Source of the DNA: Sharpea porci
Lineage (GTDB): Bacteria; Bacillota_I; Bacilli_A; Erysipelotrichales; Coprobacillaceae
Length of the DNA: 48,425 bases
Reading direction: 5' to 3'
Assembly: GCF_009695655.1 (NCBI RefSeq)
Contig: NZ_VUNM01000018.1
Location: 1-48,425 of the forward strand
The position numbers and the translations under genes are program-made. Below are positions 1 to 48,425 of this stretch, one piece after another (position 1 is the first letter of the stretch; each line of letters starts with the position of its first letter). The notes below the pieces were generated by a model. The model was not told the origin of the DNA and did no database searches. It worked only from the letters and a program-made list of their open reading frames with translations.

Positions 1-265
1 GATATCTTTCACTACGAATCATATGGCCCTTCTTGTCTTTTTCTTCCCTGTCGTCCTGATGCACTGCCGATACATTCAGATAGCCATCTTTCAAGCTGAC
101 CTTGACATCTTCTTTATTGAATCCAGGCAATTCCATATTTAAGACATAACTGTTATCCTTTTCGGAAATATCTGTACGCATTGTATTGATACCCTTTGCA
201 GGTGTTAAGAAATCAGAATCAAATATATCATCAAACAAATTATCTAATGTAGGTAAGTAACGCAT
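1..265 (-). CDS. Hsp20/alpha-crystallin small heat shock protein, partial (3' end outside window)
   Basis: Reverse-strand frame starting at 265 (MRYLPTLDNLFDD...), with an AAGGAGATG ribosome-binding site just upstream; it runs off the left edge, so only about 88 N-terminal residues are visible. The visible part matches the next gene almost residue for residue (NMELPGFNKEDVKVSLKDGY core), which places it in the alpha-crystallin family of ATP-independent holdases that keep unfolded cytoplasmic proteins soluble. Bases 1-127 are identical to 452-578 while the N-terminal codons differ (IFDSDFLTPAKG versus FFDDRFFAPSTN), so it is a tandem paralogue homogenised over its core. It lies 37 bp downstream of the second copy and probably shares its HrcA-controlled transcript. 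Confidence 0.93.
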   Translation of the reverse strand, partial: MRYLPTLDNLFDDIFDSDFLTPAKGINTMRTDISEKDNSYVLNMELPGFNKEDVKVSLKDGYLNVSAVHQDDREEKDKKGHMIRSERY

Positions 266-302
266 AATAACATCTCCTTTTCATTGCTTGTCTTTTCATG
301 CA

Positions 303-710
303 TTAACCAATTGGAATAAAGTGTTTCTCTTCAACAGCTTTTTCATCAGCCTTTGGTAAGGTGATGATCAATTCACCATTATCGAATTTCGCATTGATAT
401 CACTTTCCTTGATGCCATCACCAACATAGAAGCTACGGCTGCAAGTGCCATGATATCTTTCACTACGAATCATATGGCCCTTCTTGTCTTTTTCTTCCCT
501 GTCGTCCTGATGCACTGCCGATACATTCAGATAGCCATCTTTCAAGCTGACCTTGACATCTTCTTTATTGAATCCAGGTAGCTCCATGTTTAAGACATAA
601 CTGTTATCCTTTTCGGCTATATCAGTGCGCATAGCATTGGTACTAGGGGCAAAGAATCTGTCATCAAAGAAATCATCAAATACATCATTCATTCTAGGTA
701 ATAACCTCAT
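303..710 (-). CDS. Hsp20/alpha-crystallin small heat shock protein
   Basis: A 135-residue small heat shock protein. I take the start at 710 (MRLLPRMNDVFDD) because AGGAGA lies eight bases upstream; a longer frame to 737 would put that site inside the coding sequence. The alpha-crystallin domain (about residues 30-130) contains the MELPGFNKEDVKVSLKDGYL strand pair and the C-terminal GELIITLPKA motif, followed by an I-P-I tail typical of oligomer contacts. The protein would bind denatured clients in the cytoplasm during heat or oxidative stress. The promoter at 778-805 and two CIRCE operators at 793-849 indicate HrcA repression, which is common for groESL/dnaK and less usual for hsp20. Confidence 0.95.
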   Translation of the reverse strand: MRLLPRMNDVFDDFFDDRFFAPSTNAMRTDIAEKDNSYVLNMELPGFNKEDVKVSLKDGYLNVSAVHQDDREEKDKKGHMIRSERYHGTCSRSFYVGDGIKESDINAKFDNGELIITLPKADEKAVEEKHFIPIG

Positions 711-777
711 AAATAACATCTCCTTTTTCCTAATCAACTATCTTTCTTGTAATCCTTTCTTTTTTGATTACACCTAC

Positions 778-805
778 ATTATAGCCCTTCTTTTAGCAAT
801 GTCAA
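778..805 (-). promoter_or_regulatory. Sigma-A promoter of the hsp20 pair
   Basis: On the minus strand TTGACA (800-805) is separated by 16 bp from TATAAT (778-783), both consensus hexamers, about 68 bp upstream of the hsp20 start at 710. The -35 hexamer overlaps the left arm of the proximal CIRCE element, so a bound repressor would block polymerase. Confidence 0.8.
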
Positions 806-819
806 TAGGTGAGTGCTAA
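793..819. promoter_or_regulatory. CIRCE element (HrcA operator), proximal copy
   Basis: TTAGCAATG-N9-GAGTGCTAA. The right arm is the exact CIRCE half-site and the left arm matches the consensus TTAGCACTC at seven of nine positions with the correct nine-base spacer. It overlaps the -35 box of the hsp20 promoter. HrcA binding to CIRCE is established for chaperone genes in Bacillota; its action here is inferred from sequence. Confidence 0.85.
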
Positions 820-822
820 TTT

Positions 823-849
823 TTAGCATTTTCTTTATTAGAGTGCTAA
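823..849. promoter_or_regulatory. CIRCE element (HrcA operator), distal copy
   Basis: TTAGCATTT-N9-GAGTGCTAA, again with an exact right arm and a left arm at seven of nine. Its centre lies 30 bp (about three helical turns) from the centre of the proximal copy, so two HrcA dimers could bind the same DNA face. Confidence 0.85.
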
Positions 850-854
850 AACAG

Positions 855-885
855 AAAAATCAGCAGATTTACTGCTGACTTTTTA
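855..885 (-). terminator. Terminator of the larC-mntR-alaX unit
   Basis: Reading the minus strand, GTCAGCAG (872-879) pairs with CTGCTGAT (859-866) around a TAAAT loop and is followed by a T run. It overlaps the stop codon of the alanyl-tRNA editing gene. Confidence 0.8.
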
Positions 886-2023
886 TAATATCTTCAATTG
901 TATCTCGGGTTGCTTTCAAATAGCCCTGTACCATTAAGGCATTACCGCCACCTTTTGCCCCAAGTTCTTTTAATTTATCAAAGAGCTTGGTTGTATCATC
1001 GGTGTGGGAAGCAAGAATGAAACGGTAACCTGCTTGATCATTACCAACAAAGACTCCGACATATCCCCCAACCCTTTCTGCAAGACTATTGACCATTTCT
1101 CTTTGTAAATTCTTATCAAGCTCTTCGATGAAGAAATAACGATGGCTGTCATCAGCTTCTTCAATAAGCCTTTGTATTTCTTTTTTGTTAAGATGGAAAA
1201 TTTCTTGTTTTAGGGCATTATTGGTATCAATGAGTTGTTGGACATATTTCACAACTGAAGTATCATTGGCTGAAAGCATATGATAGATGGCATTCATGTT
1301 GTCATCCAGCTTTAAGACATAGTCAAGAGCTCTTTGCCCACAGAGAATAAAGATACGTACACCACCCTTATAATTCATCATATGAACAGCCTTAAAGAGT
1401 CCTACTTCTCCTGTATGCATGACATGTGGTGCACAACACGCACAGACATCGCAATCTTCTATTTCGACAATTCGTAATGGTGCATCGACTTCTTTCTTTG
1501 AACGATATTCCAGTGTCGCAAGTTCTTCATCACCTGGATAATAAGCACGAATAACTCTATTTTCATAGATAACTTGATTGACTTCTTTTTCTATTCTTAT
1601 TAGATTGCTTTCATCAATCGGTCCGTTAAAATCCACACTCACAACATCCTTGCCTAGATGAAAGCCAACATTATCATAACCATATTCTCTATGCACTATG
1701 CCAGAAAAGATATGTTCCCCAGAATGATTCTGCATATTACTAAAACGCAAGGCCCAGTCTATTTCTCCTTGTACTTCATGACCGACTTCTAGCTTGACAT
1801 AGCCCTTGAGGATATGCTTAATGACACCTTGTGAGATCTGAACATCAATAACTTCATGTCCATTGATTGTTCCTCCATCGGCACATTGTCCCCCTTCTTC
1901 AGGAAAGAATAATGTCTGATCAAGTATCAGTGTTGTATTCTTATCATATTCAATAGCTTGTATGGTAGCACAGAAAGTTGTGTCATAGGGATGGAGATCA
2001 TAGAGCTTAACTGTTTCCATCAT
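869..2023 (-). CDS. AlaX-type alanyl-tRNA editing hydrolase with DHHA1 domain
   Basis: A 384-residue free-standing editing protein related to the C-terminal half of alanyl-tRNA synthetase. It would hydrolyse mischarged Ser- or Gly-tRNA(Ala) in the cytoplasm. Zinc ligands of the editing site are visible: HSGEH at residues 100-104 and C196-x3-H200 (CCAPH). The C-terminal DHHA1 region ends with the glycine-rich GAKGGGNALMVQG motif. The N-terminal PEEGGQ segment is the usual entry to the AlaX fold. The start at 2023 has GAGG six bases upstream; it overlaps the preceding regulator gene by 17 bp, so translation is probably coupled. It is last in a three-gene minus-strand unit (larC, regulator, alaX). 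The biological link among the three is not obvious. Confidence 0.9.
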   Translation of the reverse strand: MMETVKLYDLHPYDTTFCATIQAIEYDKNTTLILDQTLFFPEEGGQCADGGTINGHEVIDVQISQGVIKHILKGYVKLEVGHEVQGEIDWALRFSNMQNHSGEHIFSGIVHREYGYDNVGFHLGKDVVSVDFNGPIDESNLIRIEKEVNQVIYENRVIRAYYPGDEELATLEYRSKKEVDAPLRIVEIEDCDVCACCAPHVMHTGEVGLFKAVHMMNYKGGVRIFILCGQRALDYVLKLDDNMNAIYHMLSANDTSVVKYVQQLIDTNNALKQEIFHLNKKEIQRLIEEADDSHRYFFIEELDKNLQREMVNSLAERVGGYVGVFVGNDQAGYRFILASHTDDTTKLFDKLKELGAKGGGNALMVQGYLKATRDTIEDIIKSQQ

Positions 2024-2402
2024 TTCTACCTCTTACATAATTCACAATCTTATGAAAAGTGTCATTGCACATGGCATGTTCCATACGACAGGCATCATCA
2101 TAGGCTTGTTCTTCTTCCACGCCTAAAGACCTTAGCCAGTTCAAGAAGAAGTTATGACGTTCAAGTATATCATTCGCAAGTCTTGATCCTTCTTCCGTTA
2201 GTTCCAACATGCCATCTTCTTCTTTAATCACATAGCCTTCATGAGTCAGTTTAGAGATGGCAATGGACACACTTGATTTCTTAAAATCCAATCTCTTCGC
2301 AATATCAATAGAACGACAATATCCTTTCTCCTGTTTAATCATGAGAATGGCTTCTAGATAGTCTTCTGTTGACTGATACATTTTCATTTCATGTTTAGAC
2401 AT
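2007..2402 (-). CDS. DtxR/MntR-family metal-dependent transcriptional regulator
   Basis: A 131-residue protein with an N-terminal winged helix (residues about 8-70; SIDIAKRLDFKKSSVSIAIS recognition region) and a dimerisation/metal domain, without a C-terminal FeoA/SH3 domain, as in MntR. Metal ligands can be placed by eye: Asp14 and Glu17 (TEDYLEAI) match MntR Asp8/Glu11, and His83 matches His77. The following set is Cys105-x2-Glu108-His109, as in the iron regulator DtxR, where MntR has Glu at the first position. The effector metal (Mn or Fe) therefore cannot be called from ligands alone. It sits between larC and the tRNA editing gene in one operon and would repress metal-uptake genes located elsewhere. 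Confidence 0.9.
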   Translation of the reverse strand: MSKHEMKMYQSTEDYLEAILMIKQEKGYCRSIDIAKRLDFKKSSVSIAISKLTHEGYVIKEEDGMLELTEEGSRLANDILERHNFFLNWLRSLGVEEEQAYDDACRMEHAMCNDTFHKIVNYVRGRNDGNS

Positions 2403-2404
2403 AC

Positions 2405-3562
2405 TTACACTTCCCTTTGGAATCTCTTATATAGTTCCTTTAATGGAATTCTTGTTTCTTCAGATAAGCTCTTCAAGCTTTCATATTCAGGATAAATATA
2501 GCTCTCCTGTTCAAAGTCAACCTTCTTTCCTTTTACAACACCTTCCGGTAACTTCACATCAACAATTTCTCGATTTAAAACATGACGTTTCTCTTTGCGG
2601 TAACGAAATCCTATTGTCGTTGTATTAAGGAAAAGCAGTTCTTCCATTCGTTTCATATGTTCTTCATCCGTCACAACTGTAATACGATAAGCAGGACGGT
2701 TCTTTTTCATGAAGATTGGTGTAAAGAAGACATCACGTGCTCCTTCATGCATCATTTTCTCCATCACAAAGCCAAGCATTTCCCCAGTACAATCATCTAC
2801 ATTGCTTTCCATGATAATGACTTCATCAGGATGCTGTGCTATTTCGCCCAATGTCACCTTTAAGACATTAGGTATCTTCAGCTGCTTTGTCCCAATGCCC
2901 CAGCCAATCTTGTTGACTTTCATTGCCGGCATAGGACCATAACTATCGGCAAGCTGGGCAATAATAGCAGCACCAGTAGGAGTCACTAGTTCTGTATTGA
3001 TATCAATTTGTCGCATAATGGCATCACTTGAAGCAAAGATTTCACTTGTTGCAGGAACGGGTACAGGGATAATCCCATGAGCACATTCAATAAAACCATA
3101 GCCATCATTGACAACGGAAGAATAGATTGCATCAGGATGTAAATAATCCACAAGCAAAGCAACACCAATAATATCAATGATACTATCTACTGCTCCTACT
3201 TCGTGAAAATGCACATCTTCAATCATCATATTATGGACTTTCGCTTCAGCTTTCGCTATGCGGTAAAAGATGGCTTTGGCAAGCGTCTTAGCATGTTCTG
3301 GTATTTGTGCTTCTTCTATAATTTTATAGATATCACTTAAATGTCTTTCTGGCTGAACCATCTCTTCGTCAACCTCAACATCAAAATATGTCCCCGAAAT
3401 ACCATTACGTATTTCCTTGGAAATATGAATTGTACAATGCGTTAGCGGTAAAGCCAGCATGCACTCATAGAACCATTTCTGATCATCACATAATTCCAAC
3501 AGAGCACCAATTGTCATATTCCCAGAAATACCACTCATGCAATCAAAATATAAAACGTTCAT
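2405..3562 (-). CDS. larC: Nickel pincer cofactor biosynthesis protein LarC
   Basis: A 385-residue LarC (former DUF111). The start MNVLYFDCMSGISGNMTIGA is the family signature, and the DVHFHEVGAVDSIIDI and ESNVDDCTGEMLGF motifs follow at about residues 118 and 250. LarC is the CTP-dependent enzyme that inserts nickel into the dithio-nicotinic acid mononucleotide made by LarB and LarE, giving the cofactor of lactate racemase (LarA) and its relatives. In Lactobacillus plantarum the protein needs a ribosomal frameshift between larC1 and larC2; here it is one continuous frame. No larA, larB or larE lies in this window, so the partner genes must be elsewhere. A metal regulator follows two bases downstream, which fits metal-linked control. 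Confidence 0.95.
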   Translation of the reverse strand: MNVLYFDCMSGISGNMTIGALLELCDDQKWFYECMLALPLTHCTIHISKEIRNGISGTYFDVEVDEEMVQPERHLSDIYKIIEEAQIPEHAKTLAKAIFYRIAKAEAKVHNMMIEDVHFHEVGAVDSIIDIIGVALLVDYLHPDAIYSSVVNDGYGFIECAHGIIPVPVPATSEIFASSDAIMRQIDINTELVTPTGAAIIAQLADSYGPMPAMKVNKIGWGIGTKQLKIPNVLKVTLGEIAQHPDEVIIMESNVDDCTGEMLGFVMEKMMHEGARDVFFTPIFMKKNRPAYRITVVTDEEHMKRMEELLFLNTTTIGFRYRKEKRHVLNREIVDVKLPEGVVKGKKVDFEQESYIYPEYESLKSLSEETRIPLKELYKRFQREV

Positions 3563-3638
3563 ATTAGCTCCTTTCCGAAGTTACTTTACTTTATCTTACC
3601 ACGCTCCAAACCAAAAATCATAATTAATGACCAACATG

Positions 3639-3668
3639 ACAAAAAAGCACCAAGTTTATCTTGATGCT
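3639..3668 (-). terminator. Terminator of the small coiled-coil gene
   Basis: On the minus strand AGCATCAAG (3660-3668) pairs with CTTGGTGCT (3646-3654) around ATAAA and is followed by a T6 run. The stem includes the last codons of the upstream gene. Confidence 0.75.
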
Positions 3669-3934
3669 TCCTTAATATTGTTGATTTGTATATTGAGAGA
3701 TTCAATCTTTTCTTTATGCTCATCTATTTCACGTACTAAATCCTTAACTTCATCAGGCATATCACGCCCTTGTAAAGCAACATCATAATAGTACTTACCA
3801 ATCTTCGCATAAGCCCTATTCATATCTCTTTCTTCAAGAACAACTTCACCCTTAAGTTTCGTTGCCTCAAGCGTATCTTTACCTAGTTTACCAGCTGTAT
3901 TCGCAGCTGTCTTTAAATCATCCAAAAAAGCCAT
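3656..3934 (-). CDS. Hypothetical small coiled-coil cytoplasmic protein
   Basis: A 92-residue charged protein with no signal peptide or membrane segment. An amphipathic alanine/lysine-rich N-terminus (DDLKTAANTAGKLGKDT) is followed by heptad-like helices from about residue 25 to the end (EIDEHKEKIESLNIQINNI), so it probably forms a coiled coil. The start has a GGAGGG ribosome-binding site and the gene ends in its own terminator, which supports a real monocistronic gene. I do not recognise a named family. Its N-terminus resembles that of clostridial proteins that carry a C-terminal zinc ribbon, but no such ribbon is present. Confidence 0.75.
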   Translation of the reverse strand: MAFLDDLKTAANTAGKLGKDTLEATKLKGEVVLEERDMNRAYAKIGKYYYDVALQGRDMPDEVKDLVREIDEHKEKIESLNIQINNIKEASR

Positions 3935-3969
3935 AACCTACCCTCCATCCCCATTATACCATATTTTTC

Positions 3970-3997
3970 TTGCATAAAGACAGATATCGTTTATACT
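3970..3997 (+). promoter_or_regulatory. Promoter of the TPP riboswitch-thiT transcript
   Basis: TTGCAT (3970-3975) and TATACT (3992-3997) with a 16-bp spacer lie immediately upstream of the riboswitch aptamer, placing transcription start near 4004. Confidence 0.6.
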
Positions 3998-4003
3998 TAT
4001 AGT

Positions 4004-4090
4004 TAAGCCAGGGGTGCGTAATGCTGAGATAGGTTTCACCTAGTCCCTTATCATCTGAACTGGGTAATGCCAGCGTAGAGAGAGCATGAT
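4004..4090 (+). ncRNA. Thiamine pyrophosphate (TPP) riboswitch aptamer
   Basis: The TPP aptamer core is directly recognisable: AGGGGTGC, then GCTGAGA, a short P3 hairpin (AGGTTTCACCT), CCCTTATCATCTGAACTGGG, and TAATGCCAGCGTAG. It lies in the 5' leader of the thiamine transporter gene. Binding of TPP would favour the terminator at 4101-4131 and stop uptake of thiamine when the cofactor is plentiful. Confidence 0.97.
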
Positions 4091-4100
4091 AGAAACAATA

Positions 4101-4132
4101 AAGGCTTCTTCCTAAAGGAAGGAGTCTTTTTA
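4101..4132 (+). terminator. Expression-platform terminator of the TPP riboswitch
   Basis: AAGGCTTCTTCC (4101-4112) pairs over 12 bp, with two G-U pairs, with GGAAGGAGTCTT (4117-4128) around a TAAA loop and is followed by a T-rich tract. It separates the aptamer from thiT and is the off state of the switch. Confidence 0.88.
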
Positions 4133-4165
4133 TTCCCACTGGCAATTTATTATGGGAGGATTTTT

Positions 4166-4678
4166 ATGTTTGAATTTCATTTGAATGTCAAGACCATGAC
4201 ATACATGGCCATGTTTGCCGCACTGCAGCTTGTCCTTGAATTTTTAACGCAGTTTACCCCAAGCATGCCACAGGGAGGCAATGTTGCTTTTTCATTAATT
4301 GCTATCTTCTTGTGTAGTTATTTGATGGGGCCTCTTTATGGTGTCATTGTCGGACTTGTATGTTGTGGACTGCATTTTGCCTTAGGCTTCGCGACATTCT
4401 ATGGTCCATTGTCTGTGATTTTTGACTATGTTTTGCCTTTAGGTGTTTGTGGACTTGCCGGAATGTTTAAGGACATCAAGAAGTTTCCAATTGGCATCGT
4501 GATCTGTATGGTCATCAAGACAATCAGTCATTTAATTTCTGGCTGGTATGCATTCCATACACCATTAGCTGGTAACCTTGCTTACAACTTACCTTATAAT
4601 ATAGCGACATGCGTAGCTTGTGTTATTCTCTATCTATTGATTAAACCAAGTCTCTCTAAAGCTATTCATCTTCAATAA
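4166..4678 (+). CDS. thiT: Energy-coupled thiamine transporter S component ThiT
   Basis: A 170-residue polytopic membrane protein with five to six hydrophobic segments. ThiT binds thiamine with high affinity and works with the shared ECF module (EcfA, EcfA', EcfT, none in this window). The C-terminal region SGWYAFHTPLAGNLAYNLPYN (about residues 125-145) corresponds to the ligand-binding loop of the family, and LVLEFLTQFTPSMPQGGNVAFSL at the N-terminus is also typical. The start has GGGAGGA five to eleven bases upstream. It is monocistronic, preceded by a TPP riboswitch and followed by a strong terminator, which together confirm thiamine as substrate. Confidence 0.96.
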   Translation: MFEFHLNVKTMTYMAMFAALQLVLEFLTQFTPSMPQGGNVAFSLIAIFLCSYLMGPLYGVIVGLVCCGLHFALGFATFYGPLSVIFDYVLPLGVCGLAGMFKDIKKFPIGIVICMVIKTISHLISGWYAFHTPLAGNLAYNLPYNIATCVACVILYLLIKPSLSKAIHLQ

Positions 4679-4680
4679 GA

Positions 4681-4719
4681 AAAAGTTCTTCCTGGGGATT
4701 CCCAAGAAGAACTTTTTTA
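4681..4719. terminator. Bidirectional terminator between thiT and the SPFH gene
   Basis: AAAAAGTTCTTC and GAAGAACTTTTT form a long symmetrical stem with an A-rich 5' side and T-rich 3' side, so it can end transcription from both converging genes. Confidence 0.88.
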
Positions 4720-5718
4720 TTTCTTTTCAACATGTGCATAATAATCATGTGTTTTAGGATTGTGGGCACTTGGTGTCCCTGCTTCAGGCTTTTCTACTTG
4801 ATAAATATCAATTTCTGGATCCTGAGGTGTTTCTGTTAAGATTTCCTTAGCACTTGCTAAAGTGCCAGCTAGTGAAGAAAGATTACTTGGAACAATAATC
4901 TTTGTCGAACGTCCATCAGCCAGCTTCTCAAGAGCCTTAAAGCCCTCAAGTTCAACATAGGGCTGACTTGGATTTGCATCATTAATCATCTTAATAGAAG
5001 CTGCTCTTGCTTCATTGAGAAGCTTTACAGCCTGTGCCTGACCTTCAGCCTTGGCAATAGCTGATTCTTTTTCGGCATTGGCACGAAGAATCATCGTCTC
5101 CTTTTCACCTTCAGCACGTAAGATAGAAGACTGTTTTTCTCCTTCGGCAACAAGAATAGCTTCACGCTTCTGACGTTCAGCACGCATCTGTTTTTCCATG
5201 GCTTCCTGAATATCACGTGGAGGAATAATATTTTTAACTTCCACACGATTGACTTTAATACCCCAGGCATCCGTTGCTTCATCAATAATGGACTTCATCT
5301 GAGCATTAATAGTATCTCTTGATGTCAATGTATCATCAAGATTAAGATCACCAATAATATTACGTAATGTTGTTGAAGTTAATGAATCCACGGCATTAAT
5401 CGGATTCACAACACCATAGGTAAAGAGTTTAGGATCAAAGACTTTAAAATAAACAACCGTATCAATCTGCATTGTTACATTGTCTTTTGTGATAACAGGC
5501 TGAGGATCAAAGTCCATCACCTGTTCCTTTAAAGAAACACGATTTGCGACCCTTTCCACAAAAGGCACTAAAATATGCAGACCTACATCAAGTGTACGAT
5601 TATAAGCCCCTAGACGTTCAATGACAAAAGCCTCTGACTGTGGAACAATCTTCACAAAACTGCTTATAAAAAGCACCAACACTACAACAAAAATAATAAA
5701 CATTAGAATACCGGCCAT
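4717..5718 (-). CDS. SPFH/band 7 (stomatin/prohibitin-like) membrane protein
   Basis: A 333-residue protein with one N-terminal membrane segment (residues about 4-24), then the SPFH domain (FVKIVPQSEAFVIERLGAYNRTLDVGLHILVPF start motif; DPQPVITKDNVTMQIDTVVYFKV) and a long alanine/glutamate-rich helix (about 185-260) that drives oligomerisation. The C-terminal tail after residue 300 is polar. This is the QmcA/stomatin subfamily that forms large cage-like microdomain assemblies at the cytoplasmic membrane, often around FtsH or secreted-protein quality control. No NfeD-type partner is adjacent. It is monocistronic, between two terminators. Confidence 0.92.
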   Translation of the reverse strand: MAGILMFIIFVVVLVLFISSFVKIVPQSEAFVIERLGAYNRTLDVGLHILVPFVERVANRVSLKEQVMDFDPQPVITKDNVTMQIDTVVYFKVFDPKLFTYGVVNPINAVDSLTSTTLRNIIGDLNLDDTLTSRDTINAQMKSIIDEATDAWGIKVNRVEVKNIIPPRDIQEAMEKQMRAERQKREAILVAEGEKQSSILRAEGEKETMILRANAEKESAIAKAEGQAQAVKLLNEARAASIKMINDANPSQPYVELEGFKALEKLADGRSTKIIVPSNLSSLAGTLASAKEILTETPQDPEIDIYQVEKPEAGTPSAHNPKTHDYYAHVEKK

Positions 5719-5784
5719 ATCAATACCTCCCCTTTATTTTATTATAGCAGTTATAATTTTGACAATCAAACCAATTGTGTAAAC

Positions 5785-5814
5785 TTGAGTTTCATAAGAA
5801 GAAAATGATATAAT
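5785..5814 (+). promoter_or_regulatory. Promoter of the 152-residue secreted protein gene
   Basis: TTGAGT (5785-5790), 18-bp spacer, TATAAT (5809-5814), about 22 bp before the start codon at 5837, with GGAAGGAAATGGAG in between as ribosome-binding region. Confidence 0.6.
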
Positions 5815-5836
5815 AGGAAGGAAATGGAGTGATGCT

Positions 5837-6295
5837 ATGTTTAAAAAGTTTATCAGTGTAGTTGGGGCTCTTCTTCTTGTTGTGGCCATCACGCTCACAG
5901 TCTTTACCAATGCATCACCAATGGCATTACTCAACAACTACCAACTCAATTACAATCTCACTCATCCTAAACACGACACCATCTCCATCAACAACGTTAT
6001 CCCTTTCCAATGGGATCATGCCTATTACTTCTCACCCTATGTAGAACTTAGTGATATCAAGAAGCAAATCAATGTCAAACACTTCCCTGATAAGCTCTAT
6101 AATGATGATCAAGCCCATATCATCTATGTTTATAAAGGGCATGTTGAATCGATTGTGAACGGGTTAGGAAGAAGCCGTGGATATTGGTTCTATTTTAGCC
6201 TTTCTCAGGTTTACAGTTTCACGCCTCAAGATGATCTCTCATTTACAGTTCGTAAACAAACGAATGGTATATATGAATATGTCCTTAAATCCTAA
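5837..6295 (+). CDS. Hypothetical membrane-anchored or secreted protein
   Basis: A 152-residue protein with an N-terminal hydrophobic segment after two lysines (MFKKFISVVGALLLVVAITLTVF...), ending in TNASPMA, which could be a signal-peptidase I site or an uncleaved anchor. The rest is soluble and aromatic-rich, with predicted short beta strands and no cysteines. I do not recognise a family. It is a single-gene transcript with its own promoter and terminator, so it is likely real; the function is unknown. Confidence 0.8.
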   Translation: MFKKFISVVGALLLVVAITLTVFTNASPMALLNNYQLNYNLTHPKHDTISINNVIPFQWDHAYYFSPYVELSDIKKQINVKHFPDKLYNDDQAHIIYVYKGHVESIVNGLGRSRGYWFYFSLSQVYSFTPQDDLSFTVRKQTNGIYEYVLKS

Positions 6296-6297
6296 AG

Positions 6298-6323
6298 AAA
6301 AACGATGCTTGCGCATCGTTTTT
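6298..6323. terminator. Bidirectional terminator
   Basis: AAAAACGATGC (6298-6308) and GCATCGTTTTT (6313-6323) form a perfect 11-bp stem with a four-base loop between two converging genes. Confidence 0.9.
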
Positions 6324-6325
6324 CT

Positions 6326-7744
6326 TTAAATATCACGTTTTTGTGGAGCGTAGTTTTCATAAGAAGGCTTTGAATGCTTTTCTTCAGCCCATAACTTATC
6401 AGCTACTGGTTTCCATTCCTTAGCATAATCAACTGTCTTGCTGATTAAATGTTCTGCTGATTCTTCTGATTCATAGTTTGTACCATGAGCATGAGTTTCA
6501 TGAACCATTCTAGTTAAATAAGCTGGATTTTCAAGCATTGGACAAGGACGTAAATGGTTCTTGTTGAAAGGCTGTTCGTTATGATAAGCCATGAATAATG
6601 GTGACTGGAGCATTTCTAGGATAGAATGATCCTTGATATTAGTGTTGGAATAATGAATGAATACACATGGTTCTGCATCACCAGTTGCATTGATATGGAA
6701 GTAGTTTCTACCACCAGCAATACATCCACCAACATATTCACCATCGTTCTGGAAGTCCATTGGGAAGAATTTAATATTCTGGTCACCACGTACTTCTCTA
6801 ATACGATGAACCATTTTAGCTCTCTGTTCTACTGTAGGCATTAATTCAGGAGCAGCATTGTTTCCTACTGGCATATAGTGGAAGTAGAAGCCAAAACGAG
6901 CACCTTTTTCATCAAGTAATTTGAAGAAGTCATCACTTGTAACAGCTTCAATATTCGCTCTTGTATAGCAAATAGATGTCCCAAAGATAATACCATATTT
7001 CTTAAGTAAATCCATTGCTCTCATAACATTGGCATAGTGACCTTCGCCACGTCTTGCATCATTTGTATCAGGTGTACCTTCAATAGAAAGCATGAATGTG
7101 ATATTACCAAGACGTAATACTTCCTTACATAATTCATCATCAATAAGAGTAGAGTTTGTATAAAGAGCAAAGAAACAATCATTATGCTTTTCTGCAAGCT
7201 TTAAGATATCTTTCTTTCTTACAAGTGGTTCCCCACCAGTCATCATATAAAGATAAGCACCTAATTCCTTACCTTCAGTAACAATCTTATCCATCTCTTC
7301 GAATGATAAATTATGTTTATGTCCATAAGTACCACTCCAACAACCTACACAATGCATATTACATGCATCAGTTGGATCAAATAAGATTAACCAAGGAATA
7401 TTACAGTTATACTTTTCACGATTAGCACGAATTGTCTTTGTGCCACGTAAGAAAGCTTCATAACCTAAGTTCAATGCCATCTTTTTCGCATAACCAGGAT
7501 CAGTTTCATCAATAACACTATTGATGATTTTCATCCATTTGTTGTTAGGATCTTTAATACCAGCACGAGCAGCATCATATTGTTCATCAGTAAAGCCAGA
7601 GCCATAGAACTGCTGAGCAAGATCCACTAATTTCAAATACTCTCCTTCACGATCCTTATCAAGATCTTTCAGTACTTTGTCAATCATTGCACCCATAGCC
7701 TTACGCTGTACTGCATGGGTCATATTTGTTAAGGTCTTATTCAT
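6326..7744 (-). CDS. Radical SAM/SPASM domain protein
   Basis: A 472-residue enzyme. The radical-SAM cluster CxxxCxxC is at about residues 129-136 (CNMHCVGC), followed by the MMTGGEPLVRK SAM-binding motif, so it would cleave S-adenosylmethionine to a 5'-deoxyadenosyl radical. A C-terminal SPASM-like region (CIAGGRNYFHINATGDAEPCVF, then CPMLENP) supplies cysteines for auxiliary iron-sulfur clusters. The about 120-residue N-terminal extension is helical and not assigned. Relatives modify peptides or act on unknown small molecules; the substrate cannot be named here because no peptide precursor or partner enzyme is adjacent. It starts at MNKTLTNMTHAVQ with GAGGGAGA upstream and is flanked by a terminator, so it is transcribed alone. 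Confidence 0.88.
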   Translation of the reverse strand: MNKTLTNMTHAVQRKAMGAMIDKVLKDLDKDREGEYLKLVDLAQQFYGSGFTDEQYDAARAGIKDPNNKWMKIINSVIDETDPGYAKKMALNLGYEAFLRGTKTIRANREKYNCNIPWLILFDPTDACNMHCVGCWSGTYGHKHNLSFEEMDKIVTEGKELGAYLYMMTGGEPLVRKKDILKLAEKHNDCFFALYTNSTLIDDELCKEVLRLGNITFMLSIEGTPDTNDARRGEGHYANVMRAMDLLKKYGIIFGTSICYTRANIEAVTSDDFFKLLDEKGARFGFYFHYMPVGNNAAPELMPTVEQRAKMVHRIREVRGDQNIKFFPMDFQNDGEYVGGCIAGGRNYFHINATGDAEPCVFIHYSNTNIKDHSILEMLQSPLFMAYHNEQPFNKNHLRPCPMLENPAYLTRMVHETHAHGTNYESEESAEHLISKTVDYAKEWKPVADKLWAEEKHSKPSYENYAPQKRDI

Positions 7745-8132
7745 ACTTTTATCTCCCTCTTTTCAAGTAAGAACAAGATAGTTATCCGCCTACCTAACTA
7801 TCTTTTTCTCAAAGTTCATTCTAACGCTAGAATGACCAACAGTCAATAATTGTGCGTTATCAAAACTGTAGAGCTATTCTCATTTCTTTGAACATCAATA
7901 TAGCCTTGACTTCCCCATTATAGCACTCCTCAATTCTTTTTAAAACGTTTATTTTCTCTTGACATAAGAAATTATATTGATGTTTAGATAATAATTTAAG
8001 TTTTTTATTTTTGAAAGCTAATTTAGTTGGACTTTCAACTATTTTTGCATATAATGGATTTAGACCTCCTTTGGGAGGCTTAATTATTGTTATATTTAAT
8101 TTTTAAATAAAATATATTTTGGAGGAAGAAAA
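7745..8132. other. 388-bp intergenic region between divergent radical-SAM and nrdD genes
   Basis: AT-rich, no gene seen. It holds a good nrdD promoter at 8027-8055 and a small CCTCC/GGAGG hairpin at 8065-8078 in the nrdD leader. I looked for NrdR-box pairs and a cobalamin riboswitch core and found neither. Confidence 0.6.
8027..8055 (+). promoter_or_regulatory. Promoter of nrdD
   Basis: TTGGAC (8027-8032), 17-bp spacer and consensus TATAAT (8050-8055), about 78 bp before the nrdD start. The transcript leader contains a 5-bp CCTCC/GGAGG hairpin of unknown role. Confidence 0.7.
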
Positions 8133-10298
8133 ATGCAGGTTAAGAAAAGAGATGGCTCTTTAGTACCATTTGATGCAGGTAAGATTGAAAATGCGATTTT
8201 AAAAGCCATGAAGAATGGTAGTGGTATCGTTCATGAAGAAGTAGCTTATAAGATTGCAAAGGAAATCAAGGATTGGCATGAATGGAATGGTGATCAGACT
8301 GTTTCTATTTATCGTATTGAAGGACAGGTCTTTGAAAAGCTCATTGATAAGGGAGAAGTGCTAACTGCAAAGGCATATGAGGGTTATCGTAAAGTAAGAG
8401 AATTCCAGCGTGAAACAAATACAATTGATAGTGAAATCTATGGTATTGTCAAACAGACTAATAAAGAAGCTATGGATGAAAACTCTAATAAGGATGCTGC
8501 CGTACTTGCGACACAGCGTGATTTAATTGCTGGTGAATTCTCAAGAGACTACTGTCGTCGTTTGATGTTGCCTCCTAAGATTGTACAGGCTCATGATGAA
8601 GGACTTATTCATTTCCATGATATGGATTATTTCATTCAGAAAATGTTTAACTGCTGTCTTGTCAATCTGAAGGATATGCTTGCGAACGGTACAGTTATTA
8701 ACGGTAAGCTTATTGAAAGACCTAAGTCATTCCAGACAGCTGCAACAATCGCTACACAGATTGTTCAGCAGATTGCCTGTGGTCAATATGGTGGACAAAC
8801 CATCTCTATCGCTCACCTCGCACCTTTCGTTAGAATCTCCTATAATAAACATAAAGATGCTGTACGTAAGGAAGGCCAGGAAGTGGGTATTGATTATACT
8901 GATGCCCAGGTTGAAAAGATTGCTAGAAGTCGTTTAAAGAAAGAAATTGAAGCCGGTGTACAGACAATCCAGTATCAGATCAATACATTCTCTACAACAA
9001 ATGGACAGGCTCCATTCCTTTCTGTCTTCATGTATTTAAATGAAGAACCTGAATACACACATGAAACTGCCATGTTGATTGAAGAAATCTTAAAACAGCG
9101 TTATTTAGGTATGAAGAATCCTGTTGGCGCCTATATTACACCAGCCTTCCCTAAATTACTTTATGTCTTAGACGAGAATAATGTACCTGATGATTCAGAA
9201 TATCGCTATTTAACTGATTTAGCTGTTAAATGTGTATCTAAGCGTATGATGCCTGACTTTATCTCTGCTAAGAAGATGAAAGAAAACTATGAAGGCAATG
9301 TCTTCCCTTGTATGGGTTGTCGTTCATTCCTTATGCCTTGGCAGGATGAAGAAGGCAATTATAAGTGGTATGGTCGTTTCAACCAGGGTGTTGTAACATT
9401 GAATTTAACTGATGTTGGTTTATCAGCTAATAAGGATATGGATGCTTTCTGGAAGATTCTTGATGAGAGATTACAATTATGTTATGAAGCATTAATGTTA
9501 AGACATGAAAGCTTAAAAGGGACTTTATCCGATGTATCTCCTATTCATTGGCAGTATGGTGGTATTGCTAGATTAAAGCCTGGGGAAACAATTGATAAGT
9601 TATTATATGGCAACTATTCAACAATCTCTTTAGGCTATATCGGACTATATGAATGTGTTGTTGCCCTTACAGGTAAATCTCATACTGATCCTGAAAATGA
9701 AGCTCTTGCAAGAAAGATCATGCAGAAGCTTAAAGACCAGTGTGCAATCTGGAGAGAAAAAACAAACATCGGCTTCTCAGTCTATGGTACGCCTGCAGAA
9801 TCTACAACATATACATTAGCACGTGCTCTTAAGAGAAGATTTGGCGAAGTGCCTGGCGTAACAGATCATGATTACATTACAAACTCATATCATGTCAATG
9901 TACGTGAAGAAATCGATGCCTTCTCTAAGTTAAAGTTTGAAAGTCAGTTCCAGGATCTTTCTACTGGCGGGGCAATCTCTTATGTTGAAGTCACAAATAT
10001 GACAAATAACTTTGAAGCAATGAAAGAACTCATCAATTACATGTATGACACAATTCAGTATGCTGAAATCAATACAAAATCAGACTATTGTCAGGTATGT
10101 GGTTTCGATGGTGAAATCTTACTTGATGACAATGGTGAATGGTATTGTCCAAACTGTGGCAATAGAAACCACAAGACACTCAATGTATGTCGTCGTACAT
10201 GTGGCTACCTTGGAGATAACTTTTGGAATAAAGGCCGCACTCAGGAGATCAAAGAAAGATTTGTTCACTTAGATAACAGAGTGTATAACGATAAATAG
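8133..10298 (+). CDS. nrdD: Anaerobic ribonucleoside-triphosphate reductase
   Basis: A 721-residue class III ribonucleotide reductase that makes dNTPs without oxygen by glycyl radical chemistry. The N-terminal ATP cone (MQVKKRDGSLVPFDAGKIENAI) senses dATP/ATP. The barrel contains FNCCLVNLKDML and FPCMGCRSFL cysteines, and the C-terminus has the zinc ligands CQVCG and CPNCG followed by the radical loop RRTCGYLGDNF, with Gly in CGYLG being the radical site. The start has GGAGGAAG upstream. The activase gene nrdG, normally next door, is 22 kb away at 32352. The last 39 codons lie inside a 148-bp repeat duplicated at 14960, because a mobile element is inserted in the gene's 3' end while keeping the frame intact. 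Confidence 0.98.
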   Translation: MQVKKRDGSLVPFDAGKIENAILKAMKNGSGIVHEEVAYKIAKEIKDWHEWNGDQTVSIYRIEGQVFEKLIDKGEVLTAKAYEGYRKVREFQRETNTIDSEIYGIVKQTNKEAMDENSNKDAAVLATQRDLIAGEFSRDYCRRLMLPPKIVQAHDEGLIHFHDMDYFIQKMFNCCLVNLKDMLANGTVINGKLIERPKSFQTAATIATQIVQQIACGQYGGQTISIAHLAPFVRISYNKHKDAVRKEGQEVGIDYTDAQVEKIARSRLKKEIEAGVQTIQYQINTFSTTNGQAPFLSVFMYLNEEPEYTHETAMLIEEILKQRYLGMKNPVGAYITPAFPKLLYVLDENNVPDDSEYRYLTDLAVKCVSKRMMPDFISAKKMKENYEGNVFPCMGCRSFLMPWQDEEGNYKWYGRFNQGVVTLNLTDVGLSANKDMDAFWKILDERLQLCYEALMLRHESLKGTLSDVSPIHWQYGGIARLKPGETIDKLLYGNYSTISLGYIGLYECVVALTGKSHTDPENEALARKIMQKLKDQCAIWREKTNIGFSVYGTPAESTTYTLARALKRRFGEVPGVTDHDYITNSYHVNVREEIDAFSKLKFESQFQDLSTGGAISYVEVTNMTNNFEAMKELINYMYDTIQYAEINTKSDYCQVCGFDGEILLDDNGEWYCPNCGNRNHKTLNVCRRTCGYLGDNFWNKGRTQEIKERFVHLDNRVYNDK

Positions 10299-10323
10299 AT
10301 GAAATTAAAAAGTTAATATTTAA
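10176..10323 (+). repeat. Left direct repeat / attL-like site in nrdD
   Basis: 148 bp identical at 147 positions to 14960-15107. It encodes the last 39 residues of NrdD including the glycyl-radical loop and 25 bp beyond the stop codon. The one difference (T10217/C15001) is a silent GAT/GAC change. Confidence 0.9.
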
Positions 10324-10350
10324 ATTCAAAAGTTTACATTTATAAGAATC

Positions 10351-10374
10351 AGTGGCATTAAACGCCACTTTTTC
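10351..10374 (+). terminator. Terminator after nrdD (element side)
   Basis: AGTGGC (10351-10356) and GCCACT (10364-10369) form a short stem followed by T5-C-T4. It occupies the same relative position as the different hairpin at 15131 behind the right repeat. Confidence 0.75.
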
Positions 10375-10492
10375 TTTTAATTCAAAAGTTTATATTAAAT
10401 CAATTTTAATCTTTCAAGTTTGAGTATTGCAATGTTACACGATAAGGACTGATTCAAGTTTAATTAAAAAGAACTGATTCTTGATAAATAGA

Positions 10493-10519
10493 AAGACGGG
10501 TTATAAGTCCCGCCTTACT
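10493..10519 (+). terminator. Possible terminator before the insertion sequence
   Basis: AGACGGG and CCCGCCT form a stem with one A:C mismatch; the following TACTATTTAAC is only moderately T-rich, so termination is uncertain. Confidence 0.35.
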
Positions 10520-10542
10520 ATTTAACAAATATTTTTAAAAAT

Positions 10543-10563
10543 AAATCCCCATTTGCACAGTAG
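10543..10563 (+). repeat. IS left terminal inverted repeat
   Basis: AAATCCCCATTTGCACAGTAG, matching the reverse complement of 11725-11745 at 19 of 21 bases. Confidence 0.85.
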
Positions 10564-10603
10564 TTCTATATGCTATAGAATAATTATGCATGTAATGCAA
10601 TTA

Positions 10604-10682
10604 TGCTTTGGTGGGTGACTGTGCTATTGTGATTTTGGCGATCCTCTGTATGGTTATCCACCAAAGCAAAGAGGATCGCCAA
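10604..10682 (+). promoter_or_regulatory. Two mutually exclusive hairpins in the transposase leader
   Basis: Stem A: TGCTTTGGTGG (10604-10614) with CCACCAAAGCA (10658-10668), 11 perfect bp. Stem B: TTGGCGATCCTCT (10635-10647) with AGAGGATCGCCAA (10670-10682), 13 perfect bp. The stems interleave and only one base separates their 3' arms, so both cannot form fully at once. Stem B buries AGAGGA, the likely ribosome-binding site of the transposase whose ATG is at 10687. Sequestering the transposase start in transcripts that enter from outside is an established strategy in IS10 and IS50; its use here is inferred. Confidence 0.65.
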
Positions 10683-10686
10683 CCTT

Positions 10687-11685
10687 ATGAAGAAAACTAA
10701 ATATTTTGCATCTAGACGAGAGACACCTTGGGACTCGACTCTACGTGATAACGTCCAGGAATTCATAAGAAATGAATATCTGGACGATTATTATGAGAAG
10801 CATCCTGCCCTGAGCGATTCCAATGAAGCTAGTCTCCTGAACGCATTTGTTCCTGTATGCTGTCCGAACTGCAGGTCATTGCGGTTTACCAGAAAAGGAT
10901 TTACTTCCAACGGAATTCAGCGATACTGCTGCAGGGACTGTGGAAAGAGGTTCAACATACTTACTGGCACGCTGCTTGACAACCACAAGATTTCCATCAG
11001 TGAATGGATTGGATTCTGCCTCAACCTTTTCAGGCATGACATCTTCTCATCAACGTCGGCTAATAACAAGAACAGCACAACAACTACTGCGTACTGAACA
11101 AAAAAGCTTTTTTTGCTTCTTGAGGACTATACGGAAGGCATAGTGCTAACGGGAAATGTGTACATTGACGAGACGTACTACAATGAAAAAGCCTTGAATC
11201 GTACCCTCAGAAATGGAAAGGAGCTCCGTGGAATCTCCAAAAACAAGTACTGCATAGCTATGGACTTTGATAGAGAGAATGTCTATGCATTCCTTGAGGG
11301 GATGGCAAAGCCAACACGGGAAAGGACGCGTGATGCCTTTAAGGATCACATAGCAAGGGGCTCGCACCTCATTCATGACAGGGAGAAGAGTCATAAAGTC
11401 CTTGCGGAGGAACTGGAGCTTAGCGAGGAAAGATACGATGCCCGTGAGATTGAAAAACTGCCAGAAAAGAAGAATCCGCTTGCGCCTATAAACCGCCAGT
11501 GCTTCATGCTTAAGGATCTCCTCAACGCTCATCCAGGATTTAACAGAAAGGACCTGCAGGGAGTCCTCAATCTCTTCTGTTTTATGCAGAACCCGCCTCA
11601 TGATAAGCTTGAGAAGGTTGAAATGCTTTTGCGAGCGATAGTGTATTCGCAAAAGACGCTAAAATATCGAGATGCATGGAAGTGA
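10687..11685 (+). pseudogene. IS1595-family transposase interrupted by an in-frame TGA
   Basis: One frame of 333 codons broken by a single TGA at 11095-11097, so only a 136-residue N-terminal piece (start 10687) would be made from the natural start. The N-terminal part has the zinc ribbon CCPNC...CCRDCGKRF and the helix-turn-helix region; the C-terminal part has DDE-type catalytic motifs (NVYIDETYY, LIHDREKSH, INRQCFMLKDLLNAHPGF). The stop follows TTTTAY and precedes TKKLFLLLEDY; a TGG-to-TGA change of a tryptophan codon would explain it. A 190-residue downstream frame could start at 11113, but it lacks the DNA-binding domain. Confidence 0.88.
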
Positions 11686-11710
11686 AACGTTGAAATATCA
11701 ACGTTTTTTT
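11685..11710 (+). terminator. Transposase terminator
   Basis: AAACGTTG (11685-11692) and CAACGTTT (11699-11706) around AAATAT, followed by T residues. Confidence 0.85.
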
Positions 11711-11724
11711 CTTCTTATATGGGT

Positions 11725-11745
11725 CCACTGTGCAAAAGGGGATTT
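11725..11745 (-). repeat. IS right terminal inverted repeat
   Basis: The reverse complement reads AAATCCCCTTTTGCACAGTGG and pairs with the left end at 10543-10563. Confidence 0.85.
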
Positions 11746-11753
11746 TAAAAAAA

Positions 11754-11949
11754 TTAGCTTTTAACTGCAATATTTTCATATGGAATATTAAACACTTTAT
11801 GAATTGCAATAAATTCAACAGCCAACATTTTTGATGACCCAGTTGCAATTCTGTTATATCTATCTACTGAAATCCCTAACAATTTAGCTGTTTCTTCTCT
11901 AGATTTTCCAGCATTAATGCGTATAGCTTCGATATAAAGTTTTTTCCAT
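11754..11949 (-). pseudogene. Frameshifted XRE-type helix-turn-helix repressor
   Basis: A short HTH protein too broken to appear as one frame. The start ATG at 11949 has an ideal AGGAGGGATAAAA ribosome-binding site but reads MEKTLYRSYTH and stops. Removing one A from the A6 run in codons 2-4 restores a 64-residue protein containing AGKSREETAKLLGISVDRYN, a typical XRE helix-turn-helix, and ending at the TAA complementary to 11754-11756. It faces the XRE gene at 12094, as in phage or ICE repressor switches. It could be a decayed gene, a slippage-controlled gene, or a sequencing error in the homopolymer. Confidence 0.7.
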
Positions 11950-11960
11950 TTTTATCCCTC

Positions 11961-12047
11961 CTAGTCCTGTAATTTAGGGATGTTCCTATCATATAGGACT
12001 TTATTGTATACTGCAAGCTATTTTTACAATATTATAGGATTTATTAC
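11961..12047. promoter_or_regulatory. Operator-like repeats between the divergent XRE genes
   Basis: Three related motifs lie in the intergenic region: TCCTGTAATTTAGGGA (11965-11980), TTCCTATCATATAGGA (11983-11998, nearly perfect dyad) and TATTATAGGA (12030-12039). Repeated TCCTAT/ATAGGA half-sites between two HTH genes suggest operators. Binding is inferred. Confidence 0.45.
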
Positions 12048-12093
12048 TAGACTTTGGGAAATTTTCATTTAAAATATGATTAAGGAGGAAAAT

Positions 12094-12345
12094 ATGACCT
12101 TAAACGAAAGAATTGGCTATGAATTACGAAGTCAAAGATTATTAAGAAGAATGACGATTCAACAAGTTGCCAATAAATTAGGCAAAAGTAAAAATACTGT
12201 CTCATATTATGAACTTGGAAAAATCAAAATTACTATTAATGATTTAATTGATTATTGTAATGTCGTCGGATGTGACTATATTGAAATATTAAAAAAAGCT
12301 AATGGTGAATGGGATAACACCATTCACCAAGATATAAAAGAATAA
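12094..12345 (+). CDS. XRE-family transcriptional regulator
   Basis: An 83-residue protein. I choose the ATG at 12094 (MTLNERIGYELRSQRL) because AAGGAGG lies eight bases upstream; an earlier ATG at 12076 has no such site. The HTH_3 domain covers residues 5-65, with MTIQQVANKLGKSKNTVSYYELGK as the helix-turn-helix, and a short acidic tail follows. It would bind the TCCTAT-type repeats in front of it and control the island genes. It is transcribed toward the HsdR-N and AbiF genes and divergently from the frameshifted repressor. Confidence 0.9.
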   Translation: MTLNERIGYELRSQRLLRRMTIQQVANKLGKSKNTVSYYELGKIKITINDLIDYCNVVGCDYIEILKKANGEWDNTIHQDIKE

Positions 12346-12455
12346 GAGCATATATTTTAACATCAAATCCAATAACTAATAACCCTTAATCAATAATCAA
12401 TAAATCACTAATTAGACAAAATGTATGTCATTGAATGCAAAAAAAGGAGTTAATC
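12346..12455. other. AT-rich spacer with short ATCAATA-like repeats
   Basis: 110 bp with several imperfect copies of AATCAATAA/CACTAATT. No gene or hairpin with a T tract was seen, so the XRE and HsdR-N genes may share a transcript. Confidence 0.3.
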
Positions 12456-13526
12456 ATGGAATTACAAGAGAAAATGTATCAATTGAGTGAAAGAATCAAA
12501 TCATTAAAGGACAATATCGAAACAGAAGAAGCAACCAAACAATCATTTATTCTTCCGTTTTTTCAAGTCTTAGGTTATGACGTTTTTAATCCACTTGAAT
12601 TTGTGCCTGAATTTACAGCTGATGTAGGCATCAAGAAACATGAAAAAGTTGATTATGCAATACTGAGGGATGGTCAACCAATAATTTTAATTGAAGCAAA
12701 ATCATGTAATGAAAAACTTGAGAAACATGATTCTCAGCTTTTTAGATATTTCGGTACAACAAAATCTAGATTTGCTATTTTGACCAACGGTATTGAATAT
12801 AAATTTTACAGTGATCTTGATCAGCCAAATGTAATGGATTCCAAACCATTTTATATTCTGAACATGGAACAGTTGAATGACCAATCGATTGATTATTTAA
12901 AGAATTTTATAAAGGATAATCTTGATATTGATAGTATCCTAGGAACAGCCTCAGATTTAAAGTATATGGGGTTATTAAAATCTGCATTTAAAGACATAAT
13001 AGAAAATCCAACTGATGATTTTGTTAGGATGATTTTAAATGATGGAGTATATGATGGTTTAAAGAATCAGCGTGTACTAGATAAATTTAAACCGCTAACG
13101 AAAAAAGCCATCAATCAATATATAAATGAACGAATGTCTAACAAATTTAAAGAAACGCTTGCTAATTCTGAAAGTGAATCGAATTCTGATACTGATGAAA
13201 CCGTTGATGATAATGAAATAGAACAAGAAACTAGTAAGATTATCACTACCTATGATGAGCTCAATGCTTTTGCTATTGTGAAAGCGATACTCAGAAAAAA
13301 TGTGTCTGTTGATCGTATCGCCTATAAAGACACTGAAAGTTATTTTGGTGTATTGCTTGATAAAAACACACGTAAATGGATATGCAGAATTAATTTGGAT
13401 TCTAGAAAAAAGCATATATTGATTTCAGACGAAAATAAGAAACCTGTTCGATATGATATCAATACACTTGATGATATCTATGATCTAGAAGATAAATTAA
13501 TAGAATCATTACAAAAGTACCTATAA
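12456..13526 (+). CDS. HsdR N-terminal-type (PD-(D/E)xK) nuclease-domain protein
   Basis: A 356-residue protein; the start at 12456 (MELQEKMYQLSERIK) has AAGGAG upstream, the earlier ATG at 12435 has none. Residues about 25-150 match the type I restriction HsdR N-terminal nuclease fold: TEEATKQSFILPFFQVLGYDVFNP, then VDYAIL and IILIEAKS giving the D...ExK catalytic set, then RYFGTTKSRFAILTNG. There is no helicase motor and no HsdM/HsdS next door, so it is not a type I enzyme. A serine/aspartate-rich linker (about 235-260) leads to a C-terminal domain (DELNAFAIVKAILRK...) found in similar stand-alone proteins. Such proteins occur in defence islands; the function is unproven. Confidence 0.85.
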   Translation: MELQEKMYQLSERIKSLKDNIETEEATKQSFILPFFQVLGYDVFNPLEFVPEFTADVGIKKHEKVDYAILRDGQPIILIEAKSCNEKLEKHDSQLFRYFGTTKSRFAILTNGIEYKFYSDLDQPNVMDSKPFYILNMEQLNDQSIDYLKNFIKDNLDIDSILGTASDLKYMGLLKSAFKDIIENPTDDFVRMILNDGVYDGLKNQRVLDKFKPLTKKAINQYINERMSNKFKETLANSESESNSDTDETVDDNEIEQETSKIITTYDELNAFAIVKAILRKNVSVDRIAYKDTESYFGVLLDKNTRKWICRINLDSRKKHILISDENKKPVRYDINTLDDIYDLEDKLIESLQKYL

Positions 13527-13537
13527 ACGATAGACGA

Positions 13538-13690
13538 AACGCCCTTATATAACGCCCTTATATATGTTAAGGCGGTAGCCTTACAGAGCAACGTAAAATA
13601 AGGGGGGGAGGGGAAAATGGATGAAATAATAACTATTAGCGTTATTTAATATGGGTATGATAAAAAACCTATTGAATAAAGGGTGTGGAT
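13538..13690 (+). ncRNA. Candidate structured RNA upstream of abiF
   Basis: The 160-bp gap has features not expected of plain leader DNA: a perfect tandem 13-bp repeat (AACGCCCTTATAT at 13538-13550 and 13551-13563), a 6-bp tetraloop hairpin TAAGGC-GGTA-GCCTTA (13568-13583), alternative pairing of CGCCCTTA with TAAGGCG, and a purine block (13599-13617). A conserved non-coding RNA upstream of abiF genes has been described, and AbiF has been reported to act as a toxin with an RNA antitoxin. That this segment is that RNA is inference; I could not match a covariance model. A 10-codon frame (MDEIITISVI, 13617-13649) with a strong ribosome-binding site is also present. Confidence 0.45.
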
Positions 13691-13692
13691 AA

Positions 13693-14658
13693 ATGAAAAC
13701 TAAATTTACAATTGACGAACAGATTGAACACATGAAAAAGAAAGGTGTAAAATTTGAATTATTTATAGCAGATCAAGCAAAACAATTTTTGCAATACAAT
13801 ACATACTATTTCAAATTTAAGTCTTACGCTAAATCATTTGAGCGAAAAAAAGACGGAACATTTGTAAATCTTGATTTTGCCTACTTAGTTGAATTGTCAA
13901 AACTAGATGCTCATTTACGCTATTTTATAATTCATTTAAGTTTAGATATTGAACATATGTTAAAAACAAAATTGATATGTGATGTTACTAATAATCGAGA
14001 TTGTGATGGATACCATGTCACTGAATTATTTTTAGAAAGGTATCCATTAATTAATCAAAGTATTAAACGAAAAATGAATGATTCAGCTAGTGCCGATTTG
14101 ATTTATAAATACGATAATCAATGGCCTATATGGGCATTGATTGAAGTGCTATCATTTGGAGAGTTTATAAAATTGTACTCAATGTATTATGAAATCTATA
14201 AAGATGGAGCGTCAAAAGAAATAATAAGTTTATTAATTCCGCTGAAGTTTCTAAGAAATGCCGCGGCTCATAATAATTGTCTGCTCAATTCTTTAAGAAT
14301 TCCATATGAACATACTCATTTAAAAGATATAAAAACAATAAATAAAACAAGGGTCCTAACAGAAAAGGTTTCTAAGATAAAGAGCATTGGAAAAGCTTCC
14401 AGAAAAAAGAAACTTACTAATCCAATCATTCATGATTTTGTTGCATCACTATTTTTGTTTGATCAAATATGCACAAGTATTCCCATTAAAAGAGATACTT
14501 ATACTAGGCTTGACAAACTATTCAGAGCACGAATGATTCAGCATAAAGAATATTTTTCAAAGGATTTAATATTTACGTCAACTTATGATTTTATGATTAA
14601 AATAATTGATTTCCTAGAAAGTGGCATGTATAATACCGTTAGTGAACAAAAACAATAG
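13693..14658 (+). CDS. Abi_2/AbiF-like HEPN abortive-infection protein
   Basis: A 321-residue member of the Abi_2 (AbiD/AbiF) family. The N-terminus (TIDEQIEHMKKKGVKF...NTYYFKFKSYAKSF) is typical, and the HEPN ribonuclease signature R-x4-H is visible in LKFLRNAAAHNNCLLN at about residue 190-205, preceded by WPIWALIEVLSFGEFIKLY. Family members cause growth arrest or abortive phage infection by RNA cleavage. It is the last cargo gene of the island, with a strong terminator 6 bp downstream. The weak ribosome-binding site (GGGTGTGG) and structured upstream region fit tight control. Whether it is active here is not shown by sequence. Confidence 0.9.
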   Translation: MKTKFTIDEQIEHMKKKGVKFELFIADQAKQFLQYNTYYFKFKSYAKSFERKKDGTFVNLDFAYLVELSKLDAHLRYFIIHLSLDIEHMLKTKLICDVTNNRDCDGYHVTELFLERYPLINQSIKRKMNDSASADLIYKYDNQWPIWALIEVLSFGEFIKLYSMYYEIYKDGASKEIISLLIPLKFLRNAAAHNNCLLNSLRIPYEHTHLKDIKTINKTRVLTEKVSKIKSIGKASRKKKLTNPIIHDFVASLFLFDQICTSIPIKRDTYTRLDKLFRARMIQHKEYFSKDLIFTSTYDFMIKIIDFLESGMYNTVSEQKQ

Positions 14659-14663
14659 TTTTT

Positions 14664-14701
14664 AGCGGAGTACAATGCCTGCGTTGTACTCCGCTTTTTT
14701 A
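14664..14701 (+). terminator. Terminator of abiF
   Basis: AGCGGAGTACAA (14664-14675) and TTGTACTCCGCT (14684-14695), 12 perfect bp, followed by T6. It is immediately followed by the truncated integrase. Confidence 0.95.
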
Positions 14702-14738
14702 TCAAATATCCAAAGAAAAAAGATAACCCCAGGCGCAT

Positions 14739-15056
14739 ATGAGCCGTACTCGTCTAGCACGCAAGCTTGAAATGTATATCAATATATCCGGAGTTAAACG
14801 TATTACTCCTCATGGCTTTCGACATAGCCATGCATCGTTTCTTATAATGAACGGTATTGATGACAGTCTGATTGCAGAACGGCTTGGTCATACGGTCGCA
14901 GAGCTAAGGAAAACATATGCTCATGTATACAAATCAATGCGTCAAAACATGAAATCGATACACTCAATGTATGTCGTCGTACATGTGGCTACCTTGGAGA
15001 CAACTTTTGGAATAAAGGCCGCACTCAGGAGATCAAAGAAAGATTTGTTCACTTAG
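14739..15056 (+). pseudogene. Tyrosine integrase, C-terminal fragment
   Basis: Only the last part of a phage/ICE-type tyrosine recombinase remains. About 75 residues carry ITPHGFRHSHASFLIMNG (catalytic H-x-x-R), IAERLGHT (second His) and the TYAHVYKSMR segment with the nucleophile tyrosine candidate. The N-terminal arm-binding and core-binding domains are missing: a stop lies just upstream at 14724, next to the abiF terminator. The frame runs into the right direct repeat, where it reads nrdD sequence in a shifted frame to 15056. An integrase adjacent to its attachment site is the standard arrangement, which identifies the 148-bp repeat as att-derived. Confidence 0.85.
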
Positions 15057-15107
15057 ATAACAGAGTGTATAACGATAAATAGATGAAATTAAAAAGTTAA
15101 TATTTAA
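14960..15107 (+). repeat. Right direct repeat / attR-like site (displaced nrdD 3' end)
   Basis: Second copy of the 148-bp sequence at 10176-10323. In the nrdD frame it still encodes the 39 C-terminal residues and stop without mutation, although no nrdD 5' part is attached, so the duplication is recent or under conversion. Confidence 0.9.
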
Positions 15108-15130
15108 TTTAAAAACTTAATATCTATAAA

Positions 15131-15157
15131 ATGAGGCATAAAAAGCCTCATTTTTTG
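15131..15157 (+). terminator. Terminator behind the displaced nrdD end
   Basis: ATGAGGC (15131-15137) and GCCTCAT (15145-15151) followed by T6. It is likely the original nrdD terminator before the element inserted. Confidence 0.8.
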
Positions 15158-15250
15158 TTATATTTAAAAACGTAATATTCGTTCCACCTATAGCATCTTA
15201 TATGATACAATTAAGTTGTAATGCAGAGCTCTTACACATGGAGGTAAAAC

Positions 15251-15463
15251 ATGAAAATTTTTAATCATTTTTGCTTAAGCCAAAAGACTTTAACTAAGTT
15301 AAAAGGCTTAACAATAGCTGTTGCAGTCTATATGATTTTTCGAATCATATTAGGAAGCAAGCATCTACTTTTAGATTTTCTTCTTTGTACTATCGGAGCA
15401 GTGCTTATTGAGACAATAAAAGCGTTGATACGAAAGAAAACGGAAGGTAATTCAAAAGATTAG
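15251..15463 (+). CDS. Small membrane protein, copy 1
   Basis: A 70-residue protein with GGAGG eight bases upstream of its ATG. Two hydrophobic segments (about residues 20-36 and 40-56) flank the short motif GSKHLLLDF, and the C-terminus is basic and polar, so it is probably a two-helix membrane hairpin with both ends in the cytoplasm. It is paralogous to the next gene (shared MKI start, RIILGSKHLLLDF versus RVIVGSHNLLLDF, identical SKD end). I do not recognise a family. Immediately outside the integrative element. Confidence 0.7.
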   Translation: MKIFNHFCLSQKTLTKLKGLTIAVAVYMIFRIILGSKHLLLDFLLCTIGAVLIETIKALIRKKTEGNSKD

Positions 15464-15484
15464 TTTTAAATACCATATAGATAA
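15450..15484 (+). repeat. 35-bp direct repeat, copy 1
   Basis: Identical to 15774-15808. It covers the last codons (SKD, stop) and the following TTTTAAATACCATATAGATAA of each small membrane gene, showing a tandem duplication with a unit near 324 bp. Confidence 0.9.
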
Positions 15485-15568
15485 AATGGATAAGTTAATA
15501 TATGTTCTATTTGTAGTATCCTATATGATACAATTTAGAAGCAATTATTACTTAAAGCAGGTGAACAA

Positions 15569-15787
15569 ATGAAAATCCAAAATTTCTTAAACAAAGATAC
15601 CTTAAAAAAATTTAAAAATTATACAACTATGATTTTGCTTCTCATGATAGGTCGAGTCATAGTTGGCAGCCATAATCTACTATTAGATTTCGTATCCTTC
15701 GTTGTCATGACCATGATTTATGAAATTTTAGTATTCTTGGCAAGAAAATTCAGACAAAGAAAATCAGAAAGCTATTCAAAAGATTAG
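15569..15787 (+). CDS. Small membrane protein, copy 2
   Basis: A 72-residue paralogue of the gene at 15251, also with two hydrophobic segments around GSHNLLLDF and a basic tail (RKFRQRKSESYSKD). Its own upstream region repeats the TATATGATACAATT sequence found before copy 1, so each copy probably has a promoter. The proteins differ much more than the perfectly conserved 35-bp repeat at their 3' ends. A terminator follows at 15809. Confidence 0.7.
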   Translation: MKIQNFLNKDTLKKFKNYTTMILLLMIGRVIVGSHNLLLDFVSFVVMTMIYEILVFLARKFRQRKSESYSKD

Positions 15788-15808
15788 TTTTAAATACCAT
15801 ATAGATAA
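15774..15808 (+). repeat. 35-bp direct repeat, copy 2
   Basis: Perfect copy of 15450-15484, spanning the end of the second small membrane gene. Confidence 0.9.
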
Positions 15809-15847
15809 GTGATGAGCATATTTCAATAGTGTGGCTCATCACTTTTT
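15809..15847 (+). terminator. Terminator of the small membrane protein pair
   Basis: GTGATGAGC (15809-15817) and GCTCATCAC (15834-15842) followed by T5. Confidence 0.85.
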
Positions 15848-15862
15848 CATATACTGGAGCCA

Positions 15863-15893
15863 AAATTAAAAAGAGGATACCAAAGGTATCCTC
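15863..15893 (-). terminator. Terminator of the cyclic-di-GMP protein gene
   Basis: On the minus strand GAGGATACC (15885-15893) pairs with GGTATCCTC (15873-15881) around a TTT loop and is followed by TTTTTAATTTT. Confidence 0.88.
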
Positions 15894-15912
15894 AAACAGC
15901 TTCAAAGTGTAT

Positions 15913-18900
15913 TTATTCGTCACTACGTCTTCTACGGAAGCTATGTCCTTTATCCTGATACATATTGAAATCTGCCTTCGTAAGAAGTGTATCAAAGTTC
16001 GTAACTTTACCACGTGTCCAGGCAAAGCCAATAGCCATACTAATACCATTAATATTAGCACTATCACGCATATGTTGGATCAAGAGATGGATATCTCGTT
16101 CTTCAAGTTCTTCAGTAAGCACGATGAATTCATCTCCACCTGTTCTAAAGACATAATTCTCTCCTGCACATTCCATAAGTATTCTTGCAGTTTCATGTAT
16201 CATCATATCACCCGCATGATGACCTTTTGTGTCATTGGTATTTTTCAAGCCATTCAAATCGATGGAAATAACACCAAGTACACCATCACCCTGCCATTGA
16301 CTAATACGTTGTTCTAATGCACGACGGTTGCCTGCACCAGTCAGCTGATCTATCATACTTTGTTTTTCTAGCTCAAGCAAAATATTTCTATTTCTTACCA
16401 TTACAGCAATAAAATCTGTAAGTGTCGAATAGATTACACTGCCTCTTGAAAAGCTTTCTTCAGACGGGTTGATGACGAGGGTAAAGCCCTCTGTTTGATT
16501 CTGTAATAATAGCTGCCCAGATATAAAGCTATGGACACCATGTATTCCAAGCTTGAAATCTGGATGTTCTTTTTGAAATGCATCCATATCATGAATCATA
16601 ACGAGATGTTCTGATATGAACCTTTCGTAGAGTGCTCGTAATTCTGTTTTTGAAATGCTTTGTAGTTCTTCTTTAAGTGGTACTACACCTGGCATTGTCC
16701 ATTCATAAGTGGCACTGACAGTATTATCATCTCGTTCTTCAAAAATAAGGAAGCGTTCTGGCTGCATATCTTCAGAAATACTAGATATCGTCTGTTCAAT
16801 AGCTTTCTCTGGATCAGCTTCCTGCATACCACGGGATATAGCATCATTAGCACGTATTTCATTATAAAAGAATTCATGATTACCCGCCATTGTTTCAATA
16901 TACTCATTGATATCAAAGGCAATGGTAACCTTCAATATACGTTTATCCCATGTCATTAAAAATGATCGTACGATAAAGTTTTTTCCTTTTTTATGACTCT
17001 TATGTTTTGCCCCAAATACACGATCCATACGCAACATCAGATTAGGGCAATCTTTGCATGGTTCATTGAACCCTTCAAGCATTTTATAACACTTGCATCC
17101 CTTTAAGCTAAACTTTTCATCAATACCAAGATCTTTTCTTGCAGATTGATTCAAATAGACTAATTCATATGTCTTTGGATCACTGATAATTACATGTTCT
17201 GGAAGAGTATTCAAGATCTCCTTACTAACATAAATACGATCTTCTGTATATGGCTTTTCACCATAAGCTTCTTTTTCTGCACTATTCATTCTACGAATCA
17301 AAAGCTGCAGCATTTCATCAAGACTTAATACTTCTGATCCATAAGCTACAGCATGCATCATTGCAGAATTTGTATGAATGCCAAGCTGTCTCCATAATAC
17401 CGGAAGAACTCCAGATACTGCTGAAAGCTGTTCTTCAATACGATCTGCATTCTCTCTTTGACAGAAACAAAGAAAACAGCATAAGCCAATTCTTGCAATA
17501 GACCAGCCGAGTGTAAATGTATTTTTCACTGCTTCCGAGAATTTCATCAATATCGCTCTCGCATTTTCTCCACTCTCTTGCATTACTTCAGCATAAGCAG
17601 GAACATCAATAAGAACACCAACATAATCTATCTTATTTGAACGATATTGATCAGAGAAAAGCAAGCCCGCTTCAATCGCACCACGGAAACTCAAAAGACC
17701 AGTATCAGGATCTATTAACCCCAATCTTGATTCCTCATTATTGTCTTCCATCTTTTTTGTGTTGATCATGGCAAGTGTGCCTGCCAATTCTTTTTCTAGA
17801 TACCATGGTTTACGTTCAATACTCAGCTCGCTCACCCTGCCTTTTGACAATACGAGTTCTTCTTGAATATTGACATGTCGTGGTTTTATTTCATCATTCG
17901 CAAAATGAGTGCCAATTTCCTTCTCTGTTTTCCCTATAAATTCTGACGGATCTTTGACTCTTTCTTGTGCCTGAAGGCTTTTGCTGGCTCCAAGAATATG
18001 TCCTTTTTGATCTTCCCAATAGAATAAATAAGGGGAATCTTCGCACAATGTACGAAAGAGACTACTTTCAGCTTGGGTTTCAGGCTGAATGGCGTTATAT
18101 CCTGATATTCCAAAAGATCGACAAAATACTGGTAGAAGTGCATCTCTGTCACTCTTTCTTTCCCAGATATCTTCTCGCTCACAAAGCAAGATATTCTTTG
18201 TTGTACTTTTATAAATAATTAATGCTTCAAAGACTTCCCAGCGATATGTTCCATCAACATTTTTTATACGAAAAAGTTCAGACTGAGAAACACCATTCAT
18301 TTTTGTTTTTCTTTCGATGTTTTCAGGATGAATAAAGGTAAAAAAGCGTTCTCTGTCATCTGGATAAACAAGATTATCCGCAAAAAAAGCAATAAAGTCA
18401 TTGATTTTATGAGGAATCTTCTTTTGATTGAGTTCAGGATGGCTGGATTGTAGAATTGTTACTTCCTTTTTCCCACGTTCAAACATATAGAAGCCTTCAT
18501 AGAACTGAAAGATATCACGTAATGTATTATCCAGTGTCTTCGCCTGATTAATTTCCTCATTGTTGCTGATATTGTAGATATGTGCTTCTCCAATCCAATA
18601 ACTTTCATCTCCCGCAATCCATTTAGCACTCACTCTCATGTACTGCCCATTATCCACATAAGTCATTGTCTCTTGTGCCTTTGATTGAAAAGACTTGATC
18701 ATGAAGCGTTGGAATCTTCCACGGAATGGATATCCTGAATCACCAAGATTCTTATTAGCTTCAGCCATTCCCTGTGTTCCTGTGCTTCTCAATTCTCTTT
18801 TATAGGCATCATTTTCAATAAGAAGGGTAATATTTGAACCATCAAAACTGAAAAGAGCTGTTGGGGAATCAGAAACAACATTAACACGCTCAGCTATATT

Positions 18901-20580
18901 CATTAAATGTGCTTCTTCAGGCGTTTCAAATCGGAAATTCTTGCCATGTATAAAGGAAAATGTATCTACATAACGCATGGGCTTACCATAGTAATAACCT
19001 TGAATACGTCCACAACCAATTTTCTTTAAAAAAGAAACCTGTTCCTTTGTCTCCACACCTTCTGCTAAAGTCTTTACGCCTAGCATTCTTGCCATTGTAA
19101 CGACGGAAGTAATAATCTGTCGGCTTCGATCATCGAAGTGGCTAAAAAATCCCATATCAATTTTAATGACATCAAAGTGATAATTATGAAGTGAATTCAA
19201 TGAAGAATACTCACTCCCAAAATCATCCATCCAAACCTCATAACCAGCCTGCTGAAACGCATGAACAGTATTGGCCATACTCATATGATTTGAAAACATG
19301 ACACGTTCAGTAATTTCAAAATGTAATACTGTTCTTGGAATATTATAACGTTTCACCATCTTTTCAATAGTATCCAACGGATTAGAAACATCAAAATCAT
19401 AAGCCGAAAGATTCAATGATACTGATACTATAGGTAAGCCATTATCAATACGATCCCGCAACATCTGACAAACCTGTTCTAGCACATAGCAATCAAGACG
19501 ATTAATAAGTTGTGCATCTTCAAGCACTGGAATAAAGACATCAGGATAAATCATGCCTTTCACAGGATCTTCCCAACGTGCTAATGCTTCAAAGCCACTA
19601 AGCTTACCTGTTAATGTTCGAATAACAGGCTGATAATAAACTTTAATATAATGTTTTTCCATTGCTTGGGTGAAATGACGTAAGACATAGGACTTATCGG
19701 CAATGGTTTCTCCCATTGATGTACAGTAAATAGCAATACTGCGATTACCATCTTCCTTGATGCTATCACAGGCAATTTTGGCTGCATCAAAAGCATGTCG
19801 TAAACTATCAAGAGTATCCTTCTCGGTTGGTTTATAAATACCTACCTTCATTCGTATACCATCATCATTGATATAGTGATTCACTTCATTACAGACATGT
19901 TCTAGCTTTACTTCTAAGTCTTTAGAAGGCAGAAGTGCTACAAAACGATCTGCTGTCAAATGTCCTATAAGTGCCCCAGGAAAGTGTGTTGTGATCGTTG
20001 TAGCTATTTTCTTTATACACAAATTTCCCTGATGCATTCCATACAATCGGTTATATTCCTTAAAACTCGTTAAATCAAAAATCACCGGACAAAATGAACG
20101 AATATCATAGCGTGCCACACGTTTTTCTGCTTGTTTAAGTGCTAGTTTTAAGAAATCATGCATACCTAGCACGCCTGTTTGGTCCTTTGTCCGCATATCA
20201 CTTGAAATTTGTTCTACTGAAAAAAGTAAAAGCACATAAGCTTTCCCAAATCGTGTATCTTTCAGTGTACCAATTCCCTGAGCTCTACGAAAATGCCCAT
20301 TTTTCGTCTGGTAATCAAAAGAAATAGGAATATGATTCAAATGACCATTACCTAGTGCAGAAAGAGGCTGATAGTCTTCCTCCTCCATAAGGTTACGATA
20401 GTTTGCAGAACAAAACTGCATGAACATTTCAACAGTATCACATTCATATAATGCTGCAATTTTCTTATTTGCGAAAACAATGCGTTCACTACCATCTGCA
20501 AGAACAAAACAAACACCACCTTCAATAAGATCAAAATCTTCTTTGTATTGTTCTTGTCCATTCATATCATCTTGCTTCAT
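15913..20580 (-). CDS. Large PAS/GGDEF/EAL/GAF cyclic-di-GMP signalling protein
   Basis: A 1555-residue soluble protein; I choose the ATG at 20580 (MKQDDMNGQEQYKEDF) because GGGGAGGGG precedes it. By eye: PAS (15-125); degenerate GGDEF (140-290, site reads HLTADRF); EAL phosphodiesterase (300-545) with EALARW, SLNLSAYD, EITERV, DDFGSEYSS, KIDMGF, AEGVET and QGYYYGKP all intact; a PAS-rich region (570-970); second degenerate GGDEF (990-1140); a PAS-like segment with a cysteine cluster (CKCYKMLEGFNEPCKDCP); GAF (1265-1385); and a C-terminal GGDEF with intact GGDEF at about 1481 and no RxxD inhibitory site. It could both make and break c-di-GMP. It follows the pilus locus on the same strand, 23 bp after the sortase-like gene. 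Confidence 0.92.
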   Translation of the reverse strand: MKQDDMNGQEQYKEDFDLIEGGVCFVLADGSERIVFANKKIAALYECDTVEMFMQFCSANYRNLMEEEDYQPLSALGNGHLNHIPISFDYQTKNGHFRRAQGIGTLKDTRFGKAYVLLLFSVEQISSDMRTKDQTGVLGMHDFLKLALKQAEKRVARYDIRSFCPVIFDLTSFKEYNRLYGMHQGNLCIKKIATTITTHFPGALIGHLTADRFVALLPSKDLEVKLEHVCNEVNHYINDDGIRMKVGIYKPTEKDTLDSLRHAFDAAKIACDSIKEDGNRSIAIYCTSMGETIADKSYVLRHFTQAMEKHYIKVYYQPVIRTLTGKLSGFEALARWEDPVKGMIYPDVFIPVLEDAQLINRLDCYVLEQVCQMLRDRIDNGLPIVSVSLNLSAYDFDVSNPLDTIEKMVKRYNIPRTVLHFEITERVMFSNHMSMANTVHAFQQAGYEVWMDDFGSEYSSLNSLHNYHFDVIKIDMGFFSHFDDRSRQIITSVVTMARMLGVKTLAEGVETKEQVSFLKKIGCGRIQGYYYGKPMRYVDTFSFIHGKNFRFETPEEAHLMNIAERVNVVSDSPTALFSFDGSNITLLIENDAYKRELRSTGTQGMAEANKNLGDSGYPFRGRFQRFMIKSFQSKAQETMTYVDNGQYMRVSAKWIAGDESYWIGEAHIYNISNNEEINQAKTLDNTLRDIFQFYEGFYMFERGKKEVTILQSSHPELNQKKIPHKINDFIAFFADNLVYPDDRERFFTFIHPENIERKTKMNGVSQSELFRIKNVDGTYRWEVFEALIIYKSTTKNILLCEREDIWERKSDRDALLPVFCRSFGISGYNAIQPETQAESSLFRTLCEDSPYLFYWEDQKGHILGASKSLQAQERVKDPSEFIGKTEKEIGTHFANDEIKPRHVNIQEELVLSKGRVSELSIERKPWYLEKELAGTLAMINTKKMEDNNEESRLGLIDPDTGLLSFRGAIEAGLLFSDQYRSNKIDYVGVLIDVPAYAEVMQESGENARAILMKFSEAVKNTFTLGWSIARIGLCCFLCFCQRENADRIEEQLSAVSGVLPVLWRQLGIHTNSAMMHAVAYGSEVLSLDEMLQLLIRRMNSAEKEAYGEKPYTEDRIYVSKEILNTLPEHVIISDPKTYELVYLNQSARKDLGIDEKFSLKGCKCYKMLEGFNEPCKDCPNLMLRMDRVFGAKHKSHKKGKNFIVRSFLMTWDKRILKVTIAFDINEYIETMAGNHEFFYNEIRANDAISRGMQEADPEKAIEQTISSISEDMQPERFLIFEERDDNTVSATYEWTMPGVVPLKEELQSISKTELRALYERFISEHLVMIHDMDAFQKEHPDFKLGIHGVHSFISGQLLLQNQTEGFTLVINPSEESFSRGSVIYSTLTDFIAVMVRNRNILLELEKQSMIDQLTGAGNRRALEQRISQWQGDGVLGVISIDLNGLKNTNDTKGHHAGDMMIHETARILMECAGENYVFRTGGDEFIVLTEELEERDIHLLIQHMRDSANINGISMAIGFAWTRGKVTNFDTLLTKADFNMYQDKGHSFRRRRSDE

Positions 20581-20602
20581 GTGAATCCCCTCCCCTGGTT
20601 CA

Positions 20603-21091
20603 TCAAATCGAGCCATACATCTCCCCGACTCTTTTTGCATTGATATAAAAACATGTTTGTCCATAAGTACAGATCACAAGATCTGCATGCGTTATGTTGT
20701 CATAAGGTAATGTCCCTATATCAACGATTTGATAATATTGGATCTCTCCTGATGTCAGATGCAGTTGCAGTACTTCATCAATATTAAGTGCTTGCAGGTC
20801 TTTTTTAAATGCATCATCAACCTTGATCACATGATCATTATAGAACGGTAGAGGTTGTTTTCCAAATGCAAGTTTAAAATGCTTACCTGTGATGACACCT
20901 TTGACTTGTCTATCATCAATAACAAGATAGCCATCCGTTCCCATATAAGTCTTAGGAAAAAGCTTGTATGCTTGGTTGTAGATGGATAGGTTATTTTGAC
21001 GTATTTGATATTGTTGGTAGAAAGCATAGCCCTGCATACATCCAGCTATAATAATCAAAACACATCCTAATCCCATAACAAGCTTCTTCAT
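20603..21091 (-). CDS. Small sortase-like membrane-anchored protein
   Basis: A 162-residue protein with an N-terminal membrane anchor (residues 4-24). The remainder resembles a shortened sortase barrel: HVIKVDDAFKKD in the position of the GHRG..ARLF catalytic-His strand, LQLHLTSGEIQYYQIVDI, then ADLVICTYGQTCFYINAKRVG aligning with the TLVTCTPYGVNTHRLLVRGHRV strand of the neighbouring sortase. The His and the Cys of the catalytic triad are present about 55 residues apart; the Arg position reads Cys in my alignment, although an Arg follows six residues later. It may be a divergent or inactive sortase. It lies between the class C sortase and the c-di-GMP gene on the same strand. Confidence 0.6.
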   Translation of the reverse strand: MKKLVMGLGCVLIIIAGCMQGYAFYQQYQIRQNNLSIYNQAYKLFPKTYMGTDGYLVIDDRQVKGVITGKHFKLAFGKQPLPFYNDHVIKVDDAFKKDLQALNIDEVLQLHLTSGEIQYYQIVDIGTLPYDNITHADLVICTYGQTCFYINAKRVGEMYGSI

Positions 21092-21137
21092 AAATATATC
21101 ACCTGTTACTATTTTAACACATGATTAAATAACAAGA

Positions 21138-21950
21138 CTAGTTCTTTTCCCTAAGCTTACTTTTCTTCAACTGATGAATACCTAAAAGCAATAACACAAC
21201 CGCAACAACACCCCAACAAATATCCCATATAACTGGATCAGCTGTTGTTAAATCAGGAGCAACACGTACAGATTGATTAGGAACACGATGACCTCTTACA
21301 AGTAAACGATGTGTATTGACACCATAAGGTGTACATGTGACAAGTGTACAATAGTCTTGGTAAGGATCTATCTGCATTTTAGATGTATCTTGTGGAAGAA
21401 CCGTACTGATTTGATCAACCTTGTAAGTCAATGTATTATCCATAACTTGAAGCATGAAGAGATCACCTTTTTTCAATTGATCAATATCGGTAAAGAGTCG
21501 CGCACTAGGAAGACCACGGTGGCCAGAAAGCACACAATGCGTTCCCTTGCCTCCAACAGGTAATGAAGTTCCAGGAATATGTCCAATCGCAATCTGAAGT
21601 ATGGATTGTTCATCGCCATGGTAAATAGGTAAAGACACATTAATCTTAGGGATTTCAACATAACCCATAATGCCTGTATTGGTGATATCAAGAACCTTTT
21701 TATACTGCTTTTCTTCTTCATGATCTAAGCTAAAGGTATTAACATGATGTTCTGCATTATATTTTTTAGCATCCTGCCATAAATGTTTATATTCTTTTTC
21801 ACTTAAAGAGGCCACCTTCTTCTCATAAGAAGCAATAGCTTGTGAACGATGCTGCTGGTTCCACCAGTTAGAAAATGATGGATAAACAAGTAATCCTACT
21901 CCCACAACAAAGATGACAGCAACAACTATATTCAGCAATTTCTTCACCAT
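21138..21950 (-). CDS. Class C sortase (pilin polymerase)
   Basis: A 270-residue transpeptidase that joins pilins through their LPXTG threonine and a lysine of the next subunit. The start at 21950 (MVKKLLNIVV) overlaps the stop of the upstream gene as TAATG, indicating coupled translation. An N-terminal membrane segment, the catalytic His in SGHRGLPSARLF, the Cys in TLVTCTPYGVNTHR with the catalytic Arg, and a C-terminal membrane helix (residues about 235-258) are visible; the second helix is typical of class C. A lid-type aromatic/Asp motif could lie in the N-terminal region. It is encoded directly behind its pilin substrates. Confidence 0.94.
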   Translation of the reverse strand: MVKKLLNIVVAVIFVVGVGLLVYPSFSNWWNQQHRSQAIASYEKKVASLSEKEYKHLWQDAKKYNAEHHVNTFSLDHEEEKQYKKVLDITNTGIMGYVEIPKINVSLPIYHGDEQSILQIAIGHIPGTSLPVGGKGTHCVLSGHRGLPSARLFTDIDQLKKGDLFMLQVMDNTLTYKVDQISTVLPQDTSKMQIDPYQDYCTLVTCTPYGVNTHRLLVRGHRVPNQSVRVAPDLTTADPVIWDICWGVVAVVLLLLGIHQLKKSKLREKN

Positions 21951-22444
21951 TAGGAAACACCTCCCAAACGCTGTAGCGGCCACACTCTCATTTTCACCAC
22001 ACCAATAATATCCTTCCTCTTGACAACACCAAAATGCTTTCTTCTCGAATCAACACTAGCTGATCGTTGATCACCAAGCACAAAATAACAATCTTCACTT
22101 ACTTTATAGGGATAGACAATATCATGATGATCATCATATCTATCTTTGACATAATCTTCTTTCAAGAGCTTGTTGTTGATGTAGACTGTTCCTTTTGAAG
22201 TAATTGTCACAACATCATTGCCTGAAGCAACAATACGTCTAACTAAGATCTTGTTGTTGTAATAGAAGGCAATAACATCCCCTTGATGAACATCTTTTGT
22301 CTTATGCACATAGACAAGATCATTGTCCTTTAAGCCATTCTCCATTGCCTTACCATGCATGAAGTAGAAAGACCCAAATGTCCCTACAACCATCATCACA
22401 ATACAAACAACAATTCCAATCCCATAACCAACAATTCTCTTCAT
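21950..22444 (-). CDS. Signal peptidase I homologue lacking the catalytic Ser/Lys (SipA-like pilus assembly factor)
   Basis: A 164-residue protein with one N-terminal membrane helix and the S26 fold. The box that should read xSMxPT is HGKAMENGL, so the nucleophile Ser is Ala33 (codon GCA). The general-base Lys of VKRV is Arg69 in ILVRRIV (codon AGA). The later GDQRSASVDSR box is intact. Loss of both residues makes it unlikely to cleave signal peptides. A parallel is SipA of Streptococcus pyogenes pilus islands, a signal peptidase relative without the catalytic pair that is needed for pilus polymerisation. The start at 22444 has AGGGGG upstream. It sits between anchor pilin and sortase, the same position as SipA-type genes. 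Confidence 0.85.
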   Translation of the reverse strand: MKRIVGYGIGIVVCIVMMVVGTFGSFYFMHGKAMENGLKDNDLVYVHKTKDVHQGDVIAFYYNNKILVRRIVASGNDVVTITSKGTVYINNKLLKEDYVKDRYDDHHDIVYPYKVSEDCYFVLGDQRSASVDSRRKHFGVVKRKDIIGVVKMRVWPLQRLGGVS

Positions 22445-22484
22445 AAAAATCCCCCTAACAAGAAAAATGGTACATGAAGCACCA

Positions 22485-23330
22485 TTATTTCTCAAGTCTC
22501 TTTCCTATCAAGATAAGTGCAAGACCACTTAAAGCTAATAAGAAAATATAAATTGTAATATGTGTAGAATCTCCACTCTTGACTACTGGTGGCTGTTCTT
22601 GATTCTTTGTGTTAGTCAGCACAATTGTCACTAAGCCATCATTTTGAGCCATACTTACTGTATTCTTATAGCCTTCAACATGATGTTCAACAACACTATA
22701 ATCCTTATAGCCATCCGTTTCCCAGCTATATGTATAGTTCTTTTCTTTTTCAAGAACCACACTACGCTCTATTTTCCCATTAACATAAAGGTCTACGGTA
22801 ATACGATCAGGCGGATTAGAAGTCCCATTCCATTGTTTAATCAGCTTATAATCAAAATACTCATCATCAACACGTTTCGTCAATGATATTGTCTTTGCAT
22901 CATTCATATCAATAAGAATAGGACTGTATTTCCAGAGTCTACGACCTTCACGATAATTATCAACCACCAACAAATATAAACCATTACTCAAATGTTCGTA
23001 TTTCACAACATCCCCATCAGCAATCCGATGATCATTTTCTTTATTAACGGCATATCCTTTTAAGGTTGTTGCAGCAATCAGTGTTTCATTCGCATTTTGA
23101 AGTTTGTTGATATTGATATTGGCATTTATAGCATCCTGGAAAGCTTCAGTATACTTATAGCTACCAAACTTTCCCTCAGCAATCTTATACAAGTGAAGAC
23201 TCATTCCACTCCCACAATGATCAATTGTAAGAGGGAATGACTCTTGAGCATGGACAGCACTGTTATCCATGATTAGCAGCAAGGAAAGAATAATAACGCA
23301 TACTTGAAATAACTTATTAAGCTTTTTCAT
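22485..23330 (-). CDS. Minor/anchor pilin with atypical sorting signal
   Basis: A 281-residue surface protein with a signal peptide (MKKLNKLFQVCVIILSLLL, cleavage probably after AVHA). A Cna-B-type domain is likely in residues about 150-235 (DYKLIKQWNGTSNPPDRITVDLYVNGK...YSWETDGYKDYSVVEHHVEGY). The C-terminus has a hydrophobic helix and a KRLEK tail, but the pentapeptide position reads VVKSG instead of LPXTG. Such basal pilins anchor the fibre to the wall. It starts at 23330 inside the end of the major pilin gene (14-bp overlap), so expression is coupled. Confidence 0.82.
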   Translation of the reverse strand: MKKLNKLFQVCVIILSLLLIMDNSAVHAQESFPLTIDHCGSGMSLHLYKIAEGKFGSYKYTEAFQDAINANININKLQNANETLIAATTLKGYAVNKENDHRIADGDVVKYEHLSNGLYLLVVDNYREGRRLWKYSPILIDMNDAKTISLTKRVDDEYFDYKLIKQWNGTSNPPDRITVDLYVNGKIERSVVLEKEKNYTYSWETDGYKDYSVVEHHVEGYKNTVSMAQNDGLVTIVLTNTKNQEQPPVVKSGDSTHITIYIFLLALSGLALILIGKRLEK

Positions 23331-24813
23331 GTTTCTTTGTATAGATGACATAAGCTGCTGCTAAAGCTACTAATACACCACCTAATACATATAATACCGT
23401 AGTACCCATACCACCAGTTTCAGGTAATATAGAACCTGGTTTATTGACAACATTAGTAGTTAATGAACCAGCACCTTTATCAGCCGTGAATGTAGCTTCA
23501 CCAGCTGTTTTATTACCAGATAAGGTCAGTAACTGAGGATCATCTGATGTTTCATTATGTGTAGCTGAAATTGTGAATTCGATTGGAGTAATTCTGTTAT
23601 ATCCAGCTGGAGTTGTTGATTCGATTAACTTATAGTCACCATCATCTAAGCCTGTGAATTCGAAAGTTGTAGTATCGCCAGCAGTGAGTGATTTAACATT
23701 TGTGTATGCACCATTAACTTTCTTCTGTAATGTGAAGCCTGCACCTTTTAATGGAGTTTTACCATTCTGATCTACTTTGTTAACAACTGTCTTGTAAGTG
23801 AAGACGATATTCTTGTCATCTGGAGTCTTACCAGTGTCACCTTCGCCGCCCTTGTTAGGGTTGTTAGAATAAGTCAAGTTCACTGTATTAGGGTTACCTG
23901 CAGAACCGATAACTGCATTCTCATTTAACTTAGCAGTGTAATTTACAACAACTGTTGTATTAGCATCAAGAGTAACACCTTCAATACCTTTTAAGTTGGC
24001 ACATGTCCATGTTACAACTGTAGAACCATCATCCTTTTCTGTAACTGATTTCTCGAATGAGCCTGTTACAACTGTATCACCAATTTTGATTGTTGCATCA
24101 TCATTGAATGTTAAGCCTTTGCTCATTGTATCAGTGAAGATATATTTGTAAGATTTGTAGTTGGCAATGTTAGCTGGCATAGAACCTGTGATCTGGTAAG
24201 GAATTTCATCACCGATATCATAGTCAGCTGAATCCTGCCAACCAGAAGTTTCACCATTTGAATCATTTGTATCTTGAACTTTCTTTTCAACAGTAGGAAT
24301 ATCTAATTTAGTAGTTGCTGTAGTGTCTTTTACAACTTTTAAGATATATGAAGTATAAGCACCCTCTGTTTTGTTCTGAGAGTCAGCTTTATCTTTTACT
24401 AAATAGTAACCAGCAGCTAAACCTTCAATGTATGCAGAATCATTTGCTGCAACTTCTTTTTCAGTACCATTTTGAAGGTATTTCTGTAAATCTTCAGCAA
24501 AAGTCTTAACAGGTAAAGAGTTGTCAGTTGATTTTGCTAAATCTTCAGCTTTTTTAGCAGCATCACCAAGAGCAGTCTTACCTTCTTCTGAAACACCATT
24601 ACCCCAGTGAACGTTTGATAATATACCTTCACTTAAATCACCAGTGAAGATCTGATAAACTTCAAAAGTATGCGTTGTTTTACCTTTGTTTTGTAATGAA
24701 AGTTGGTATGTCTTTGCGTTTGCTGCATTAACAGCACCACCGGCAAAGGCAGTTAATGTGAAGATCATTGCGATCGCAACGATATAACTGAATAATTTCT
24801 TAGTTAAATTCAT
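23317..24813 (-). CDS. Major pilin, LPXTG-anchored (isopeptide-forming)
   Basis: A 498-residue shaft pilin. The signal peptide ends near AVNA-ANA (about residue 30). An N-terminal pilin domain is followed by a pilin motif-like lysine region (LDIPTVEKKVQDTND, about 190), a D2-type isopeptide domain (DIGDEIPYQITGSMPANIANYKSYKYIF), and a Cna-B domain (TPLKGAGFTLQKKVNG...GYNRITPIEF) whose Lys, Asn and Glu would form internal isopeptide bonds. The sorting signal LPETG (463-467), a hydrophobic stretch and KKHEKA end the protein. The sortase at 21138 would polymerise it. It begins 55 bp downstream of the tip adhesin gene. Confidence 0.95.
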   Translation of the reverse strand: MNLTKKLFSYIVAIAMIFTLTAFAGGAVNAANAKTYQLSLQNKGKTTHTFEVYQIFTGDLSEGILSNVHWGNGVSEEGKTALGDAAKKAEDLAKSTDNSLPVKTFAEDLQKYLQNGTEKEVAANDSAYIEGLAAGYYLVKDKADSQNKTEGAYTSYILKVVKDTTATTKLDIPTVEKKVQDTNDSNGETSGWQDSADYDIGDEIPYQITGSMPANIANYKSYKYIFTDTMSKGLTFNDDATIKIGDTVVTGSFEKSVTEKDDGSTVVTWTCANLKGIEGVTLDANTTVVVNYTAKLNENAVIGSAGNPNTVNLTYSNNPNKGGEGDTGKTPDDKNIVFTYKTVVNKVDQNGKTPLKGAGFTLQKKVNGAYTNVKSLTAGDTTTFEFTGLDDGDYKLIESTTPAGYNRITPIEFTISATHNETSDDPQLLTLSGNKTAGEATFTADKGAGSLTTNVVNKPGSILPETGGMGTTVLYVLGGVLVALAAAYVIYTKKHEKA

Positions 24814-24868
24814 AGTTTTCCCCTTTTTCTTTAGTATGTTTTATGAGTGTTGTATGTCGAATGTTTGT

Positions 24869-27800
24869 CTATTCCACAACCCTCCTTTTGATATAGCGTA
24901 CTAATATTACTAGCAAGCCTAATGCTATTAAAACAAAAGCTGCTTGGTAAAATTGCTCTATACCACTGCCACCAGTATCAGGCAGTTTGTACTTGATTGA
25001 TGTATTCGTTATTTCTGTAATGAATACATTATCATTTTTATCATTTTTTTCTAATTCTTTTTCTTTTCCATTTCCTTCTTTAACAAATGTATGAGAGTCA
25101 TTTCTTGTCAGAGTTGTTGTATTTTCATTCTCTGTACAGTCTGCATCATAGAACTTAGCTGTTCCAGCTTTATTGACTCCAGCTTTATTGACTTTTATAA
25201 CCCAAGGACCAGATGTTTTATATTGATCCGGTGCTTTTGTTTCTTTCAAATAATAGAGTTGTCCACCTCTTAATGAGGTAAATGTCAACTTACCATCATT
25301 ATTTGTTGTCAGTGTTGCAACTTCACTAATATCGATTGAGTTGATACTTGTATCCTCATAGTTATCATCGAATTGATAGAGCTTAAATTCTGCTCCAGCA
25401 AGAACATGACTATTTTCCGCATCCTTCTTTGTAATCTGTAAGCCATAGGACTGCTCTGTATTCGTAAAGGCTTCTTTTTTATTGTTGAAGAGTGTTAGAT
25501 TTGAATTCGTATTGTTTAATGTATAATCACTAACATCATTTTCTTTTCCGTTAAAAATATGCTTTACTTTTACATCCTTAATTGAATATGTTGTTGTTTC
25601 AACTTTATTTACAAGTTTCGTACCTGAAGCATAAACCGTAAATTGAATCTTGTAGATTGTATGATCATAAGTAATACTTGTATCTTCCGCATCTTTTTCT
25701 ACAAGATAGAATGTATAATCACCAGCATTATCATAGATGAAGCTTGGAATTGCTGCATATATTCTTCCAAGCTGGTCTTGGCTTGCAGTCTCATTACCCA
25801 CTTCGGTAACAAGTGTATTAGTGCCTGAACCAGCAGTAAATTTACTGCCATTCCATTGAGGTGGAGTTGTTGAATCACCAGTATGTTTATAGATCGCAAA
25901 TTTAAACTGGTTGTTATCCATTGGCAGATTTGTACCCGTATTATGCAGATTTGTATCCGTATTATTAAGTGCTGATTTTAACTTAAAAGCTTTATAGGCT
26001 TCTACATAGAATGATGGATAAATCTCATTTGATTCACCCAAAGTCAACATACCATTAGTCATAATACCACCACCATGGTTATGGGAATGGTTACCACTAA
26101 TATATGTTGAGGCCTTAGCTAAAGCATTGTCGATATGATCACGGCTCGGTCTGGCAGTTAAGCCAATGAATTTTGCTCCACCAGCTTCAGGAGATTCTTC
26201 TTTAGACTCATTACCATCAAAGGATCCTTGGTAATTTTCACTACCACCACCTAGCATTCCATTCGTGATTGTATAAGAGCCAACATTAGCTGCATGGGCT
26301 AAGAAATAATCCTGATAATCAGTGCGATTTTTATTTATATAGAATTCATGAGCTACATAGTCTTCGTTCTTCTTTTCACTTCCAGCACCAGAGCCTCGTG
26401 AATAGTGCTCCCCTTTGGCTTCATTACCATAGATAGCAGCACCTTGATCAGTATTGATACTTGTGTTCCCTGTTGGACAGGCACTGACACCACCACCAAA
26501 GCCATCGGCATGGTTTTCTGTAATAATGGCATTCCTGATATTGAGCTGCCCATTCTCCTGAACGAAAATACCGCCACCACCCCAGTCACCTGTTCCATTA
26601 GTTCCTTCATTAAGACCGGTATATGTTTTATTGTTTGTGATATAAATTGTGTTACTACTTTTTACGGCACTTATGCCACCACGACCAGAGCCACCAATTC
26701 TTATGCCTCCGCCTTCACCAGTCTGTGCGACATTTGAAGCGATAATACCACCAGTCAATGTCAGATTTGCAAGACCATCTTGTGTAAAGTAGCCAATATA
26801 GAGACCACCACCTGCTTCATTCGAATAGTTACCAGTGACATATCCACCAGACATATTGACCTGTGAATCATTGTCAGCGGCAACACCGCCACCACCATGA
26901 ACACTGAAGTGATCAAAAGTTGAGCTACCAAAGGATTTTTTATTATTTGTAATGTAAGCATCACCAGAAATATTCAATATCCCTGATTTCATATAAATGC
27001 CGCCACCACTAAATCGGTTATCTTTAGAATCTTTACCATCATTACAAGCTTCATTACCGGTAATAATACCGCCAGTCATATTGATGGTTCCACCACCAGT
27101 AGCGCCATTGTTTGTACCATTATTGTAGATGCCACCGCCATTTTCAGCACATCCATTTGTAATAACACCACCACTGATATTTAGAACATTTCCGGCATTA
27201 TTCCATATAACATTACCTTTATGATTACCAATAAGATAACCACCTGATAAATTCAATGTTCCTGTTCCTGAGCCATTACTACCATGTGTCGCGACGACAT
27301 GAGGTCCAGTATTGTTGTAGGCAACACCACTCTTGAAATCAAGTGTGCCACCTTTTTCAATCATGAACGTACTGTCCTCTCCACCATTTTTGGTTGTTTC
27401 ACTAAAGATACGTCCGGCTTTGGTGAAATCAACTGTATATTCCTTTGTGGTATCCGTCGTATCCGTTGTTTTTGTACTATTCACATTAGGTTCTGTGACA
27501 TAGTAATCAAGGGCACTAGGAATATTTCGATCATCTTGTGAGTCTTTTTCGGTTGTTAGGCTGCTGGGATTGCCAACGCCAGCTGCATTAGTAGCAGTAG
27601 GATTGTCTGCATTAGTAGTAGGCTTGTATTTGTCAGCTTGTGAATCAATAATGGTAAGACGCTTGCCTGATTTAATATAGAAATAGGTTTGATCATAGAG
27701 TTGTAATTTATTCCCATTTAAATCAATTGTGACATCATTATCAATATTGATTGGTTTACCAATATCCTTATCCACTGCTGTTTTATCAGCTAAAATGTTC

Positions 27801-28516
27801 TTATCCACTGTTGTTTTACCAACTAATTTATAAGATCCTGATAAGCCTTTTATTACCTCATTATTGATATTGCCGCTTATCTCATTATTGCCGCTTATCT
27901 CTTTAGGAACATCAGTGTTAGAATTAGCTTTTAATGGTGCTCGCTTAACTGTTTTAGGTGTTGTTTGTGCTTCAGCTGTTTCAGCTGCCTTCTTAATAGT
28001 GATTGTTGTTGAAGGTGCACTGAATGCTAGTGTTACTTCATTATTTGTAAAAGTAAGCTGATTTATAGTTGTATTGATTTGAAGATATACATATAAGGTA
28101 TCATCCTGTGGATTATTGATTGTCACAGTCATTTGGTGATCCTTAACTGTATATGAGCCAATTGGTCCATCATGACTATAATCATGACTTTCACCTGCAT
28201 AACTATAAATGGCACTAACTGGTGCAACAGTATCCTCAAGAGCAAGATGATCAGGCATAGTCAGACGAATACTATTGTTAACGACCAAAGATGACTTAGG
28301 AAGTGCTGCCGTGATATTAAAGCGTAGCTTTGTCTGATCGGCTAAAGCTGATTGGTCATAAGCTATGTAACTTCCATCCTTTTCATATTCTAATGCAACT
28401 TGAGAAATATATTGGGACAAATCATAATCTGTAGCCTTTGTTGAAAGTGTGAAACTCAAAAAGACCATTATGATTGTCAGTAAGCAAAGGGTGATTTTTC
28501 CTACTTGCTTCTTCAT
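24869..28516 (-). CDS. Pilus tip adhesin with beta-helix repeats, LPXTG-anchored
   Basis: A 1215-residue surface protein. The start at 28516 (MKKQVGKITLCLL) has AGGGGAA upstream; a longer frame to 28576 is less likely. A signal peptide is followed by an N-terminal domain (to about 200), then a long parallel beta-helix (about 330-790) made of turns such as GGGIYNNG, MTGGIITGN, GGGGIFV and NISGDAYITNN. Two Cna-B/prealbumin-like domains follow (HTGDSTTPPQWNGSKF region; KKDAENSHVLAGAEFKLYQF), then the signal LPDTGG and a membrane helix with RRVVE. Beta-helix adhesins bind glycans or matrix. It is first in the pilus operon, as expected of a tip protein. Confidence 0.92.
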   Translation of the reverse strand: MKKQVGKITLCLLTIIMVFLSFTLSTKATDYDLSQYISQVALEYEKDGSYIAYDQSALADQTKLRFNITAALPKSSLVVNNSIRLTMPDHLALEDTVAPVSAIYSYAGESHDYSHDGPIGSYTVKDHQMTVTINNPQDDTLYVYLQINTTINQLTFTNNEVTLAFSAPSTTITIKKAAETAEAQTTPKTVKRAPLKANSNTDVPKEISGNNEISGNINNEVIKGLSGSYKLVGKTTVDKNILADKTAVDKDIGKPINIDNDVTIDLNGNKLQLYDQTYFYIKSGKRLTIIDSQADKYKPTTNADNPTATNAAGVGNPSSLTTEKDSQDDRNIPSALDYYVTEPNVNSTKTTDTTDTTKEYTVDFTKAGRIFSETTKNGGEDSTFMIEKGGTLDFKSGVAYNNTGPHVVATHGSNGSGTGTLNLSGGYLIGNHKGNVIWNNAGNVLNISGGVITNGCAENGGGIYNNGTNNGATGGGTINMTGGIITGNEACNDGKDSKDNRFSGGGIYMKSGILNISGDAYITNNKKSFGSSTFDHFSVHGGGGVAADNDSQVNMSGGYVTGNYSNEAGGGLYIGYFTQDGLANLTLTGGIIASNVAQTGEGGGIRIGGSGRGGISAVKSSNTIYITNNKTYTGLNEGTNGTGDWGGGGIFVQENGQLNIRNAIITENHADGFGGGVSACPTGNTSINTDQGAAIYGNEAKGEHYSRGSGAGSEKKNEDYVAHEFYINKNRTDYQDYFLAHAANVGSYTITNGMLGGGSENYQGSFDGNESKEESPEAGGAKFIGLTARPSRDHIDNALAKASTYISGNHSHNHGGGIMTNGMLTLGESNEIYPSFYVEAYKAFKLKSALNNTDTNLHNTGTNLPMDNNQFKFAIYKHTGDSTTPPQWNGSKFTAGSGTNTLVTEVGNETASQDQLGRIYAAIPSFIYDNAGDYTFYLVEKDAEDTSITYDHTIYKIQFTVYASGTKLVNKVETTTYSIKDVKVKHIFNGKENDVSDYTLNNTNSNLTLFNNKKEAFTNTEQSYGLQITKKDAENSHVLAGAEFKLYQFDDNYEDTSINSIDISEVATLTTNNDGKLTFTSLRGGQLYYLKETKAPDQYKTSGPWVIKVNKAGVNKAGTAKFYDADCTENENTTTLTRNDSHTFVKEGNGKEKELEKNDKNDNVFITEITNTSIKYKLPDTGGSGIEQFYQAAFVLIALGLLVILVRYIKRRVVE

Positions 28517-28747
28517 GTTCGTATTCCCCTTTCCCAAATACATTTTTGCTTTCCAAATGCATAATACATGATACAAGAAAGCTCTTACATATGAGAAATT
28601 CGTCTTTTATGTCATTTTTGTAAGACTAATGTTTCTTTTATCTATATTTTTTAATGATGCTATTTTTATTGACATGATTAGTATATATAACTATATTATT
28701 GATATATATTAGACATAAAAAGAAGAGGACAGTTCATTCTGTCCTCT
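28517..28747. other. Upstream region of the pilus operon
   Basis: 231 bp, very AT-rich, on the promoter side of the pilus locus. A minus-strand GTATTATGCAT could be a -10 box near 28555. I looked for the conserved core of a cyclic-di-GMP-I or -II riboswitch and saw none. TATATA runs at 28681-28710 have no clear role. Confidence 0.4.
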
Positions 28748-28749
28748 TC
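28717..28749 (-). terminator. Terminator of the SNF2-SWIM operon
   Basis: On the minus strand GAAGAGGACAG (28739-28749) pairs with CTGTCCTCTTC (28722-28732), 11 perfect bp, then TTTTTATG. It overlaps the stop codon of the SWIM gene. Confidence 0.88.
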
Positions 28750-29488
28750 ATGCATTCATAATATCGATACCAAATATAGCCTTGATATCATCATCTTCAA
28801 TAATACGATCACTAGGATCATGAGCATGTTCCAACATATGATCAACATGGCTTTCTATAGCTACATCAATCAGACGATGGACATCAATGCCCCTGAGTTC
28901 GAAGAATAGAAAGGGGTTTTCATCAAACTTAGCTCCTATTCCATACATCACCGCTGCGACATGCTTACACATGATAGCCCAATCCGGACAGCTGCAGGAG
29001 AAACTGATTTCTCTTGACGATGGAAAGAGACCATTACTGCTTGTAAAGAGTTCCTGCAAGTCTTCAGGGAAATCGCCATTGATGAGTGTTTCAAGAGTAG
29101 AGATTTTGTGGCTACATTTTTCAACTAAGGCATCCATTTCTTCAGCCTTGAGCGGGCTGATATGAATATCAACTTTGTAGGGAGCTGCTCTTCTGCCTTG
29201 GACAAGCGCTTTGACACGGCCCTTGGTAATATGTAGATCTATAACTGTTCCACTACGTACATAACGTTTGCCTCTTTCAAGACGTGAACCATAGTCGGCA
29301 TAGTTTTCTATGACATTGCACCAGGCTTGTCCCCACCAGCTTTTTGCTATTTGTCTGCCTTCGATATGAATGGGCTGATACTGTTTGCCTTTCTTGTTGG
29401 CTTTATTATTGGAGCTTGCTATTTTAGATTGTAGCTCCTTGATGGTTGGCTGGGAATAATGTATGGGGGAATTCCAGTATTTGGTCAT
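28748..29488 (-). CDS. SWIM zinc-finger protein
   Basis: A 246-residue soluble protein. The SWIM motif C-x-C-xn-C-x-H is plain at about residue 165-180 (CSCPDWAIMCKHVAAVMYG). The N-terminal half (YSQPTIKELQSKIASSNNKANKKGKQ...) is basic and the middle (GRQIAKSWWGQAWCNVIENY, SGTVIDLHITKGRVKALVQG) is the conserved family region. SWIM domains bind DNA or protein. The gene lies three bases after a SNF2-family ATPase gene, a pairing seen in many bacteria, so the two proteins probably act as one complex on nucleic acids. Confidence 0.93.
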   Translation of the reverse strand: MTKYWNSPIHYSQPTIKELQSKIASSNNKANKKGKQYQPIHIEGRQIAKSWWGQAWCNVIENYADYGSRLERGKRYVRSGTVIDLHITKGRVKALVQGRRAAPYKVDIHISPLKAEEMDALVEKCSHKISTLETLINGDFPEDLQELFTSSNGLFPSSREISFSCSCPDWAIMCKHVAAVMYGIGAKFDENPFLFFELRGIDVHRLIDVAIESHVDHMLEHAHDPSDRIIEDDDIKAIFGIDIMNA

Positions 29489-29491
29489 TGC

Positions 29492-32086
29492 TTACACCTC
29501 CAATTGGAAAAGGTTAATGAGTTCATCATTACTCATTTCTGTAATGTTGATCTGGTCGTTGGTTGAAAGGATGTTGTTGGCAAGGGATTGTTTAGATGTA
29601 ATCAGTTCATCTATCTTTTCTTCTATTGTGCCAGTTGAGACTAATTTATGGACAAAGACTTTCTTCTTCTGGCCAATACGGTAAGCTCTATCACTAGCCT
29701 GATTTTCAACAGCTGGATTCCACCATCGATCAAAATGTATGACATGATTAGCGGCAGTGAGGTTAAGGCCTGTACCTGCTGCTTTGACTGTTAAGACAAT
29801 ATAGGGAATATAGTGTTCGGATTGGAATTTATTGACAATTTCTGTACGTTTCTTAATTGGTGTTGAGCCATTAATGATATAACCCTCTTTATGGAAAATA
29901 GAGGCTAGATATTGTGACAATGGTTCACACATTTCACGATATTGTGTAAAGACAAGTACACGTTCTCTCTTTTCATAGATTGTTGTACAAAGCTCTTTCA
30001 ACATCTGATACTTCCCACTATCAATGGCTTTAAAAGAGATATCATGGTTGAATTGATCAGGATGATTACAGATTTGTTTAAATTTAGTGATATAGCTTAA
30101 GACAATACCACGTCTTTCCATACCTTGTGCTGTTTCAATGTCTTCTTTGAGTTGTTCAACCTGTTTCTTATAAAGCACAATCTGTCTCTTTGAAAGATTG
30201 ACATGATCAACAATCTCAATCTTATTTGGTAAATCACTGATAATAGATTTATCCGTCTTTAAACGACGTAGGATGAATGGTGAGACAAGATTTCTAAGTT
30301 TTGTTGTATTCTCAGGATAATCTTCTATTGTCTTAGAGAAGCGTTTGAATTGATCAAAGGAACCAAGCAAGCCTTTATTTAAGAAATCAAAGAGTGACCA
30401 TAAATTAGAATAATCGTTTTCAATAGGTGTCCCCGTCATAGCAATACGGAATCGTGCAGGAATCTTTTTCATGGTTTTGGTTTGTTTTGTGATTGGATTC
30501 TTGATGGCCTGTGCTTCATCAAGTATTAATACATGCCACTCTCTTTGACTTAAGCCCTCAATCTTGCTTGCCATACCATAGGTTGTAATAGTGAGATAGG
30601 GATTATCTTCTTGATAGGCTTGATAGTCCTTGATTTTGGAAGAATGGAGAATAGAGTAATGGAGATCTGGAGCAAATTTCTTTATTTCACTTTCCCAGTT
30701 ACCCAGTAATGAAGCAGGTACAACCAATAAGCACTTAGCATCAGCGTCTTCTTCTCTAAGTTTTTCTAAGAAGGCGATAACCTGAATGGTTTTCCCAAGT
30801 CCCATATCGTCCGCTAAACAGGCCCCAAAGCCAAATGTATACATGATATTTAGCCAGTTGTAGCCCTCTTGTTGGTAATGGCGCAAAGTGGCATCAAAGT
30901 CTTCAGGCAAGGATTGTTTTTGTATATGACGTGGCTGACGCATTTCCTGCATCATGTTCCTTAACCACTTTCCATTGGTGATTTCAATTCCATTATCTGG
31001 ATCATCATCAATATCTTTCACAAAGTCCTTTGTCAGAGCTTCTTTGAGGGTGATGGTGCCATCATAGTGTTCCATCTTTTGAAGAAGTTCCTGAAGTTTT
31101 TGATGGTTGACTTCAACCCATTGTCCCTTCATGAATGTCAAACCTTCTTCTTGCTTAAGAAGATAGTTGATATCATCTTGTGACAACATACGACCATTGA
31201 TTGTCAAAGATGGAGTTAAGGCAATTAAGGTCTCTAGTCCAAAGAAAGATGGTTTCTTTTCGCCAGCACTGACATTGAGATGCACACTTGCATAATGCTT
31301 TTTCCACCAGTTGGGCACTCTGCACTTAATCCCACTCTTCTCAATAAGAGGTATTGCCTTCAATAAGGTATAGGCTTCTTTAACGTTTAACTTGATAGGA
31401 TGAAAGAGTTCTCCTGTATCCATCAAATACTGCATATATTCAACTTCATCAGCTACCTTATTCAATGATGACAACAACGATAATAACTCTTCTTGATGAT
31501 CTTTGTATTCAATCAAGGCATGGGCTAAAGGCATATGACGGACACGTCCTGCTTGATCCTTAGTGGCATAAGTTGCCATAAAGGCAAATGGATTATCTTC
31601 ATCTAGAGGATTCTCTACTAAATGGAAATAAATACGCTGAGCTGTTTGCAGATTCTGCGAAAGACCTTCAAAATAAAGCTGCATTGTTCCTTCAAAGCTT
31701 GTTGCTTCTTTTTCAAAGACATGTTGGAGTTGATCATATTGTAGTTTTAGCCACTCTTCATCCACAAACTCCGATCCCAAGGCAAAAGGACATAAAGCTA
31801 ATAAATAATCGAGTTGATCATCATCTAGTACTGCTTTCGTTTTTTCCCTAGCAATTTCTATTTCTGGTGAAGATGAAAGACTTCTTACAAAGCTTTGTAC
31901 AACTTCTTTAAGAAATTGAGCAGTTGGGGAATCTTTACTGGTGTCCTGGAAAGTCATATGATAGAGCGTTCCATACTTATCTTCTTCAAAAAGTGTTGCG
32001 ATTTGTGCATCACTGGCATTCTTAACAGAGACCTCATCAATGACAAAACTCTCATTTGTATAAATAAAGGCAATCTTCAATTTCAT
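29492..32086 (-). CDS. SNF2-family DEAD-like ATPase/helicase
   Basis: An 864-residue Swi2/Snf2 ATPase. The start at 32086 (MKLKIAFIYTNESF) is favoured because AAAGGA is spaced properly; an ATG two codons earlier overlaps that site. Motor motifs: DDMGLGKTIQVIAF (Walker A, about residue 425), LILDEAQAIKN (DEAQ box), MTGTPIEND, and the second RecA domain with VFTQYREM, NLTAANHVIHFDRWWNPAVENQASDRAYRIGQ. The N-terminal about 350 residues form the bacterial SNF2-associated region. It would translocate on double-stranded DNA and remodel protein-DNA complexes. Two-gene operon with the SWIM protein. A TATAAT at about 32102-32107 on the minus strand gives a very short leader. Confidence 0.95.
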   Translation of the reverse strand: MKLKIAFIYTNESFVIDEVSVKNASDAQIATLFEEDKYGTLYHMTFQDTSKDSPTAQFLKEVVQSFVRSLSSSPEIEIAREKTKAVLDDDQLDYLLALCPFALGSEFVDEEWLKLQYDQLQHVFEKEATSFEGTMQLYFEGLSQNLQTAQRIYFHLVENPLDEDNPFAFMATYATKDQAGRVRHMPLAHALIEYKDHQEELLSLLSSLNKVADEVEYMQYLMDTGELFHPIKLNVKEAYTLLKAIPLIEKSGIKCRVPNWWKKHYASVHLNVSAGEKKPSFFGLETLIALTPSLTINGRMLSQDDINYLLKQEEGLTFMKGQWVEVNHQKLQELLQKMEHYDGTITLKEALTKDFVKDIDDDPDNGIEITNGKWLRNMMQEMRQPRHIQKQSLPEDFDATLRHYQQEGYNWLNIMYTFGFGACLADDMGLGKTIQVIAFLEKLREEDADAKCLLVVPASLLGNWESEIKKFAPDLHYSILHSSKIKDYQAYQEDNPYLTITTYGMASKIEGLSQREWHVLILDEAQAIKNPITKQTKTMKKIPARFRIAMTGTPIENDYSNLWSLFDFLNKGLLGSFDQFKRFSKTIEDYPENTTKLRNLVSPFILRRLKTDKSIISDLPNKIEIVDHVNLSKRQIVLYKKQVEQLKEDIETAQGMERRGIVLSYITKFKQICNHPDQFNHDISFKAIDSGKYQMLKELCTTIYEKRERVLVFTQYREMCEPLSQYLASIFHKEGYIINGSTPIKKRTEIVNKFQSEHYIPYIVLTVKAAGTGLNLTAANHVIHFDRWWNPAVENQASDRAYRIGQKKKVFVHKLVSTGTIEEKIDELITSKQSLANNILSTNDQINITEMSNDELINLFQLEV

Positions 32087-32351
32087 CACCATCCTTTAGG
32101 CTATTATACCAAAAATATATTTGTCCCCATATGATTATTTCAAACAACTTATTGCCCGGGAAACAATCGTTTATACAGTTCATTTGATGGGTTCTCTCCT
32201 TCGATCATCAATAGCTTTGTTCTTGAAGAGTATTGTTAAAAAGTGTAAGAAAAATATCAATTTTGAACAAAATATACAAAAGAAGCGTATTATCGCTTCT
32301 TTTTTCGTTAAACAATGTTAAAATAGTACAATATGAAAGAGAGGGAAAAAC
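32087..32351. other. Intergenic region between SNF2 and nrdG, possible small RNA
   Basis: 265 bp between divergent genes. It contains an intrinsic terminator at 32281-32305 pointing toward nrdG, which nothing known in the region explains. A 66-codon frame at 32121-32321 lacks a ribosome-binding site and crosses that terminator. I see no T-box or S-box core. Confidence 0.4.
32281..32306 (+). terminator. Terminator inside the nrdG upstream region
   Basis: AGAAGCG (32281-32287) and CGCTTCT (32294-32300) with T5 after it. It lies 46 bp before the nrdG start. Confidence 0.75.
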
Positions 32352-32888
32352 ATGCACTATGCACAAATCAGGGAAATTGATGTAGCGAACGGTGAGGGCA
32401 TACGTGTTTCTCTTTATACACAGGGCTGTCATATTCACTGTCCTGGCTGTTTTAATGAAGAAACATGGGACTTCAACAAGGGTAAACCTTTTACCCAGAA
32501 GGAAGTTGATGTGCTCGTAAATCTCATCAATAAGCCTCATATCAAAGGCTTTACACTCCTTGGAGGAGAACCAATGAGTCCTGAAAATAAAGATGTTATT
32601 GATGATCTTTTAAGACAAATCCATGAACGTTGTCCTGGTAAGGATATTTGGGTCTATTCTTCTTATACATGGGAAGTTCTTTTAGAAAGAAGACCTGAAG
32701 CATTATCTTATATGGATATTCTTGTGGATGGGCCTTTTATTGAAGATTTGAAATATGCATCATTGAAATTTAGAGGTTCATCAAATCAACGTATTATTGA
32801 TGTTCAAGAAAGCTTGAAGATACATTCCGTAGTACGTCATCCGATTTATGATCCGGATTTAGGAGAAAATGAATATGGAAAGAATTAA
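32352..32888 (+). CDS. nrdG: Anaerobic ribonucleotide reductase activating protein
   Basis: A 178-residue radical-SAM activase. The cluster motif CxxxCxxC is in TQGCHIHCPGCFNEETWDF (residues about 25-45), and GFTLLGGEPMSPEN is the SAM-binding GGEP motif. It abstracts a hydrogen from the C-terminal glycine of NrdD (the CGYLG loop) under anaerobic conditions. The start has GAGAGGGA upstream. In most Bacillota nrdG directly follows nrdD; here nrdD lies 22 kb away and nrdG instead overlaps luxS by 14 bp. Confidence 0.96.
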   Translation: MHYAQIREIDVANGEGIRVSLYTQGCHIHCPGCFNEETWDFNKGKPFTQKEVDVLVNLINKPHIKGFTLLGGEPMSPENKDVIDDLLRQIHERCPGKDIWVYSSYTWEVLLERRPEALSYMDILVDGPFIEDLKYASLKFRGSSNQRIIDVQESLKIHSVVRHPIYDPDLGENEYGKN

Positions 32889-33342
32889 AAGTTTTAGTGT
32901 TGATCACAGACAATTAAAGAAAGGTATTTATGTTTCAAGAACTGATGATGATATCTTAACTTTAGATGTCAGAATGACAGAGCCCAATAATGAGCCAGCT
33001 ATGGATCCTAAAGCAGCCCATACCATTGAACATATTGGTGCAACATGGTTGAGAAATAGTGAGATTGCACGTCATGTCATCTACTGGGGACCAATGGGAT
33101 GTATGACAGGCTTCTATCTCATTGTAAGAGACTTAGATTTTGAAGCAGCTATTCCCTATGTCAAAGAAGCCCTTTCTGTCGTAAGAGACTGGGAAGGCCC
33201 TATTCCTGGTGCTGCTCCTGAAGAATGTGGCAATTATACTTATATGGATTTACCAAAGGCTAAGGCAAGCGCAAAGCATTTCTTGGATGCCGAGCTTGAA
33301 TATGAATATCATTATCTTGAAGGCAATGAAAATGCCAAATAA
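32875..33342 (+). CDS. luxS: S-ribosylhomocysteine lyase (autoinducer-2 synthase)
   Basis: A 155-residue LuxS. Metal ligands are visible: HTIEH (residues about 49-53) and the Cys of ECGNY (about 121), with the catalytic Cys in GPMGCMTGFYL. It splits S-ribosylhomocysteine into homocysteine and the precursor of AI-2, thus recycling the methyl donor and making a quorum signal. I choose the ATG at 32875 (MERIKSFSVDH) because AGGAGA is nine bases upstream; the first ATG at 32869 is too close. It overlaps the nrdG 3' end, so coupled translation is likely. Confidence 0.97.
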   Translation: MERIKSFSVDHRQLKKGIYVSRTDDDILTLDVRMTEPNNEPAMDPKAAHTIEHIGATWLRNSEIARHVIYWGPMGCMTGFYLIVRDLDFEAAIPYVKEALSVVRDWEGPIPGAAPEECGNYTYMDLPKAKASAKHFLDAELEYEYHYLEGNENAK

Positions 33343-33366
33343 AAAAGCAGTACAAACTGCTTTTTT
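33341..33366. terminator. Bidirectional terminator after luxS
   Basis: AAAAAAGCAGT and ACTGCTTTTTT around a four-base loop, between converging genes. Confidence 0.88.
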
Positions 33367-33368
33367 CT

Positions 33369-34526
33369 TTACCAGGAAGTGGCAATATCAAGCTGGGTTG
33401 GATTATCTAAGGCAAACGTCCCTGTATCACAGACAATCCCAAGTCCTAATGATGTCTTTACTAAAGATCCACGAGGATGAATATCAAGATTAGCAGCAAC
33501 CATCACATATTGACCAAGCATCTTGACACCATCACTACGTACCCAATAAGCATCATGATTCCCCTGCTGGCGCATGATGCGTACAACACCATCCATTGGT
33601 AAGTTATACCAAGTTTCTTTTCCACTTGGTCCATCATTGACACCTTTGCCTTTTGTCATTGTCTGTCCCTTATCCTGGACATTATTGCCCGATGTCAGCT
33701 TTTGACCATGATAGACATACATTTTCACATGATAGCCTACTTGCATACTCGCAACATTATTTTCATCATCAATAGCCCGTACTACAACTTGACGATCTCC
33801 TGGTATTGACGTATCAACATCACTTGCTTCAAGACGTGCCTGATGTCCATTGACATCCTTGGCTTCAAAATAGTCTTCAACATGGAATGATGCTTCATAA
33901 TCTAAATCAATAGCCTTCTTTTGAGTGAGCGTTGGTGGCGTGATATGGGCGATGGAAATTGTCACCTGACGTTTAGTTTGATTATGGTGATGATCGAAAG
34001 CATAGACTGTGATGGGATAATCTCCCATCTTTGAAGTATCCACTTCACCTTCATAATACAATGACGTACTCACATCCCCATCTTTGCCATCCATTGCCTG
34101 AAAGACCTGATGTATGTCAAAAGGCTGATTATAGGCATAACGAATATGATCATCACTGATTGCATTCGCTACAAGCGTATCCTGTGTTTTTAAGACAGGT
34201 GGGATTTGATCAGCAATCGTGATTATCAGCATCTTTGTCTCTTTATTACCATAAAGATCAGAGATTGTTGCTTTGACATGTTGTTGGCCGAGTTTTGTCG
34301 CATTGTAGTTTGGTGCATCAATGAGGATTGAAGGGGCATTTTTAAGACCCAGCTTATGAGGAGTAAGCAGTTCTCCATAAGCCATCTTGATATGTGTCTT
34401 GGTGATATGAAGTGGATGGGCAGGTGTATAGATCAACATCCCAAGCATGATGATAAATAAAATATGTAATGTAAAAAGGGTTATGACAATGATGTGTTGA
34501 ATGAATAAATCTCTTTGTGTTCTCAT
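33369..34526 (-). CDS. Membrane-anchored surface protein with Ig-like domains and C-terminal 3D-like barrel
   Basis: A 385-residue protein with an uncleaved N-terminal membrane helix (residues about 10-33). The extracellular part has two to three repeats of the bacterial Ig-like type (PPVLKTQDTLVA...DGKDGDVSTSLYYEGEVDTSKMGDYPITVYAFDHHHNQTKRQVTI is one full unit). The C-terminal about 75 residues (VMVAANLDIHPRGSLVKTSLGLGIVCDTGTFALDNPTQLDIATSW) resemble the 3D/double-psi barrel of peptidoglycan-lytic proteins: DTG and the final DI are in place. A cell-wall lytic or binding role is plausible. It is divergent from an L,D-transpeptidase gene. Confidence 0.8.
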   Translation of the reverse strand: MRTQRDLFIQHIIVITLFTLHILFIIMLGMLIYTPAHPLHITKTHIKMAYGELLTPHKLGLKNAPSILIDAPNYNATKLGQQHVKATISDLYGNKETKMLIITIADQIPPVLKTQDTLVANAISDDHIRYAYNQPFDIHQVFQAMDGKDGDVSTSLYYEGEVDTSKMGDYPITVYAFDHHHNQTKRQVTISIAHITPPTLTQKKAIDLDYEASFHVEDYFEAKDVNGHQARLEASDVDTSIPGDRQVVVRAIDDENNVASMQVGYHVKMYVYHGQKLTSGNNVQDKGQTMTKGKGVNDGPSGKETWYNLPMDGVVRIMRQQGNHDAYWVRSDGVKMLGQYVMVAANLDIHPRGSLVKTSLGLGIVCDTGTFALDNPTQLDIATSW

Positions 34527-34654
34527 GTGCTTATACTAGCACTTATCTTCTTATATGCAAGGGAAATTATCTTGATTTTATCGCATAAATTAAGATATTC
34601 TTAAGAATTAGAATAAGCTATGAAACAAGGTATGAAAGTATTTACGCAAATGTA

Positions 34655-34682
34655 TTGTAAATAACAAAATACATGTTATAAT
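34655..34682 (+). promoter_or_regulatory. Promoter of the L,D-transpeptidase gene
   Basis: TTGTAA (34655-34660), 16-bp spacer, TGTTATAAT extended -10 (TATAAT at 34677-34682), 76 bp before the start codon. Confidence 0.75.
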
Positions 34683-34757
34683 TCGAGTTGTCATATAGAA
34701 TATTGCATCTCAAAACAATATTTTAGAAATATGATTTGTTGGAATTTGGAGGTCAAT

Positions 34758-36074
34758 ATGAAAAAAAGGTATATCGCCGCAATTGCTGCTGGAGTCGTTG
34801 TTGTTGGCTTAGGTGCTTATTTATTTGCCTATAAAGACAAATATTACCCAGGTACAACAATTGACAACATTAACGTAAGCGGGCTAACGGTTGCTAAAGC
34901 AGAAGCGAAACTGCAGGAACACTTCAATGATACAAAGGTCACAATTAAGACATCAGGAGAACCTCTTACAGTCAATATCTCTGATATTGCTTCTTATTCT
35001 TCATCTACTGCAAAAGACATTATGAAGAATAAAGGCTTCCTTGTTGGAAAAGACTACAAAGACAAGAGTTCTATCACTTTTGATGCAAATAAGCTCAGTG
35101 ATTACTTAAAGAAACAGAATGTTCTTTGGGAAAATAGAACGAATACAGCTGATGCATCCTCTTCTTATGATCCAAATGAAAAGAAGTTTGTGATTCATAA
35201 AGAAGTTTATGGAACAGAATTTACAAGTCTTGAATCTCTTACAAAAGAAATTATGACTGAACTTAACAACAAGAACTATAATATTAATGTTGAAACATCT
35301 CAATATTATAAACAGCCTGCTGTTAAGAGTACGGACATGGAAGAAACTGTAAAGACTTTAAATAACTATGTTGGTAAGACGATTACTTTAAAAGATGATG
35401 ATCAGACATATACATTAACATCTGATGACTATGCCCCACACTTAAGTGCTCAAGGCAAAGAGATATCTGTTGATGAATCTTGGCTTAGGAATTATGTTGC
35501 GAACCTGGCCAGCAAGGTCAATACGCGTGGCAAAGCGACTTCCTTCACAGCCCCTAATGGACAGGTTGTGAATGTCAAAGGTGGTACTTATGGTAAAGTC
35601 CTATCTACAAAGACAGAAAGAGAACAAATCAAGAAAGATATTCTCTCAGGTAAAGATGTCACAAGAAATCTTAATATCACTTCTTATGGTGATAAGACAT
35701 TGAATTCTAATGTTATTATTGTCAATATTGCTGCTCAGACTGTTACAGCTTTCAAAAATGGACAACAAATTCTTAATGCTTCCGTTGTTACAGGTAAGAT
35801 GACACCTGATCGTATGACAGATTATGGTCTCTATTACATCTTCCATAAACGTTCACCTGCTGTATTAAAGGGTGATGACTATCAGACACCAGTTAATTTC
35901 TTCGCTGCATTCCATAATGGTGAAGGTTTCCATGATGCTGATGGCTGGCGTAAAGCTTATGGTGGTAACATCTATATCAATAGTGGTTCTCATGGTTGTG
36001 TCAATATGCGTTATAATGACGCTAAGACAATTTATGACAATTTCGCAATCGGTACTCCTGTAGCCGTTATCTAA
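34758..36074 (+). CDS. L,D-transpeptidase (YkuD) with peptidoglycan-binding domain
   Basis: A 438-residue enzyme. The start at 34758 (MKKRYIAAIAAG) has GGAGG seven bases upstream. A membrane anchor (residues 4-22) is followed by a VanW/PG-binding-4 type region (YYPGTTIDNINVSGLTVAKAEAKL and a second repeat near 230), and a YkuD domain from about residue 320 with the catalytic motif SGSHGCVNMRYNDAK, where Cys is the nucleophile and His the partner. It would form 3-3 peptidoglycan crosslinks outside the membrane or attach proteins to the wall. Transcribed alone, with its own promoter and terminator. Confidence 0.95.
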   Translation: MKKRYIAAIAAGVVVVGLGAYLFAYKDKYYPGTTIDNINVSGLTVAKAEAKLQEHFNDTKVTIKTSGEPLTVNISDIASYSSSTAKDIMKNKGFLVGKDYKDKSSITFDANKLSDYLKKQNVLWENRTNTADASSSYDPNEKKFVIHKEVYGTEFTSLESLTKEIMTELNNKNYNINVETSQYYKQPAVKSTDMEETVKTLNNYVGKTITLKDDDQTYTLTSDDYAPHLSAQGKEISVDESWLRNYVANLASKVNTRGKATSFTAPNGQVVNVKGGTYGKVLSTKTEREQIKKDILSGKDVTRNLNITSYGDKTLNSNVIIVNIAAQTVTAFKNGQQILNASVVTGKMTPDRMTDYGLYYIFHKRSPAVLKGDDYQTPVNFFAAFHNGEGFHDADGWRKAYGGNIYINSGSHGCVNMRYNDAKTIYDNFAIGTPVAVI

Positions 36075-36078
36075 AATG

Positions 36079-36113
36079 AAGATAGCTATCGTTATGATGG
36101 CTATCTTTTTTTA
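36079..36113 (+). terminator. Terminator of the L,D-transpeptidase gene
   Basis: AGATAGC and GCTATCT form a stem around TATCGTTATGATG, followed by T7. Confidence 0.85.
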
Positions 36114-36114
36114 A

Positions 36115-36147
36115 TCAAAAAAAACGAAGAACTTTATTGTCCTTCGT
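36115..36147 (-). terminator. Terminator of the Dlt-like operon
   Basis: On the minus strand ACGAAG (36142-36147) pairs with CTTCGT (36124-36129) and is followed by T8. The stem overlaps the 3' end of the SGNH gene. Confidence 0.75.
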
Positions 36148-37153
36148 TAGATATAAGATCCTGATTTTGTTGGTTCTGATCATCGTTGTCCTTAGTTTTC
36201 TTTTCTAAGTTAGATGCCGCGTTTGTTTTCATCTCTTTCTGCTCTATTCTCTGTTTATAGAGAACAAGGGAGAGTTCATAGTTGGCATATTGTGGATCTC
36301 TACGATGATCTTTTAAGTGATAGTTATCTTCGAGATATTGCCCAAAGTACTTAGAGGCTTTTTTTGCGCCATTGTAGTTCAAATGGTCACCACCATCACG
36401 ACTATCCGTATTCCAGTCAATCCCAAGTGGTAATGTATTGAAGTCGACAAAGTCATACCCTTTTTCCTTAAAGAATTTTTCAAGCTGGTTATGTCTTTCT
36501 AAGCTCCATGTCTTTGCACATGGTAAGCTCATGAAGACAAGCTTAGTATTATGTTCTTTTGTAAGGGCCATAATCTTATTGAGATAAGAAAGAGCGTAGG
36601 GTTGAAGTTTAGCTTTTGGCTTCTTATGCTTCATGAGAGGAACAACCTTGTCATAATAGCGGAAGCCTTTTAAATAATCACGATTGGATAATTGATATTG
36701 TGTTGAGAAGTCCTGTAAAGTAAGATTCTTCCAACGGTTGTGATAGCGCAATATAGGAATATTAACGCCAATACGATTCTGCATATCGTCACTAAAGGAA
36801 TAACGACGATAGAGTGATTCAGCTTCAAAGAAGACATATTGAGGTTTTTGCGTCTTATAGATTCTCTTAAGTAAGCTATAGGACTGATAGATACTTTGTG
36901 CTGGTGTTGAAGCATCATAAATTGTATAACCATGCTTCTCATAGATCAACATCGGAGAGAGTGATGAATAGACTAAGGAATCCCCTAAAGCAACAGCATC
37001 CACTGTATTCTTTGCTTCAGAAAAGATTTTATTGCTGGTGACATAGTCTACACCAAAAGCTTTCTTGTTTGTCTTTGGTGTAAAGACAACAGAACCTATC
37101 AATAATGCGACAATCAGGATCCCATTAAAAATAATAATCTTAATATATTTCAT
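36134..37153 (-). CDS. SGNH-type (DltD/AlgX-like) cell-envelope acyltransferase partner
   Basis: A 339-residue protein with one N-terminal membrane helix (4-24) and an extracellular SGNH-like domain. ALGDSLVYSSL (about residues 54-64) is the nucleophile block with the Ser in GDS, and SRDGGDHLNYNGAKK (about 262-276) is the Asp-x-x-His block. It takes the place of DltD, which works at the membrane face after DltB. The C-terminal 50 residues are polar and low-complexity (Asn, Gln, Lys). Last gene of a five-gene minus-strand operon, 9 bp after the MBOAT gene. The start is MKYIKIIIFNG with GGGGGAT upstream. Confidence 0.88.
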   Translation of the reverse strand: MKYIKIIIFNGILIVALLIGSVVFTPKTNKKAFGVDYVTSNKIFSEAKNTVDAVALGDSLVYSSLSPMLIYEKHGYTIYDASTPAQSIYQSYSLLKRIYKTQKPQYVFFEAESLYRRYSFSDDMQNRIGVNIPILRYHNRWKNLTLQDFSTQYQLSNRDYLKGFRYYDKVVPLMKHKKPKAKLQPYALSYLNKIMALTKEHNTKLVFMSLPCAKTWSLERHNQLEKFFKEKGYDFVDFNTLPLGIDWNTDSRDGGDHLNYNGAKKASKYFGQYLEDNYHLKDHRRDPQYANYELSLVLYKQRIEQKEMKTNAASNLEKKTKDNDDQNQQNQDLISNEGQ

Positions 37154-37162
37154 ATGATCCCC

Positions 37163-38740
37163 CTAGAAATCCGCATAGATAGGTGCAACTGGTAAATAAC
37201 CTACACCATAAGCACCAAAGATCAGTACAGCAATAATAAAAGCATAATAAATAGACCATCTTAAGACAATTGGCTTTGAAGCAATAGCCTCTCTGACATT
37301 AATCTTCTTTTCTTTAAGCATACTGATCACAAATAAGATAATTAAAGCAATAATCAAAACACCATAATCATACTTATCGATACCAAGCTTTAAGAGTTCT
37401 TTTCCATTAAATGTAAAGTCTCTTAATGTCTGCGAAAGCATCGCAAAGCCCTGACCTACAGTTGGTGCTCTAAAGAACATTTCACCGACAAAGATAAAGA
37501 TACAGAGTTTGAATGACTGAAAGATGCGATAAGGCTTACTTTCACGATTAATATGCAGTTTCTCACAGCCATTGACAACAAGCTGTTCAGTTAATGATTC
37601 ACTTAGGATAAAGAAGAAGTGGTACATCCCATAGAATAAGTATGTCCATCCTGCTCCATGCCAGAGACCATTGCAGAACCATACAACAAATAACGCAATA
37701 GCACCCGTCACAAGTGGACCATAATGATTACCGAGCTTGGCACGGGTTTTCTTTGTCAAGGCCTTAAGTGGCTTAGAGAGAGACATCGGATAATAGATAT
37801 AGTCTCTAAAGAATGCTCCAAGAGTTATATGCCATCTTGTCCAGAAGTCTGAAACGTTCTTGGCGAAGAATGGCTGACGGAAGTTTTCTGGCAATGTGAT
37901 ATTGAAGATCTGGGCTGTACCAATGACAACATCCATTGTTCCTGAGAATTCGCAATACAGCAGCATTGTATAACCGATCATGCCAAGAAACAGCGTTCCG
38001 CCATGATAATGAGCATAGTTCGTAAATATAAGTGTGACAGGAATATTCAGTCGATCAGCGATGACATACTTCTTAAAGAAGCCCCAGCCGATACGCTGAA
38101 TGCCATAAGTCACATTGTGATAGTTCAATGGCTCACCATTTGTCAGCTGTCCTAATGTATCTGTCGCTCTTACAATTGGTCCTTCCATAATACATGGGAA
38201 GAAGGCAAGATAGAGTGCGAGCTTGAAAAGATTACGTTCTGCCTGAATTTTACCCAGATAGATATCGGATAAATAAGCAATACATTGCAATGTATAATAC
38301 GAAATACCTATTGGCGCAATCATCTTATGATATTTAATAAAAACAGGCACGGATGTTAGTGAAAAGATATCATTTAAAATAGAGACAAAGAAGCCCACAT
38401 ATTTGAACGCAAAGAGCACAGCGACAAAGAGCACAATCGCAAATATCAAGATATGCCATTGTTTTTTCTTATAGCCTGCCTTAATCAGCTTACGTTCACT
38501 ACGTTCAACATCCTTTATGGCTGCTTTCTTTTCCTTCTCAAGGTCATCTAGCCACATGCCAAAGTAATGCACTCCTAGTGTAGCAAGCCAGATAAAGACA
38601 ATGAGTTTATTCGATGCAAACCAAATAAACATATAACTCGCCAACAACAAGATCACTGGTCGCGCTTTACTGCTCGCTAGCTGATAGACAGCCATGAGAA
38701 GAGGAACCATCACCAGATATAATGGTGAAAAATATGACAT
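37163..38740 (-). CDS. MBOAT-family membrane acyltransferase (DltB/AlgI-like)
   Basis: A 525-residue polytopic protein with about ten or more membrane segments. The MBOAT signature is clear: FWTRWHITLGAFFRDYIYYPMS (about residues 290-315) and FVVWFCNGLWHGAGWTYLFYGMYHF with the invariant His in LWHGAG (about 355). DltB takes an acyl group from carrier protein DltC on the cytoplasmic side and moves it across the membrane. The gene begins at the last base of the carrier-protein gene (1-bp overlap), so the products are made in step. It is longer than typical DltB (about 400) because of charged insertions near residues 65-100. Confidence 0.94.
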   Translation of the reverse strand: MSYFSPLYLVMVPLLMAVYQLASSKARPVILLLASYMFIWFASNKLIVFIWLATLGVHYFGMWLDDLEKEKKAAIKDVERSERKLIKAGYKKKQWHILIFAIVLFVAVLFAFKYVGFFVSILNDIFSLTSVPVFIKYHKMIAPIGISYYTLQCIAYLSDIYLGKIQAERNLFKLALYLAFFPCIMEGPIVRATDTLGQLTNGEPLNYHNVTYGIQRIGWGFFKKYVIADRLNIPVTLIFTNYAHYHGGTLFLGMIGYTMLLYCEFSGTMDVVIGTAQIFNITLPENFRQPFFAKNVSDFWTRWHITLGAFFRDYIYYPMSLSKPLKALTKKTRAKLGNHYGPLVTGAIALFVVWFCNGLWHGAGWTYLFYGMYHFFFILSESLTEQLVVNGCEKLHINRESKPYRIFQSFKLCIFIFVGEMFFRAPTVGQGFAMLSQTLRDFTFNGKELLKLGIDKYDYGVLIIALIILFVISMLKEKKINVREAIASKPIVLRWSIYYAFIIAVLIFGAYGVGYLPVAPIYADF

Positions 38741-38967
38741 TATTCTTCCTCTAAACGTTCAATAAGCGCATAGATTTTTTTCGCACTATTGAAGTTATCA
38801 GGCACAATATCAACAGCAGGAATAGAAATATCAAATTCATCTTCAATTTCAGAAATAAGCGAAAGAATAGTCAATGAGTCAAGCTTATGACCATCAATCA
38901 AATCTTCACTATTTTCAAAATCTACTTCTGGTTTTAATTCTTCTAAAATATCTAATAACTGATCCAT
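38740..38967 (-). CDS. Acyl carrier protein (DltC-like)
   Basis: A 75-residue carrier protein. The start at 38967 (MDQLLDILEEL) has GGAGAAAT upstream. The phosphopantetheine attachment Ser is Ser31 in DGHKLDSLTILSL, in the position of the DSL motif of DltC and ACPs. The helices are acidic. It would carry the aminoacyl group loaded by the adenylation enzyme and deliver it to the PLP enzyme and then the MBOAT. It starts two bases after the decarboxylase gene ends. Confidence 0.93.
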   Translation of the reverse strand: MDQLLDILEELKPEVDFENSEDLIDGHKLDSLTILSLISEIEDEFDISIPAVDIVPDNFNSAKKIYALIERLEEE

Positions 38968-38969
38968 AA

Positions 38970-40088
38970 TTATTTCTCCTCCATATTCAATGACCATGTA
39001 TATGTATGGTCTCTCAGTTTCTTAATTTCATCTTTTCTTTGAAGCAGGACAGCAGGTAAGTCTCTTGATAAAAACAAAGCAATACCTTCCGTAATCGAAT
39101 ACGCTCCCGTATTCTTAAAGACAATCAAGTCCCCTACTTCCAAACTTCTCAATGGCATAGCACGCACAACTAAGTCATTCGTTGTACAAAGTGAACCACA
39201 GATAGTCCACAGCTCTTCTTTACCTTCACGATGAGGCAAATGTTCATAAACAGGATTCTTCATCCCCATCATGCCACCATAATAGACAAGCTGGTGAATT
39301 CCACCATCAATAATCGCAAAATGCCCTTCTTTGTTTGTCTTGAAATCTTTGACACTTGTGACATATTGCCCACAACTAGCAACAATACTACGCCCACTTT
39401 CTAAATAAAGCGGTAAATCAAATGACAACATACTATTTAGTTCATCGAGATAGCTATCTTCATCAAATTCTTCATGGAAGTAATGCACCGGTAACCCTGG
39501 CCCATATTCTATTTCCGTAAATGGATAGGCAAGTTCCTCGATGAAATTCTTAAGATAATCAATTTCTTTTTTGATTTTCTTGAGTGAACGCTTTTGTGTT
39601 CCACTGAAATATTCAAGGCCTTCAATAGTCACTTCCTGATCATGTCTTAAAAGAATATCTTTGATATCTTCTTCACTCATACCAAACTGATTACCACTTG
39701 TCAGTCTCAACAATAAGTGATAATGCGTTTGATATTTCTTCGCAAGAGCGATAACAGCATCATATTGATGAAGTGATTCAATCGTCACTCTTAAGACATT
39801 CTTAGTCGCAATTGCTTCTAAGAACTCTTCATCCTTATTGACACCGGAGATGACCATATGGTCATATGGAATACCACTCTTTTGGGCAATACAGAATTCC
39901 CCATACGAACAGATTTCATATCTAGCTACCTTGACATAAGGCGTTAGGAAACCATTGGCTTTAATCGCATAGACAAGTTCGCCATTTGTGAGATGTTGAT
40001 GAAGATAATCTATACGTTTTTGAAGAGTCTCTTGATCAAAGAGATAGAATGGTGTGTGATAGGTCTTAACGATGTCTTCGATTGGCAT
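38970..40088 (-). CDS. PLP-dependent fold-III decarboxylase (LysA/ornithine-type), operon member
   Basis: A 372-residue alanine racemase/diaminopimelate decarboxylase-fold enzyme. PLP is bound by Lys43 in VYAIKANG; LYLESGRSIV, IDGGIHQLVYYGG, CGSLCTTND and GAYS correspond to the C-terminal domain with the active-site Cys and Tyr. It does not carry the usual free-lysine pathway context (no lysC, dapA or dapF). It is closest in layout to decarboxylases found beside an AMP ligase and ACP in exosortase-A loci and in macrolactam antibiotic clusters (vicenistatin VinO), where the substrate is an amino acid bound to a carrier protein. It overlaps the adenylation gene by 23 bp. Confidence 0.9.
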   Translation of the reverse strand: MPIEDIVKTYHTPFYLFDQETLQKRIDYLHQHLTNGELVYAIKANGFLTPYVKVARYEICSYGEFCIAQKSGIPYDHMVISGVNKDEEFLEAIATKNVLRVTIESLHQYDAVIALAKKYQTHYHLLLRLTSGNQFGMSEEDIKDILLRHDQEVTIEGLEYFSGTQKRSLKKIKKEIDYLKNFIEELAYPFTEIEYGPGLPVHYFHEEFDEDSYLDELNSMLSFDLPLYLESGRSIVASCGQYVTSVKDFKTNKEGHFAIIDGGIHQLVYYGGMMGMKNPVYEHLPHREGKEELWTICGSLCTTNDLVVRAMPLRSLEVGDLIVFKNTGAYSITEGIALFLSRDLPAVLLQRKDEIKKLRDHTYTWSLNMEEK

Positions 40089-41580
40089 TCTTATATACCT
40101 CCATTAATGCTTTACGATCTATTTTGCCATTCTTGTTGAGTGGCATGTCTTCAACTTGAATCATTTTTGTTGGAATCATGAAACGAGGGAGACGATCAAT
40201 CAAGGCAATTTTCAAGCTACGTTTATCGATATCACCAATATAGAATGTAATCAGCTTTTCTTTTTCCTGGTCAAAGAGTGAACAGCTCCGTGTCACATGT
40301 TCATCTTCTAGAATCGCATGATCAATTTCTTCTAATTCAATACGATGACCTAAATACTTAATCTGGAAGTCCTTGCGTCCTCTAAAGACAAATTCACCCT
40401 GTTCATTCATATAAGCCAAATCACCCGTACAATACATCATTTCATGATAACCATCAGCTAAAGGATTCTGACGGAACTGGGATGAGGGTTGGCGGTAATA
40501 ACCAATGGCCAAGGCTGTCCCGGTAACGCAGATTTCTCCTGGTTCATTAGTTTTAGTGACAAGCTTGTCATCTTTAAGCAAGAAGACACGTTCATTTGGG
40601 AACGGCTTGCCCGCTGGTAGATAAGTGCTGTAATCTCGTTGAGGATCAATAATATGATAGAGACAGTTGCATGTGATTTCTGTTGGTCCATAGAGATTGA
40701 CAAACATTGTATGAGGCATATGATCCATATAATTCTTTAAATGTTTATAAGGCATTACTTCCCCACTAAAGAGAATCTTGTTGACATGGGCAGGAACTTT
40801 ATAATCCAAGGCTTTATAGACACTAAGTAAGCATAGAGCACTAACTGCCCAGATCATTGTTGTTACTTTCTGTTCATCCAAGAAATCAACAAGCTGTGCT
40901 GGCTGTGAGAAGTAAGCTCTTGGTACTAAAACGAGTGTTGCCCCTACATTTAGTGTGGAATAGATATCTTTGACAGAAACATCAAAATCAAATGGTGCCT
41001 GGTTGGCTAAGATATCATCATGTGTAATATGGAATAAATCATCAAAGATAGGAATAAAATCAATAACACTACGCTGGCCAATGAGGACACCCTTTGGTAC
41101 ACCGGTTGAACCACTTGTGAAATTTAAATAAAGTGGATCTGTATCAATTGTCTGATTACGAATAGAAGAAAGCAAGTCTGCATCTTCTTCCCCAGCTACA
41201 AGTTCCTCAAAAGTAACAACGTTTTCTTTAGTAAACAGTGCTGTGGCTTCTTCTTTGTGATGAGCATCCGTTATCACAAGATCAGCTTCGAGCGTATCAG
41301 CCATGATACGTAAGCGTTCATCAGGCAATTCACTATTAAAGAAGCTATAGAAGTCGTTCGCATAGACAATACCTAAGAAAGCCACAATACAATCCAAGGA
41401 ATGATCCATATAAACAATGACTGGTTTTCTTACCGATGTTTGAGATGCAACAGCACTACCAATAATTCTTGCCTGTCTTGTCACTTCCTGATAGCTTAAA
41501 TACGCTTCACCCGTACTTAAGGCAGGATGTTCTGGATAAAGTGCTGTCGACTTCTCCAACATTTCTAATATATTCTTCAT
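40066..41580 (-). CDS. Amino acid-activating adenylation enzyme (DltA-like)
   Basis: A 504-residue AMP-forming ligase. The start at 41580 (MKNILEMLEKST) has GAGGG upstream. Motifs: NFTSGSTGVPKGVLIG (P-loop, about 145), NLYGPTEITCN (about 285), YCTGDLAYMNEQG, GRKDFQIKYLGHRIELEEID and a terminal NKNGKIDRKAL with the catalytic Lys. It would activate an amino acid and load it on the carrier protein at 38740. The D-Ala-selecting Cys of DltA (in FCGE, as I recall from Bacillus structures) is Ser here in KILFSGEVMP, so the substrate may not be D-alanine. First gene of the operon. Confidence 0.93.
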   Translation of the reverse strand: MKNILEMLEKSTALYPEHPALSTGEAYLSYQEVTRQARIIGSAVASQTSVRKPVIVYMDHSLDCIVAFLGIVYANDFYSFFNSELPDERLRIMADTLEADLVITDAHHKEEATALFTKENVVTFEELVAGEEDADLLSSIRNQTIDTDPLYLNFTSGSTGVPKGVLIGQRSVIDFIPIFDDLFHITHDDILANQAPFDFDVSVKDIYSTLNVGATLVLVPRAYFSQPAQLVDFLDEQKVTTMIWAVSALCLLSVYKALDYKVPAHVNKILFSGEVMPYKHLKNYMDHMPHTMFVNLYGPTEITCNCLYHIIDPQRDYSTYLPAGKPFPNERVFLLKDDKLVTKTNEPGEICVTGTALAIGYYRQPSSQFRQNPLADGYHEMMYCTGDLAYMNEQGEFVFRGRKDFQIKYLGHRIELEEIDHAILEDEHVTRSCSLFDQEKEKLITFYIGDIDKRSLKIALIDRLPRFMIPTKMIQVEDMPLNKNGKIDRKALMEVYKNANRRHR

Positions 41581-41965
41581 TCTTCCCTCTCCCATAAAGT
41601 CAAACTATTTCCATATCAATTATATATTAATATTCAAAATAAATCACGTATAACTGATTTCATGAAATATTTTCATGCATAGGATTTTCTTTTTCATTTC
41701 GCATATTACCTTTTAAGTTTTAAGAAAAAACGTTGATATTTCTTAAAAAAATCTAAACTTTTCCCACATTTTCACTTTAAATCACATTATTCTTTTCACC
41801 TATTCATTAATTACTCTTCATATGACTCACCCACCACTATCATTATATTACAACCCCTTTACATAAAAACAATAGCCATGACATCAATGTACAGAGATGA
41901 TCCATGAATGGTTCATTGAATTTGGTCAAAGAAGAAAAGAGGCTTTCGCCTCTTGAATAAAATAA
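41581..41965. other. 385-bp AT-rich intergenic region
   Basis: Upstream side of the Dlt-like operon and downstream side of tRNA-Leu. No coding sequence was accepted. It contains the tRNA terminator at 41930-41954 and many A/T runs; TATATAAT near 41620 on the minus strand is a possible -10 box but without a convincing -35. Confidence 0.5.
41930..41954 (-). terminator. Terminator downstream of tRNA-Leu(CAG)
   Basis: On the minus strand AAGAGGC (41948-41954) pairs with GCCTCTT (41937-41943) around GAAA and is followed by TTCTTCTTT. Confidence 0.8.
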
Positions 41966-42048
41966 TGGTGCTCGAGATGGGATTTGAACCCACACGGCAT
42001 AACCACCAGTACCTGAAACTGGCGTGTCTACCATTCCACCACTCGAGC
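41966..42048 (-). tRNA. tRNA-Leu (anticodon CAG)
   Basis: 83 nt with encoded CCA. Acceptor arms GCTCGAG (42048-42042) and CTCGAGC (41976-41970), anticodon stem CCAGT/ACTGG around TTCAGGT giving CAG (42013-42015), T arm GGGTTCAAATCCC, and a class II variable arm, as expected of leucine tRNA. Confidence 0.97.
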
Positions 42049-42125
42049 ATTTCTGAACGCAAAACAATGGTAAGGTATTTAGGAGGATTTGTCAATAATG
42101 ATTGATGAATACTTTACTATATGGA

Positions 42126-42154
42126 TTGACGAATAGAGCGTTTTATATTAAGAT
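42126..42154 (+). promoter_or_regulatory. Candidate promoter of the metNI leader
   Basis: TTGACG (42126-42131), 17-bp spacer, TAAGAT (42149-42154), which would start the transcript near 42161, just before the leader peptide. An alternative -10 (TATATT, 42144-42149) has a short spacer. Confidence 0.45.
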
Positions 42155-42191
42155 ATACCCAATTGATAGGTAGGTATATGGAGGTATTGGT

Positions 42192-42230
42192 ATGATGATG
42201 TTCATGTGTGCATTCAAAACAAAAGCATAG
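42192..42230 (+). CDS. Methionine-rich leader peptide of the metNI attenuator
   Basis: A 12-codon open frame, MMMFMCAFKTKA, with GGAGG (42180-42184) spaced seven bases from its ATG, the best ribosome-binding site in the region. Four of the first five codons are Met and the sixth is Cys. The stop TAG lies at 42228-42230, 21 bases before region 2 of the attenuator. It precedes a methionine transporter operon, so codon content and operon function agree. The peptide is a translation sensor, not expected to have a function of its own. It is too short for usual ORF callers. Confidence 0.82.
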   Translation: MMMFMCAFKTKA

Positions 42231-42271
42231 AGGACTTCTTTCATTACGCAACAATAACCTTATCGATACAG

Positions 42272-42300
42272 ACAGGTATTATTCGTAATACCTGTTTTTT
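42272..42300 (+). terminator. Attenuator terminator before metN
   Basis: ACAGGTATTA and TAATACCTGT, 10 perfect bp with a TTCG tetraloop and T6, ending 16 bp before the metN start. It must be read through or avoided for metNI expression. Confidence 0.93.
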
Positions 42301-42316
42301 ATTAAGGAGGAACAGT

Positions 42317-43312
42317 ATGTCAGAAATAGAAATACGTGATGTTTCCAAAGTCTTTGAAACGGACGAAGGAAAAGTACAGGCATTAAGCCATGTCAATATT
42401 AATATTGAAAAAGGTGATATCTTTGGGATTATCGGGATGTCAGGTGCAGGTAAATCAACATTAGTACGCTGCTTGAATTTCTTAGAGCAGCCAACAAGTG
42501 GTGAAGTTATTGTACGTGGACAAAATCTTAAGGATCTTAATGAAAAACAATTACGCCAGGCGCGTACAAAGATCTCTATGATTTTCCAGAACTTCAACCT
42601 TCTCATGCAGAAAACGGTATTGGACAACGTTTGTTTTCCATTAAAGCTTGCCGGTATTAAAGGTGAAGAAGCGAAAAAGAAAGCAAGAGAATATCTTGAA
42701 ATTGTTGGTTTGGCAGATAAAGCAAAAAACTATCCAGCAATGCTTTCAGGCGGTCAGCGTCAGCGTGTAGCAATCGCTCGTGCTCTTGCCAGCAAGCCAG
42801 AAATTCTGCTTTGCGATGAGGCAACGAGTGCCCTTGACCCTGCTACAACATCTCAGATCTTAGCTTTGTTGAAGCGTATTAATAAGGAAATGGGCATTAC
42901 AATCGTCATTATTACTCACCAGATGTCCGTTATTCAGGATATTTGTGATAATGTCGCTATTATGGAAAATGGCCAGGTTCAGGAAATTGGGAATGTTGAA
43001 GAAATCTTCGCTCATCCAAAGAGTGCTGTTGGTAAGCGTCTTATTCTCAATGTTGAAAACAAAAATACTGCTGCTTCAATCGAAAGCCATCATGCTTATC
43101 GTATTGTCTTTAACGAACAGTCTGCTTTTGAACCTGTGATTGCGAATATGATTCTGACATTCAATAAACCCGTCAATATCTTAATGGCTGATACAAAGAA
43201 TGTCGGTGGTCAGGCTAAAGGGGAAATGATTATTGATTTTGGTGATGGTGATCATCTCGAACAAATTCATTTCTTGAAAGAACGTGGTTTAGATGTTGAG
43301 GAGGTAGAATAA
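42317..43312 (+). CDS. metN: Methionine ABC transporter ATP-binding protein
   Basis: A 331-residue ABC ATPase. The start at 42317 (MSEIEIRDVSKVF) has AAGGAGG upstream; a longer frame into the leader would cross the attenuator. Walker A GMSGAGKST (40-48), Q loop IFQNFNL, signature LSGGQRQRVAIARAL, Walker B LLCDEATSALD and the H loop (VIITHQM) are complete. The C-terminal about 75 residues (HAYRIVFNEQSAFEPVIANM...EMIIDFGDGDHL) are the NIL/ACT-like domain that binds methionine and inhibits the pump when it is plentiful. It pairs with metI, which overlaps its stop codon. No metQ substrate-binding gene follows. Confidence 0.96.
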   Translation: MSEIEIRDVSKVFETDEGKVQALSHVNINIEKGDIFGIIGMSGAGKSTLVRCLNFLEQPTSGEVIVRGQNLKDLNEKQLRQARTKISMIFQNFNLLMQKTVLDNVCFPLKLAGIKGEEAKKKAREYLEIVGLADKAKNYPAMLSGGQRQRVAIARALASKPEILLCDEATSALDPATTSQILALLKRINKEMGITIVIITHQMSVIQDICDNVAIMENGQVQEIGNVEEIFAHPKSAVGKRLILNVENKNTAASIESHHAYRIVFNEQSAFEPVIANMILTFNKPVNILMADTKNVGGQAKGEMIIDFGDGDHLEQIHFLKERGLDVEEVE

Positions 43313-43977
43313 TGAATAGTATGTCACTTACAGAAATTCTCAGTATTATTGGTCCTGAAACTGTGAATACATTAATAATGGTTATTGTATCAACAGTCCT
43401 TGGTTATGTCTTTGGTATTCCTCTAGGCATCATTCTCACTTTAACAGATGAAAGAGGCTTAAAACCAAATAAAACCATCTACTTTATTCTTGATTTTATT
43501 GTCAATGTCTTCCGTTCTATACCATTTATTATCTTATTGGTATGGATTCTTCCATTTACTAGAGCCATTGTTCATACAACATTAGGTGTTCCTGGGGCCA
43601 TCGTTCCATTAACAGTCTCAGCTATTCCTTTTATCGCTCGTATGATCGAACAAAGCTTAAAAGAAGTTGATCCTGGTGTTATTGAAGCGGCCAAATCAAT
43701 GGGCGCAAATACATTCCAGATTGTCATTCATGTCTTACTCGTCGAAGCAAGAAGCTCACTTGTCCTTGGTACAACAATTGTCTTTGCTTCAATTGTCGGT
43801 TATGCGGCTATGGCTGGTACAGTTGGTGCTGGTGGTCTTGGTGATGTCGCTATTCGTTATGGATATCAGCGTTATATTGCCAGCATGATGTATGCTTCTA
43901 TTATTGTCACTGTTATTATTGTCCAGCTCTTCCAGCTTGTTGGTAACTATCTTGCGAAACGTGTTGATAAGAGGTAA
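43312..43977 (+). CDS. metI: Methionine ABC transporter permease
   Basis: A 221-residue membrane permease with five predicted helices and the cytoplasmic EAA loop VIEAAKSMGANTFQIVIHVLLVEARSSL (about residues 123-150) that contacts MetN. It forms the channel for L-methionine and derivatives. The start overlaps the metN stop, so translation is coupled, and it ends in a terminator, making metN-metI a two-gene operon. The periplasmic/lipid-anchored binding protein MetQ must be encoded elsewhere. Confidence 0.95.
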   Translation: MNSMSLTEILSIIGPETVNTLIMVIVSTVLGYVFGIPLGIILTLTDERGLKPNKTIYFILDFIVNVFRSIPFIILLVWILPFTRAIVHTTLGVPGAIVPLTVSAIPFIARMIEQSLKEVDPGVIEAAKSMGANTFQIVIHVLLVEARSSLVLGTTIVFASIVGYAAMAGTVGAGGLGDVAIRYGYQRYIASMMYASIIVTVIIVQLFQLVGNYLAKRVDKR

Positions 43978-43980
43978 TGA

Positions 43981-44004
43981 AAAGGATCCTGCGGGATCCT
44001 TTTT
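43981..44004. terminator. Terminator after metI
   Basis: AAAGGATCC (43981-43989) and GGATCCTTT (43994-44002), with T-rich sequence on the plus strand. It also serves the converging gene at 44003. Confidence 0.88.
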
Positions 44005-44332
44005 ACTTTCTTATAAACTGCTGATCTGTTTCAGGTAATGCTTCATCAGAAACAAAGCGTTCAACATGCATATGTAAATCATACTTCTCTCTTAATTGGG
44101 CAATCTCATTCATCATGCTTGATGCATGATGTAAATCAATAGCTTCCTGATTCTCCCAGCTATCAACAAGAAGAATCGTTTCAGGATCATCTAAAGACTG
44201 GAAATAACGATAACCTAAATTACCTTTTTCATTTCTAATTTTATTGGCTACACCACTACTTTCCATTTCTTCGACAAATTTTCTAGCACTACCATTTTGA
44301 CCTGTATAATAAAGATTTAATGTAATAGCCAT
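44003..44332 (-). CDS. Antibiotic biosynthesis monooxygenase (ABM)-domain protein
   Basis: A 109-residue protein of the YgiN/ABM ferredoxin-like fold (MAITLNLYYTGQNGSARKFVEEME, then LGYRYFQSLDDPETILLVDSWENQEAIDLHH). These dimeric proteins act on quinols or heme-like substrates or are uncharacterised; the ESWE-like segment DSWENQEAIDLH is family-typical. No partner indicates the substrate. Start MAITLNL with GAGGAAAA upstream. It lies 10 bp downstream of the lipoprotein gene and may share its transcript. Confidence 0.88.
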   Translation of the reverse strand: MAITLNLYYTGQNGSARKFVEEMESSGVANKIRNEKGNLGYRYFQSLDDPETILLVDSWENQEAIDLHHASSMMNEIAQLREKYDLHMHVERFVSDEALPETDQQFIRK

Positions 44333-44342
44333 ATTTTTCCTC

Positions 44343-44756
44343 CTATAATTTGATATCTGCTACGTTGTAGATATCTTTTTTCTGTTTGGCATTTTCTTTA
44401 CTTAGGATTGTATTTTTATCAAACTTCAAATACATTGGACGATAAGTCTTTTGATCCTTAGATAACCAGTAATCAACCTTTACTTTATTTGCCCAGACCA
44501 TCTCACTTGATTCAACTGTCCCACTAAAGCTCACATAATAGCCTTCCTTACCATTATTCTTATAGGCCTTCTTTTCATAGTTTGATGAACTTAATTCAAA
44601 GCGTGAAACGTCATACTGAGTGACATGATCACTCATGATCTTAAAAGCAATACGTTCATAGACATCCAATTCATTCACATTCTTGCTTGAAGAAGAACAT
44701 CCAACAACTAAGCAGGATACCATTCCTGCAATCATAATTTTCACTAGTTTACTCAT
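44343..44756 (-). CDS. Hypothetical lipoprotein
   Basis: A 137-residue lipoprotein. The ATG at 44756 (MSKLVKIMIAGM) has GAGGG upstream; the longer frame would need a TTG start and is less likely. The lipobox is LVVGC with Cys20, followed by a serine-rich linker, so signal peptidase II should cleave it and anchor it outside the membrane. The mature part (YERIAFKIMSDHVTQYDVSRFELSSS..., YWLSKDQKTYRPMYLKFDK) has no family I recognise. Followed by the ABM-domain gene on the same strand. Confidence 0.85.
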   Translation of the reverse strand: MSKLVKIMIAGMVSCLVVGCSSSSKNVNELDVYERIAFKIMSDHVTQYDVSRFELSSSNYEKKAYKNNGKEGYYVSFSGTVESSEMVWANKVKVDYWLSKDQKTYRPMYLKFDKNTILSKENAKQKKDIYNVADIKL

Positions 44757-44968
44757 ATCATCCCTCAATTTCTACGAATAATTATACCATACATATTTGT
44801 TCAAACAACCCTATTTATGAAAGCCCTTTTAAAACGAATTAGTATTTTCACACAAAATACTATTTTTCTTGTGCTATATAAATTCATATGACATATTAAT
44901 ATTAATATTAGAGTTCTTCAAACTAACAAAATATTTTACACTATGAATAAGATTGATAGAAAGGAAAA

Positions 44969-45011
44969 GTATATTGTAATTGACTACTTGGAAGTGCCAA
45001 TTACAATATAC
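44969..45011 (+). promoter_or_regulatory. Perfect 14-bp inverted repeat containing a promoter
   Basis: GTATATTGTAATTG (44969-44982) and its exact reverse complement CAATTACAATATAC (44998-45011) are 15 bp apart. TTGACT (44980-44985) and TACAAT (45002-45007) with a 16-bp spacer sit inside the arms, so a dimeric regulator bound to the dyad would cover both promoter elements. Transcription would start about 10 bases before the ATG at 45023. Confidence 0.65.
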
Positions 45012-45022
45012 GAAGATATTAT

Positions 45023-45817
45023 ATGCGTACAAAAATATCTCAAGCATTACTACCACTTATTGATTATCTTATTATTTTTATCTATTCCTATATTAATAAC
45101 TGTGTTTATTCCTGGCTTCTTGATCCTCTCTATACACCCGTTTACTTTTATCAGAATGTAGATTATCGCTATATTGTCATGATTCTTACAGAGATTGTAT
45201 TTGGTATTATCATCGGCATACCTTTCTACTTCTTTTATAAAAATGCCAAAAAACTTTCAAAAAAAGAAACCCTATCCCTTTCTATAATTCATATCATTAT
45301 GGCGATACTGCTTTACATCATCATTCACAATAATCCAAATTATTACAGACAACTAAGTTTCGCACTTCCTCTTCTTGCTTTCTGGTGTGGGTGCTTTGTC
45401 ATCACACTCGTTAGATGTTTTTATACACTCTCTATTCAAAAGCCTCTAATCTTTTATATAAGCACATTTTTATCACTGATCATTCCTTCTTTGAGTGCGA
45501 TATTTGTTTTTATGTGCAGAAAGCACTACTCTTTTGATAATATTTCTCAATACTATCTCAATTATTTTATCATCTGGTTTATTGGTTCAATTGTCACTCT
45601 TTGGTTGATCTATCATGCTTTAGACTTCATTCATACCCATTCTAAGCAGCGTTTTTCATTAATTTTAGGATGTGTCATAATTGTTTTGATACTTGCTTTC
45701 TTTTTAAAGTCCCCTCTTCGCATGCTTTTTTCTTTCTTGGCAATTGCTCACTATATTTTGCTTGCTTATGCAACGATGTTGATATGTGCATTTATTGATT
45801 ATAAAAAGGAGCCTTAG
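45023..45817 (+). CDS. Hypothetical polytopic membrane protein
   Basis: A 264-residue protein with about seven membrane helices (hydrophobic stretches near residues 12-30, 55-75, 88-105, 115-135, 145-165, 185-205 and 215-255), rich in Ile, Leu, Phe and Tyr. No motif is recognised. The start at 45023 has no clear ribosome-binding site and, if the promoter in the inverted repeat is real, a leader of only about 10 bases. The gene's low GC and unusual control suggest an accessory gene. Confidence 0.78.
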   Translation: MRTKISQALLPLIDYLIIFIYSYINNCVYSWLLDPLYTPVYFYQNVDYRYIVMILTEIVFGIIIGIPFYFFYKNAKKLSKKETLSLSIIHIIMAILLYIIIHNNPNYYRQLSFALPLLAFWCGCFVITLVRCFYTLSIQKPLIFYISTFLSLIIPSLSAIFVFMCRKHYSFDNISQYYLNYFIIWFIGSIVTLWLIYHALDFIHTHSKQRFSLILGCVIIVLILAFFLKSPLRMLFSFLAIAHYILLAYATMLICAFIDYKKEP

Positions 45818-45830
45818 CTCCTTTTTATAA
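45799..45830. terminator. Bidirectional terminator
   Basis: TTATAAAAAGGAGC (45799-45812) and GCTCCTTTTTATAA (45817-45830), 14 perfect bp with a four-base loop, between converging genes. It overlaps the ends of both. Confidence 0.9.
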
Positions 45831-46529
45831 TAGATAGGTAAGTGGAATAACGACAAGGATGGCAGGAAGGAGATTAGCGACTTTAATATGATAGGATTCC
45901 ATTAAATTTACTCCCACACCAACAATGAGAATATTACCAACCATCACCATATTATTAATTACTGCTGTGGTCAGAATGCCATTTAATGCCCCCGCAAAGA
46001 GTGTTAAAGAGCCTTCCAAGACAAGAATAGGCAAAGCGGCAAAGATGGATCCAACGCCCAGTGTTGAGGCAAAGATAATGACAATAATAAAGTCCAACAA
46101 TGACTTTGTATAAAGCATACTTGGATCATGGACAAGCCCATCTTGGATACTTCCGACAATCGCCATAGCCCCAATACAGACTGTTAAAGAAGTACTCACA
46201 AAGGCTTCTGTAAACTTTGAATCATTACTTTTAGCTTTGGATTTAAGCCAGCGTCCAAGACGTTCAAATTGATATTCGATATCAAAGAATTCACCAATCA
46301 GTGCACCCACGACAAGTGATATCGCTATCAACAAGCTTCCCTGTGATGACAATTCTTGGTGTTTGACAAGAAGGATTTTCTCAAGCGCGCCACCTAAGCC
46401 AATAAAAATTGTCGATAAGCCAAGTGCCTGCATGATCGTATGTTGGTACTTTTCTTTGATGCCTTTTGAAAAGAATAAACCAATCAACCCACCTGCAATC
46501 ACGGCTAGTGTATTAACGATTGATCCCAT
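45825..46529 (-). CDS. DUF554-family membrane protein
   Basis: A 234-residue protein with about six membrane helices. The start MGSIVNTLAVIAGGLIGLFFSKGIKEKYQ and the GEFFDIEYQFERLGRWLKSK loop are characteristic of DUF554, whose function is not established. Conserved small residues in the first helix (NTLAVIAGGLIG) are intact. It starts one base after the GNAT gene end, in a minus-strand run with PTS and acetyltransferase genes. Confidence 0.9.
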   Translation of the reverse strand: MGSIVNTLAVIAGGLIGLFFSKGIKEKYQHTIMQALGLSTIFIGLGGALEKILLVKHQELSSQGSLLIAISLVVGALIGEFFDIEYQFERLGRWLKSKAKSNDSKFTEAFVSTSLTVCIGAMAIVGSIQDGLVHDPSMLYTKSLLDFIIVIIFASTLGVGSIFAALPILVLEGSLTLFAGALNGILTTAVINNMVMVGNILIVGVGVNLMESYHIKVANLLPAILVVIPLTYLL

Positions 46530-46530
46530 T

Positions 46531-46938
46531 TTAAAGTTCCTTATACATTAAGACATGGCTGACGCCTTCATCATCACTGATGATATCTGTTTTCTTATAC
46601 CCTAATGTTTCATAAAAATGACTAGCTCTTACTTGCGCATTGAGATAAAGGCGGTTTGTTTGATCATGCAGTTGCTTTTCTGCTTCCTGCATAACTAATG
46701 TTCCATAGCTATGTCCTCTAAATTCCTTAAGCGTACAGACACGGCCAATATACCACTTTCCTTTTTCTTCATAATAACGGCATGTCGCTACGGGCATATC
46801 TTCGATATAGAGCACAACGAAGGAACAATGTTGATCTATTTCATCAAATTCATTCATGAATCCTTGTTCTTTCATGAATACCGTTTCACGAATAAATTGG
46901 ATATCGCTATTCATAGAATAATAGACTCTTATATCCAT
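46531..46938 (-). CDS. GNAT-family N-acetyltransferase
   Basis: A 135-residue acetyltransferase fold. The acetyl-CoA-binding segment is VCTLKEFRGHSYGTLVMQEAEKQL (about residues 72-95; R-x-x-G-x-G/A type), followed by LNAQVRASHFYETLGYKK with the typical FYETLGY strand. MDIRVYYSMNSDIQ begins the fold. The acceptor (amine, protein or small molecule) cannot be told. Flanked closely by DUF554 and a PTS IIB gene on the same strand. Confidence 0.9.
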   Translation of the reverse strand: MDIRVYYSMNSDIQFIRETVFMKEQGFMNEFDEIDQHCSFVVLYIEDMPVATCRYYEEKGKWYIGRVCTLKEFRGHSYGTLVMQEAEKQLHDQTNRLYLNAQVRASHFYETLGYKKTDIISDDEGVSHVLMYKEL

Positions 46939-46949
46939 AAATTTCCCCC

Positions 46950-47357
46950 TTACTTCTTCATATAGGTTTTACGATAAGATTGATGACGTTGAATTCTCAA
47001 CAAATTCTCTTCCCCAGGAAAGACAACAGGATTATGATGATCACTTTCAAATAACTGGATGATATCTTCACCATCTTCAATAATCGCATCTAACGTCATC
47101 ATACCATAGATTCTAGGTGGTAAGAGATAGATAGGTTTATCAAGTGAATGTGTTTTTAAAAGCTTTGCAAGTTCCATTTTAAGATGGGGACAAAGCATAA
47201 TCACATCATACTCTTCAAATTTCTCTAAAATAAGTGAAAAAGGCAAAAAGTCCACCTGATATTGATTTTCAAGATTTCGTTCATTTATTTCTTTCTGCAT
47301 ACGCATAGCGACATAGCTCGAAGAAAAGCCACCTCCACAACATATCAGAATCTTCAT
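46950..47357 (-). CDS. Stand-alone PTS lactose/cellobiose-type EIIB domain protein
   Basis: A 135-residue protein with the EIIB phosphocysteine loop near the N-terminus (MKILICCGGGFSSSYVAMRM, one of Cys6/Cys7 being the phosphorylated residue). The remainder (DFLPFSLILEKFEEYDVIMLCPHL) follows the Rossmann-like IIB fold. It would accept phosphate from an EIIA, but no IIA or IIC gene is near, so it may be an orphan or a regulator. About 30 C-terminal residues exceed the usual length. It ends 1 bp before the acetyltransferase gene. Confidence 0.82.
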   Translation of the reverse strand: MKILICCGGGFSSSYVAMRMQKEINERNLENQYQVDFLPFSLILEKFEEYDVIMLCPHLKMELAKLLKTHSLDKPIYLLPPRIYGMMTLDAIIEDGEDIIQLFESDHHNPVVFPGEENLLRIQRHQSYRKTYMKK

Positions 47358-47358
47358 T

Positions 47359-47937
47359 CTAATCCTCTAATTCTCCATCTTGATCAATGACTTTAATGAC
47401 TTTTGCCGGCACTCCTGCAACAAGACAATTATCAGGTACATCCTTTGTCACTACACTACCAGCCCCCATCACACAGCCATTGCCAATCTTTACACCAGGC
47501 ATGACAGAGACATTGGCTCCAAACCAACAATTATCACCAACGGTAATCGGACTTGCCTTTTCTAAGCCTTGATTACGATATTTATAAGCTAAGGGATGAC
47601 TAGCAGTATAAAAGCCACAGTATGGCCCAATAAAGACATTATCTCCAATAGTGATCTTTGCACCATCCATGAAATAACATGAAGCATTCACAAAGACATT
47701 TTTTCCAAAAGAAATATTATAACCATAATCTACAGTTAACGGAGACATAATTGTTAATGCTTCTGGATCATCATTAAATAACTGTTTATATAAAGCACGG
47801 ATTTCTTTTCCATCTCTTAATGGTGTTTGATTAAATTTTAAAAGAAGCTCCTGAGCTTTTAATCGATGTTCGATAAGTTCTTGATTATTATTGGCATCAT
47901 ACCACATGCCTGCCATCATTTTTTCCTTCTCCGTCAT
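47359..47937 (-). CDS. Maltose/galactoside O-acetyltransferase (LbH fold)
   Basis: A 192-residue trimeric left-handed beta-helix acetyltransferase. The start at 47937 (MTEKEKMMAGMWYDANNNQELIEHR) has GAGGAAC upstream; frames reading back through the tRNA are spurious. The Maa N-terminal cap is followed by hexapeptide repeats (ITIGDNVFIGPYCGFYTASHPL, with the catalytic His in ASHPL, and GDNCWFGANVSVMPGVKIGNGCVMGAGSVVTKDVP). It moves acetyl from acetyl-CoA to a sugar hydroxyl. Its gene is followed by the orphan PTS IIB gene. Confidence 0.93.
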   Translation of the reverse strand: MTEKEKMMAGMWYDANNNQELIEHRLKAQELLLKFNQTPLRDGKEIRALYKQLFNDDPEALTIMSPLTVDYGYNISFGKNVFVNASCYFMDGAKITIGDNVFIGPYCGFYTASHPLAYKYRNQGLEKASPITVGDNCWFGANVSVMPGVKIGNGCVMGAGSVVTKDVPDNCLVAGVPAKVIKVIDQDGELED

Positions 47938-47946
47938 CTTTGTTCC

Positions 47947-47977
47947 TCTTAAGAAAAAAACACCGATTTCTCGGTGA
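47947..47977 (-). terminator. Terminator downstream of the tRNA pair
   Basis: On the minus strand CACCGA (47972-47977) pairs with TCGGTG (47961-47966) around GAAA and is followed by T7. It separates the tRNA transcript from the acetyltransferase gene. Confidence 0.75.
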
Positions 47978-47990
47978 ATGATATTAAGTA

Positions 47991-48073
47991 TGGTGCGGGT
48001 GACAGGACTTGAACCTGCACGCCGAAGCACTAGATCCTAAGTCTAGCGTGTCTGCCAATTTCACCACACCCGC
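47991..48073 (-). tRNA. tRNA-Leu (anticodon UAG)
   Basis: 83 nt with encoded CCA. Acceptor GCGGGTG/CACCCGC, anticodon stem CTAGA/TCTAG around CTTAGGA (TAG), T arm AGGTTCAAGTCCT, long variable arm. Confidence 0.97.
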
Positions 48074-48079
48074 ATTAGA

Positions 48080-48155
48080 TGGTGACTCGCAGGAGATTCG
48101 AACTCCTGACCCTCTGATTAAAAGTCAGATGCTCTACCGACTGAGCTAGCGAGTC
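48080..48155 (-). tRNA. tRNA-Lys (anticodon UUU)
   Basis: 76 nt with encoded CCA. Acceptor GACTCGC/GCGAGTC, D arm GCTCAGTCGGTAGAGC, anticodon stem CTGA/TCAG around CTTTTAA (TTT), T arm CAGGAGTTCGAATCTCCTG. It is six bases upstream of tRNA-Leu and follows the 5S rRNA on the same strand. Confidence 0.97.
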
Positions 48156-48163
48156 ATTATAAT

Positions 48164-48178
48164 GTCCTTTGAAAGGAC
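48164..48178. other. Short perfect hairpin between 5S rRNA and tRNA-Lys
   Basis: GTCCTTT-G-AAAGGAC. It shares AAAGGAC with the stem after the 5S gene; possibly a processing signal. Confidence 0.4.
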
Positions 48179-48292
48179 CATGGTTACTATACCATTTATC
48201 AGTATAGTGGTCAACAATTATTTACACGAATTATCATGTTCATAATATGTCAACTTATATTTAAACAGCCAATTAACTCACTGTTATTTGAG

Positions 48293-48320
48293 GCAAAGAA
48301 AGGACCTTCCGGTCCTTTGC
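48293..48320 (-). terminator. Hairpin after 5S rRNA
   Basis: AAAGGACC and GGTCCTTT (around GGAA on the minus strand) followed by C-TTTG. It may end most rRNA transcripts or mark a processing site, because the tRNA genes lie beyond it on the same strand. Confidence 0.6.
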
Positions 48321-48321
48321 C

Positions 48322-48425
48322 TACCTGGCAGAGCGCTATTGTCGCACTTGCGCACTATCGTCGCCGCTGCGGCGCTTAACTTCTGTGTTCGGGATGGGTA
48401 CAGGTGTGCCCGCCGCGCCATTTCC
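48322..48425 (-). rRNA. rrf: 5S ribosomal RNA, 5' end cut by window edge
   Basis: The reverse complement contains the hallmark block CCCATCCCGAACACAGAAGT, flanked by GGCGGGCACACCTGTA and TTAAGCGCCG, and ends in GCTCTGCCAGG. Only the first few nucleotides (CCTGG-type 5' arm) lie outside the window. It indicates that an rRNA operon begins just to the right. Confidence 0.95.

Follow-up and report, generated by a model that had tools for sequence, protein, structure and literature searches.

The window (the whole 48,425-nt stretch of DNA analysed) derives from a gut bacterium of the genus Sharpea. At this locus the closest genome, itself from Sharpea, matches Sharpea azabuensis DSM 18934, with a MetN identity of 98%. 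Upstream of the element described here lies a tRNA-Leu gene in divergent orientation (41966-42048, minus strand), and downstream lie the genes metN and metI on the plus strand. metN (42317-43312) encodes a methionine ABC transporter ATPase with a C-terminal NIL domain, assigned by NCBIfam and Pfam profiles; its best NCBIfam match is TIGR02314, under the strict equivalog cut-off, and the NIL domain (PF09383) is over the Pfam cut-off. metI (43312-43977) encodes the methionine ABC transporter permease (NF008049, above cut-off), and the operon downstream of the leader is, as judged from these profiles, MetN/MetI-like. A putative sigma-70-type promoter (TTGACG-17 nt-TAAGAT, 42126-42154, plus strand) is identical to S. 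azabuensis in 28 of 29 positions, and transcription would be expected to start at about 42160-42162. The number of promoter-like sites is not above that in shuffles; TTGACG-type boxes were read at the equivalent place after tRNA-Leu in the sequences of several sister genera. The neighboring minus-strand genes at 37163-41595, read by eye from their translations, encode an AMP-dependent adenylating enzyme, a PLP-type decarboxylase/racemase-like protein, a carrier protein and an MBOAT-like protein, and the cluster resembles dlt with an added decarboxylase-like gene.

The metNI leader contains a short open reading frame (42192-42230, plus strand) encoding MMMFMCAFKTKA followed by a stop codon, with the codons ATG ATG ATG TTC ATG TGT GCA TTC AAA ACA AAA GCA TAG. 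Met codons 2, 3 and 5 are the putative control codons, accounting for 3 of 11 internal codons, and codon 6 encodes Cys. The initial annotation had described a 12-codon Met frame with a ribosome-binding site, and both were found where it placed them, the GGAGG sequence lying at 42180-42184 with a spacing of 7 nt to the ATG. Such frames are rare by chance: an ORF preceded by a Shine-Dalgarno sequence and containing at least three internal Met (at least 10%) occurred in 25 of 5000 dinucleotide shuffles of 42160-42271, and one with a Met density of at least 25% in 3 of 5000. The frame is also the sole uORF of this kind in the non-coding DNA of the window, both strands having been searched. We infer that it is translated, that ribosomes stall within it, and that transcription can read through beyond it.

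The frame is followed by an intrinsic terminator (ACAGGTATTA-TTCG-TAATACCTGT and T6; 42272-42300, plus strand), identical to S. azabuensis in 29 of 29 positions. Its two arms are termed regions 3 and 4, and the 3:4 hairpin spans 42272-42295; with its flanking pairs and T tail (42270-42300) the structure comprises a 12-pair stem closed by the TTCG loop. The hairpin with TTCG loop and T6 reported in the initial annotation is thus present, with a duplex energy of -14.8 kcal/mol. Because the upstream gene runs away from the terminator, and the T-run ends only 16 nt before the metN start, the terminator is located within the metNI 5' UTR, and this position beside a divergent tRNA-Leu gene means that it is not the end signal of an upstream gene.

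An Rfam scan of the window found no known riboswitch in the leader, with no covariance-model match to the S-box (RF00162) or T-box (RF00230), in agreement with the earlier remark that neither could be seen there, and a scan of 16 related loci was equally negative for known riboswitches and T-boxes in the leader. T-boxes occur elsewhere in the Sharpea genome (19 matches), and its only S-box-like match is located before metK (L117; contig C26 of genome G000, 18533-18632), scoring 43.0 bits in both Sharpea genomes, slightly below the Rfam gathering threshold of 44.4. Among the more distant metN genes of this family (42-49% identity), most have a T-box upstream, as read from their sequences. Both the S-box and the T-box precede metN elsewhere in these lineages, with a sensor that differs from the one proposed for Sharpea. 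The same scan detected a TPP riboswitch at 4000-4099 of the window (plus strand, 66.9 bits).

In S. azabuensis, the leader peptide is MMMFMCALNTKA, and the arrangement of GGAGG, ORF and terminator is kept. From the promoter end to the T-run, 137 of 146 positions are identical between the two species, compared with 261/331 third codon positions in metN and 176/221 in metI; the intergenic DNA before the promoter is likewise well conserved (70/77), and conservation alone is therefore not proof of leader function. The closest metN orthologs (67-72% identical), from four sister-genus genomes (G009, which matches Kandleria vitulina, G011, G017 and G020), have no leader or terminator at metN, nor was a T-box seen in their metN upstream regions. 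Direct comparative evidence thus comes from two species of one genus: the comparison of metNI leaders among relatives, proposed with the initial annotation, bears out the frame and terminator within Sharpea, not at sister-genus metN, and two species give no covariation. A pattern search for the leader start in six genomes returned only chance-like matches besides the Sharpea site and its S. azabuensis ortholog. At the position of the Sharpea leader, the sister genera share a GTTAT(GA)ACAT-like motif in the metN 5' UTR (L033-L036, last 60-100 nt before metN, by eye), a possible candidate operator.

The metQ gene is unlinked to metNI in Sharpea and is preceded by a different Met-containing uORF, MTRMRMPSWGNIKTK..., corresponding to MKRMRMPVGG... 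in S. azabuensis, in both cases with no terminator. In Kandleria and G020, metQ is preceded by a Met-rich leader with a terminator (MTRAMMKYYSMCNCKQ... and MTYFNAMMTMRMTMWDY..., respectively), followed by a second short uORF (MNTKDEMCSFIYY, MLNTRMCKPIRH). From these metQ uORFs, it appears that the methionine transport units of the family repeatedly bear Met-codon uORFs. Homology between the Sharpea metN leader and these metQ leaders was considered: the best alignment with the Kandleria leader, in the terminator region, was marginal (6 of 500 shuffles as good), the G020 leader gave no alignment, and common ancestry is not claimed.

Other metN and metQ loci were surveyed among relatives fetched by MetN similarity, many of the gene identities being assigned by that similarity alone. 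A Met-rich uORF with a terminator was found on the metN strand at 26 of 205 loci, compared with 0 of 205 on the antisense strand; these loci are mostly from Clostridia, and some share a genome, such that the 26 cases are not all independent. The thresholds were fixed after the first examples had been seen, for which the opposite-strand count serves as the control, and leaders that are poorer in Met codons or have a weaker terminator escape the automatic criteria. Three further cases were recognized by eye (L197, L200 and L316). By the automatic criteria, such leaders were present at 11 of 110 loci in a Clostridia sample and 17 of 51 in a Fusobacteriota sample, and at 0 of 30 in a sample from the window's own phylum. 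Examples of such unrelated Met-rich frames, each with a ribosome-binding site and a terminator before metN or metQ, are MSRVAFKAMTMMMDMCMDMAMCKFSRALL and MQKVIPGAMMMMGMCMGMAMCSTSYALLQDL in Clostridia, MKHLYSAAMMMDMMMNMGMRMSFKCD in an Erysipelotrichaceae MAG and MINKVVTFKMNMMHM in Streptobacillus. No S-box or T-box accompanied the Met-rich leader in any of the 11 Clostridia and 17 Fusobacteriota cases, these calls being made with motif patterns rather than covariance scans of every locus, and S-boxes are frequent at Fusobacteriota loci without a Met-rich frame. A 3-nt in-frame indel falls inside the Met run of Fusobacteriota leaders.

The effect of a stalled ribosome on RNA folding was modelled for several of these leaders. 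In two from Clostridia (L067 and L071), folded up to the terminator loop, the predicted pairing of region 3 with upstream RNA is 0.01-0.15 with no ribosome or with a ribosome at the stop codon, and reaches as much as 0.76-0.84 when the ribosome is stalled within the Met run. In these structures, the leader pairs with a GTTGCTT segment that is otherwise the partner of the terminator-arm AAGCA. Within the model, this is the behavior of classical attenuation: the antiterminator, which takes up most of region 3, is predicted exclusively for a ribosome stalled at the Met codons. The stalling effect has a mean of 0.263 across 29 leaders, compared with 0.160 (sd 0.035, maximum 0.247) for 40 shuffled-spacer sets, all of which it exceeds.

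A separate class of uORF, containing an in-frame CGA-ATG pair, was observed upstream of metQ or metN at 13 of 247 loci in the sense orientation and at none antisense (L064, L069, L084, L085, L086, L236, L321, L322, L324 and others), with peptides such as ...NNFRCGRM and, ending at the stop codon, ...SNFNLRRM. In many cases a Met-rich leader with its terminator comes first, and this uORF second. The Sharpea metQ uORF, M(T/K)RMRMP..., has two in-frame Arg-Met pairs of this type and no terminator (L322, contig C77 of G000, reverse-complement position 1322; L321 in S. azabuensis). These uORFs possibly act translationally.

We interpret the element as a ribosome-mediated transcription attenuator in which the Met-rich leader peptide controls metNI, with a probability of about 0.8. 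The evidence for this reading is comparative and computational, and comprises the leader frame with its Shine-Dalgarno site, the intrinsic terminator, the identity of the operon, conservation in the genus, and recurrence before the same genes in other lineages. RNA polymerase would start at about 42160, and a ribosome would begin to translate the 12 codons of the leader. When Met-tRNA is plentiful, the ribosome would move past the Met codons, allowing the RNA behind it to close, region 1 or the 5' end pairing with region 2, and the 3:4 hairpin would stop transcription ahead of metN. With scarce charged Met-tRNA, the ribosome would wait at codons 2-5, covering region 1, and would prevent 3:4 pairing through region 2, through its own occupancy, or both, such that the polymerase would continue into metNI.

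The trp, his, leu and ilv leaders of enterobacteria are the classical ribosome-mediated attenuators. Like the Sharpea element, they have a leader ORF with codons for the operon's amino acid, followed by a terminator and overlapping alternative pairings; in Sharpea, the control codons are Met, region 1 holds the leader's own ribosome-binding site, and the predicted antiterminator is much weaker. In Firmicutes, His leader peptides replace T-boxes before hisS and hisZ (PMC2965389), a leader peptide in the place of a T-box as in Sharpea, with a different amino acid and genes. An earlier comparative study of Actinobacteria detected no conserved RNA structure upstream of methionine operons (PMC1262725), and a Met leader, metL, was proposed before metNIQ of Streptomyces lividans TK24 in 2021 from transcriptome data (PMC8079986). 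As in Sharpea, metL is a short Met-codon frame directly before metN, and its peptide MSTTSDRTPATEATTTPGARCMCRRMCAF has an MCAF string in common with the Sharpea peptide; shared ancestry is not claimed. metL belongs to an actinobacterium, has a leaderless start, and was reported to lack a typical Rho-independent terminator (PMC8079986), whereas in Sharpea the leader frame is preceded by a Shine-Dalgarno site and followed by a clear terminator. A literature search, which covered papers outside subscription, found no earlier report of a Met leader in Bacillota or Fusobacteriota. The initial statement that no methionine leader of this kind had been described therefore holds for this group in the literature searched, with S. 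lividans metL as a precedent outside it; a Met leader as such had already been proposed, and its distribution in Bacillota and Fusobacteriota seems new.

A narrower form of the attenuator reading, whose confidence overlaps with that of the general one, is the exact geometry of the initial annotation, in which the ribosome covers region 1 and releases region 2 to form a 2:3 antiterminator. Region 1 (GGAGGTATTG, 42180-42190, plus strand) contains the leader's ribosome-binding site, and region 2 (CAATAACCTT, 42252-42261, plus strand) has a core, CAATAACC, that is kept in S. azabuensis despite a 3-nt indel in the spacer. All three pairings exist: 1:2 (GAGGTATTG/CAATAACCT) and 2:3 (AATAACCT/AGGTATT) contain one bulged A each, 1:2 is the stronger as had been claimed (-8.6 versus -4.1 kcal/mol), and the AGGTATT heptamer is common to regions 1 and 3. 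When a ribosome is placed at Met codon 2, 3 or 5, the predicted 2:3-side pairing of region 3 rises from 0.00-0.01 to 0.15-0.25 in both Sharpea species. The gain in region-3 pairing on stalling, from 0.00-0.01 to 0.23-0.25, has the expected sign, but it is equalled by 11 of 40 and 20 of 40 shuffled spacers in the two species, and the 2:3 duplex falls to -2.9 kcal/mol in S. azabuensis. Moreover, the RNA 5' end (ACCTTATCGAT, about 42161-42171, plus strand), which does not figure in the initial annotation, is predicted to pair with region 2 at -9.3 kcal/mol (-7.9 in S. azabuensis), the strongest non-terminator pairing among those tested; it may compete with region 1 and would lie outside a stalled ribosome. 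Equilibrium folding of the whole leader does not help to decide, since the terminator wins every time. Because of the weak 2:3 duplex, the shuffle-level effect and the uncovered 5'-end competitor, we rate this geometry below the attenuator itself, at somewhat short of even odds. The core of the earlier proposal, a Met leader-peptide attenuator of metNI, is thus well supported, and its specific 1:2/2:3/3:4 switch is not established.

The strength of the 5' end:region 2 pairing, together with a leader that folds well as a whole (z -2.05), would also suit a real terminator under other control, by an RNA-binding protein acting as antiterminator or by a riboswitch of an undescribed kind built on the 5'-end, region-1 and region-2 pairings, with the Met frame incidental. 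The recurrence of Met-rich frames before the same genes in unrelated surrounding sequence, the lack of an Rfam match and the rarity of the frame in shuffles make this improbable. Slightly less probable again is nascent-peptide arrest, in which the Met/Cys-rich peptide, often M-C-x-F, would itself halt the ribosome; the signal would then be a metabolite, for example methionine or SAM, and not codon hunger. In non-Fusobacterial leaders, an internal Met is followed by Cys in 30 of 122 cases (Cys being 63 of 511 non-Met residues), and an MC(A/K/T)F string recurs among leaders, its MCAF form also occurring in the S. lividans peptide. However, Cys follows an internal Met in only 1 of 52 cases in Fusobacteriota, a peptide of 12 residues is hardly long enough to fill the exit tunnel, and the additional Cys codons are in keeping with a simple sensor of the two sulfur amino acids, suggesting that the non-Fusobacterial Met leaders may also sense cysteine. 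An unregulated, constitutive partial terminator is very unlikely given that Met-codon leaders recur before metN and metQ terminators, with none antisense.

Attenuation by a Met-rich leader peptide thus remains the preferred reading for Sharpea metNI. Methionine uptake in Bacillota is, in the textbook view, under S-box or T-box control. Many Clostridia and Fusobacteriota have Met-rich leaders instead, never together with an S-box or T-box in the loci read. A wider proposal, which we put forward tentatively and consider rather doubtful as a whole, is that methionine uptake has, beside the S-box and T-box, a third general RNA-level solution in the Met(-Cys) leaders, used repeatedly and independently in Bacillota and Fusobacteriota, and that part of the group has a second tandem uORF, with the conserved CGA-AUG pair just before metQ or metN, whose mechanism would be distinct and undescribed, perhaps a translational one that senses Met or SAM. 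These loci provide ready cases for how regulators of one operon replace each other, and for how the ribosome senses an amino acid that also starts every protein.
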